From NCBI GenBank assembly GCA_913057235.1, contig CAJXNI010000026.1:1-40861 (forward strand): DNA of 40,861 bases, read 5' to 3'. This DNA is from an uncultured Bacteroidota bacterium (lineage in GTDB: Bacteria > Bacteroidota > Bacteroidia > Flavobacteriales > Schleiferiaceae). Shown one piece after another: positions 1 through 40,861 of the stretch. Positions within the stretch are counted from its first letter, which is position 1. Each line of letters opens with the position of its first letter. Under the pieces are notes generated by a model. The model was given only the letters and a program-made list of their open reading frames with translations. It had not been told where the DNA came from and did not search any database. A program made the translations under genes and the position numbers.

Positions 1-1054
1 TTTTTAAGCTTTGCGGATAGTCTAGCTCCAGACCCTTTTGAAAAGGGTTGGGATACACTTCAAAAGTATTAGGCGGTAACTCCAAGAGGCTAATCTTTTT
101 ACTGCGCAACCAATGCACAATGGTGTCGCCTACGCTGCGGCTCACCCGGGGGTTGTTAGCTGGGGTGAGGTAATGATTTAGGCCGGGCAGGCTGTAAAAA
201 TCGGCCCCTGAGCCCAGTTCTTGCTGAAAGCGCTGCAACTCAGCTGGTGGCACATTAAAATCATTGCCCAATCCTAAAAACAACACGGGCTTGGTAAAAA
301 GCTGGTAGTTTATAGCCACCGAGTCATTCGCATTGATGTAACGATGCCATTCGGCCGCAGCCACACCGCCAAAGGGTGGGGTAGAGGCATTGTAGTTACC
401 GCTGCGGATGAGGTTGAAATACTGCAATACCTGACTGGCCTGTAATTGGGCCATGGCCGTATCGCCATTGCACTGCCGTGCGATGCCTACAAGCTGCTGG
501 GCCAAAAGACTGTCAAAAGGCGTACGCGCACCGGCAATGGAAATAAGCGCTTGCACGTCATTACGGTGCTTGGCCATGGCGGCAATGAGCATGGCACCCT
601 CACTGTGGCCGGCCAAAATCAGGCGATTGCTATCTACATCAGGACGGGTTTTTAAGTAGTCTAAAGCACTCAGCGCGGGTAGAAACACATTTTCATAATT
701 AAAAGCACCCGAGAAGTTTGGGCAAGAGAGCGTAATTTCATCATAGCGCAACACCGCAAAACCAGAGTCACTGAGCTGTTGGGCTAAGTCTTGGTAGATT
801 CTGAGCGTATCGCCTACCAGGCCTGGGTAGAGGCATTGGCTGTTGCCACCCTGTAACACAATTTGGCCATTGCGGTCGTTCTGCCCGCTGCCCGGCACTA
901 GCACAATCGTGGTAAACTTACCGCTGGTAGACGGTTTTGAGAAAGTAGCCTGAAAAGTACACCCCCCGTGGTTAAAGCTTACGTTTTCTTGGGTGATTTG
1001 GCCGCTTAAGGCCCAGCTTAAACTAAAAACTAAACAAAGAGCAAGTAATCTCAT
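1..1054 (-). CDS. Secreted alpha/beta hydrolase with T9SS sorting domain (partial, 3' end outside window)
   Basis: The reading frame is open from an ATG at 1054 down to base 1, so about 351 residues are visible and the C-terminus lies outside. It starts with a signal peptide (MRLLALCLVFSLSWALSGQ). It then has an alpha/beta hydrolase core with the nucleophile elbow GHSEGA (Ser near residue 151), a later GNDFNVP loop that could supply the acid, and a LPGLNH segment for the His. After the hydrolase comes FEVYPNPF, the typical opening of a type IX secretion type A sorting domain, so the enzyme is probably exported across the outer membrane. Its start overlaps the stop of the upstream membrane gene by four bases (ATGA), implying co-translation. 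The S9/S33 peptidase-like hydrolase class is likely, but the substrate is unknown. Confidence 0.85.
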   Translation of the reverse strand, partial: MRLLALCLVFSLSWALSGQITQENVSFNHGGCTFQATFSKPSTSGKFTTIVLVPGSGQNDRNGQIVLQGGNSQCLYPGLVGDTLRIYQDLAQQLSDSGFAVLRYDEITLSCPNFSGAFNYENVFLPALSALDYLKTRPDVDSNRLILAGHSEGAMLIAAMAKHRNDVQALISIAGARTPFDSLLAQQLVGIARQCNGDTAMAQLQASQVLQYFNLIRSGNYNASTPPFGGVAAAEWHRYINANDSVAINYQLFTKPVLFLGLGNDFNVPPAELQRFQQELGSGADFYSLPGLNHYLTPANNPRVSRSVGDTIVHWLRSKKISLLELPPNTFEVYPNPFQKGLELDYPQSLK

Positions 1055-1644
1055 AATGGGAGGAGTTGATGTTGTGTGAAAAGTGACGCGGTGAAGGCCA
1101 GCAATAGGGCCAGAGCAAAGCTTAGTCCTAATTTTGGGCCTTTAAAATCTCCGCAAATTTGATAGGCTTTGAAAAGCAGGTACACATGGTAAGCCAAAAG
1201 GGCTAGGCTAAAAATCGTGCTAAAAATGAGTTGGGCGGGGCTAATCAGTTGCAAAACGTTTAAAGCCGCGGTAGGGTCCTGCGCCACCGTTGCACTTAAA
1301 TCGCTAAGAGCCCCATTGGCGTTTTGCAAGGGCAGTAAAGTCATTGGGGCCATGGCCAGAATAAGCGTACCACTGAGATTAATCAAGCGGGGTTTGCGAT
1401 TGGATAAAAGGTAATTGCTGCCGCCTAAGAAAACCAATAGGCAAAGAGCATTAAGTATTTGGTCTAGCGCCACCGCTGACCAGCTTACCGTTTCAAAAAA
1501 ATGGAGATTCAGAACCCCATCGTAACGGGCTTTAAACCAAGTAACCAAGGCTACACTAAGCGCCAAAAATACCAAACCAAGCACCAAGGCTTTAAACCCG
1601 GCTAGGCGATCAAAAGGATGAAAAAGCCAATTAGTCAGTTTCAT
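1051..1644 (-). CDS. Yip1-like five-pass inner membrane protein
   Basis: This 197-residue protein has five hydrophobic segments at roughly residues 19-37, 55-78, 88-106, 131-157 and 172-190, with short polar loops and no signal peptide. The layout and the N-terminal FHPFDRLAGFK resemble bacterial Yip1-domain proteins, whose biochemical role is poorly known. It lies in the middle of a tightly packed minus-strand unit: its start is inside the 3' end of the DUF2089 gene (14-base overlap) and its stop overlaps the start of the hydrolase. The Yip1 assignment is from overall look only; the membrane topology is clear. Confidence 0.75.
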   Translation of the reverse strand: MKLTNWLFHPFDRLAGFKALVLGLVFLALSVALVTWFKARYDGVLNLHFFETVSWSAVALDQILNALCLLVFLGGSNYLLSNRKPRLINLSGTLILAMAPMTLLPLQNANGALSDLSATVAQDPTAALNVLQLISPAQLIFSTIFSLALLAYHVYLLFKAYQICGDFKGPKLGLSFALALLLAFTASLFTQHQLLPL

Positions 1645-1909
1645 TTTCCAAAGTTTTAAGGGTGGCTATTAATTCGTCTAGCATATTGCGCACTTTGGGG
1701 TAGCTGTAATTCAGCTGCTTGGCCATCTCTTTAAGACTGCCAGAAGATTTAACAAAGCGCAATAGAAAATCTTGCTGCTCGGCATTTAGCTGCAGCAAAA
1801 CGGGGAGATCAAATTGACCAGCTACCTTAGTGGCACACTCTGGACAAGCCAGCTGCTCAACGGCTAGCTTATGCTGGCAGGCGGGACAAGTTGCGGGTAA
1901 ACTTTTCAA
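1631..1909 (-). CDS. DUF2089 family protein (zinc ribbon plus helix-turn-helix)
   Basis: This 92-residue protein begins with a four-cysteine ribbon (CPAC at about 8-11, CPEC at about 22-25), followed by GQFDLPVLLQLNAEQQDFLLRFVKSSGSLKEMAKQLNYSYPKVRNMLDELI. That is the DUF2089 pattern; the second half reads as a helix-turn-helix in which SYPKVRNML would be the recognition helix. Members are presumed transcription regulators. It is the first gene of the unit with the Yip1-like membrane protein and the secreted hydrolase, so it may control that unit, but this is inference from position. Confidence 0.85.
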   Translation of the reverse strand: MKSLPATCPACQHKLAVEQLACPECATKVAGQFDLPVLLQLNAEQQDFLLRFVKSSGSLKEMAKQLNYSYPKVRNMLDELIATLKTLENETD

Positions 1910-1930
1910 AAAAATAAATATTGTTTACCA

Positions 1931-1938
1931 CAAAATTA
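1931..1938 (-). promoter_or_regulatory. Bacteroidota -7 promoter element for the DUF2089 unit
   Basis: On the minus strand the bases read TAATTTTG, an exact TAnnTTTG match, about 21 bases upstream of the DUF2089 start. No TTG was found at the usual 19-base distance upstream. The 1910-1965 gap is very AT-rich. Confidence 0.5.
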
Positions 1939-1965
1939 ATAATATTTAAATATAATTGATAAAAT

Positions 1966-3819
1966 TTATCCTTGAGCAATTAAAATTAAGGCTCCTTGGG
2001 CAGGCACCTGCACGGCAGATTGCTCTTTTGTAAAAACCAAAGATTGGCCGCTTACCCAGTCCAGGTATTTGCCTAGTGCAACAGGCAGGGTCACGCTTTG
2101 GTCAGCTTCACTTTTATTAAAAACCATAATTAGTTCTTCGCTGGTGTTCCAGCGTTTAAAGGCAAAAACACCTTGCTCATCAGCGGTTAGCAAAGTTTGG
2201 TAATCTCCCGTTTGCAATGCGGGGTGGTTCTTTCGTAAGGCTATGTACTTTTTATAATGGGCTAAAAGTTCTTGATTTACCGCCACGGTATGCGGTTGGG
2301 CACGGACCGAGCCATCGGGTAGGGTGGCTTCTGGTTCATAGTCTAAGTCTTCCCACACCATGGGTTTGCGGTTGTCGGGGTCATTGCCACCCCACATGCC
2401 CACTTCGTCACCGTAGTAAATCATAGGTGCCCCAACGTAGGTCATTTGAAACATCACCAGAAGCTTCTGCAGGTGCAGGGCCTGTTCATCAGGTTTCCCC
2501 GGATCATATTCCGGATTTTCAGCCGCTTTGGAAATACTGAAATACTTGCCCCAATCTCTGAATTGGCCAATTCCGCGGTTGTGCAAATGGGAGCCTATCC
2601 GGTTTACGTCATGGCTACCGTATAAGTTTTGACATACGTAGGCCACCCCTTTGGGGTAAAGATTGCGAAGCTTGGTCAACTCTTGATCAAACTGAGAAGG
2701 GCTGATGCCCAGGTTACCTGGCATGGCAAAAAACTCAATGGCCGTAAAAGCAAAATTGTAATTCATTTCACCATCAAATTCATCGCCCTGGAGGTAGGGC
2801 TTCACCTTTTCAGGGACGTCCACAATCTCTGCGGTAAGGTAAGCTTCTGGGTTAATGCTTTTCACCAGTTTGCGCCAGTCTTTCCAGAAGTTGTGATCCA
2901 CACAGAAAGCCACATCCAGTCGCCAGCCGTCAATACCAAACTCAGGGCCTTTGCCCATCGGGTCCATCCACCTGCGAGTGGCGGCAAAGACATAATTGCG
3001 CGGACCTTCCACTAAACCATTTTCATCTTCTTTAAATTCGGGCAAGGACCCATGGCCCCACCAACCTTGGTATTCAAACTCATTTTCGGGTGTGTTGGGG
3101 TCGTCCCACTTGTTTACGGTAAACCAGCTGGCGTAGGGCGATTCTTGTTGATTTTTGCGTACATCTGCAAAAGCGAAACTGTTGTAACCCATGTGGTTAA
3201 ACACTCCGTCAAAAATAATGCGCATGCCCCGGGCGTGCACTTCCTCAATCAGCTTCAAAGCCAGTTTATCCGCAGCGGTCCAAACCCATTTTTCGGGATT
3301 AGTAGCATCTTCAGCCGCTATTAATGCGCGGTCTCCTTCAGGGTCGGGCCCGAAGGTTGGATCTACGTGATGGTAGCTTTCCCCATCGTATTTATGCAGG
3401 CTAGGGGAGGCAAAGATGGGGTTGAGGTAAATGGCGGTAATGCCCAATTCTTCCAGATAATCCAACTTATCTATTAAGCCTTGTAAATCGCCACCATAGC
3501 GCCTGCGCAAAAGATGTTTCCATAATTCCTGGTCGCCATTTTTCTGCTCGTAGGCTTGCAGTTTGTACCAGTCGCTGCCCCAAGGATGCACCTGCCAATG
3601 CTCCACCAATCCTTGCGGATCTGCGTACCGAATGTCTTCTTTCTGAGGATCGTTACCAGGATCGCCATTGCGAAAGCGTTCTGGAAACACCTGGTACCAA
3701 ATGGCTTTTTTAGCCCACTGGGGTACAAACTCAGTAGTTGATTTTTTTTGCGCTTGGGCCATGGCGTTACTGAAAACTAAGGTGAAGATTATTAAACTGT
3801 ACTGGCTACTTTTTTTCAT
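1966..3819 (-). CDS. Secreted GH13 alpha-amylase family glycoside hydrolase
   Basis: This 617-residue protein is an alpha-glucan hydrolase of the neopullulanase/cyclomaltodextrinase-like GH13 type. A signal peptide covers about residues 1-24. The (beta/alpha)8 barrel shows the GH13 conserved regions: DGVFNH (204-209), GWRLDVAF with nucleophile Asp302, LTAEIVD with acid/base Glu331, and GSHDVNR with the His-Asp pair at 403-404. A beta-sandwich domain follows from about residue 530. It has no SusC/SusD neighbours, so it is not in a classical polysaccharide utilisation locus. It shares its strand with the DUF2089 unit (56-base gap), but that unit has its own -7 element. The exact specificity cannot be read from sequence. 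Confidence 0.93.
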   Translation of the reverse strand: MKKSSQYSLIIFTLVFSNAMAQAQKKSTTEFVPQWAKKAIWYQVFPERFRNGDPGNDPQKEDIRYADPQGLVEHWQVHPWGSDWYKLQAYEQKNGDQELWKHLLRRRYGGDLQGLIDKLDYLEELGITAIYLNPIFASPSLHKYDGESYHHVDPTFGPDPEGDRALIAAEDATNPEKWVWTAADKLALKLIEEVHARGMRIIFDGVFNHMGYNSFAFADVRKNQQESPYASWFTVNKWDDPNTPENEFEYQGWWGHGSLPEFKEDENGLVEGPRNYVFAATRRWMDPMGKGPEFGIDGWRLDVAFCVDHNFWKDWRKLVKSINPEAYLTAEIVDVPEKVKPYLQGDEFDGEMNYNFAFTAIEFFAMPGNLGISPSQFDQELTKLRNLYPKGVAYVCQNLYGSHDVNRIGSHLHNRGIGQFRDWGKYFSISKAAENPEYDPGKPDEQALHLQKLLVMFQMTYVGAPMIYYGDEVGMWGGNDPDNRKPMVWEDLDYEPEATLPDGSVRAQPHTVAVNQELLAHYKKYIALRKNHPALQTGDYQTLLTADEQGVFAFKRWNTSEELIMVFNKSEADQSVTLPVALGKYLDWVSGQSLVFTKEQSAVQVPAQGALILIAQG

Positions 3820-3872
3820 GACGCTAAATAAAAAATAAATAAGCTAGGGGGCACCAAAACCAATTAATGTTA

Positions 3873-3880
3873 TAACTTTG
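3873..3880 (+). promoter_or_regulatory. Bacteroidota -7 promoter element for the YceI gene
   Basis: TAACTTTG matches TAnnTTTG exactly and lies 27 bases upstream of the ATG of the YceI gene, in the divergent gap to the amylase gene. No clear TTG -33 element is seen. Confidence 0.5.
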
Positions 3881-3907
3881 ATGTCTAAACATTGAAATAC
3901 AAATTTT

Positions 3908-4453
3908 ATGGAAGCACAAACAACTACCAAAACTCTTTGGACCGTAGATCCTACCCACAGCGAAGTACAATTTAAAGTGCGCCACCTGGTGATATCAACC
4001 GTAACGGGTACCTTCAACCGTTTTAATGGTCAACTAAAAAGTACCACTGAAGATTTTGATGGAGCCGAGGTTAGCTTTGAAATTGAAGTGAATAGCGTAG
4101 ATACCAATGTTAAAGATCGAGATGCGCACCTGCGTTCTGCTGATTTCTTTGACGTAGCGCAATTTCCTAAAATGACCTTTGACGGTGTACTGGACAAGAA
4201 TGGAGCTGGTTACGCTTTAGAAGGAGATTTAACCCTAAAAGACAAGACGCAAAAAGTGGCGCTGATTGCTGAATTAGGTGGAATTATGGAAGATCCATAC
4301 GGCCAAACCAAGGCTGGCTTTGAAATTAACGGCAAACTTAATCGTAAAGACTTTGGTTTAACCTGGCACCAAGTCACTGAAGCTGGTGGCGTGGTAGTGG
4401 GTGATGAAGTGAAATTGCACTTCAACATTCAAGTGGTAAAAAGCCAAGATTAG
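3908..4453 (+). CDS. YceI family lipocalin-like protein, cytoplasmic form
   Basis: The 181-residue protein starts TLWTVDPTHSEVQFKVRHLVISTVTGTFNRFNG, the diagnostic N-terminus of YceI proteins, and continues with VDTNVKDRDAHLRSADFFDVAQFPKMTF, typical of the family. YceI proteins form a lipocalin-like barrel that binds polyisoprenoid or other amphiphilic molecules. There is no signal peptide, so this copy should stay in the cytoplasm, unlike the periplasmic E. coli protein. A strong terminator follows directly, separating it from the pirin gene. Its role in this organism is unknown. Confidence 0.93.
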   Translation: MEAQTTTKTLWTVDPTHSEVQFKVRHLVISTVTGTFNRFNGQLKSTTEDFDGAEVSFEIEVNSVDTNVKDRDAHLRSADFFDVAQFPKMTFDGVLDKNGAGYALEGDLTLKDKTQKVALIAELGGIMEDPYGQTKAGFEINGKLNRKDFGLTWHQVTEAGGVVVGDEVKLHFNIQVVKSQD

Positions 4454-4465
4454 TTTAGTCAATGG

Positions 4466-4498
4466 CTGCCAAAAGGAGCTGCTCCTTTTGGCAGTTTT
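4466..4498 (+). terminator. Rho-independent terminator after the YceI gene
   Basis: Perfect inverted repeat: CTGCCAAAAGGAGC at 4466-4479 pairs with GCTCCTTTTGGCAG at 4481-4494, followed by TTTTAA. It begins 13 bases after the YceI stop. The innermost pairs must open to form the loop. Confidence 0.85.
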
Positions 4499-4509
4499 AA
4501 AATTTAAGC

Positions 4510-5355
4510 ATGAAAAAATCCATCAAAAAAATTCACAACGCGCTGGAAGCACACATGCCAGGCTTGAGTACCTGGCAAGCCTTGCCCAACCGCACTATAG
4601 AATATTTAGATCCCTTTATTTTGTTGAACCACCACGGCCCAGAAACCTATTCTGCCAACAACAACGGCTTACCTTTTGGTCCGCACCCGCACCGTGGTTT
4701 TGAAACGCTCACCTTTGTTTTTGACGGAGATATTGTGCACGAAGACAGCACCGGGCAGCGGCATGTTTCAGAAGCTGGAGACGTGCAATGGATGACCGCA
4801 GGGAAGGGTATCATCCATTCGGAAGTATCCAGTGAAAACTTCAAGAAAGAAGGGGGTGATTTAGAGATCCTTCAGCTTTGGATGAATTTACCCGGCCGCT
4901 TAAAAATGACCCCACCCGCCTACAAAGGCTATAAAGCCGAAGAACTCACCCAAATAAGCCTGGATGATGGTAAGGTGCGAGCCCATCTAATTTCCGGTGA
5001 GTTGATGGGCCAAAAAGGTCCCCATGAATCTTTAACCGATCTTACCTTGAGCTACGTGCATTTGCAGAAGGGCGGAATGTTTGCACCTGAGGTGCCGGTA
5101 GGACGGACCGTATTCTTATACATTGTAAGAGGTAGCCTTTCGGCTGATGGACAAAGCCTCAATGCCCGGCAGGTGGTAGAGTTTGAACGTGAGAATGAGA
5201 CCATCGCCCTTGAGGCAAATGAAAACGCCTTAATTCTTTTTGGGCACGGTAAGCCGCTCAATGAACCTAAAGTAGCCCAAGGGCCTTTTGTGATGAATAC
5301 CGTGGGAGAGCTCAAGCAAGCCTTTTTAGATTATCAGGCGGGCAAGTTTGCCTAA
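4510..5355 (+). CDS. Pirin family protein
   Basis: The 281-residue bicupin has the pirin metal-site signature: PHPHRGFETLT supplies His59 and His61, and AGKGIIHSE supplies His103 and Glu105. Pirins bind iron; some act as quercetin dioxygenases or redox-sensing cofactors, and others are uncharacterised. The second cupin half is present (ends DYQAGKFA). The start is the ATG after the YceI terminator. The last four bases overlap the stop of the convergent gene at 5352-5924. Confidence 0.93.
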   Translation: MKKSIKKIHNALEAHMPGLSTWQALPNRTIEYLDPFILLNHHGPETYSANNNGLPFGPHPHRGFETLTFVFDGDIVHEDSTGQRHVSEAGDVQWMTAGKGIIHSEVSSENFKKEGGDLEILQLWMNLPGRLKMTPPAYKGYKAEELTQISLDDGKVRAHLISGELMGQKGPHESLTDLTLSYVHLQKGGMFAPEVPVGRTVFLYIVRGSLSADGQSLNARQVVEFERENETIALEANENALILFGHGKPLNEPKVAQGPFVMNTVGELKQAFLDYQAGKFA

Positions 5356-5924
5356 TAAGTGTTGCGGAGGTAACGTCCGGCTTTACGTTTTTGAAAAATA
5401 GCCGACACCTCCAATACACAAGCAACGGTGATCCCCGCCCAAAAAATCCCGGTGGCCGCTTCAGGCGAAGTGTTGGTAAGGAAAGCGCCAATGATTGCGC
5501 TGCCCGCCACGGTAACCAAAGCTCCTATTTGGTAATTGGCACTGCGTTCTAAATAATAGCCCGCTAAATCCATTCTTTGTTTTTGACTTAAACTATGTAC
5601 TGGGGTATTAACCAAAAGGGCCTGCTGATATTGGGGAGGTGGTAAAGAATCAGCTTGCGCTTGGTTGTCTACGGTATCGGCTTGCAGTTCTGAAGGGCTT
5701 AAAAACCGTTGGCCATTAAAAACAGAGTCAACTTGGCTGAGAAAAATGGTACTGTTGTACTTTTTACTCTTAACTATGAAATTGTAAAAGATCTCATACT
5801 CGCTAATTTTGGTAATGTTGCATTCCAGCACCCTTCCGTTTTTGGTGTAAATCTTATCATGGTTTTGCGTTTGGGCCGCAACACTAACCGAGAAAAATAA
5901 CACTATGCTAGTGATTAATTTCAT
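5352..5924 (-). CDS. Exported hypothetical protein with two C-terminal membrane segments
   Basis: I do not recognise a named family. The 190-residue protein has a signal peptide (about residues 1-18, ending SVAAQT). A small N-terminal domain follows (KIYTKNGRVLECNITKISEYEIFYNF), of a type often seen in short Bacteroidota envelope proteins. After a linker near residues 80-125 come two hydrophobic segments (about 132-152 and 157-175) and a basic tail. The gene is convergent with pirin and divergent from the sulfide cluster. Confidence 0.75.
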   Translation of the reverse strand: MKLITSIVLFFSVSVAAQTQNHDKIYTKNGRVLECNITKISEYEIFYNFIVKSKKYNSTIFLSQVDSVFNGQRFLSPSELQADTVDNQAQADSLPPPQYQQALLVNTPVHSLSQKQRMDLAGYYLERSANYQIGALVTVAGSAIIGAFLTNTSPEAATGIFWAGITVACVLEVSAIFQKRKAGRYLRNTY

Positions 5925-5958
5925 GATCTAAATTTTTTTAAAGATAGGCTTTCTTACG

Positions 5959-5966
5959 TAACTTTG
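5959..5966 (+). promoter_or_regulatory. Possible -7 promoter element upstream of the sulfide cluster
   Basis: TAACTTTG matches TAnnTTTG exactly on the plus strand, but it is about 200 bases from the sqr start and directly precedes a 16-base palindrome. It would imply a long leader; a nearer start site (see 6124-6131) may be used instead. Confidence 0.3.
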
Positions 5967-5967
5967 A

Positions 5968-5983
5968 GAGGTTTTAAAACCTC
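5968..5983. promoter_or_regulatory. 16-base perfect palindrome, operator-like
   Basis: The bases GAGGTTTTAAAACCTC form a perfect palindrome with no loop and no T-run on either side, so it is not a terminator. It lies one base after a TAnnTTTG element in the gap between the exported protein and sqr, where a repressor site would be expected. Confidence 0.4.
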
Positions 5984-6097
5984 CTGCTCTGTTCTGCCCA
6001 AGCGGTAGAGCTTTCTATTTTGTCTTTAAGTCGCCTTAATCCATTTGCCAGTTCTTTCACTGGGTTGCCTCTATAAAGGCTCAATTTTTTACCCTAA

Positions 6098-6111
6098 GTG
6101 ATTTGAGTCAC
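6098..6111. promoter_or_regulatory. GTGA-N6-TCAC inverted repeat upstream of sqr (Crp/Fnr-like site)
   Basis: GTGATTTGAGTCAC matches the core of Crp-type operators (GTGA-N6-TCAC) and lies 52 bases before the sqr ATG. An imperfect -7-like element TTAGTTTG follows at 6124-6131. The regulator is not in this window. One such site can occur by chance, so this is tentative. Confidence 0.35.
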
Positions 6112-6162
6112 CCTAGGCGCAGCTTAGTTTGATTTTCTTACCGCACAGAAATACAGACAATT

Positions 6163-7425
6163 ATGAAATTAAATTATCAAATTATCATTGTAGGCGGTGG
6201 TACCGGAGGAATTATGACGGCCGCTCAATTATTAAAAACGAATTCAAAATTAGAGATTGCTATTATTGAACCCTCTGAAACGCATTATTACCAGCCAGCC
6301 TGGACTTTGGTAGGGGCGGGAGCTTTTGATTATAAGAAAACCGCTAAACCCATGGCGGAGGTGATGCCAAAGGGTGTTACCTGGATTAAAGATAAAGTTA
6401 CCAAGTTGCAGCCTGAGGCCAATCGTTTGGAAACGGCCTCCACAGGAATTCTACAATATGATTATTTGGTATTAGCCCCAGGTCTGGTAATGAAACCCGA
6501 TTTAATTGAAGGCCTGCCTGAGGCTCTGGAAAGAGGCGTGGCGGTAAGCAATTACATAGACCCTGAGAAAACCTGGGAAAAGCTGCGGGATTTTAATGGT
6601 GGGAACGCATTATTTACCCAGCCTACTACCTCCATTAAATGCGGAGGGGCTCCCCAAAAAATTGCTTATTTGGCCGCTGACTATATTCAAAAACAAGGCT
6701 TGGAAGCTAAGTCTAATGTGGTTTTTGCCACCCCAGGCTCCGTTATTTTTGGGGTTAAAGAAATTCGAACTACCCTTATGCAGGTTATAGAAAAATACGG
6801 AATGCACTTCAGGCCGTTTTACGCGCCCGTCAAGATAGATTCTGATCGACAGGAAGTTCTTTTTAAAAGTACTCACCCAGAGGAAAATCAATGTGTGATT
6901 AATGAAGACAGCCGGTTGGGTGAAGAACAACACGGAGATTTCTCCATAACGATCCCCTTCAAGTTTCTTCACATTGCACCGCCACAGGCAGCACCAGATT
7001 TTATTAGAGATTCAGTATTGGCGAATGGCAATGGTTGGCTAGAAGTAGATCACCATACCCTACAGCATAAAAACCACGCAAATATTTTTGGTTTGGGAGA
7101 TGTGGCAGCTTTGCCAACCGCAAAAACCGGAGCCGCCATTCGCAAGCAAGTGCCCGTTTTAGTCGAAAACTTACTAAGCGTATTACAAGACAGGGCGGTT
7201 ACCAATAACTCTTATCAGGGATACAGCTCTTGCCCCTTGGTTACAGCTTATGATAAGATGGTACTTGCTGAGTTTGATTACGAAGGTAACTTTACGCCAG
7301 ACCCTAAATTAAAAAGGCTTTTAATTAAAGACAGTTCTAAAGAGCACCGCAGATTATACCTTCTTAAGAAATATGGCTTGCCCTATTTGTATTGGAACAA
7401 AATGCTGAAAGGCGCCACCGTTTAG
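6163..7425 (+). CDS. sqr: Sulfide:quinone oxidoreductase (type II-like)
   Basis: This 420-residue flavoprotein of the pyridine nucleotide-disulfide oxidoreductase fold oxidises sulfide to persulfide/polysulfide and passes electrons to the quinone pool at the membrane. The N-terminus shows the FAD motif VGGGTGG (10-16), and a second FAD contact is GLGDVAALP near 310-318. Two cysteines sit where SQR redox cysteines are expected: Cys160 (SIKCGGAPQK) and Cys357 (YSSCPLV). The C-terminal segment YLYWNKMLKG is typical of type II SQRs of mitochondria and many bacteria and should be the membrane-contact region. It heads a plus-strand group with a TauE exporter and a persulfide dioxygenase, which fits the role. 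Confidence 0.93.
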   Translation: MKLNYQIIIVGGGTGGIMTAAQLLKTNSKLEIAIIEPSETHYYQPAWTLVGAGAFDYKKTAKPMAEVMPKGVTWIKDKVTKLQPEANRLETASTGILQYDYLVLAPGLVMKPDLIEGLPEALERGVAVSNYIDPEKTWEKLRDFNGGNALFTQPTTSIKCGGAPQKIAYLAADYIQKQGLEAKSNVVFATPGSVIFGVKEIRTTLMQVIEKYGMHFRPFYAPVKIDSDRQEVLFKSTHPEENQCVINEDSRLGEEQHGDFSITIPFKFLHIAPPQAAPDFIRDSVLANGNGWLEVDHHTLQHKNHANIFGLGDVAALPTAKTGAAIRKQVPVLVENLLSVLQDRAVTNNSYQGYSSCPLVTAYDKMVLAEFDYEGNFTPDPKLKRLLIKDSSKEHRRLYLLKKYGLPYLYWNKMLKGATV

Positions 7426-7487
7426 CTTTTTAAAATGAAGTGATACCGGTTACGTTTTAACCGTTGTGCAGATTGCACCTTTGCACC

Positions 7488-8282
7488 ATGGAAATTTTAG
7501 GATTTGTGTTGGCAGTGTTTATGGGCTTCACTCTGGGGTTACTAGGGGGCGGAGGTTCCATTTTAACCGTGCCCATATTGGTGTATGTATTAAGTATCAA
7601 TCCCGTATTGGCCACGGCTTATTCCCTTTTTGTGGTAGGTGCCACCTCGGTAGTTGGCTCAGTGCGTAAAAGCGCGCAGGGTTTAGTCAACTGGAAGGTG
7701 GGCCTCATTTTTGCCATACCTAGTCTGCTGGCTGTGTTTGCCACCCGATACTGGCTGGTACCCGCTATTCCTGAAGAGCTTTTTACCCTGGGCAACTTCA
7801 TCTTTACTAAAAATATTGGTATCATGGTCTTTTTTGGTTTAGTCATGCTGCTGGCCTCTTACTCCATGATTAAAGGGCGTAAAGAATCAAAAACGCAAGA
7901 GTCTATTCAATTTAATCTCCCCGTAATTTTGTTAGAAGGACTTTTAGTGGGCGTGGTAACCGGATTGGTAGGGGCCGGAGGCGGCTTTTTAATCGTGCCG
8001 GCCTTGGTGATTTTAGTGCGTTTACCCATCAAAACGGCTGTAGGCACCTCTTTAATCATCATTTCCATTAAAAGTCTTATTGGGTTTTTAGGCGATTTAG
8101 GCTCAGGGCAGGCTATAGACTGGATCTTCCTACTAAGCTTTACAGGTTTTTCTATTATCGGCATGTTTTTAGGTATCTACGCCACGCAGTTTGTGGGAGC
8201 CGGAAACCTCAAAAAAGGATTTGGCTGGTTTGTGCTGGTTATGGGAGTATTTATCATTTTTAAAGAAACATTATTTAATTAA
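7488..8282 (+). CDS. TauE/SafE family anion (sulfite) exporter
   Basis: About 264 residues with roughly eight hydrophobic segments. It has the two TauE/SafE repeats, each opening with a glycine-rich motif: GFTLGLLGGGGSILTVPILV near the N-terminus and VTGLVGAGGGFLIVPALV in the middle. I chose the ATG at 7488 over an upstream TTG at 7464, because the eight extra residues are polar and precede a typical membrane start MEILGFVLAV. Family members export sulfite, sulfoacetate or related sulfur anions. Sitting between sqr and the persulfide dioxygenase, with nine bases to the latter, it probably exports sulfite or thiosulfate made by the cluster. Confidence 0.9.
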   Translation: MEILGFVLAVFMGFTLGLLGGGGSILTVPILVYVLSINPVLATAYSLFVVGATSVVGSVRKSAQGLVNWKVGLIFAIPSLLAVFATRYWLVPAIPEELFTLGNFIFTKNIGIMVFFGLVMLLASYSMIKGRKESKTQESIQFNLPVILLEGLLVGVVTGLVGAGGGFLIVPALVILVRLPIKTAVGTSLIIISIKSLIGFLGDLGSGQAIDWIFLLSFTGFSIIGMFLGIYATQFVGAGNLKKGFGWFVLVMGVFIIFKETLFN

Positions 8283-8291
8283 GAGAGCATT

Positions 8292-9701
8292 ATGAAGATA
8301 GAACAGATATACACGGGTTGCTTGGCACAAGGGGCCTACTACATAGAAAGCGAAGGCGAAGCCGCCATTATTGACCCTTTGCGCGAAGTAGAGCCTTACC
8401 TACAAAGATTGGCGCAATCAGGCGCTCAGCTTAAGTACATTTTTGAAACGCATTTTCATGCCGACTTTGTGAGCGGGCATATTACGCTGGCGGAAAAAAC
8501 AAAGGCGCCTATTGTTTATGGGCCAGAAGCAAAACCTCATTTTGAGGCGCACATTGCTAAAGATGGAGAATCATTTAAGATAGGAGCGCTCACTTTAATA
8601 GCTTTGCACACGCCCGGTCATACTATGGAGAGCACCACCTATCTATTAAAAGATGCGCAGGGTAAAGACCACGCCATTTTTTCAGGAGACACCCTTTTCT
8701 TAGGAGACGTAGGCCGACCTGATTTAGCGCAAAAAGCTGCCAACCTTACGCAAGAAGAATTGGCCGGTAAATTATTTGATAGTTTACGTAGCAAAATTAT
8801 GCCTTTAGATGATCAGGTGGTGGTGTATCCGGCCCACGGAGCGGGCTCTGCTTGCGGTAAGAATATGATGAAGGAAACAGTAGATACCCTTGGCAACCAA
8901 AAGAAAATGAATTATGCCCTAAGGGCAGACATGACCCGCGAGGAGTTCATCCAAGAGGTAACGGATGGGCTTTTGCCGCCTCCCGCTTACTTTCCACTCA
9001 ACGTAAAAATGAATAAACAGGGATATGATAGCATTGATGACGTATACGAAAAAGGTCTCAACGCTCTTAGCCCTGATGACTTTGAACAAATGGCCGAGGC
9101 CACCGGGGCGGTTGTTTTAGACGTACGTCCAGAAAGTCAATTTGTGAAAGGCTTTATTCCGCAATCTATTTTTATTGGCTTAGATGGTGGTTTTGCACCA
9201 TGGGTAGGTGCTTTGCTTCAGGACACCCAGCAACCATTACTTTTAGTAGCCCCTAAAGATCGTGAAAAAGAAGCCATTACCCGCTTGGCCAGAGTAGGCT
9301 TTGATAATGTGCTAGGCTTCTTGAATGGGGGCATAGCAGCCTGGCAAGATGCTGAGAAAGAAATAGATTCTTTAGAAAGCCACATTGTGGCCCAGGTGGA
9401 ACAAAAACAAGCGGAAAGTCCAATAGCCATTGTAGATGTGCGCAAAAAAAATGAGTTTTTAAGTGAACACGTTAAAGAGGCACTAAATATACCGCTAGAC
9501 GATATTAATAGCAGTATGGCTGAGTTTCCTCAGAATGAAGATTTTTACTTGCACTGTGCGGGAGGGTATCGCTCGGTAATTGCAGCCAGCATTTTAAAAT
9601 CGAGAGGTTACCATAACATTATTAACATAGAAGGAGGCTTTGAGGCTTTAAAAGACAGTGACCTCAAGACCACAGACTATGTATGTCCGTCTACACTGTA
9701 A
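8292..9701 (+). CDS. Persulfide dioxygenase-rhodanese fusion (ETHE1-like, two rhodanese domains)
   Basis: The 469-residue protein has a metallo-beta-lactamase-fold dioxygenase (about 1-235) and two rhodanese domains (about 265-355 and 370-460). Expected iron ligands are visible: THFHADF (His54, His56, Asp58), TPGH (His110), SGDT (Asp133) and PAHG (His182). The usual last His of HxHxDH is Phe59, tolerable in a mono-iron persulfide dioxygenase. The first rhodanese domain has VAPKDR where the catalytic Cys loop should be, so it is probably inactive. The second has Cys422 in HCAGGYRS and should be active. Expected chemistry: glutathione or other persulfide plus O2 to sulfite, with the rhodanese moving sulfane sulfur, perhaps to thiosulfate. 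Confidence 0.92.
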   Translation: MKIEQIYTGCLAQGAYYIESEGEAAIIDPLREVEPYLQRLAQSGAQLKYIFETHFHADFVSGHITLAEKTKAPIVYGPEAKPHFEAHIAKDGESFKIGALTLIALHTPGHTMESTTYLLKDAQGKDHAIFSGDTLFLGDVGRPDLAQKAANLTQEELAGKLFDSLRSKIMPLDDQVVVYPAHGAGSACGKNMMKETVDTLGNQKKMNYALRADMTREEFIQEVTDGLLPPPAYFPLNVKMNKQGYDSIDDVYEKGLNALSPDDFEQMAEATGAVVLDVRPESQFVKGFIPQSIFIGLDGGFAPWVGALLQDTQQPLLLVAPKDREKEAITRLARVGFDNVLGFLNGGIAAWQDAEKEIDSLESHIVAQVEQKQAESPIAIVDVRKKNEFLSEHVKEALNIPLDDINSSMAEFPQNEDFYLHCAGGYRSVIAASILKSRGYHNIINIEGGFEALKDSDLKTTDYVCPSTL

Positions 9702-10303
9702 TGAAAAAAGACTTTTGGAATAGCCGGTATGACAGACCGGAATATGCTTACGGTGAAAAACCTAATGACTTTTGGGCTCAATGGCTAATGGATAAAAAAC
9801 CTGCCAAAGTGCTATTGCCTGCTGAAGGAGAAGGTCGCAATGCTGTTTATGCCGCCCAAAAAGGCTGGCAGGTATGGGCCTTTGATCAAAGTGAGGCCGC
9901 CCAAAGAAAAGCTCATATGCTGGCCAATCAAGCCGGGGTTGCGCTGCAAGAGTTTAAGGTGGCAGAGGCCCAAACTTACCGCCCTCCCATTACTCCGCAA
10001 GTAATCGGCCTGTTTTATGTGCATCTGCCACCCGACTTTCGGGCAGATTTCCACGCGAGTTGCGTGCAATGGCTGGCCCCAGGCGGCTATTTGGTACTGG
10101 AAGCATTTAATCCCAACCAGCTAAACATGGCTTCGGGGGGACCCAAAGTACCTGCGATGCTCATGAAAGCGGCTGAGCTAAAAGAGGAGTTTAAGGGTTT
10201 GATAATTGAAGAGGCTCAAGAGCTTACCGTAGAATTGGATGAGGGTCCTTACCACCAAGGTAATGCCGCGGTGGTACGTGTGGTAGCGCGCAAGCCAGAT
10301 TAG
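9701..10303 (+). CDS. Class I SAM-dependent methyltransferase (TehB/TPMT-like)
   Basis: About 200 residues from the ATG at 9701, which shares one base with the stop of the dioxygenase gene (TAATG); an in-frame ATG at 9683 lies inside that gene and is less likely. It begins FWNSRYDRPEYAYGEKPNDFW, the start usual in TehB/thiopurine methyltransferase-like enzymes. SAM motif I is LLPAEGEGRNAVYAA (38-52), and the C-terminal part has ELDEGPYHQGNAAVV. Members methylate small soft nucleophiles such as thiols, tellurite or selenite. Tight coupling to sulfur genes suggests a thiol, sulfide or persulfide substrate, but this is inference only. Confidence 0.85.
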   Translation: MKKDFWNSRYDRPEYAYGEKPNDFWAQWLMDKKPAKVLLPAEGEGRNAVYAAQKGWQVWAFDQSEAAQRKAHMLANQAGVALQEFKVAEAQTYRPPITPQVIGLFYVHLPPDFRADFHASCVQWLAPGGYLVLEAFNPNQLNMASGGPKVPAMLMKAAELKEEFKGLIIEEAQELTVELDEGPYHQGNAAVVRVVARKPD

Positions 10304-10353
10304 GAATTACTGCATTTGGTTTTAGAGGCCTCTGCTCTTTGTATCTTAGCCGC

Positions 10354-11364
10354 ATGAAAAAATTTGCATTATACGCGCTGTTAACAAGCGTGCTTGCTTC
10401 TTGCTCGCAGGGTGGTTTGCACCAAGAAAGATTGGATGGCTACGCCCAGGGTTCCACTTATCATATTACGTTTTTAAGCGAGCAAGAGGTTGATTTTCAA
10501 CGACCTATTGACAGTATTCTTAATGCCGTAGACCAGTCGGTAAGCACCTATGAGCGGGGTTCTTTAATTAGTAGGGTAAACCGTGGAGATACGGTTAGAC
10601 CCGATGAAATCATGCTCACCATGCTGGGTCAATCCAAGGCTGTATATCAACAAACCCAAGGCGCTTTTGACCCTACCATAGGCAGGTTGGTGCAATTCTG
10701 GGGATTTGGTCCCAAGGAGCAACGCCAGGCCGATAGCAGCAAAGTAGATTCTTTGTTGGCCTACTCGGGCTTGACCCATTTGCTGTGGAGTAAAAACCGT
10801 TTTTACCTACCACAAGGTTTCCAGTTAGATTTTAACGCCATAGCCCAAGGTTATACGGTAGACTTAATTGCCCAGTTTTTGAATCAAAAAGGTATTGTAA
10901 ACTATTTGGTAGAAGTAGGTGGGGAGGTGCGCTGCCGCGGAAGGAATTTAGAGGGCAAAGTCTGGCGCATTGGCATTGATAAACCGGTAGAAGAGATTGA
11001 TCAGCAGAACCGCTTTCAGGTGATAGTAGAATTAGACAGCATGGCATTGGCCACCTCTGGTAATTACCGAAAATTTTGGGTAGACGAAAAAACGGGAACA
11101 CGCTACGCTCATACACTAACCCCGGCCACAGGTTTCCCTGCGCGAAATCAGCTTTTAAGCGCTAGTGTGCTGGCATCCAGTGCTGCCCAGGCTGATGCCT
11201 ATGCCACCGCCTTTATGGTAATGGGTAAAAGTAAGGCTGTGGAGTTTTTACAAAAAAGCCCCCACAAGTTGGAGGCTTACTTAATTTCATCTACCCAAGA
11301 TTCTACTTGGGAAGTGTATCAAACTGAAGGCTTTAAAAAAGCAATACTTAACCCATCAGAGTGA
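10354..11364 (+). CDS. apbE: FAD:protein FMN transferase, lipoprotein
   Basis: About 336 residues from the ATG at 10354 (an upstream in-frame TTG at 10339 adds only MYLSR). The leader MKKFALYALLTSVLASC is a lipobox, with Cys17 as the lipidated residue, so the enzyme should be anchored facing the periplasm. ApbE motifs are clear: FDPTIGRLVQFWGFG (about 105-119), FNAIAQGYTVD (160-170), VEVGGEVRCRG (186-196), TSGNYRKF and TRYAHTLTPATG (249-260), and DAYATAFMVMG. ApbE links FMN to Thr/Ser of target flavoproteins such as NqrB, NqrC and RnfG. The gene follows the sulfur cluster by 50 bases and faces an NqrM-like gene, making Na+-NQR the likely client. Confidence 0.93.
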   Translation: MKKFALYALLTSVLASCSQGGLHQERLDGYAQGSTYHITFLSEQEVDFQRPIDSILNAVDQSVSTYERGSLISRVNRGDTVRPDEIMLTMLGQSKAVYQQTQGAFDPTIGRLVQFWGFGPKEQRQADSSKVDSLLAYSGLTHLLWSKNRFYLPQGFQLDFNAIAQGYTVDLIAQFLNQKGIVNYLVEVGGEVRCRGRNLEGKVWRIGIDKPVEEIDQQNRFQVIVELDSMALATSGNYRKFWVDEKTGTRYAHTLTPATGFPARNQLLSASVLASSAAQADAYATAFMVMGKSKAVEFLQKSPHKLEAYLISSTQDSTWEVYQTEGFKKAILNPSE

Positions 11365-11580
11365 ATTGGTGGCTATTTGAGGGCTTTCTTTTTCATCTTT
11401 TTTGCACTTATCCTGGGGGGAAGCACCACAAAAGGAACAACTCTCACCTCCTTCATTCAAAAAAGGACTGTTACTAGCGCAAGTGCCCGAGAACTCCCCG
11501 TCTTTTTTAGCCCAAATTTTTAGGGCTATTCCGGCAAATCCTACACCCAACAAAACCGCTGCTACAAGAAAAACTTCCAT
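11356..11580 (-). CDS. Small cysteine-rich membrane protein, NqrM-like
   Basis: The 74-residue protein has one N-terminal membrane helix (about 3-23), then SGTCAS, SCSFCG and KC, giving four cysteines at 34, 48, 51 and 59. This resembles NqrM (DUF539), a small single-helix protein with conserved cysteines needed to mature Na+-translocating NADH:quinone reductase, probably by iron delivery. The gene ends nine bases inside the 3' end of apbE, which serves the same complex. The sequence match to classical NqrM is only partial, so this could be a Bacteroidota variant or an unrelated metal-binding protein. Confidence 0.7.
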   Translation of the reverse strand: MEVFLVAAVLLGVGFAGIALKIWAKKDGEFSGTCASNSPFLNEGGESCSFCGASPQDKCKKDEKESPQIATNSL

Positions 11581-11592
11581 GAAAATCTAATT

Positions 11593-12612
11593 TTAAATAA
11601 TGTTTACTTCTGGTTCCAGATTAACGGCAAATTTACTAAAAACAGAGGTCTTAACTTGGTGAGCCAAGTCTTCTATTTCCGGGCCGGTTGCCTTTCCATA
11701 ATTCACCAAAACTAAGGCCTGTTTGGGGTGAACTCCGGCATCGCCATTTCGGTAACCTTTCCAACCAGCTTGTTCTATAAGCCAGCCAGCGGCCAGTTTT
11801 ATGGAACCGTCTTGTAATTTATAATGAGCTATACCCGGGTATTGTTTTTCCAGTTGTGAAAACTGCCCGTTATCAATAACCGGGTTCTTGAAAAAGCTGC
11901 CACTGTTGCCAATTTCGGCAGGGTTGGGTAATTTTTGGGAGCGTATATTAATTACGGCCTGCGCAATAGTATGGATGGAAGCTTCTGCTCCTTGTTTTTC
12001 CAGCTCTTGCTGAATAGCGCCATAACTGGTGTTCAGTTTATGGTTTTTAGCACTTAGCCTTAAAGTCACTTGGGTGATAATGTAGCGGCCTTTGCCTGCT
12101 TTCTTAAAGAGGCTGTCGCGGTAGCCAAACTGACATTCATCGGCTGTAAAGCCCACAAATTGACCGGTTTGTAAATCAAAGGCTCTCAGTTGGTAGAAGG
12201 TATCTTTAAGCTCTACCCCGTACGCGCCAATGTTTTGGATGGGCGCAGTGCCAACATTACCAGGAATAAGGGCCAGGTTTTCAATTCCGCCTAAGTTTAG
12301 GGATAGGCAATATTGCACCAGTTGATGCCAGTTTTCACCGGCTGCTGCGCTTACCAGCACTACTTCATCAGAGAGGTACTGCACCTCGGTACCTTTAAAA
12401 TTGAGCTGAACTACCAGCCCGGCAAAATCTTTAGTGAGCAGCATATTGCTCCCTCCCCCCAGCCAAAGCACTTGGTTTTCCTGGTATTCGGGTTGCTCTA
12501 AAAGCCAGGGAATTTCGTCTTCGCTAGTAAGTTGGACAAAAAACCGGGCTTTAGCCGCTATACCAAAAGTGTTGTACTCTTTTAAATTAAAGTCTTCTTG
12601 AATTTGCGGCAT
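11593..12612 (-). CDS. murB: UDP-N-acetylenolpyruvoylglucosamine reductase (type I)
   Basis: At 339 residues it matches the usual type I MurB length. It makes UDP-N-acetylmuramate in peptidoglycan synthesis, using FAD and NADPH. Visible features: the FAD-binding segment LGGGSNMLL (51-59), GIENLALIPGNVGTAPIQNIGAYG (109-132), YRDSLFK with Arg165, the catalytic Ser in GNSGSFFKNP (Ser239) and a C-terminal Glu in LEPEV (Glu333). It starts one base after the stop of the aminotransferase gene on the same strand, so the two are probably co-transcribed. Confidence 0.96.
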   Translation of the reverse strand: MPQIQEDFNLKEYNTFGIAAKARFFVQLTSEDEIPWLLEQPEYQENQVLWLGGGSNMLLTKDFAGLVVQLNFKGTEVQYLSDEVVLVSAAAGENWHQLVQYCLSLNLGGIENLALIPGNVGTAPIQNIGAYGVELKDTFYQLRAFDLQTGQFVGFTADECQFGYRDSLFKKAGKGRYIITQVTLRLSAKNHKLNTSYGAIQQELEKQGAEASIHTIAQAVINIRSQKLPNPAEIGNSGSFFKNPVIDNGQFSQLEKQYPGIAHYKLQDGSIKLAAGWLIEQAGWKGYRNGDAGVHPKQALVLVNYGKATGPEIEDLAHQVKTSVFSKFAVNLEPEVNII

Positions 12613-12613
12613 T

Positions 12614-13813
12614 TTAGAGCAAAGTTCCGGGGTAGTTTTTAAGGGCTTCTCTTAAAATTTCTACGCTTTCGCGAAGCTTGTCTTTCTCCAGCACGTAGGC
12701 CAGACGTACTTGATTTAAGCCCATGCCCGGGGTGGCGTAGAAACCTTCGGCTGGAGCCACCATTATGGTTTTGCCATTGGTTTCAAAAGCCGAAAGGAGC
12801 CACTGGGCAAACCGCTCGGCATTATCTACCGGAAGCTGCGCCACCGCATAAAAAGCCCCTTTGGGCTTTGGACAGTCTACGCCCTCAATACTGTTAAGGC
12901 CGTCTACTAAAATATCCCTTCGCTCCTTGTATTCTGTTTTCACTTCCTCGTAATAACTCTCCGAAGTCTGTAGTGCCTGCTCAGCCGCAATTTGCGCCAT
13001 GGTGGGTGGACTAAGGCGCGCCTGTGCAAACTTTAAAGCGGTGGCCATAAGGGCATTATTCTTAGAAATAAGGCAACCTATGCGCGCGCCACACATGCTG
13101 TAACGCTTAGAAACAGAATCTACCACAATAGCGTGTTCTTCCAGGTCTTCTAATTCCATGATAGATGTATGGGTTACGCCATCATAGGCAAACTCCCGGT
13201 ATACTTCATCGGCAATGAGGTATAGGTCATGCTCCAGGCAAATTTCCTTAAGCTTTTCCAGCTCTTCTCTGGAGTACAAGTAGCCGGTAGGATTGCCCGG
13301 GTTGCAAATCATAATAGCTCGGGTGTCACTGGTAATGAGCTTTTCAAACTCTTCCACTTCGGGTAGAGCAAATTCTTCTTCAATTTTTGAGGTGATAGGT
13401 ACCACGGTTACACCGGCATTTATGCTAAAGCCATTGTAGTTGGCGTAGAAAGGTTCAGGAATAATTACTTCGTCACCAGGGTCAGTAATGGAGTTTAAAG
13501 CAAACAATAGGGCTTCAGAGCCACCGGTGGTTACAATTAAATCATCTGGAGTAATATCAATTTTATGACTGGCGTAGTAATTGGCCAGTTTCTCCTTGTA
13601 GGAAGCAAAACCATCCGAAGGGCTGTAGCTCAAGATTTCCAGATTGGCCTTTTTAACCGCTTCAATAGCTTCAGGTGGTGTTTTTATGTCCGGTTGACCA
13701 ATATTCAAGTGGTACACGGTTTTCCCTTGAAAACTAGCCGCCTCTGCAAAGGGTGCTAATTTACGAATAGGAGATTCGGGCATGGTTTGCCCTTTTAATG
13801 AAATAGCCGGCAT
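12614..13813 (-). CDS. PLP-dependent aminotransferase, class I/II
   Basis: The 399-residue fold-type I aminotransferase has NIGQPDIKTP (37-46), the substrate/PLP segment NPGNPTG (171-177), LIADEVYREF with the PLP-binding Asp202 and Tyr205, and the Schiff-base lysine in SVSKRYSMCGARIG (Lys236). This is the aspartate/aromatic aminotransferase subgroup common in Bacteroidota; the exact amino acid cannot be read. The start at 13813 gives MPAISLKGQTMPESPIRKL; a later Met11 is also possible. It is followed by murB after one base. Confidence 0.92.
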   Translation of the reverse strand: MPAISLKGQTMPESPIRKLAPFAEAASFQGKTVYHLNIGQPDIKTPPEAIEAVKKANLEILSYSPSDGFASYKEKLANYYASHKIDITPDDLIVTTGGSEALLFALNSITDPGDEVIIPEPFYANYNGFSINAGVTVVPITSKIEEEFALPEVEEFEKLITSDTRAIMICNPGNPTGYLYSREELEKLKEICLEHDLYLIADEVYREFAYDGVTHTSIMELEDLEEHAIVVDSVSKRYSMCGARIGCLISKNNALMATALKFAQARLSPPTMAQIAAEQALQTSESYYEEVKTEYKERRDILVDGLNSIEGVDCPKPKGAFYAVAQLPVDNAERFAQWLLSAFETNGKTIMVAPAEGFYATPGMGLNQVRLAYVLEKDKLRESVEILREALKNYPGTLL

Positions 13814-13837
13814 AAGCGGTACTCTTTAAAATTGCAC

Positions 13838-13866
13838 AAAAAAACCCTCCGGCTTACACCGGAGGG
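13838..13866 (-). terminator. Rho-independent terminator after the DUF1573 gene
   Basis: CCCTCCGG (13845-13852) and CCGGAGGG (13859-13866) form a GC-rich hairpin with a six-base loop. An A-run at 13838-13844 becomes the T-run on the minus strand. It lies between the DUF1573 stop and the aminotransferase start, so it ends the upstream DUF1573 transcript. Confidence 0.88.
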
Positions 13867-13891
13867 CCACAAAAGTACGTGTTCTGTATTG

Positions 13892-14335
13892 TTATTTAGA
13901 CATCATACTGGTCTTCTCTTCTTTAGTAGGTACTGTTTTAGTGGGCTCCACTTTTTTAACACGACCTTTTATGCGTAAAACCTTTACAGGCGTAGCTGCA
14001 TTGGAATTTACGGTAACACTTTTATTAATGGGGCCTACACGGTTTGTGGCGTATTTTACCTTAATGACACCGCTCTCACCAGGACCAATGGGTTCACGAG
14101 GCCAGCTGGGTACAGTACAGCCGCAAGAGCCTTTGCAGTTGGTGATAATCAGAGGTTCTTTACCGGTATTGGTGAATTTAAATTCGCGGGTGCCATCGGC
14201 ATTTTGTTCAATGGTTCCGTAATCAATAACCTCAGTTTCAAAATTAATTTGGGGAGCATTGGGGTTTTTCTCCTCTTGAGCGAACGCTACAGTGGCCAAT
14301 AAGGCCAAGGCAACAGAGCTTAAAAACTTTTTCAT
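13892..14335 (-). CDS. DUF1573 exported protein
   Basis: This 147-residue protein has a signal peptide (MKKFLSSVALALLATVAFA) and one immunoglobulin-like DUF1573 domain: INFETEVIDYGTIEQNADGTREFKFTNTG, the CKGSCGCTVPSWPREPIGPGESG segment with three cysteines, and VTVNSNAATPVKVLRIKG. DUF1573 proteins are abundant in Bacteroidota envelopes and resemble ASH/MSP-type domains; their function is mostly unknown. A well-formed promoter precedes it and a strong terminator follows, so it is a single-gene transcript. Confidence 0.93.
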   Translation of the reverse strand: MKKFLSSVALALLATVAFAQEEKNPNAPQINFETEVIDYGTIEQNADGTREFKFTNTGKEPLIITNCKGSCGCTVPSWPREPIGPGESGVIKVKYATNRVGPINKSVTVNSNAATPVKVLRIKGRVKKVEPTKTVPTKEEKTSMMSK

Positions 14336-14359
14336 TTTGCTGTAGAATTTTTAGATGAT

Positions 14360-14389
14360 CAAAATTACTATTAATAATGGTCTTTACAA
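14360..14389 (-). promoter_or_regulatory. Full Bacteroidota promoter for the DUF1573 gene
   Basis: On the minus strand, TTG (14389-14387) is followed after exactly 19 bases by TAATTTTG (14367-14360), matching the TTG-N19-TAnnTTTG consensus of the Bacteroidota primary sigma factor. The ATG is 24 bases further on. This is the best complete promoter match noticed in the window. Confidence 0.75.
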
Positions 14390-14449
14390 GGTTATTTGAT
14401 AAAGCTAAAATTATACCAAACAGGCAGGTTCAGCCTTGAATTGAAGTGT

Positions 14450-14457
14450 TAACTTTG
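14450..14457 (+). promoter_or_regulatory. -7 promoter element for valS
   Basis: TAACTTTG matches TAnnTTTG and lies 38 bases before the valS ATG at 14496. No TTG sits at the 19-base distance; TTG occurs closer, at 14436 and 14441. Confidence 0.5.
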
Positions 14458-14495
14458 CCGCCTTGTTTTTTTTAGTGTCTAAAAGTGAGCATTTT

Positions 14496-17132
14496 ATGAG
14501 TATTAGCGCCACCTATGAGCATCTGAGTCAGGAAGATAAATGGTACCAATATTGGCAAAAGCACAATTTTTTTAAGTCGGTTCCTAATGAGCAAAAGGCC
14601 TATACCATTGTAATACCGCCCCCTAACGTTACGGGAGTTTTACACATGGGGCACATGCTCAACAACACTTTGCAAGATGTACTTATCCGCAGGGCGCGCA
14701 TGAAAGGCTATAACGCTTGCTGGGTGCCGGGGACAGACCATGCCTCAATAGCCACAGAGGCTAAAGTAGTGCAAAAGCTCAAGGCCGATGGCATTAATAA
14801 GTTTGACTTAACTCGGGAGGAATTCTTAGAGCATGCCTGGGAATGGACCCACAAACACGGAGGCATTATTCAGCAGCAGCTCAAGCGCTTGGGTTGCAGT
14901 TTTGACTGGGACCGGGAAGCTTTTACCATGGATGAGGTGCGAAGTGAATCGGTGCTGAAGGTTTTTGTTGACTTATATGAAAAAGGCTTGATTTACCGGG
15001 GTTACCGTATGGTGAACTGGGATCCCCAAGCCAAAACCACCCTGAGTGATGAAGAGGTCATTCACAAAGATGTGCAGGGTAAACTCTACTTTGTACAGTA
15101 TCCACTCGCTGATGGTTCAGGTCATTTGGAGATTGCCACAACACGCCCTGAAACCATTTTAGGAGACGTGGCCATTTGTGTAAACCCCAATGATGAACGC
15201 TATCAAAAACTCATCGGCCAACGAGCCTTAGTGCCTATTACCGGCCGCGAAATACCTATTGTAGCAGATGAGTACGTAGACCTTGAATTTGGTACCGGGT
15301 GCTTAAAAATTACCCCCGCCCATGATGTGAATGACTATGCCATTGGCCAAAAACATGATTTGGAAATTATTGACGTGCTTAATGAAGACGGCACCCTTAA
15401 CGAAAACGGCTTGCAGTTTAAAGGCTTAGACCGTTTTGAGGCACGTAAGGCGGTTTGTGCAGAACTAGAAAAGCTGGGCCTTTTGGTCAAAGTAGAAGAC
15501 TATGCCACTTCCGTGGGAACGAGTGAGCGTACCGGAGCAGTGATTGAGCCACGCTTAAGCGACCAGTGGTTCTTGAAAATGAAGGACCTGGCGCAACCTG
15601 CTTTAAAGGCTATTTTAGACGAGGAGCCTGAAATAAACTTAATTCCGGAAAAATTCAAAAACACCTACCGTCATTGGATGGAAAATGTAATTGACTGGAA
15701 TATTTCCCGTCAATTGTGGTGGGGGCATCAGATACCAGCCTGGTATTACGGGCCGGGTAAAGAAGATTTTGTAGTTGCTGAAAACGAAACTCAGGCTTTG
15801 GGAAAGGCGCGTAAAGCCGCGTGCAATGAAAAACTGGCTTTAGCCGATCTGCGTCAGGATGAGGATGTTTTGGATACCTGGTTTTCATCTTGGCTCTGGC
15901 CTATTTCAGTGTTTGACGGCATACGCAATCCCAACAATCCTGAAATTGAATACTACTATCCTACCCGAGATTTAATTACCGCTCCCGAAATTTTATTCTT
16001 TTGGGTGGCACGCATGATCATGCTGGGCTATGAATACCGTCAGGAGAAACCTTTTAGTCACGTCTATTTAACGGGAATTGTTCGCGATAAGCAAGGGCGC
16101 AAAATGTCTAAGCAGTTGGGCAACTCGCCAGACCCCATCAAATTAATGGAGCAGTACAGCACCGATGGAGTGCGCGTAGGAATGCTCTTGACTTCACCCG
16201 CTGGTAATGATTTACCTTTTGATGAAGAGCTATGCGTGCAAGGGCGTAATTTCACCAACAAATTGTGGAATGCCTTGCGTTTGGTTAAGGGCTGGGAGGT
16301 AAGTGAGGCTGCGGCCGATGCTCCTGAAATAGAAGCCATTAAATGGTTTAGAGAAAAGCAAAAGAGCACCTTACAATCCATTGAAAAAAGTTTTGAGGAG
16401 TACCGCATTTCAGAGGCGCTGATGACCAGCTACAAATTTGCCTGGGACGACTTTTGCAACTGGTATCTGGAGGCCATAAAGCCTGGTTATCAAGAGCCTA
16501 TAGCGCGCGAAGTGTTGGAGCAAACGCTGGTATTTTTTGAAGAGGTAATTACCCTGCTTCACCCATTCATGCCTTTTATTACCGAAGAAATTTGGCACTT
16601 GCTAAAAGAGCGTAAGGAAGGCGAGAGTCTTTGTGTGGCTCCTTGGCCGAAAATAGATGAGCCGCAAGAAAAGATTCTTAATGACTTTGATCAGGCTATA
16701 GCCGTGGTAAACGGTGTGCGAAATGTGCGGGCTGGGAAAAACATTGCCAAAAAAGAGGCCTTAGAATTGCATTACCCGGGCGCAGAATCTCTGGCCAGTC
16801 ATCTACAGCCTTTGGTTCAAAAGCTCGCCAACCTTAACAGTATTAGGCTCAAGGCCGATGAGGAAAACCAGCCCGGATTCACCTTTTTGGCAGGCAAGTA
16901 TGAGTTTTTTGTGCCGGCAGGAGAAGAGATTGACCTGGAGGCCGAAAAGGGTAAGCTTCAAAAAGAATTGGATTACCTGCAAGGTTTTATAAAATCGGTT
17001 GACAAAAAGTTGAGCAATGAGCGATTTGTCGCCAATGCCCCCGAAGCAGTGGTAGGCAAAGAACGCGCTAAAAAAGAGGATGCCCAGGCTAAAATCAAAG
17101 CCTTAGAAGAGAGTTTAAGGGCGCTCGGGTAA
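14496..17132 (+). CDS. valS: Valyl-tRNA synthetase
   Basis: About 878 residues from the ATG at 14496 (MSISATYEHL); a TTG at 14463 would add 11 residues not expected in the family. This class I synthetase attaches valine to tRNA-Val. Visible are the HIGH-type motif PPPNVTGVLHMGH (41-53), the CP1 editing region (about 190-350 with TTRPETILGD), the KMSK motif at about 536-539 (GRKMSKQLGNS), the anticodon-binding domain, and the C-terminal coiled coil (about 810-878). The gene stands alone between a divergent DUF1573 gene and a convergent AT-rich pair. Confidence 0.97.
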   Translation: MSISATYEHLSQEDKWYQYWQKHNFFKSVPNEQKAYTIVIPPPNVTGVLHMGHMLNNTLQDVLIRRARMKGYNACWVPGTDHASIATEAKVVQKLKADGINKFDLTREEFLEHAWEWTHKHGGIIQQQLKRLGCSFDWDREAFTMDEVRSESVLKVFVDLYEKGLIYRGYRMVNWDPQAKTTLSDEEVIHKDVQGKLYFVQYPLADGSGHLEIATTRPETILGDVAICVNPNDERYQKLIGQRALVPITGREIPIVADEYVDLEFGTGCLKITPAHDVNDYAIGQKHDLEIIDVLNEDGTLNENGLQFKGLDRFEARKAVCAELEKLGLLVKVEDYATSVGTSERTGAVIEPRLSDQWFLKMKDLAQPALKAILDEEPEINLIPEKFKNTYRHWMENVIDWNISRQLWWGHQIPAWYYGPGKEDFVVAENETQALGKARKAACNEKLALADLRQDEDVLDTWFSSWLWPISVFDGIRNPNNPEIEYYYPTRDLITAPEILFFWVARMIMLGYEYRQEKPFSHVYLTGIVRDKQGRKMSKQLGNSPDPIKLMEQYSTDGVRVGMLLTSPAGNDLPFDEELCVQGRNFTNKLWNALRLVKGWEVSEAAADAPEIEAIKWFREKQKSTLQSIEKSFEEYRISEALMTSYKFAWDDFCNWYLEAIKPGYQEPIAREVLEQTLVFFEEVITLLHPFMPFITEEIWHLLKERKEGESLCVAPWPKIDEPQEKILNDFDQAIAVVNGVRNVRAGKNIAKKEALELHYPGAESLASHLQPLVQKLANLNSIRLKADEENQPGFTFLAGKYEFFVPAGEEIDLEAEKGKLQKELDYLQGFIKSVDKKLSNERFVANAPEAVVGKERAKKEDAQAKIKALEESLRALG

Positions 17133-17150
17133 TCTAATGGTTTAGGAAGT

Positions 17151-18389
17151 TTAATGGTTAGTTTTGGTGGGTTCCCAAGAAGATAGGATACGGAGTATTG
17201 AAAAAACAAAAGTGAAAAATATATCTAAAGATATTGGCGGCATACAGAAAAGTAAAAGATAACCCCAACTTTTGCAATGGATAATTTTATAAATAATAGC
17301 CGCTTCTGAAGCCCGGTAATTGCTTTCCTTTTTTTTGTTTTTTACTGAGATCAAAATATTCCTTCTAAAAAATGAACTAAAACTCAGAGGTTTTGTCTGG
17401 GGAAGAACTTTTCTTGAGCCTACTGGTTTTTCCCTTTTAAATTCTTCGAACGGTTCTTTGTAGTTATAAATGTCAATAGAGCTGGTCTTTTTAAGGCCAG
17501 TTTTAATTATTAAAAATAAGGGTCCGAGCCAAGGTAGTTCAAAAATGCTTAATTTTTTGCCACTACTTTTTTCAACAGGTATTAAAACAAAGAAAAGAGT
17601 TAAATAGCTAATGGGAGAGGTGAACAGTACACCTAGAGAAAAGTAACTTAGTAAATGGAATAAAATTAAAGACATACCCCAGACTTTATGCCACTGTGGT
17701 TTGAATAAAATAGAAAATGAAGTAGTTTCAAGATAAACCACAGCCCATAGACCCATTGAAGCTATTATTGGAAATTCAGTAATAAATCCACCAAGTGCAA
17801 TAGGTTGACTATAGGTAAATTCCTCAAACAGCACTTTTGAAGCCATTGCACTTGGGCTAAACAAGTGGGGTTGCCCCAATATCCATTGAGCAATTCCAGT
17901 ATAGTATTTCCAAAGACCGCTTAAGGAGTAAGTTACTAAAATTAGGCCCTGTAGCATAGTTAAATCCATTCTTATGGCTGGCGATTGGTGATTATTAAAA
18001 AGAACGGGCAAGGCTAATAAAATGAAAAGATGAACATGATATTGATGGGATATTTTACCGTATGATTGCAATAATGCGATAGTGAAAAGAGCAGATAGCG
18101 CTAGACCCAACTTTATAAGTTTATAGGGTTTAATCAAGCATATAAAGCTTAATATTAAATAAGCCAAGCCAATAATCACTTTACTTGCAAAGAAGAATTT
18201 ATCAGGCAGCCAAGCTAATAACCAAAGGGGGTCAGTCGGGGGTTTATGAAACCTCTCTGCTACTGCTAATTTGTGATATATGTTAAACGCCAGAATTAGG
18301 TTGTAGCCATAGTAAAAGCCTAGAATCAGCTTAATATTCGAGTGATTGACTTTCCTACTTTTGTTGAAATAATAAAAAACTTCAAGCAT
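17151..18389 (-). CDS. Multi-pass membrane protein of unassigned family (HTTM-like look)
   Basis: I prefer the ATG at 18389, which shares one base with the stop of the upstream gene (TGATG), giving 412 residues; an earlier ATG at 18407 adds six. About eight hydrophobic segments fill the first 310 residues, with a central YSLSGLWKYYTGIAQW and FHLLSYFSLGVLF that recall HTTM/vitamin-K-carboxylase-like membrane folds, but I cannot name a family. The last 100 or so residues are basic and low in complexity (RKVLPQTKP, VKNKKKESNYR) with one more hydrophobic stretch, and may be a read-through or frameshifted tail. The DNA is much more AT-rich than its neighbours. Confidence 0.6.
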   Translation of the reverse strand: MLEVFYYFNKSRKVNHSNIKLILGFYYGYNLILAFNIYHKLAVAERFHKPPTDPLWLLAWLPDKFFFASKVIIGLAYLILSFICLIKPYKLIKLGLALSALFTIALLQSYGKISHQYHVHLFILLALPVLFNNHQSPAIRMDLTMLQGLILVTYSLSGLWKYYTGIAQWILGQPHLFSPSAMASKVLFEEFTYSQPIALGGFITEFPIIASMGLWAVVYLETTSFSILFKPQWHKVWGMSLILFHLLSYFSLGVLFTSPISYLTLFFVLIPVEKSSGKKLSIFELPWLGPLFLIIKTGLKKTSSIDIYNYKEPFEEFKREKPVGSRKVLPQTKPLSFSSFFRRNILISVKNKKKESNYRASEAAIIYKIIHCKSWGYLLLFCMPPISLDIFFTFVFSILRILSSWEPTKTNH

Positions 18390-18799
18390 CACTTGCAGGG
18401 TATGCAATTGGTTAAAGGTTGTTCAAAGCCAGTGCCTAAGTCTAAAAATTCGATTCGAAAGCTTTTTACGTTATCAAAGCAAACGACAGACCTAATCTCA
18501 CGTAAAAAAGTTGATTTTTTTAATGGGGAACTACCTTTGTGCCAGTCTTGAAGTAAAGGTCTTAATATACCTCCTTGCACTTTTTTATAGCACGGATGTT
18601 GGGAAAATTTAACTTTTTCGATTCCATTCTCTAGAAAAAGATTTACGTGCAGGACCTTCTTTAAATCAGGAGTTTTGGTGAACAGCGTAAAGGCAAAGAA
18701 TGGAAATAGCTCTCTCTTGGGGTGCGTGAAACGTGAACTTACAGCTATTATCACATAAAAGAAAAGAATAAACTGAAGAATGCGGAAGGGCTTAGGCAT
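18389..18799 (-). CDS. Small membrane-anchored hypothetical protein
   Basis: This 136-residue protein has one N-terminal hydrophobic helix (about 7-22, ILQFILFFYVIIAVSS) and then a soluble, basic domain with KRELFPFFAFTLFTKTP, two further cysteines near 69 and 107, and a terminal NCIPCK. I do not recognise it. Its stop overlaps the start of the following multi-pass membrane gene, so the two should be co-translated and may form a complex. Base composition matches its partner, not the surrounding genes. Confidence 0.6.
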   Translation of the reverse strand: MPKPFRILQFILFFYVIIAVSSRFTHPKRELFPFFAFTLFTKTPDLKKVLHVNLFLENGIEKVKFSQHPCYKKVQGGILRPLLQDWHKGSSPLKKSTFLREIRSVVCFDNVKSFRIEFLDLGTGFEQPLTNCIPCK

Positions 18800-18855
18800 A
18801 TGCAGATTCTAAGAACAATTTAATTAAATAGGGTTTCATTGTAAAAGTACAAAAA

Positions 18856-20121
18856 ATGAAAAGAATCCTTGTTTGGTTTAGAAGCGACCTAAGAGTAAGA
18901 GACCATGCAGTGCTAGCGGCCGCAGTGGCGGAAGCTGATGAGGTCATTCCTTTTTACTGTTTTGACGATCATTATTACCAGCAATTGCCCTTTGGCTTTT
19001 CTAAAACGGGCGCCTTCCGCGCTCAGTTCATCCGCGAAAGCGTAGCAGATTTAAGAGTGCAGTTGCAGAATTTGGGAGGTGATCTGGCTATTCGCAAAGG
19101 TGCCACGCCTCAAGCAATTAAGGCCATTCATGAAGAATTCCCCCTTGACGCCATTTACCATGCGCAGGAGGTGACCCATGAGGAGCGGCAGATAGAAGAG
19201 GCTGTTCGAGGTTTGGAGATTCCTATGCAAGGTTTTTGGAATTACAGCTTGTACCACCTAGATGAACTGCCCGTGGAAGTTTCTAAGATTCCGCGCGTAT
19301 TCACGCCTTTTCGTAAGAAAATGGAAAAATACAGCCACGTGCGGGAAGAAATTCCCACTCCTGAAGAAGTAGAAATTCCCGCTGATTTCTCGTGGCAGGA
19401 GCTACCCAAAATGGAAGAATTGGGGCTGGAAACAACGGATACGGACCCCCGCGCTGTACTGGATTTTAAGGGCGGTGAAACTGAAGCCTGGCAGCGCTTG
19501 AACCATTATTTCTGGGATCAAAAGCACTTGCAGGAATACAAGAAAACCCGCAACGGTTTAGTGGGAGCAGACTACTCCTCAAAATTTTCAGCTTGGCTCT
19601 CCCAAGGCTGTATTAGTCCGGTAAGTATTTACCATCAAATCAAGAAGTTTGAAAGGGAGGTGAAGAAAAACAGCTCTACTTACTGGCTGTATTTTGAGTT
19701 AATGTGGCGCGACTTTTTCCGGTTTACCGCCCTAAAGCAAGGCGAACAATTCTTTAAAATGCCTGAGAATCATGCTCCGCGCTACAGTAAAAAACATTTT
19801 GAAAAATGGCGCTTGGGTGAAACGGGTCAGGATTTTGTAGATGCCAACATGCGTGAAATTTTACACACCGGTTTTATGAGCAACCGCGGCAGGCAAAATG
19901 TTGCTAGTTATTTGGTAAAAGACTTAGGTCAGCACTGGTACACGGGGGCGGCTTGGTTTGAAAGCCAGCTTATTGATTATGATGTGTGCAGTAATTATGG
20001 GAATTGGACTTACGTAGCCGGTGTAGGGAACGACCCGCGTGAAAACCGCTGGTTTAATGTAGAAAAGCAAGCGGAGCGTTACGATGAAGATGGTTCATTT
20101 CGTAAGCTTTGGCTTGACTAG
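18856..20121 (+). CDS. Cry-DASH type cryptochrome/DNA photolyase
   Basis: The 421-residue protein opens MKRILVWFRSDLRVRDH, the photolyase N-terminal domain, and has the FAD-binding C-terminal half with WLYFELMWRDFFRF, NRGRQNVASYLVKDLG, IDYDVCSNYGNWTYVAGVGNDPREN and a FRKLWL end. GVGNDPRENRWFN with the YDEDGSFRKLW ending is the DASH pattern. Cry-DASH enzymes bind FAD and an antenna pterin; they repair cyclobutane dimers in single-stranded DNA using blue light and may also signal. The start is the only good ATG after the divergent AT-rich pair. No operon partners are evident. Confidence 0.94.
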   Translation: MKRILVWFRSDLRVRDHAVLAAAVAEADEVIPFYCFDDHYYQQLPFGFSKTGAFRAQFIRESVADLRVQLQNLGGDLAIRKGATPQAIKAIHEEFPLDAIYHAQEVTHEERQIEEAVRGLEIPMQGFWNYSLYHLDELPVEVSKIPRVFTPFRKKMEKYSHVREEIPTPEEVEIPADFSWQELPKMEELGLETTDTDPRAVLDFKGGETEAWQRLNHYFWDQKHLQEYKKTRNGLVGADYSSKFSAWLSQGCISPVSIYHQIKKFEREVKKNSSTYWLYFELMWRDFFRFTALKQGEQFFKMPENHAPRYSKKHFEKWRLGETGQDFVDANMREILHTGFMSNRGRQNVASYLVKDLGQHWYTGAAWFESQLIDYDVCSNYGNWTYVAGVGNDPRENRWFNVEKQAERYDEDGSFRKLWLD

Positions 20122-20166
20122 AACCTACTTTTAGCAAAGCAACCGGAGGGAGGCGGTCCAGTATTT

Positions 20167-20568
20167 TCATTCCTTTTCGCGTAGGTCTTTCAACTGCAAT
20201 TCAAGTGCACGTACTGAAATGTTGATCTCCCAAGTAGAAAGACCCAAAGAAATGATTAACAAAATCAGTGCTACTCCAAATACTATTTCGGCCAAAAGGC
20301 TCGCTGAAATGTAAATAAGAAACATGCTTAGTACACAAAGCAATAAGCTGCTAATGCCGCTGAACTGCATTGACCGGATTATGTATACACGCTTTTTAAG
20401 GTTATTTATTTGACCTTTAAGTAGTTCACTTTGGCTTTGCCGGTACTGCTGTGCCAAGTTGCGAATTAAATTCGCTAAGGCTAGAAAGCGATTGGTGTAG
20501 GCCAACAACAAAAGTGAAATGGCTGAAAAAAGTACGGCCGGGGTAGTAAGATTGAGTTCTACAGGCAC
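20167..20568 (-). CDS. DUF2721 membrane protein
   Basis: This 133-residue protein has three hydrophobic segments (about 8-28, 66-88 and 91-112). The segment TNRFLALANLIRNLAQQYRQ and the following RVYIIRSMQFSGISSLLLCVLSMFLIY fit the DUF2721 family, small membrane proteins of unknown role. It is a single gene convergent with Cry-DASH and divergent from the TetR-like regulator. Confidence 0.85.
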   Translation of the reverse strand: MPVELNLTTPAVLFSAISLLLLAYTNRFLALANLIRNLAQQYRQSQSELLKGQINNLKKRVYIIRSMQFSGISSLLLCVLSMFLIYISASLLAEIVFGVALILLIISLGLSTWEINISVRALELQLKDLREKE

Positions 20569-20741
20569 AAATAATTTTTTTGAGGGTTAAGCAATAAACC
20601 TTAGCAGAACATTTTGTTTCGGGGCATCTAGTCTAAACAGTTATTGTTTTCTGCTAGGGCAATTTTAGAATCATTCTTTAACAGTTTTTTAAAACCACCT
20701 GGCCACCACAAGCGTTATATCAACCAAAATTTAAGGCAATT

Positions 20742-21425
20742 ATGGCTACAAAAACATCTTCTAAAACAACCCGCACCAAGAAAAAAGTAGATCTGCGTCA
20801 AAAAATAATGGAGCAGTACCAAGAGTACCGACTTTTAAATGGACATGATCCGGCTTCGGTATTTGCGTTTTGCAAGCAGTTGGAAATTACAGAAGCAGAG
20901 TTTTACAAGCATTTCAATAATTTTAGCCAGGTAAGCACCGCTTTTTGGACAGATCTCTTTCAGAACAACATTCAGCGTTTGGAGAGCACGGCCGAGTATG
21001 AAGAATTTAGCGTACGCGAGAAGCTCCTCAGTTTTTACTACAGTTTTTTTGAAAATCTCAAGAATCATCGTTCCTACGCTATGCTCACTTTAAAGTCGCA
21101 AGGCTTTTCGCTCAAGCGGGAAGGCAATGATTTAGGGCTACTAAAAAAGCATTACAAGCAATGGGCTAAGCAGCTCATTACTGAGGGTAAAATGAAAGAA
21201 GAAATTGCCGGGCGTTCTAAGCTCAGTGATAATTACGATAGCCTTTTCTGGTATCAGTTTATGTTTCTCTTAGATTTTTGGCGTAAAGACGGGAGCACAG
21301 ATTTTGAGCGTACCGATGAGGCCATTGAAAAGGTCGTAAACCTCTCTTTTGATTTGATTGAAAAGAACGCTTTAGACAGTGCTTTTGATTTTGGCAAATT
21401 TATTTTTCAAAACGTACGGGTATAG
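20742..21425 (+). CDS. TetR-like transcriptional regulator
   Basis: The 227-residue protein has a basic, Lys/Thr-rich N-terminal tail (1-18), then a TetR-type helix-turn-helix near 20-62 (VDLRQKIMEQYQEYRLLNGHDPASVFAFCKQLEITEAEFYKHFNNF), in which EAEFYKHF stands where the usual recognition helix TLYRHF lies. The rest is a helical ligand/dimer domain. It is followed after 40 bases by a UbiB/AarF kinase gene, a pairing I know from other Flavobacteriia, suggesting a conserved lipid- or quinone-related regulon. The ligand is unknown. Confidence 0.82.
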   Translation: MATKTSSKTTRTKKKVDLRQKIMEQYQEYRLLNGHDPASVFAFCKQLEITEAEFYKHFNNFSQVSTAFWTDLFQNNIQRLESTAEYEEFSVREKLLSFYYSFFENLKNHRSYAMLTLKSQGFSLKREGNDLGLLKKHYKQWAKQLITEGKMKEEIAGRSKLSDNYDSLFWYQFMFLLDFWRKDGSTDFERTDEAIEKVVNLSFDLIEKNALDSAFDFGKFIFQNVRV

Positions 21426-21465
21426 CCCCCAATTTTTTCGGAACCCATTTTAGTAGAAGGCAAGC

Positions 21466-22788
21466 ATGCAAGAACAAGATAAAATATACTCCTCTCGCTT
21501 TCAGCGCACCGGAAAGTTTATACAAACGGGCGCTAAGGTTGGTCGCAATTACTTGAAGCATTTTTCAAAAAAATTGGTAACAGGTGAAGACGATCAAAAC
21601 AGCCTAAATGAAAGCAATGCCTCAGATATTTACGATGCCCTCAGCAACTTAAAAGGGAGCGCTTTAAAAGTGGCGCAAATGATGAGCATGGATCAAGGCC
21701 TTCTGCCGGAAGCTTTTAGTTCTAAGTTTGCCCAGGCTCAGTATTCCGCTCCGCCTCTTTCGTATCCGCTGGTGATTAAAACCTTTCGTCAGTATTTTGA
21801 GGAAGGCCCCGGAGCGCTTTTCGATGAATTTTCCAAGAAATCGGTAGCAGCCGCTTCCATTGGCCAAGTACACCAAGCATCTAAAGACGGCAAAAAACTG
21901 GCGGTAAAAATTCAATATCCGGGCGTAGCCAACAGCATAGAAAGTGATTTACGTATAGTACGCCCTATTGTGGGCGCCATGTTTAACGTGAGTCAAAGTG
22001 AGTTAAGCCACTACCTTTCAGAAGTGAAAGACCGGCTTATAGAAGAAACGGATTACCAATTGGAGCTGGAGCGCAGCCAGGAAATTTCAGCCGCTTGCGC
22101 AGACATCAAAGGTTTGGTATTCCCAAAATACTATCCAGAATTTTCCGCTGAACGCATCTTAACCATGGATTGGTTAGAAGGGCAACATCTCAACGAGTTT
22201 TTAGCTACCAACCCTAGCCAAGAAGTGCGCAACAAGATTGGTCAAATCATTTGGGATTTTTACGATCATCAAATCCACACGCTTAAGCAGGTGCATGCCG
22301 ACCCACACCCGGGTAATTTCCTTTTTAGAGAAGACGGCACCGTTGGGGTTATTGATTTTGGCTGCGTTAAGGTATTTCCACAAGCCTTTTACGAGCGCTA
22401 TTTTCACTTAATGAAACCCGCCATTTCAGATGATGATGCTGAATTTACCGCCTTGCTAAATGAATTGAGCTTTCTATTAAAAAGTGATAAAACACACGAA
22501 GTAGAGCACTTCAAAGCGGTGTACAAAGATGTATTGGAATTATTAGGCCGTCCGTTTTTCTCACCGGAATTTGACTTTGCAGACAAAGCCTACTTTGACG
22601 AGATTTATAGCCTGAGTGATGTGTATCAAAATGACAAACTCTTACGCAACGCAAAGGCGGCTCGGGGGCCGAAGGATGCCATTTACCTGAACCGAACTTA
22701 TTTTGGGCTTTACAGCATCCTCCACTTACTTAAAGCAAAGGTTACCACCCACAGTAAAGTAAACGGTTTGTTTAAGAAAGCTTCATGA
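21466..22788 (+). CDS. ABC1/AarF/UbiB family atypical kinase
   Basis: The 440-residue ADCK/UbiB-family protein shows the family signatures: KxAQ in LKGSALKVAQMMSMDQG (Lys68, Gln71), the Ala-rich loop AAASIGQVHQA (128-138) replacing the glycine loop, Lys148 in VKIQYPG, HADPHPGN (277-284) and DFG (297-299). These proteins support ubiquinone or menaquinone biosynthesis or lipid homeostasis, mainly through ATPase activity. There is no membrane helix at the C-terminus, unlike E. coli UbiB. It lies downstream of the TetR-like gene, and its stop overlaps an in-frame start of the following barrel gene. Confidence 0.92.
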   Translation: MQEQDKIYSSRFQRTGKFIQTGAKVGRNYLKHFSKKLVTGEDDQNSLNESNASDIYDALSNLKGSALKVAQMMSMDQGLLPEAFSSKFAQAQYSAPPLSYPLVIKTFRQYFEEGPGALFDEFSKKSVAAASIGQVHQASKDGKKLAVKIQYPGVANSIESDLRIVRPIVGAMFNVSQSELSHYLSEVKDRLIEETDYQLELERSQEISAACADIKGLVFPKYYPEFSAERILTMDWLEGQHLNEFLATNPSQEVRNKIGQIIWDFYDHQIHTLKQVHADPHPGNFLFREDGTVGVIDFGCVKVFPQAFYERYFHLMKPAISDDDAEFTALLNELSFLLKSDKTHEVEHFKAVYKDVLELLGRPFFSPEFDFADKAYFDEIYSLSDVYQNDKLLRNAKAARGPKDAIYLNRTYFGLYSILHLLKAKVTTHSKVNGLFKKAS

Positions 22789-22820
22789 ACAACACCCGGG
22801 GGGAGGACATTACAAAGGGT

Positions 22821-23348
22821 ATGACACATTTGAAACTTCTTTTCACAACCACAGTATTTCTGGTATTCGGTGCGCTTTTCAGCGCCATGGGGCAAAGCCC
22901 TATCACTACTAACGCCATAGGCCTCAGGGCCGGTGATGATGACGGTTTAGGTACTGAAATTAGCTATCAAGGGCAGTTAAAAACCAACACACGCCTTGAG
23001 TTAGATCTTGGATTTAGGGATAGTGATCGCTTAGATGCTTTTAAGATCACCGGAATACACCAATGGGTACGGCCTATAGGTAGTAGTGGATTCAATTGGT
23101 ACTTTGGTGCAGGTGCAGGCTTAGGCTTTGTAGACTATGACGATAACTTCCCTTTTGAACCCGATGAGGAATATGAAGAAGTTTTTGTGAGTATAGATGG
23201 CATGTTGGGTCTGGAATACTCCTTTTTTGATATGGGCGTACCCATTCAGATTTCCTTAGATGTAAACCCTCAAGTAGAGCTCATCAATGAAAATTACAGT
23301 GATGATCTAGACTTAGATTTGGCCTTAGGCATTCGTTATCAGTGGTAA
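22821..23348 (+). CDS. Small outer-membrane beta-barrel protein
   Basis: I chose the ATG at 22821 (175 residues) because it begins a good signal peptide, MTHLKLLFTTTVFLVFGALFSAMGQS. An ATG at 22785 overlapping the kinase stop (ATGA) would place 12 polar residues before it. The mature part alternates hydrophobic and polar residues in strand-like segments (LRAGDDDGLGTEISYQG, TRLELDLGFRD, NWYFGAGAGLGFVDY, DLDLALGIRYQW) and ends in an aromatic residue, as barrel proteins do. It is probably an eight-stranded barrel of unknown role. Confidence 0.75.
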   Translation: MTHLKLLFTTTVFLVFGALFSAMGQSPITTNAIGLRAGDDDGLGTEISYQGQLKTNTRLELDLGFRDSDRLDAFKITGIHQWVRPIGSSGFNWYFGAGAGLGFVDYDDNFPFEPDEEYEEVFVSIDGMLGLEYSFFDMGVPIQISLDVNPQVELINENYSDDLDLDLALGIRYQW

Positions 23349-23379
23349 GTCTATGGGTGACTTATTGAGTGAAGGATTG

Positions 23380-23387
23380 TAAATTTG
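23380..23387 (+). promoter_or_regulatory. -7 promoter element for the Nudix-esterase pair
   Basis: TAAATTTG matches TAnnTTTG and lies 14 bases before the TTG start of the Nudix gene, supporting that start and a very short leader. Confidence 0.45.
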
Positions 23388-23401
23388 ATTAAAATTTTAA
23401 T

Positions 23402-23953
23402 TTGAACTACTGCAGCCATTGTGGCAGTGATGCCATCGCCTTAAAAATTCCCGAAGGAGATCACCTCCCGCGTTACGTTTGCGAAAATTGCAGTAGAATA
23501 CACTATCAAAACCCAAATATGGTGGTAGGCTGCATTATTGAAAAAGATAATGCCATTATGCTATGCCGCAGAGGTATTGAACCTCGCAAAGGCTATTGGA
23601 ATTTACCCTGTGGTTTTCTTGAAAATGAAGAAACCATTCAGCAGGGGGCTAAGCGCGAGGTGTATGAAGAAACGGGTGCCACGGTAGAACTTCAGCACTT
23701 GCACGTAGTCTATAATTTACCGCATGCCAATCAGGTGTACCTGATTTTTAAGGCTAAATTAGAGGCTGAGGCTACTTGGCACACAACCTTAGAAAGCACC
23801 GCCATTGACTTCTTCCCTTTAGACGCTATCCCCTGGGATGAAATCGCCTTTTCAAGTAACAGCTTTGCCATTCAACATTTAATCAATCAAAAAGAAAAGA
23901 GTCAGGAGGCCCAATTAGCTATTGGCTCTTTTTTCAAAGATAAAATTCGCTAA
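23402..23953 (+). CDS. Nudix hydrolase with N-terminal zinc ribbon, TTG start
   Basis: The 183-residue protein begins with a zinc ribbon (Cys4, Cys7, Cys27, Cys30: NYCSHCGS and CENC), followed by a Nudix fold whose box GFLENEETIQQGAKREVYEETGA (71-93) fits GX5EX7REUXEEXGU exactly. The NADH pyrophosphatase/ADP-ribose pyrophosphatase-like group is likely. The start is a TTG at 23402: it is the only usable start that keeps the ribbon, since an in-frame stop lies just upstream and the next ATG is residue 40. The stop shares a base with the next gene's ATG (TAATG). Confidence 0.9.
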   Translation: MNYCSHCGSDAIALKIPEGDHLPRYVCENCSRIHYQNPNMVVGCIIEKDNAIMLCRRGIEPRKGYWNLPCGFLENEETIQQGAKREVYEETGATVELQHLHVVYNLPHANQVYLIFKAKLEAEATWHTTLESTAIDFFPLDAIPWDEIAFSSNSFAIQHLINQKEKSQEAQLAIGSFFKDKIR

Positions 23954-24621
23954 TGTCTCAGCCTTCTTTAGGCCTAACTTACAACTACCAGGCCGCTAAA
24001 AAAAATGCAGATCAGGCGCCAATAGTGTTAATGATTCACGGCTATGGCAGCCATGAAAATGATCTCTTTGGCATGGTGCCAGCCTTACCGGAAAATGTAC
24101 ATTATGTAAGTGTGAGAGGCTCTCATACTTTAGGATTTGGCGGTTTTGCCTGGTATGAAATTAATTTCAATCAAGTAGGGGATAAGATCAATAATCTGGA
24201 GCAGGCCAAAAATTCCCTAAAAACGCTGCGTCATTTTGTGGCCCAGTTTAGAGAAGCTTATGATTTAAAAAGCAATCCACTTTGGTTAATGGGCTTTAGT
24301 CAGGGCACCATACTCAGTTATGGTTATGCCTTAAGCCATCCCACGGAAGTGCAAAAAGTGGCCGCATTAAGCGGATATGTGCTGAAAGGATTAGTGCCAG
24401 AGCAGTATAAACCCACCGAGGTGCAACATCTGCAATTTTTTGTTTCGCACGGCTCTCAAGATGATATTCTCCCCATTTCAGCGGCACGGCAAACGATAAC
24501 ATTCCTTGAAAAACTCAACATTTCACACGTCTACCATGAATATCCGGTAGGGCACGGGGTTAGTCCCGATAATATGCATGCCTTAAAAAAATGGTTTCAA
24601 GAACAATTAAATAGCCTGTAA
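23953..24621 (+). CDS. Carboxylesterase/phospholipase-like alpha/beta hydrolase
   Basis: The 222-residue serine esterase has the oxyanion region LMIHGYGSHENDL (26-38), nucleophile Ser116 in GFSQGT, an acid in SHGSQDDILP (Asp170 or Asp171) and His201 in PVGHGVSP. This is the small carboxylesterase/YpfH-like group; the substrate is unknown. There is no signal peptide, so it is cytoplasmic. It is translationally coupled to the Nudix gene by TAATG. Confidence 0.9.
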   Translation: MSQPSLGLTYNYQAAKKNADQAPIVLMIHGYGSHENDLFGMVPALPENVHYVSVRGSHTLGFGGFAWYEINFNQVGDKINNLEQAKNSLKTLRHFVAQFREAYDLKSNPLWLMGFSQGTILSYGYALSHPTEVQKVAALSGYVLKGLVPEQYKPTEVQHLQFFVSHGSQDDILPISAARQTITFLEKLNISHVYHEYPVGHGVSPDNMHALKKWFQEQLNSL

Positions 24622-24690
24622 GACGTTTCTCATACTTTACGCGCTTTCAAGGCTTTAGAATTAGATGAGGTTAAGGATACGTTAAATGAG

Positions 24691-24833
24691 TAAAAGGTCT
24701 TGTTGTATGTAAGACTAATAGTACATTAAAGAAGTAATCTTCTCAAAGATAACCAAGCCTGTTATTTGAAATCTGATTTCGATTGGTAACCCTATTTCCC
24801 TATGATTTCTCCCAACAGTGCTTGGTTTTTTTT
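24691..24833 (+). other. Structured intergenic region ending in a long stem-loop and T-run (terminator or small RNA)
   Basis: The 24622-24888 gap holds three possible hairpins in a row: GTCTT/AAGAC (24697-24715), GAAG/CTTC (24731-24742), and a long one in which AACCAAGCCTGTT (24751-24763) pairs with AACAGTGCTTGGTT (24814-24827, one bulged T), directly followed by a run of eight T ending at 24833. The 50-base interior carries its own GAAAT/ATTTC hairpin. The final stem-loop can terminate the esterase transcript; the whole could also be a small RNA. No coding potential is seen. Confidence 0.5.
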
Positions 24834-24888
24834 GCCCTTTTTTGAACCCAAGAATAATATTTACACTTTAGTATTGTAAATATTTGCT

Positions 24889-26697
24889 ATGTATAAGTAT
24901 TTCCTTTCTGCTTTATTAGCCTTGGTGTTTTTTCATTCAAAGGCACAAAACACTCAATTTCTAAAACCCAGTACGCTTCAAATATTAAAGGGTAATTACC
25001 TGGTAAGCGATTACCAATCCTCCAATCCCCTTGCTAATTACGAGCAAATTGCCTGCGAAACCAACCGCTTGGTATGTGCCGATAGCTTGCGCAGTTTTAT
25101 TGAGGTAATGGAAAATTTTGGCACGCGCCATACCTTTTCAGATACCGTTTCAGCAACTCGGGGTATGGGTGCTTTTCGCAGATGGGCCTATCAAAAGTTG
25201 GAACAATTTAGTGCCCGAAATGAAAATCGCTTGCAAGTAGACTACCTCAGTTTCGATATTAGCAACAACACCTGTGGCGATGTTTTTGACGCTCGCAATG
25301 TGCTGGCCATTCTTCCGGGTAACGATCCCAACAGTAATGAGGCCGTTTTACTCATGGCGCACATGGATAGCCGATGTGCGGCTCGCTGTGACACCGCTTG
25401 TGATGCACCAGGCGCGGACGATAACGGCAGCGGTAGTGCGCTGGTTCTAGAGTTGGCCAGAGTGTTAAGCCGCTACACATTTGATCATACCTTGGTTTTT
25501 ATGCTTACCACGGGCGAAGAACAAGGCTTATTGGGCGCTCGTGCCTTTGCCGAATATGCAGCCGCTCAAAACATTGAAATCAAAGCCGTTTTAAACAATG
25601 ATATTGTGGGTGGCGTGATTTGCGGGGCCACGGCATCACCGCCTGGTTGCTCACCGGTTAATGCCATTGACTCCACCCGTATACGCATGTATACCAATCC
25701 CTTAAGTGACCGCAATCCGCATCAGGCTTACGCCCGAAGTATTCAGATTTTGTACCGGGAGAAAATGGAGGCGAATTTTAAGGTGCCTATGACCCTAGAG
25801 CTGGTGGGGCAAGAAGACCGAAGCGGGCGAGGGGGCGATCATATTGCTTTCAGGGAAAATGATTACCGCAACCTTCGTTTTAGTTCCGCTCATGAGCATG
25901 GTAATGGCAACCCCTTAGGAACACCCAATTACACCGACCGGCAGCATACCACCAATGACTTAATTGGTGAGGACTTCAACAATGACGGGCAAATTGATAG
26001 CTTTTACGTAGACTTTAACTACCTGGCGCGCAATGCCGTCATTAATGGCACCTCGGCTAACTTTTTGGCCAATGGTCCAGACATTCCCAATTTTACGCTT
26101 CACAATGAGCCTACTGGTTTACGGGTAGAAATAACCGATGCTTCGCTGGCCCCAGAATACCGGGTAGGCATCAAAACCCGGGTAGGCGTAGAGTTTGACT
26201 CTATTTACCGCTTTACGGGTAACTCCTTTATCATTCCCGGGCAGCAGCAAGGTGAAAATTACTACGTGGGGGTGGCTGCGCTCAATGCGCAAGGCTTAAT
26301 GAGTCCTTTTAATGGCGATGAGCGGGCGGTTTCGCAGGCCACCACTCCGGCTGGAACGGTAGACAATTTGCCCTATGGTTTAGACTGCGCCAATATTGGA
26401 ATAGAAGAGCTGCAGTGGCAACAAATACGGCATGGCTTGCAACTTTTGCCACCACGGCCTAACCCATATCGCGGCTATACCGATCTTGTGATTTGGTCTA
26501 AAAGACCCACCGCACCCAAGAGCGGTACCTTAAAAATGGTGAACAGCAATGGCCAATTGGTTTTTGAGCAAAGCATGCGGCTTAAGGCAGGAGCTAATAC
26601 CCTGCGTTTCTCAAAAGAATTGCCCGGTGGTTTTTATTTCTACTATTTTGAAAGTTCGCAGGGCCGTACCCAAAGCCAAAAATTATGGGTGCCCTAA
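24889..26697 (+). CDS. Secreted M28 zinc peptidase with T9SS sorting domain
   Basis: The 602-residue protein has a signal peptide (1-19) and an M28 aminopeptidase-like domain (about 55-380). Zinc-site residues are visible: AHMD (His158, Asp160), GADDNGSG (Asp177/178), TTGEEQG (Glu210, Glu211) and NNDIVGG (Asp238). A cysteine-rich insert SRCAARCDTACDAPG follows the first metal motif. A fibronectin-like segment (about 400-480) precedes a C-terminal T9SS type A sorting domain that starts near LPPRPNPYRG and ends GGFYFYYFESSQGRTQSQKLWVP. It should be secreted or displayed on the cell surface and trim peptides. The last four bases overlap the convergent murQ stop. Confidence 0.92.
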   Translation: MYKYFLSALLALVFFHSKAQNTQFLKPSTLQILKGNYLVSDYQSSNPLANYEQIACETNRLVCADSLRSFIEVMENFGTRHTFSDTVSATRGMGAFRRWAYQKLEQFSARNENRLQVDYLSFDISNNTCGDVFDARNVLAILPGNDPNSNEAVLLMAHMDSRCAARCDTACDAPGADDNGSGSALVLELARVLSRYTFDHTLVFMLTTGEEQGLLGARAFAEYAAAQNIEIKAVLNNDIVGGVICGATASPPGCSPVNAIDSTRIRMYTNPLSDRNPHQAYARSIQILYREKMEANFKVPMTLELVGQEDRSGRGGDHIAFRENDYRNLRFSSAHEHGNGNPLGTPNYTDRQHTTNDLIGEDFNNDGQIDSFYVDFNYLARNAVINGTSANFLANGPDIPNFTLHNEPTGLRVEITDASLAPEYRVGIKTRVGVEFDSIYRFTGNSFIIPGQQQGENYYVGVAALNAQGLMSPFNGDERAVSQATTPAGTVDNLPYGLDCANIGIEELQWQQIRHGLQLLPPRPNPYRGYTDLVIWSKRPTAPKSGTLKMVNSNGQLVFEQSMRLKAGANTLRFSKELPGGFYFYYFESSQGRTQSQKLWVP

Positions 26698-27503
26698 TCC
26701 TGTAGACTTTGCACAGCTGCTCGCACACTGCCGTGCTTTTTAAGTAAGGCTGCGGCTTGTTCCTGCGCCATACCTGTTTCGGCCATTACCATGCGGGTAC
26801 CGCGGTCTACCAGCTTGGTGTTGTTCAGTTGCATGTCAACCATTTTATTGCCTTTTACCCGGCCCAACTTAACCATTACTGCGGTTGAAATCATGTTTAG
26901 GGCTAGTTTTTGCGCGGTGCCTGCTTTCATGCGTGTGCTTCCGGTAATGAATTCGGGTCCGGTGTTTAACACGATGGGGTAATCGGCTTGGGCTTCTAAA
27001 GGGGAGTTTGCGTTGCAAACAATGCAGGCGGTTGCCAAACCATTTTTTCGGCTTAAAGCCAGACCCCCCACCACGTAGGGAGTAGTGCCTGAGGCGGCTA
27101 TGCCCAGCACCAGGTCCTGGGTCTTGGGCTTAAAAGACTGCAAGTCTTTCCAGGCACCGTCTTCCTTATCTTCTGCAAACTCAACCGCAGTGCGGATGGC
27201 ACTGTCACCCCCTGCAATTAAGCCAATTACTCGGTCGGGTTCTACACCAAAAGTAGGAGGGAGCTCTGAGGCATCTACAATGCCTAATCGTCCGCTGGTT
27301 CCTGCGCCCAGGTAAAATAAGCGCCCCCCGTTTTGCAGGCACCGCGTGGCTTTTTCCACCACCTTCTCAATCTGGGGCAGGGCTTCTTTAAGGGCCAAAG
27401 CCACCTTTTGATCTTCTTGATTTATACCTTGCAGAATCTGCAGGGTTGACATTTGTTCTATATTTTGGTACAGGCTATCTTTTTCTGTGGTGCGGATGCT
27501 CAT
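26694..27503 (-). CDS. murQ: N-acetylmuramic acid 6-phosphate etherase
   Basis: The 269-residue SIS-domain enzyme cleaves the lactyl ether of MurNAc-6-phosphate during peptidoglycan recycling. It contains YLGAGTSGRLGIVDASELPPTFG (about 64-86), the family signature, plus GLIAGGDSAIRTAVEFAEDKEDG and TGSTRMKAGTAQKLALNMIST with the conserved SIS core. It is slightly shorter than E. coli MurQ, as in other Bacteroidota. It lies alone on the minus strand between two secreted proteins and is only 18 bases from the divergent downstream gene. Confidence 0.96.
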   Translation of the reverse strand: MSIRTTEKDSLYQNIEQMSTLQILQGINQEDQKVALALKEALPQIEKVVEKATRCLQNGGRLFYLGAGTSGRLGIVDASELPPTFGVEPDRVIGLIAGGDSAIRTAVEFAEDKEDGAWKDLQSFKPKTQDLVLGIAASGTTPYVVGGLALSRKNGLATACIVCNANSPLEAQADYPIVLNTGPEFITGSTRMKAGTAQKLALNMISTAVMVKLGRVKGNKMVDMQLNNTKLVDRGTRMVMAETGMAQEQAAALLKKHGSVRAAVQSLQD

Positions 27504-27521
27504 GAATCCTAAAATTGTAAA

Positions 27522-28949
27522 ATGAAAATCGGGCGCAAGTTATTTTTTTTCGGTTGCTTTTTGCTGTTTTGCCAGCTAAGTGCACAGCGCTTGCCCGAAT
27601 ATTATTTTCCCCCGGCATCTTTTTTTGATAAAACCAATTCCTTGGGTTATTACCAATCGGTGGGGACCAACTTGCTTTTCCGGTATACAAATTTTTCGGT
27701 AGGACCGCCTTTTCAAAGCCGTGAGGTTCCTGTTTTTTTAAGACCTAATGGAGTGGTAGACACCATGGCCCAATACTTTGCCTCAAGCAACGGCAATTCC
27801 TTAAATCCCTTTTACCAGATAGCCAACAATTTATTTTTTGGCTTTGGCCGAGATTCTATTTACCAGTTCAACCAAGGTTGGGCGGCTGTTGATTATCAAA
27901 GTTCGCAGTTGCCTCCAGGTCTTGATTTTTGGTACCGATCAGATCCCTTTTACCGTGATTCAACCGTCTATTTTTTGAGTGGCTTGCGCCAAAATGGCCA
28001 ACCGGTAGTTTCAGACACTTGCTGGTTATTGAAAATACCCATGCAAAGCAGCCAAACACAAGTAGACACCATTCAGCCACTTTTTTACCCTTACGGGCAA
28101 AATGGGAAATTACGGTTTAACATCCGCGCAAGCGATAGTACCATTTGGGTCCAAAGCGCTTTAAATGCTTTAGACCCTGCTTTGCAATACAGCTTTGGCC
28201 AAGCAGCGGCCATTAGTAGCCAAGGCGGTTATGCTTTTGAGCCTGGGCTTTTGGGTGGTGATTTTGCCGAAGTAAATCGAGGTTCAAACGGCTACTTTAT
28301 TTGGGTACGCAATGCCCTTGGGAAGGGGCTAGACTCTGCCTTTATTCCTTATTCCAATACTTTAATTGATGAAAGTTTTATAGCGGTGGCTCCTGCTAAT
28401 TCAGGATGGGTGGTGGCGCTCTCTGAAGCCTATATCTTAAATGGAGACACGCTGCTGCGCGGTACACTTCATTTTTTAAATGGGCAATTACAGCTTACCC
28501 ATACTTCACCGGTAATTAGCATTGACCGCAATTTTGTGCCGCGTGCTGTGCAGCAAGATCCAGCGGGTAGTGGCTACTATGTGGCCGGTGAATCGTTTAA
28601 TGATTTAATTACGGAGGTGAAACCCTATCAGAACCTGGATTTACGAGCGGCTTTAATTATTGTAGATTCGCGTGGCTACAATGCCCGCACTATTGCTGTA
28701 CCCGCTTTTGAATCCAAACCTGTTGCGGTTTTGTACCCGAACCCTTGTCAAGACTTTTTAAATTTAAGGCTCACGGCCGATGAGGCTACCTATTCCATTA
28801 TTTCCGGAAACGGTCAATTAATGCAAAAAGGCCAATGGGCAAAGGGTCAGAAAATTTCCACCGCGCATTTAGCTAGGGGCGTTTATACCTTAAAAATACA
28901 AAGTAAAAGGGGTGAAAATCTGGGCAGTCATAGATTTAAAAAGCACTAA
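27522..28949 (+). CDS. Secreted protein with T9SS type A sorting domain, function unknown
   Basis: The 475-residue protein has a signal peptide (MKIGRKLFFFGCFLLFCQLSAQ) and a large middle region rich in aromatic and beta-strand residues, with repeated short motifs such as DSTVYFLSGL, DSTIWVQSAL and NGYFIWVRNA that suggest a propeller-like or repeat fold. At the C-terminus, VLYPNPCQDFLNLRL to ARGVYTLKIQ is a type A T9SS sorting domain (about 403-475). No catalytic motif is recognised. It is divergent from murQ and its end overlaps the RsmB-type gene by four bases. Confidence 0.82.
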   Translation: MKIGRKLFFFGCFLLFCQLSAQRLPEYYFPPASFFDKTNSLGYYQSVGTNLLFRYTNFSVGPPFQSREVPVFLRPNGVVDTMAQYFASSNGNSLNPFYQIANNLFFGFGRDSIYQFNQGWAAVDYQSSQLPPGLDFWYRSDPFYRDSTVYFLSGLRQNGQPVVSDTCWLLKIPMQSSQTQVDTIQPLFYPYGQNGKLRFNIRASDSTIWVQSALNALDPALQYSFGQAAAISSQGGYAFEPGLLGGDFAEVNRGSNGYFIWVRNALGKGLDSAFIPYSNTLIDESFIAVAPANSGWVVALSEAYILNGDTLLRGTLHFLNGQLQLTHTSPVISIDRNFVPRAVQQDPAGSGYYVAGESFNDLITEVKPYQNLDLRAALIIVDSRGYNARTIAVPAFESKPVAVLYPNPCQDFLNLRLTADEATYSIISGNGQLMQKGQWAKGQKISTAHLARGVYTLKIQSKRGENLGSHRFKKH

Positions 28950-30166
28950 TGCTTTTTAAGCAAAGCCATGTAAAATCCATCAGAACTCTCAGAAGGCCAA
29001 ACGCGCTGGTCTTTCACCAACTCAAAGTTTTTATTCTTCTCTAAAAAAGCGGCTACCTGATCTTCATTTTCAGAGCTTAGAATGGAGCAGGTGGCGTAAA
29101 CAGCCATGCCTCCTGGCTTAAGCATTTTGGTGTAATTCTGTAAAATGTCTTTTTGAATTTTCCGCACGCGATCCAGGTGTTCTGGTTGCAGCTTCCACTT
29201 AGTATCGGGGTTGCGTTTAATTACTCCGGTACCAGAACAGGGTACATCTAGTAAAAGTCTATCGGCTTTAGCGTCTAAACGCTTGAGCACTTTGGTAGAG
29301 TTTATGGCCTTAATTTCAATGTTGTGGGCGCCATTGCGTTTGGCGCGCTTTTTAAGCTCGGCAAGCTTCCGCTCCTCAACATCCATGGCGGTAATGCTGC
29401 CTTTATTTTTCATCAAGGCTGCCAAGTGCAAGGTTTTTCCTCCGGCACCCGCACAGGTGTCAATCACTTTTTGGCCGGGCTCTACCTCTAAAAATGGGGC
29501 AATTAGCTGCGAGCCACCGTCCTGCACTTCAAACAAACCCGCTCTAAAACTGGCTGAATTAAAAGTATTTTGCCTTTTCTCCAGAACCAAACCAATGGCG
29601 TTAAGCGGTAACCTTTGCGTGTACACTTTTTCTTCACGCAGCTTTTTCTGCAGTTCGTCCCGGGTGGTTTTTAGGGTATTGGTTCTAATCATTACCTGAG
29701 CCGGCAGATTTAGTGCGGCCGCTACTTTAGGCCATTCATCACCTAGTTCTTCTTGAGCCAAATCATTGAGCCACGCGGGAAAAGACTCCCGCAAGCCCAC
29801 AGCATTTTTAGGCAAGTTGGCATAGCGCTCTTTCAGGTTTAAGCCTTTAACGGCCGCAAATTGAGGCCAGTTTGGTAGATCATAACCTTGGTGCTCCCAC
29901 CAAATGCCAAAAAGCCGGTATAATTCTTTGCGTTTAAGCTGGGGCTCTTTGCCGTACAGGGCCCAAAGCAGGCCCCACCAACGTACAATTTCATAGGTGC
30001 TTTCGGCAATAAAGCCCCGGTCACGGGCGCCCCATTTTTTGTTCGACTTTAGGAGGCGCTCAATAACCTTATCGGCATAATAGCCTTTACCAAAGCTGGT
30101 TTCCAGGGCTTCAATAACCGCAGCTACCAAATTTTTATGCAAGCGGGGCTCTCTAGAATCTACCAA
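28946..30166 (-). CDS. RsmB/NOP-family rRNA m5C methyltransferase
   Basis: The 406-residue SAM-dependent RNA cytosine-5 methyltransferase has DTCAGAGGKTLHLA as motif I (about 240-253), LLLDVPCSGTGVIKRNPDTKW with the motif IV cysteine, and VYATCSILSSENEDQV with the motif VI nucleophile cysteine. The N-terminal 150 residues are helical and basic and replace the NusB-like domain of E. coli RsmB. 16S rRNA is the likely target, but the exact cytosine is not readable. It starts two bases after the stop of the E1 dehydrogenase gene, so they are probably co-transcribed. Confidence 0.9.
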   Translation of the reverse strand: MVDSREPRLHKNLVAAVIEALETSFGKGYYADKVIERLLKSNKKWGARDRGFIAESTYEIVRWWGLLWALYGKEPQLKRKELYRLFGIWWEHQGYDLPNWPQFAAVKGLNLKERYANLPKNAVGLRESFPAWLNDLAQEELGDEWPKVAAALNLPAQVMIRTNTLKTTRDELQKKLREEKVYTQRLPLNAIGLVLEKRQNTFNSASFRAGLFEVQDGGSQLIAPFLEVEPGQKVIDTCAGAGGKTLHLAALMKNKGSITAMDVEERKLAELKKRAKRNGAHNIEIKAINSTKVLKRLDAKADRLLLDVPCSGTGVIKRNPDTKWKLQPEHLDRVRKIQKDILQNYTKMLKPGGMAVYATCSILSSENEDQVAAFLEKNKNFELVKDQRVWPSESSDGFYMALLKKH

Positions 30167-30168
30167 AA

Positions 30169-32574
30169 TTAAAGGGCGGGAAATTGCTGAGGGTTGGCCT
30201 CGTTAAAAATAGCATACACCTTTTCAAACACGTCTTCTAGGCTGGGTTTGGAGAAATAATCCCCGTCAGAACCATAGGCGGGGCGGTGCTCTTTGGCACT
30301 CAATACTTGCGGGCGGCTATCCAGGTAGCGGTAAGCATTCTGCTCATCTACAATCTTTTGCAAAATGTAAGCATTGGCTCCCCCGGGCACGTCTTCATCA
30401 ATAACCAACAGACGGTTGGTCTTTTTCACACTTTCCACAATATCATGGTTGCGGTCAAATGGTAAAAGACTTTGTACATCAATTACTTCCGCTTCAATAC
30501 CCACTTCAGCCAGGTGTTCTGCAGCTTCCATAATTATCCGCAGAGTACTTCCGTAAGAGACCAAGGTAATGTGTTCGCCTTCGCGGATGGTTTCTACCTT
30601 ACCGAGCGGGGTGCGCATTTCTCCCAAATTGGCGGGCATTTTTTCCTTGAGTCGATAGCCGTTAAGGCATTCAATCAATAAGGCCGGATCATCAGAATCT
30701 AATAGGGTGTTGTAAAAACCGGCTGCTTTGGTCATGTTGCGGGGCACTAGTACATGTATACCTCGCACGGCATTTATTATGGCGCCCAAAGGAGAGCCTG
30801 AGTGCCAAATTCCTTCCAGCCTGTGACCGCGGGTGCGGATAATTACCGGAGCTTTCTGGCGCCCTTTGGTGCGGTACTGAACCGTAGCCAAATCATCGGT
30901 CATAATTTGCAGGGCATAGAACAAATAATCCAGGTACTGAATTTCCGCAATGGGCCGCAAACCCCGCATGGCCATGCCAATGCCTTGCCCTAGAATGGTA
31001 GCTTCACGTATGCCGGTGTCGTACACGCGGTTTTCGCCATGCTTGTCTTGCAAGCCCTCCAAACCCTGGTTTACATCGCCAATTTTGCCGCTGTCCTCAC
31101 CAAAAATTAACACTTCCGGCTTTTCGGCCAAGAGGCGGTCAAAGTTGTCACGCAAAATAATGCGGGCGTCTACCTCCTCTGAGTCCTCATTGTATGCGGC
31201 TGGTACTTCCTCAATTTTTAGCGGGCTTAAATCACTTTCGCTGTAAAGCAAGCGACTGTAACGATCGTGGTTTTCCTGAATACTGGTATTGAGGTAATTT
31301 TTCAGTTCTTCTTTTACATCTTCCGCTTCCTGGCGTAAATGCCAAAGGGCCTGACGAGCGGCTGCGATGGCATCTCTGCGCAAGGGGTCAATTAGGCTGC
31401 TAAGGCCTTTGGCCAGCGCCTTTAATGGCTCCGCATTACTGCTTTGGCCGGCGGCTTTTTCAATGAGACCTTGTACAGTTTTTACTTCTTCTTTAATAGG
31501 GGTGATAAAGTTTTTCCAGGCGTTTTTCTTGGCTTCCCGCGCCGCGCCTTTGGCTTCATTTTCTACCTTGTCTAATTCATCTTCGCTGGCCACCCCTGTA
31601 TTCAGCATCCATTCACGCATTTTTTTAATGCAATCAAATTGCTGTTCCCAAGCCAGGCGTTGCTCGTTTTTGTAGCGCTCATGCGAGCCCGAAGTACTAT
31701 GTCCTTGCGGTTGAGTAACTTCAGTAACGTGCACCATTACGGGTACATGCTTTTTACGGGCTATTTTCTCGGCTTTTTCATAGGTTTCAATCAGGGCTGC
31801 ATAGTCCCATCCTTTCACATGCAGAATTTCATAACCATCCTCATCTTCGGTGCGCTGAAATCCTTTTAAAATTTCCGAAATATTTTCTTTGGTGGTTTGG
31901 TGCTTGCTGTGCACTGAAATACCGTAATCGTCATCCCAAACCGAAATAACCATGGGCACTTGCAAAACGCCCGCGGCATTAATGGTTTCAAAAAACAAAC
32001 CTTCAGAGGTTGAAGCGTTACCAATGGTTCCCCAGGCAATTTCATTGCCTTTTTTTGAAAAGTTTGTAAAGTCTTTCAACTTTTTGTTGTGGCGGTAAAT
32101 TTTACTGGCTTCGGCCAGCCCTAAGAGGCGGGGCATTTGCCCACCCGTGGGTGAAATATCAGCTGAAGAGTTTTTTTGAGCGGTGAGATCTTTCCATTGA
32201 CCGTTTTCATCAAGGCTTTGGGTAGCAAAGTGCCCGTTCATTTGACGCCCGGCTGCGGCCGGTTCGTGCTCATGGTTGGTATCAGCATACAAGCTGGCAA
32301 AAAACTCTTGGGTGGTGAGGGCGCCAATGGCCATCATAAAAGTTTGGTCGCGGTAATACCCGCTTCTAAAATCACCGTCTTTAAAAACTTTGGCCCAGGC
32401 AATTTGAGGTAGCTCCTTTCCGTCTCCAAAAATGCCAAACTTAGCTTTTCCGGTTAGCACTTCTCTGCGACCAATCAAGCTGGCTTCGCGGCTTTCAACG
32501 GCTAATTTGTAATCTTCAATTACACTTTTTTTGAAGGCTTCTACTTGGGGATTTGCTACCTCTGATTCGCTCAT
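30169..32574 (-). CDS. Fused alpha/beta E1 component of 2-oxoacid dehydrogenase (TPP-dependent)
   Basis: The 801-residue protein joins an E1-alpha domain (about 1-440) and an E1-beta domain (about 460-800) in one chain. The alpha part has WGTIGNASTSEGLFFETINAAGVLQVPMVISVWDDDYGISV, the TPP region, in which the usual GDG is GNA and the closing NN is DD. The beta part has IFGEDSGKIGDVNQGLEGLQ, DTGIREATILGQGIGMAMRGLRPIAEIQYLDYL and RTRGHRLEGIWHSGSPLG. It decarboxylates a 2-oxoacid (branched-chain or related) and feeds an E2 lipoyl subunit encoded elsewhere. Single-chain fusions are common in Bacteroidota. Confidence 0.92.
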   Translation of the reverse strand: MSESEVANPQVEAFKKSVIEDYKLAVESREASLIGRREVLTGKAKFGIFGDGKELPQIAWAKVFKDGDFRSGYYRDQTFMMAIGALTTQEFFASLYADTNHEHEPAAAGRQMNGHFATQSLDENGQWKDLTAQKNSSADISPTGGQMPRLLGLAEASKIYRHNKKLKDFTNFSKKGNEIAWGTIGNASTSEGLFFETINAAGVLQVPMVISVWDDDYGISVHSKHQTTKENISEILKGFQRTEDEDGYEILHVKGWDYAALIETYEKAEKIARKKHVPVMVHVTEVTQPQGHSTSGSHERYKNEQRLAWEQQFDCIKKMREWMLNTGVASEDELDKVENEAKGAAREAKKNAWKNFITPIKEEVKTVQGLIEKAAGQSSNAEPLKALAKGLSSLIDPLRRDAIAAARQALWHLRQEAEDVKEELKNYLNTSIQENHDRYSRLLYSESDLSPLKIEEVPAAYNEDSEEVDARIILRDNFDRLLAEKPEVLIFGEDSGKIGDVNQGLEGLQDKHGENRVYDTGIREATILGQGIGMAMRGLRPIAEIQYLDYLFYALQIMTDDLATVQYRTKGRQKAPVIIRTRGHRLEGIWHSGSPLGAIINAVRGIHVLVPRNMTKAAGFYNTLLDSDDPALLIECLNGYRLKEKMPANLGEMRTPLGKVETIREGEHITLVSYGSTLRIIMEAAEHLAEVGIEAEVIDVQSLLPFDRNHDIVESVKKTNRLLVIDEDVPGGANAYILQKIVDEQNAYRYLDSRPQVLSAKEHRPAYGSDGDYFSKPSLEDVFEKVYAIFNEANPQQFPAL

Positions 32575-32607
32575 ATAAACTGCTTAAAGGAGTTTTTAAT
32601 AGGGCTG

Positions 32608-32615
32608 CAAAGGTA
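32608..32615 (-). promoter_or_regulatory. -7 promoter element for the E1 dehydrogenase gene
   Basis: On the minus strand the bases read TACCTTTG, an exact TAnnTTTG, 33 bases before the ATG. At the 19-base distance upstream the trimer is TTA rather than TTG. Confidence 0.55.
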
Positions 32616-32780
32616 GGTATTTATTAGCGGCTTTTAAAGGGGCCATTAGGGCCCTTGTTTAAGCTTGTAGGTTCCAATTTGGAAATTAGTAGGGGAAGAA
32701 ATCACGATTTACTGAGCTCCTAAATTGGCTAAATTTTTAGTTATTGCTGTCCGTAATTAGGGTGCATCAAACTTTAAATT

Positions 32781-33899
32781 ATGAATTTCAGCTATTGGGA
32801 GCAGTATGAATTAATACAAGCGGCAGACTATCTTATAATAGGTGCGGGTATAACCGGCTTAAGCACAGCCTTGCACTTGAAAAGAGCCGAGAGCCATAAA
32901 CGAGTAGTGATTTTAGAGCGTGGTATGCTACCCTGGGGCGCCAGCACGCGTAATGCTGGTTTTGCTTGTTTTGGTTCTGTTGGTGAGCTGGTTATGGACT
33001 TAAAGCACCACAGTAAAGCCGAAGTCTTGGAGCTTGTAAAAATGCGAAAGGCGGGGCTGGAGCTACTAAAGAGTTTGGTGGGCCACCGCATAGATTATGA
33101 ACCCTGCGGCAATTATGAGTTATTTGATTCTTCTGAGCAAAAGCAATGGCAGCAGCTGAAAGCAGAAATTCCGCAGATAAATCAATTACTTAAAGGGGTG
33201 TTTGATAAACCTGTCTTTGAGGAAAGTAAGACGGAATTTGGCTTTAGCGGTGTGCAGGGTATGATTTACAACCGCTATGAAGGGATGCTGAATACGGGAA
33301 AAATGATGCAGGCCCTCTTGATATTGGTACAGCAAGCGGGGGTGACTCTGCTCAACGGGGCACGAGTTCAAAAATATTCAGAGCAGCCTAACCGGGTAGT
33401 TGTGCAACTAGCCAACGGCTTAACTATTAGTGCTGATAAAGTGCTTTTATGCACCAATGCCTTTAGCAAAGACTTACTAAAAATGGAAGCTTTGAGCCCT
33501 GCCCGTAATCAGGTGCTTATTACCAAGCCCATTGAAAATCTGAAATTCCAAGGTGCTTTTCATGCAGAAAACGGGCATCTCTATTTCCGTACGGTGGGCC
33601 AGCGAGTGTTAATTGGCGGGGGACGGCAGCATTTTGCGGCAGAGCAAAATACTACGGAGCTAAAAATCACCAAACAGGTTCAGGACTACCTGGAAGAAAA
33701 GCTAAGGCAGGTTATTCTGCCAGAGCAGCCCTTTGAGGTAGACCACCGCTGGGCCGGAATCATTGCCTTGGGAACCAAAAAAACACCCTTAATTGAGCAG
33801 CTATCTGAGCGGATATATGCTGGAGTACGCCTGGGGGGCATGGGGGTGGCTTTAGGCAGTTTGGTAGGCCAACGGTTAGCAGCCTTAGCGGCTAAATAA
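32781..33899 (+). CDS. FAD-dependent oxidoreductase of the DAO/glycine-oxidase fold
   Basis: The 372-residue flavoprotein has the dinucleotide motif YLIIGAGITGLSTALHL (17-33), LERGMLPWGASTRNAGFACFGS (about 46-67, the DAO-family segment that contacts FAD) and a C-terminal GIIALGTKKTPLIEQLSERIYAGVRLGGMGVALG. Members oxidise amines, D-amino acids or glycine and sarcosine; the substrate here is unknown. It stands alone, 206 bases from the divergent E1 gene. A long stem-loop terminator lies about 170 bases after the stop. Confidence 0.9.
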   Translation: MNFSYWEQYELIQAADYLIIGAGITGLSTALHLKRAESHKRVVILERGMLPWGASTRNAGFACFGSVGELVMDLKHHSKAEVLELVKMRKAGLELLKSLVGHRIDYEPCGNYELFDSSEQKQWQQLKAEIPQINQLLKGVFDKPVFEESKTEFGFSGVQGMIYNRYEGMLNTGKMMQALLILVQQAGVTLLNGARVQKYSEQPNRVVVQLANGLTISADKVLLCTNAFSKDLLKMEALSPARNQVLITKPIENLKFQGAFHAENGHLYFRTVGQRVLIGGGRQHFAAEQNTTELKITKQVQDYLEEKLRQVILPEQPFEVDHRWAGIIALGTKKTPLIEQLSERIYAGVRLGGMGVALGSLVGQRLAALAAK

Positions 33900-34070
33900 G
33901 TAAACAGAGGCTGGGTGCCGCCCAAGCTTATGCATCTAGAAATTTATGGGGGCGCTGTAATCCACAAAGCTTAGAATCTCGTATGTAGTTGAGCGCAAGC
34001 CGTTCAAGTTAGTGGTATGGTGATTTAGTTTATGGATTAGGGGTGCAGTTTGTTGATAGGTGATCGTTTC

Positions 34071-34128
34071 AGAGGCATTGCCGAGACCCTGTTTAGTCCC
34101 CTTTTTTCTCTGGCAATGCCTCTTTTTT
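34071..34128 (+). terminator. Long stem-loop terminator downstream of the FAD oxidoreductase gene
   Basis: AGAGGCATTGCC (34071-34082) pairs perfectly with GGCAATGCCTCT (34112-34123); the stem extends by GAGA/TCTC across one bulge and is followed by TTTTT. The T-run is on the plus strand only. The 33900-34070 stretch between the stop and this hairpin shows no gene. Confidence 0.85.
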
Positions 34129-36928
34129 AATAATAGCCTCTTCGTAAACGGTTTATGATGTTGCTCAATTTCAGGTCTAAGACAAACCGCACATTGCTGA
34201 GGTAGTTAGCTTCTATGACGAACTGCCTATTGTGGTTTTGTAAAGGGAGGTAGATTTCCACAAAGTCGGTAAGAAATGCCAGGCGTATCCCATAGTCCCA
34301 GTAGGTAGCACCATCGGCCCAAGCCACATCGCCAAAAAGGCCTACGAAAGAGTAGAGAGGTACCGAGAGGTTCTGGCTTAACAGGTAGTTATTGGCAAAA
34401 ACACCGGTGCTGCTTTTAAAGCCTCCATCGGTGGTGAAAAATTGCCGGCTCCAGAGCCCGCGGGTATCACTGCGCCCAATAAAATAATAGTCAAAAAGAT
34501 AATCTTGCGTGCCGCTAAGGCCAAAGCTGTAAAAATTGTTACTAAAGCCTTGCTCTGCAAAGCGGTTGTGGAAAAACGCTCCGGCAAAGAACCGGGCAAT
34601 TAGCCATTTTTTGTTGGGCAGCATAAAGCGCTGGTCTAGTTGGGTGTAAACCTTGCTGAATTTTGACGAGTACTCCAGATTGAAGTCAAAAATGGTAGGC
34701 TTAAAAATGTTGGTGTTTTCCAAATGGTAGCCTGCGGTTAAAATGGTGTAACTGGCTAAGTTGCCGCGTACCTGGGCTGCCTCAATGTCACTGGGTAGCT
34801 CACGGTCTACCCGCACTGCGCGCAAGCGTAAGGTTTGAATTAAAGGGCTAGTAGGTTGCGGTTTGCGGATTCGGAAATTTAGGCTGGGCGAAAGCCGCAG
34901 AAAACTGAGATCTTGGTTGTAGTGGAAATACCTACCGTATACTCCGGCTGTGATTTGCCTGAAAAAGTGGCTTTTAGGCAGGGTGAAATTCCATCGGGCG
35001 GAAGCCGAACCGGTAAGCTGTTGGGTGCCGGTACTGATGTTGGGGTTTAGGTGGTACTCAAAAGGTTTTTGCACCAAAATAGAGCTGTTAGATAAATTCA
35101 CGCCCAGCAGCAATTGGTCGTAGGCATTGTAAGCTACCGATGGGAAATAAAAAACCTGCGTGCTTTGCGGTTCTTCAAAGCTGTTGTAAAAAGCAAAATT
35201 CAAGGGCTCAGCACGTTTAAGCAACCAACGCTTAGGATAGTAGCGGTTGTTTTTTTGACGATACTCCGTGTTTTGGAGGTGGTCATTCAGCACCACTTTG
35301 TCAAAATCCTCGTTGTACAATTGCACACTGCGCTGCCCTGAATGACCCTGAAACCACTCAGTAATTATGGCTTTACCATCTTTATAGCCGGTTAAGGAAT
35401 AGGGGAGATTTAAACGCCCTTCATTTCTAACGGTGGCCGTGGTTACGGTGGGGCAATGGTCTGTTTTGGCCAGCTGGTAGTCAAAAATTTCAGCCGAGTG
35501 CAAGCCCTCCTCAAAAAACCAATCTAAAGGTTTTATGCTGTAATAGACTAGCGCTTGTTGCAGGTCTTGAGGTGCAACGGCTCTCCCTAGGTTTTGGGCC
35601 CAGTACCGCGCCATACCCCGCCTAAAATTTTGAGTGCCCATATAGGCCCGCAAGTGATTGAGCAGTAAAAAGGTTTTGCCTTGCACCATTCCCTCGTAAT
35701 TAAGTCGAGAGAGGGAGTCAACCGGGTTGGCAATACTTTGATCTAAGCCCTGGCGCGCCAAAAAGAGGTACAAAAACTGATTTTGGTAGCCGTAATCAAA
35801 TGAGTCAAAATCAAATAAAGTAGCCCACCAGGCTTCGCTAAACGGCACCCACCGCTCTTGCGGAAAGTAATCTTTTATAAACTGATACTTATAGAAGTAG
35901 GGGAGGCCGCGGGCCAACCAGGGCTCTGCAAAGCCATTGGGGTGCACCTGATAGCGCAAAGCAGCCTGTGCCCGGGCATGGGCCAATTCCTGCGCCATTT
36001 TAAATTCAGAATCAGGCAGCTCTAGCGAAAGCAATTCAGCACTTTGGTATTCTCCTGTTTTATTAGCTATGTACACCCACTTTTTGGCTTGCAGCAGACT
36101 ATCATTTAGCTCGGTTTTAAAAAACCGGCTGATGGTTTTTGCGTGTGGTGCCAACTTCATTTCCAGCATGAGACTGGGTTCTTGACTGTACACTTTTACA
36201 CCCTGGGCCAAATTTAATTTTAACCATTGCGAAGCCCAGAAAACCTGGAGATTACGGCTGGTGCCGGCAAATTGATAGACCCAAAAATAGGGGGTAAGTT
36301 TTTGCGGCTTTTTTTGCAGTTTGAGGTTGGTGACGGGCTCCAGCACTGACTCCAGCCCAAGCTTTAGGTGAAAGCTATCCAGGGGCAAACTGGCATCGTT
36401 GTAATAGGTGTAAGGGTAGGTCTGCCAACCGCTGCTGTCTTTTTGGGCCACCCTGGGCAGCCAGTCTATAAGTGCTCCGTTTTGCGTATTGGCCCCTGTG
36501 GCAGCCAGTCCCTTGCGGGGAAGGAATAATTGGTAGTGCAATACCAGCGTTATGGAATCTTTATCGGCAGCAGGAAGCGTTACAAAATGCAACTCTTTGG
36601 GTTGCCTTAACTGTGTTGGCTGACCATTAAGCCGGGCACTGTCTAACTGGAGACGGCCCGTTTCTTCTGCGGAAGCGTAGTAGGCATCTACCTTTTGAAA
36701 TTCTGCTAGCTGTTGATTGTAAAACGAGTTTTTAAGGGCCAGGCTTTGAGCCGGAAAATGCAACAAAAGACTGTCTTTGTACAAATCAGCTGGAAAGCTG
36801 ATACGCGTAGAACCGCTTAACTTTTGAGAGGAGCGGTCATAGGTAAGGTCATGCTGAATAAGGTGTTTTTGCCCCAGCAATCCAAGCGGCAACAGGGCTA
36901 GAAAATAAAAAATGCGGGCCTTAGTCAT
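34127..36928 (-). CDS. M1 peptidase-like protein with degenerate zinc site fused to a C-terminal beta-barrel
   Basis: The start used is the ATG at 36928 (933 residues, MTKARIFYFLALLPLGLLGQK, a signal peptide); a TTG at 36937 would overlap the -7 box. The N-terminal part (about 25-570) follows the M1 aminopeptidase plan, but the zinc motif HELAH is QELAH (near residue 313-317) and the downstream WLxEG is WLARGL, so zinc binding and catalysis are probably lost. The last 350 residues look like an outer-membrane barrel with alternating strands (SASARWNFTLP, AGVYGRYFHYNQDL, NFYSFGLSGTQDY, VRFVLDLKLSNIINRL). The protein is presumably surface-exposed or periplasmic and outer-membrane-anchored. Its function is unknown; a binding or scaffold role is possible. 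Confidence 0.82.
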   Translation of the reverse strand: MTKARIFYFLALLPLGLLGQKHLIQHDLTYDRSSQKLSGSTRISFPADLYKDSLLLHFPAQSLALKNSFYNQQLAEFQKVDAYYASAEETGRLQLDSARLNGQPTQLRQPKELHFVTLPAADKDSITLVLHYQLFLPRKGLAATGANTQNGALIDWLPRVAQKDSSGWQTYPYTYYNDASLPLDSFHLKLGLESVLEPVTNLKLQKKPQKLTPYFWVYQFAGTSRNLQVFWASQWLKLNLAQGVKVYSQEPSLMLEMKLAPHAKTISRFFKTELNDSLLQAKKWVYIANKTGEYQSAELLSLELPDSEFKMAQELAHARAQAALRYQVHPNGFAEPWLARGLPYFYKYQFIKDYFPQERWVPFSEAWWATLFDFDSFDYGYQNQFLYLFLARQGLDQSIANPVDSLSRLNYEGMVQGKTFLLLNHLRAYMGTQNFRRGMARYWAQNLGRAVAPQDLQQALVYYSIKPLDWFFEEGLHSAEIFDYQLAKTDHCPTVTTATVRNEGRLNLPYSLTGYKDGKAIITEWFQGHSGQRSVQLYNEDFDKVVLNDHLQNTEYRQKNNRYYPKRWLLKRAEPLNFAFYNSFEEPQSTQVFYFPSVAYNAYDQLLLGVNLSNSSILVQKPFEYHLNPNISTGTQQLTGSASARWNFTLPKSHFFRQITAGVYGRYFHYNQDLSFLRLSPSLNFRIRKPQPTSPLIQTLRLRAVRVDRELPSDIEAAQVRGNLASYTILTAGYHLENTNIFKPTIFDFNLEYSSKFSKVYTQLDQRFMLPNKKWLIARFFAGAFFHNRFAEQGFSNNFYSFGLSGTQDYLFDYYFIGRSDTRGLWSRQFFTTDGGFKSSTGVFANNYLLSQNLSVPLYSFVGLFGDVAWADGATYWDYGIRLAFLTDFVEIYLPLQNHNRQFVIEANYLSNVRFVLDLKLSNIINRLRRGYY

Positions 36929-36934
36929 GGCCCG

Positions 36935-36942
36935 CAAAGATA
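36935..36942 (-). promoter_or_regulatory. -7 promoter element abutting the M1-like gene start
   Basis: On the minus strand TATCTTTG is an exact TAnnTTTG, ending only six bases before the ATG at 36928. Transcription would then begin almost at the start codon, giving a nearly leaderless mRNA. No TTG sits 19 bases upstream. Confidence 0.5.
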
Positions 36943-37011
36943 TTAACTCTTGGCAGCTGAAATCAGCTTCTTTAAAAATGTAGATAGCTTAATTGAAAGC
37001 ATTGTATCACC

Positions 37012-37941
37012 TTAAATAATGATGAGCTCTTCCTGGGCAACGGCATTGGTACCGCCCAAGCCCCAAAAGTGGGGCATGGACGGCTCATCTTCAGTGGGTT
37101 CTAAACAGGCTTGCAAAGGATGACCAGCGTTAAAACCTGACCCGGAATCTATGGCGGTAGAGTCTGTAGGGCTTTCGGCTGCCTCTTCGTCTTCCCAATT
37201 GGGAGACTCGGGGCAATTAACACACACTAGGCCCGCAGGGGTCATGATCCAGGAGTGCCTTACCATATCCCAACTCCAGTAATTGTTGCGGTTATTTACT
37301 TCTTGCAATATTTCTTCCAGCCCGGGCTCTAAGGTAACGGTGTCATTTACCGCCAGATACAGTGTAAGGTATACGCGTTGCCCGTTAATTTTCTCGCCAT
37401 CTGGCAAAACATAGTAGAGGGGTAATTCTACCGAGCCTGAGTCTATTTCGGCTTGGTATTCCAGTTCACGCGCATGCCGGTTGGCGCTCTGCCGGGTTAG
37501 GCCCTGAGATTCCACCCGCCTTTCCAGGTAACTGTAATCTGTGTTTCCCATGCGAATAGTGAACTGCACGGCCTTAATGGCATGTGTTTTTCCGTATTTA
37601 CGCCAGGGAGGCTGAAAATCAAAGTCTGAAAAATCTTGGTACTCATACCATTCTTGTACGTGCGCAGCTTGCAGTACGCTGGGTACCAGCGCACCCCTGC
37701 TTAATCGATACGGGGCCTGGCGTTGGTAAGGTACTGTTCCTCCGTTTAGCACGCAGGCACTGCGTTGGGCACTCATGCCCATCCAGGTTCCCTTAGCTTC
37801 TAAATCTTGCGGAAAATAAAGTGTGTGGCCCTCCAACTCATGTCTTATGATGTTTTGGCTGCTGGGGCGCTGTGGGTTTTCATCGCGACTGTGCGTGAGG
37901 ATAAACCCGCTGTTGGTAGGCAAGTAGGTAAGATTGCACAC
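37012..37941 (-). CDS. NRDE/TANGO2-like family protein
   Basis: The 309-residue protein begins MCNLTYLPTNSGFILTHSRDENPQRPS, the NRDE family N-terminus (Cys2 plus an SRDE motif in place of NRDE), and continues TWMGMSAQRSACVLNGG, also conserved. TANGO2 homologues are linked to haem handling and membrane lipid homeostasis in eukaryotes; the bacterial role is unclear. The C-terminal 60 residues are acidic and may be a lineage addition. It follows the NDH-2 gene by five bases, so the two probably form an operon. Confidence 0.85.
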   Translation of the reverse strand: MCNLTYLPTNSGFILTHSRDENPQRPSSQNIIRHELEGHTLYFPQDLEAKGTWMGMSAQRSACVLNGGTVPYQRQAPYRLSRGALVPSVLQAAHVQEWYEYQDFSDFDFQPPWRKYGKTHAIKAVQFTIRMGNTDYSYLERRVESQGLTRQSANRHARELEYQAEIDSGSVELPLYYVLPDGEKINGQRVYLTLYLAVNDTVTLEPGLEEILQEVNNRNNYWSWDMVRHSWIMTPAGLVCVNCPESPNWEDEEAAESPTDSTAIDSGSGFNAGHPLQACLEPTEDEPSMPHFWGLGGTNAVAQEELIII

Positions 37942-37946
37942 CTTGG

Positions 37947-39287
37947 CTAGTCTTGATTTAAGGCTTCTTTATGACTTTCTAGCGCTAGCTCTTTTTCAGC
38001 AAGGCTATGGCGGTTTACCGGTCTGATGATCAAGCGTATTTTACGGTCATAGCTAAAGTAATTGATAAACCAATTGAGCAACACCACCAAACGGTTTCTG
38101 AAGCCTACTAGGCTAATCAGGTGCACCATCATCCAAACATACCAGCCGGCAAATCCTTTAAGCATAAACTTATTGTAAAGCTCAGCCACGGCTTTGTTGC
38201 GGCCTACGGTTGCCATGCTGCCCATATCATTGTAGGTAAAAGCTTTCCATTCTTTTTTCTTGGCCTCACGGGCGAGGTTTGCAGCTAAGTTTTCACCCTG
38301 CTGAATGGCCACCTGCGCCAACATGGGGTGACCTTTAGGATTTTCATCGCTTAGCATGGACGCCACATCACCAATGGCAAAAACATTCTTATGCTGTCCT
38401 ATCTGGTTGAGTTTATTGACCAGATAGCGTCCCTTGGCAAAATCTTCGCCTTGAGCGAAACCATCAATTAAGGCCCCGCTTACCCCGGCCGCCCAAATAA
38501 GAGTTGAAGCCGGCAGTTTTTTCTTTTGGTTGGTTTTTACCATTTCACCATCGTAATCTTGTACCGCGGTGTTTAGCCAAACCTGCACACCTAAAGATTC
38601 CAAATATTCCAGCGCGTTTTTACTGGAAAAATCGCTCATAGGCGGAAGTACCTTGTCGGCCATTTCAATCAGATGAATAGACATTCTCCTGAAGTCTAGG
38701 TCTGGGTAATCATTGGGGAGCACGTGGGTTTTAAGCTCGGCCAGAGCACCCGCCAGCTCCGTACCGGTGGGCCCGGCACCTACAATTACAAAATTCATGA
38801 GGCGTTCACGCTCCTTCAAATTTTCAGTGAGAGAGGCGGCTTCAAAGTTTTGGAGGATGAGGCTCCGCAGGTTTAAGGCCTCGGGAACGCTTTTCATAGG
38901 AATGGCTAATTTTTCCACCCGCTCCATGCCAAAATAATTGGTAGCACTGCCGGTAGCTATTACCAGATAATCATAACTCAGCGGACCAATATTGGTGTTG
39001 ATAATCTGGCTTTCTGTATCCACGCTGTGCGCTTCAGCCATCCTGAAGAAGAATTTTTTTTGCTTTTTAAAAATATTACGGATAGGATAGGCAATGGAAT
39101 CTGGCTCCAGCCCTGCAGTAGCTACTTGGTATAATAGCGGTTGAAAGGTGTGGTAGTTGTGCTTGTCTATCATAACCACTTGATAGGGCTGTTTTTTGAG
39201 GTTTTTAGCCAAGTTTAAACCGGCAAAACCACAGCCAATAATGACAATGCGCGGTTGATTGGTTTCAGGAATATTTAAGTTGTTCAT
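37947..39287 (-). CDS. Type II NADH:quinone oxidoreductase (NDH-2)
   Basis: The 446-residue flavoprotein transfers electrons from NADH to quinone without pumping ions. It has two dinucleotide motifs: VIIGCGFAGLNLAKNL (15-30) for FAD and IVGAGPTGTELAGALAEL (about 168-186) for NAD(H). It also has YHTFQPLLYQVATAGLEPDSIAYPIR (45-70), typical of NDH-2, GDVASM for FAD, and AQVAIQQG, a quinone-site-like motif. The C-terminal segment GWYVWMMVHLISLVGFRNRLVVLLNWFINYF is the expected amphipathic membrane anchor. Its partner gene downstream is NRDE/TANGO2-like. Confidence 0.93.
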   Translation of the reverse strand: MNNLNIPETNQPRIVIIGCGFAGLNLAKNLKKQPYQVVMIDKHNYHTFQPLLYQVATAGLEPDSIAYPIRNIFKKQKKFFFRMAEAHSVDTESQIINTNIGPLSYDYLVIATGSATNYFGMERVEKLAIPMKSVPEALNLRSLILQNFEAASLTENLKERERLMNFVIVGAGPTGTELAGALAELKTHVLPNDYPDLDFRRMSIHLIEMADKVLPPMSDFSSKNALEYLESLGVQVWLNTAVQDYDGEMVKTNQKKKLPASTLIWAAGVSGALIDGFAQGEDFAKGRYLVNKLNQIGQHKNVFAIGDVASMLSDENPKGHPMLAQVAIQQGENLAANLAREAKKKEWKAFTYNDMGSMATVGRNKAVAELYNKFMLKGFAGWYVWMMVHLISLVGFRNRLVVLLNWFINYFSYDRKIRLIIRPVNRHSLAEKELALESHKEALNQD

Positions 39288-39338
39288 AGTGTTGAAACTA
39301 GCAATGCGAACCGTCTTTTAAGGGTTTTGTTTGGCGAA

Positions 39339-39476
39339 GGAAGATGGAAGCGGGAAGCAGGAAGACCGAAAACCGAGGACGGGAAATGGAGCTACATGTT
39401 TGATGTCCGAAGTCTGAAGTCCGAAATCGATGTCTGAAATCTAACATCTAACATCCAACATCCAACATCTAACATC
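39339..39476. repeat. Heptamer-periodic tandem repeat array between NDH-2 and the serine hydrolase
   Basis: Reading the plus strand, four 7-mers GGAAGNN (39339-39366) are followed by CGAAAAC, CGAGGAC and GGGAAAT in the same phase (to 39387). After 14 degenerate bases, 11 more units run from 39401 to 39476. On the minus strand these 11 fit GAYNTYR: GATGTTA, GATGTTG, GATGTTG, GATGTTA, GATGTTA, GATTTCA, the six-base GACATC, GATTTCG, GACTTCA, GACTTCG, GACATCA. Phase is kept across the spacer. A seven-base period cannot keep a reading frame, and the array lies in a non-coding gap (39288-39487). Confidence 0.8.
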
Positions 39477-39487
39477 TCTCTACCGAC

Positions 39488-40801
39488 TTAACGCTTAAAC
39501 ATAATTTTACGGCCCATTTGCGTAAAAGTGAGTTGGTCTTTTTCGGGGCTAAACTGCATCAGTATATCAGCTGGGGTAAATTCAAAGCGGTTAGGCGCAG
39601 TGGGTTTGAGTACAAAAGCGGCTTGACCAGTGGCCTGGGCTTTCAAAACATCATTTTCTACAAATACCTTAATATCCAGGGGAAAATTGCTGCTGCTGTA
39701 AGTTCCGGTTACTGCGTTCAGTTCTTGAGCAGAGGCGGCATAGCTGGTAAAATTGGGGATCTTAAAATCTTTGCCAAAGTAAGCCGAAAGCATGGCAATG
39801 GCTATTTCATTGGGATCCATTTGCAAACCATTAAAACTGTAGGCTATGCTAAGACCTTCCTCCTTAAAATGACCCGCCATAGAATTAAAACCATCAATGC
39901 CTCCGGTATGGCCGTACGCCACCCGCCCTTCAAAAGGGAAACTTAAAATACCCAGGCCATAGCTATCGCCCATTTCGGGCAGCATGGCATCGGCTGTAGC
40001 CTGATCTAAAATCTTACCGCCACGGAGCTGGTAAAAAAACCGACACAAGTCGCTAGGCGTTGAAATGAGATTGCCGCCCCCCAGCGGTATGCTCATGTGA
40101 GTTTCAGAAGCCGGTTCATAGCCGTTGCCCCACTGATAGCTCAGCGCCTGATTTTGCTTGTGGTTTATGGCTTTCCCTACCTGAGTGTGCTCCAACTGAG
40201 CGGGTTCTATTACTTTTTTACGCAAAAGCTCAGCAAAAGATGCCTGGCCCGCTTTTTCAGCAATAAGACTCAGCAACACGTAGTTGCTATTGGAGTAACT
40301 GAACTGACTGCCAGGTTCAAAGTCACTGCCGCCTTTTTGAATAATTTCAAGCAGTTTTTCAGCACTTTTAGGCTCACTGAGGTACTGGGTATAGGACTCA
40401 TCATCGGTGAAGTTGTGAATGCCGCTAGTGTGGTTAAGCAGCATTTTTAGGGTTATCTTTTCGGCATTGATAATTTCAGGGTAATACACGCTCAGTTTTT
40501 GGTTACGCTTGAGCAGCCCCTCCTTTTCCAGCTTTAAAATAAGCACGGCTGTAAAGGTTTTAGAAACGGAGCCTATGCGATATTGTGTTTGGGCATTAGG
40601 TCGCACACTATCGGCCAGGTGGGCAAAACCCAATTGCCTTTGGTAGATTATTTCACCGTTTTTGGCCAGGGCTACGCTACCCATGGCTTGTTCTTCTTGT
40701 TCCAGCAAATCGAAATACTGGTTTAGCTTTTCACGGTTAAATTCCTGGGCGGTAAGGCTAAGGCTTAAAGCCGATAGGAGAAAGATTGCTGCTGTTTTCA
40801 T
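39488..40801 (-). CDS. Secreted serine hydrolase of the beta-lactamase/PBP-like (S12) family
   Basis: The 437-residue protein has a signal peptide (about 1-18, ending SLTAQ) and a serine beta-lactamase-like domain with SxxK in SVSK (Ser78, Lys81), the YSN motif (169-171) and HTGG (297-300), the full class C/S12 set. A C-terminal domain of about 110 residues (LNAVTGTYSSSNFPLDIKV) resembles the lipocalin-like DUF3471-type domain often found with it. It is probably an esterase, D-aminopeptidase or peptidoglycan-active enzyme rather than a true beta-lactamase. A near-match -7 box (TACCTTAG) lies 17 bases upstream. Confidence 0.92.
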   Translation of the reverse strand: MKTAAIFLLSALSLSLTAQEFNREKLNQYFDLLEQEEQAMGSVALAKNGEIIYQRQLGFAHLADSVRPNAQTQYRIGSVSKTFTAVLILKLEKEGLLKRNQKLSVYYPEIINAEKITLKMLLNHTSGIHNFTDDESYTQYLSEPKSAEKLLEIIQKGGSDFEPGSQFSYSNSNYVLLSLIAEKAGQASFAELLRKKVIEPAQLEHTQVGKAINHKQNQALSYQWGNGYEPASETHMSIPLGGGNLISTPSDLCRFFYQLRGGKILDQATADAMLPEMGDSYGLGILSFPFEGRVAYGHTGGIDGFNSMAGHFKEEGLSIAYSFNGLQMDPNEIAIAMLSAYFGKDFKIPNFTSYAASAQELNAVTGTYSSSNFPLDIKVFVENDVLKAQATGQAAFVLKPTAPNRFEFTPADILMQFSPEKDQLTFTQMGRKIMFKR

Positions 40802-40861
40802 ATTCCCATTTTCACCTACTAAGGTAGAAATTATGGGAAATTAGGAGGTTGGGGTTTTTGT

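Follow-up and report, generated by a model that had tools for sequence, protein, structure and literature searches.

Within the window, i.e. the whole stretch of 40,861 nucleotides analysed here, two minus-strand genes in tandem, a serine hydrolase gene and a gene for a type II NADH dehydrogenase-like protein, are separated by a gap that holds a degenerate array of seven-base units (Table 1). The source genome comprises 2.83 Mb on 49 contigs. For a neighbouring protein, the closest named relatives come from metagenome assemblies labelled Flavobacteriales, Owenweeksia and Cryomorphaceae, which places the host in the Bacteroidota. Along the coding (minus) strand, the array of 142 nt starts about 10 nt after the stop codon of the hydrolase gene (11 by the script's count) and ends about 48 nt before the start codon of the dehydrogenase gene.

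Table 1 Coordinates of the heptamer array, its parts and the flanking genes
Feature	Position	Strand	Basis
Upstream gene: serine hydrolase, Beta-lactamase family PF00144	39488..40801	-	ORF and Pfam
Downstream gene: type II NADH dehydrogenase-like protein (Pyr_redox_2, NDH2_C)	37947..39287	-	ORF and Pfam
Gap of 200 nt between the two genes, changing from G-rich to C-rich along the coding strand	39288..39487	.	
Whole period-7 array	39336..39477	.	lag-7 score against shuffles
Four GGAAGNN units, distal C-rich end as read on the coding (minus) strand	39339..39366	+	sequence, motif positions
Three degenerate units in the phase of the GGAAGNN units	39367..39387	+	sequence split in sevens
Phase-keeping 14-nt spacer	39388..39401	.	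sequence split in sevens
Eleven coding-strand GAYNTY(R) units, with a one-base slip at 39434/39428	39401..39476	-	motif positions

At lag 7, the array segment scores 49.5, compared with a maximum of 13.5 in 200 dinucleotide shuffles of the whole window and of 10.6 in 1000 shuffles of the array alone. Matches at this lag cover 66 of 100 positions in the best stretch of 100 nt, while all other periods between 2 and 30 reach at most 49 of 100 with the exception of the harmonic 14 (56). The GGAAGNN units begin at 39339, 39346, 39353 and 39360, and the 11 minus-strand GAYNTY(R) units at 39476, 39469, 39462, 39455, 39448, 39441, 39434, 39428, 39421, 39414 and 39407. The first-pass annotation had described two heptamer families that all keep a single seven-base phase; the periodicity and the named units are indeed present, but the description of the phase is inexact because one base is slipped between the units at 39434 and 39428. 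Tandem Repeats Finder splits the array into three parts (39338-39364, 39401-39442 and 39439-39477). On the coding strand, GC skew amounts to +0.43 in the first half of the array and -0.50 in the second, and when the gap is divided into 20-nt bins counted from the stop codon, bins one, two and eight have values of +0.78, +1.0 and -0.8, respectively.

Folding of the window array gives z-scores of -0.8 for the coding strand and +1.1 for the opposite strand, and the two complementary folding arms that mark a subset of similar arrays are lacking. Likewise, neither a hairpin followed by a T-run in 39200-39560, nor a terminator by script scan, nor a T-run after the array was found. A known structured RNA was rejected as the identity of the array, a covariance-model search of 38900-39900 against Rfam having returned 0 matches up to an E-value of 1.

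The same gene pair occurs in two related genomes, where hydrolase relatives 40 to 42% identical to the window hydrolase lie beside the dehydrogenase and the gaps measure 60 nt (L091) and 57 nt (L092), both without an array. As the window gap minus its array leaves 58 nt, the extra gap length is due to the array. No terminator was detected by script scan in the two shorter gaps; therefore, the window array may be a gain at a place where no terminator existed, and nothing need have been replaced at this site.

Two further reading frames of the window deserve mention. In the minus-strand ORF 37012-37941, the start of a TANGO2-family protein (residues 12-115) is joined to a ToastRack domain of the PspC C-terminal type (residues 121-245). 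Six related loci match the two parts separately, about 2.5 to 3.5 kb apart, so that the ORF has the appearance of two genes fused by a deletion, or else of an error in the assembly. For the minus-strand ORF 34127-36937 (936 aa), Pfam gave no hit at E 1e-5, and the loci around the dehydrogenase contain no relative.

Recurrence of seven-base arrays in the source genome and in Bacteroidota

Degenerate patterns derived from the window units located similar arrays on nine contigs of the source genome, about a dozen further sites in all, whereas a match on one more contig (C11) looks like chance. Several of these arrays have related units. When the window and 20 source-genome stretches were scanned without reference to any unit, 15 period-7 segments emerged, all of them in the window or in pattern-matched stretches, while the ten 20-kb stretches chosen without a pattern match contained zero. 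On contig C42, which measures 12 kb (locus L070), a GC-rich palindromic element with the core CCCGGGTCTCTGC was observed in four copies on one strand near heptamer runs (positions 6243, 6427, 8320 and 8615), possibly a dispersed repeat that carries arrays along. In addition, a short sequence with heptamers is shared between the start of contig C7 (L068, 1-140) and the end of contig C42 (L070, 12009 onward); since the same sequence lies at both contig ends, this suggests that array-bearing repeats may break the assembly.

In the wider family, 27 of 88 genomes were matched by pattern and several genera contain genomes with multiple matches; because the reversed control also matches many genomes, single family matches with three mismatches lie near chance, and the multi-match genomes (G011, G023, G024 and G026) are the informative ones. 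In the corresponding scan of the phylum (88 of 392 genomes), the reversed-pattern control is invalid because the reversed pattern is nearly identical to the pattern itself, and the figure is therefore not usable as a clean frequency. A blind sample offers a unit-free view of the phylum: of 80 places requested, 14 were non-existent, and the other 66, one per Bacteroidota genome and 1.30 Mb in total, contained nine intergenic period-7 arrays. Periods 4, 5, 6, 8, 10, 12 and 13 gave zero arrays and periods 9, 11, 15 and 18 one each, while the eight arrays at period 14 and the five at period 21, both multiples of seven, may overlap those at period 7. Period 7 is the outstanding short intergenic period in this sample, and heptad arrays are general in Bacteroidota. 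A 50-kb stretch of E. coli contained no array, although it is too short to serve as a control. The search for similar arrays advised by the first-pass annotation thus succeeded both in the source genome and in the blind sample, and a one-off slippage scar, which had been considered there as well, is ruled out by this recurrence.

For the counts below, 90 arrays were collected, of which 17 were dropped for an overlap of more than 60% with predicted genes, and the 73 arrays kept fall into 65 gaps, as some arrays share a gap and some are without a flank. The set is divided into the groups own, named, blind and pattern-chosen. The 60 pattern-match stretches derive from 13 genomes, a good part of them being without an array above threshold, and arrays within one genome are not independent. 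Genes were called by a longest-ORF script rather than by a gene finder. Across the set, period, position and polarity recur while the unit sequence varies, the leading unit falling into 48 classes among the 73 arrays.

Position, polarity and terminators at gene ends

Of the 65 array gaps, 44 are co-directional, 17 convergent and only 4 divergent, whereas the 507 control gaps comprise 291, 70 and 146, respectively; divergent gaps are hence depleted among array gaps (4/65 vs 146/507, p 2e-5). Here, array gaps of any length between ORFs of at least 80 aa were used with pattern-chosen loci included, in contrast to control gaps of at least 120 nt between ORFs of at least 90 aa with pattern-chosen loci excluded. 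In the 44 tandem gaps, the array lies a median of 9.5 nt from the stop codon vs 49 nt from the next start (Wilcoxon p 0.035), being within 20 nt of the stop codon in 27 and within 20 nt of the start in 12.

Arrays within 25 nt of a stop codon run from G-rich to C-rich on the coding strand in 22 cases and in reverse in 5 (n=28, p 3e-4). Arrays farther from the stop (8 G-first vs 9, n=17) and control tandem gaps (134 vs 131, n=266) have no preference. Overall, G-first polarity is found in 30 vs 11 of 44 when counted per gap and in 30 vs 14 of 45 per array; it is strongest in hairpin arrays (10 vs 1) and weaker in the remaining ones (20 vs 13, p 0.04). The named and blind loci, whose choice did not depend on a pattern, contribute 14 near-stop gaps, three of them orthologous; 11 of the 14 are G-first, one is tied and two are not G-first. 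GC skew over the 20 nt directly behind the stop codon is +0.48 at the 28 near-stop ends and 0.00 at 423 control ends. The window array itself combines period 7, a distance of at most 25 nt from the stop, a non-divergent gap and a G-rich to C-rich coding strand, i.e. the traits of the stop-proximal class. All counts of position and polarity were made independently of the published location data on heptamers in Xanthomonas and Nostoc that are discussed below.

Canonical terminators were scanned at gene ends as a hairpin with a loop of at most 9 nt followed by a T-run, a procedure that misses hairpins visible by eye at two loci (L327 and L335). Among gene ends whose array begins no more than 25 nt from the stop codon, 1 of 46 had such a terminator, compared with 198 of 645 controls (p 2e-6), while ends with a farther array (8/32) are similar to controls. 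The scarcity holds over a range of cut-offs, with 1/31 at 5 nt, 1/38 at 10 nt, 1/52 at 50 nt and 3/60 at 100 nt. Since gaps of at least 80 nt were used for control ends and of at least 40 nt for array ends, expectations were derived with matched lengths: among the 46 abutting ends, 10.1 terminators would be expected if arrays were inserted beside an intact terminator and 2.5 if the slot were overwritten. The one observed rejects the insertion model (p 1.4e-4) and fits the overwriting model (p 0.27), so that abutting arrays occupy the terminator slot; in control ends, the terminator hairpin begins a median of 32 nt after the stop.

Split by sampling group, the terminator counts at array and control ends are 2/10 vs 19/57 (own), 0/9 vs 36/117 (named), 2/11 vs 125/401 (blind) and 5/45 vs 18/70 (pattern-chosen), and the contrast is significant inside none of them. 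Across the 38 loci that have both kinds of ends, the per-locus difference averages -0.22 (p 0.004), and for abutting arrays of the named and blind loci, with one of three orthologues kept, the contrast amounts to 1/17 vs 161/518 (p 0.03). Neither hairpin arrays alone (2/17, p 0.11) nor convergent gaps of all lengths (7/34 vs 104/284, p 0.09) give a significant contrast.

Some arrays are two-armed, consisting of heptamers, a short spacer and the reverse complement of those heptamers. Eight arrays at seven loci (L108, L120-L122, L126, L196 with two, and L210) have fold z-scores from about -4.5 to -9.4, and the array of L161 reaches -73 kcal/mol in 113 nt. Strong hairpins with z of at most -3 were obtained for 17 of 72 arrays, L291 being omitted as too long, with 1/11 in the own, 6/9 in the named, 4/12 in the blind and 6/40 in the pattern-chosen group. 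A hairpin is therefore ruled out as the general explanation, both for the window array and for most others. Furthermore, the coding strand folds more stably in 22 cases and the opposite strand in 21 (n=45); coding-strand folds are thus no more stable than those of the opposite strand, and selection at the RNA level by strand-specific stability is not supported.

Both arrays and terminators are found at an orthologous site in the Mucilaginibacter group, where orthologues of one gene were found in 89 of 120 genomes and the best 30 were compared. Five of these 30 genomes carry a right arm of 9, 7, 20, 10 and 5 units, the unit being CCTTTCA in two genomes and CCTTTCG in three, which is complementary to the heptamers beside the stop codon; within 160 nt, the scan detected no canonical terminator in any of the five. 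Three of them, with 9, 7 and 20 units, encode proteins 99.3 to 100% identical to the query. Five other genomes (93.9 to 96.7% identical) have the stop-side heptamers and then an ordinary terminator. Among the remaining 20, the scan found neither element in 17 and a terminator in L323 and L337, while in L333 a hairpin built from heptamers of another unit was likewise scored as a terminator; the hairpins of L327 and L335 were seen by eye. Copy number thus changes fast, the unit turns over, and array and terminator occupy one place in close relatives. Length variation, which the first-pass annotation had advised to look for, was accordingly seen between close relatives at this Mucilaginibacter site, the window site being represented by a single genome of its genus.

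Relation to known heptameric repeats and terminators

STRR repeats of heterocystous cyanobacteria are tandem heptanucleotides located between genes and belonging to fixed unit families. They share tandem intergenic heptamers with the window array, while units and phylum differ. The first-pass annotation had likened the array to them, which is apt for the period, but in position and polarity the closest known kind are the heptameric repeats of Xanthomonas and Nostoc (Rehm et al. 2015, PMC4692102). According to the accessible text of that study, (GGGANTN)n in Xanthomonas and GGGGA(C/T)T in Nostoc are degenerate G-rich intergenic repeats that lie between aligned genes, rarely between divergent ones, with the sense strand G-rich close after stop codons. 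In Xanthomonas, many convergent inverted repeat pairs occur and repeat length differs between related species. The repeats were proposed as G-quadruplex elements, a polymerase-footprint slippage idea for heptamers is quoted, and their role remains to be found in the words of the authors.

With these repeats, as described there, the Bacteroidota arrays have in common the period of seven, degeneracy, intergenic position, rarity in divergent gaps, post-stop G-richness and length differences, and the window array, too, has its G-rich part on the sense strand at most 50 bp from the stop codon. In contrast, the Bacteroidota arrays belong to another phylum, and their units vary from array to array and are mostly without GGG. 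A link to missing terminators was counted here, unlike in the accessible text of the Xanthomonas and Nostoc study.

For Bacteroidetes themselves, 7n3 is the only positive simple-repeat value in the accessible part of Table 2 of Mrazek and Huang (2014, PMC4060949), where heptamer repeats are over-represented in several bacterial groups including this one. Phylum and unit length are those of the window array, although perfect three-copy repeats were counted there, and the accessible parts of that paper do not deal with degenerate or two-armed arrays, with polarity or with terminators. TAACTGA direct repeats, as far as the accessible text of MacGregor (2015, PMC4679880) describes them, occur in Beggiatoaceae, Cyanobacteria and five Bacteroidetes, with a fixed unit and mostly just upstream of starts. 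They resemble the window array as intergenic tandem heptamers, some of them in Bacteroidetes, but their unit is absent from it by eye, and the array keeps its distance of about 48 nt from the start codon. Intrinsic (Rho-independent) terminators share the post-stop slot with the arrays, some of which also form long stems; the arrays differ in that no T-run was found and in that their arms consist of seven-base units, and the window copy lacks a significant hairpin. A recent study of transcription termination in cyanobacteria (PMC13289151) gave no result when searched for mentions of repeats. A literature search that covered few subscription journals turned up no account of such arrays in Bacteroidota, nor of how they relate to terminators.

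Growth of the arrays and their possible role

The evidence is best accommodated, at about even odds (roughly 0.5), if the window array is a slippage-grown heptamer array in a terminator slot. In the 3' untranslated slot behind the hydrolase gene, the usual place of an intrinsic terminator, a degenerate heptamer microsatellite would have been enlarged by slippage during replication. It would belong to a widespread Bacteroidota class with period 7, a location right after stop codons, a G-rich-to-C-rich coding strand and no fixed unit. Where the two halves are still complementary, they form long stem-loops, which would probably stand in for a canonical terminator by helping to end the transcript or by setting its 3' end. 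The halves of the window array would have drifted apart, and it is probably a weak or decayed version for this reason. For the class, the suggestion of a terminator substitute in the first-pass annotation accordingly gains correlative support from position, polarity and the rarity of terminators; the window array itself, having neither a significant fold nor a T-run, does not bear it out.

The main rival, which has a real chance of being right though we would not favour it, regards the arrays as neutral debris: heptamer arrays would arise anywhere by polymerase slippage, be purged from genes and promoters and survive without function after stop codons, with polarity resulting from strand-biased mutation in transcribed DNA. 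That the window array does not fold, that folding is equal on both strands, that copy number changes very fast among the Mucilaginibacter genomes with nearly identical proteins and that the unit is unconstrained all agree with it, the depletion of divergent gaps would be an outcome of purging from promoters, and the quoted polymerase-footprint idea offers a mode of origin. Neutral debris alone, however, does not predict the missing terminators, unless the genes concerned needed none, nor a polarity that is confined to arrays near the stop codon.

Going beyond slippage growth in the terminator slot, a bolder conjecture, to which we would give only a small chance, holds that in Bacteroidota intrinsic terminators are replaced time and again by self-renewing period-7 arrays of G-to-C polarity, which would need no T-run to end transcripts. 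Period and arm pairing would be maintained while the unit turns over quickly by slippage and arm-to-arm copying, yielding a sequence-free signal for gene ends whose design would be common to the Xanthomonas and Nostoc repeats. Stop-codon position, polarity and the near-absence of terminators at any rate pose a testable question, namely whether the arrays are where transcripts end. A positive answer would mean that a class of signals is overlooked when terminators are annotated in these genomes; otherwise, the arrays record slippage biased by transcription.

It is very improbable that the C-rich half serves as a Rho entry site, the array ending transcription with Rho. The coding strand of the window gap does turn C-rich and G-poor in its far half, and the maximal C-over-G window on the coding strand of near-stop arrays is 0.160 compared with 0.110 in controls (p 0.04); yet the excess on the opposite strand is at least as large (0.188), and the absence of a strand preference (p 0.63) speaks against this candidate. 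Equally slight are the prospects of a binding platform whose protein would count in steps of seven bases, or of a recombination or replication hotspot. Related units in several arrays of the source genome and arrays on one contig end (C7) and on the repeat-rich contig C42 are in keeping with it, but with so many leading unit classes there is no common site, and a period held in common while the sequence is not argues against one sequence-specific binding protein. The protein-binding platform envisaged in the first-pass annotation therefore loses ground for the class as a whole. Least credible of all is a G-quadruplex element as proposed for Xanthomonas and Nostoc, for although the GGAAGNN units supply four GG runs at seven-base spacing and position and polarity are those described for the published repeats, the window array departs from GGGANTN and GGGGAYT units in having only two GGG runs (both on the plus strand, none on the coding strand), and a quadruplex is ruled out as a common property because units vary between arrays and leading ones such as AAGACCG, AACATCC and AAAGGTG are mostly without GGG.

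As a separate observation at the Mucilaginibacter site, locus L319 (genome G596) contains 20 perfect CCTTTCG units while its protein is 99.3% identical to those of the genomes with nine and seven CCTTTCA units, which makes this site suited for measuring slippage rates.
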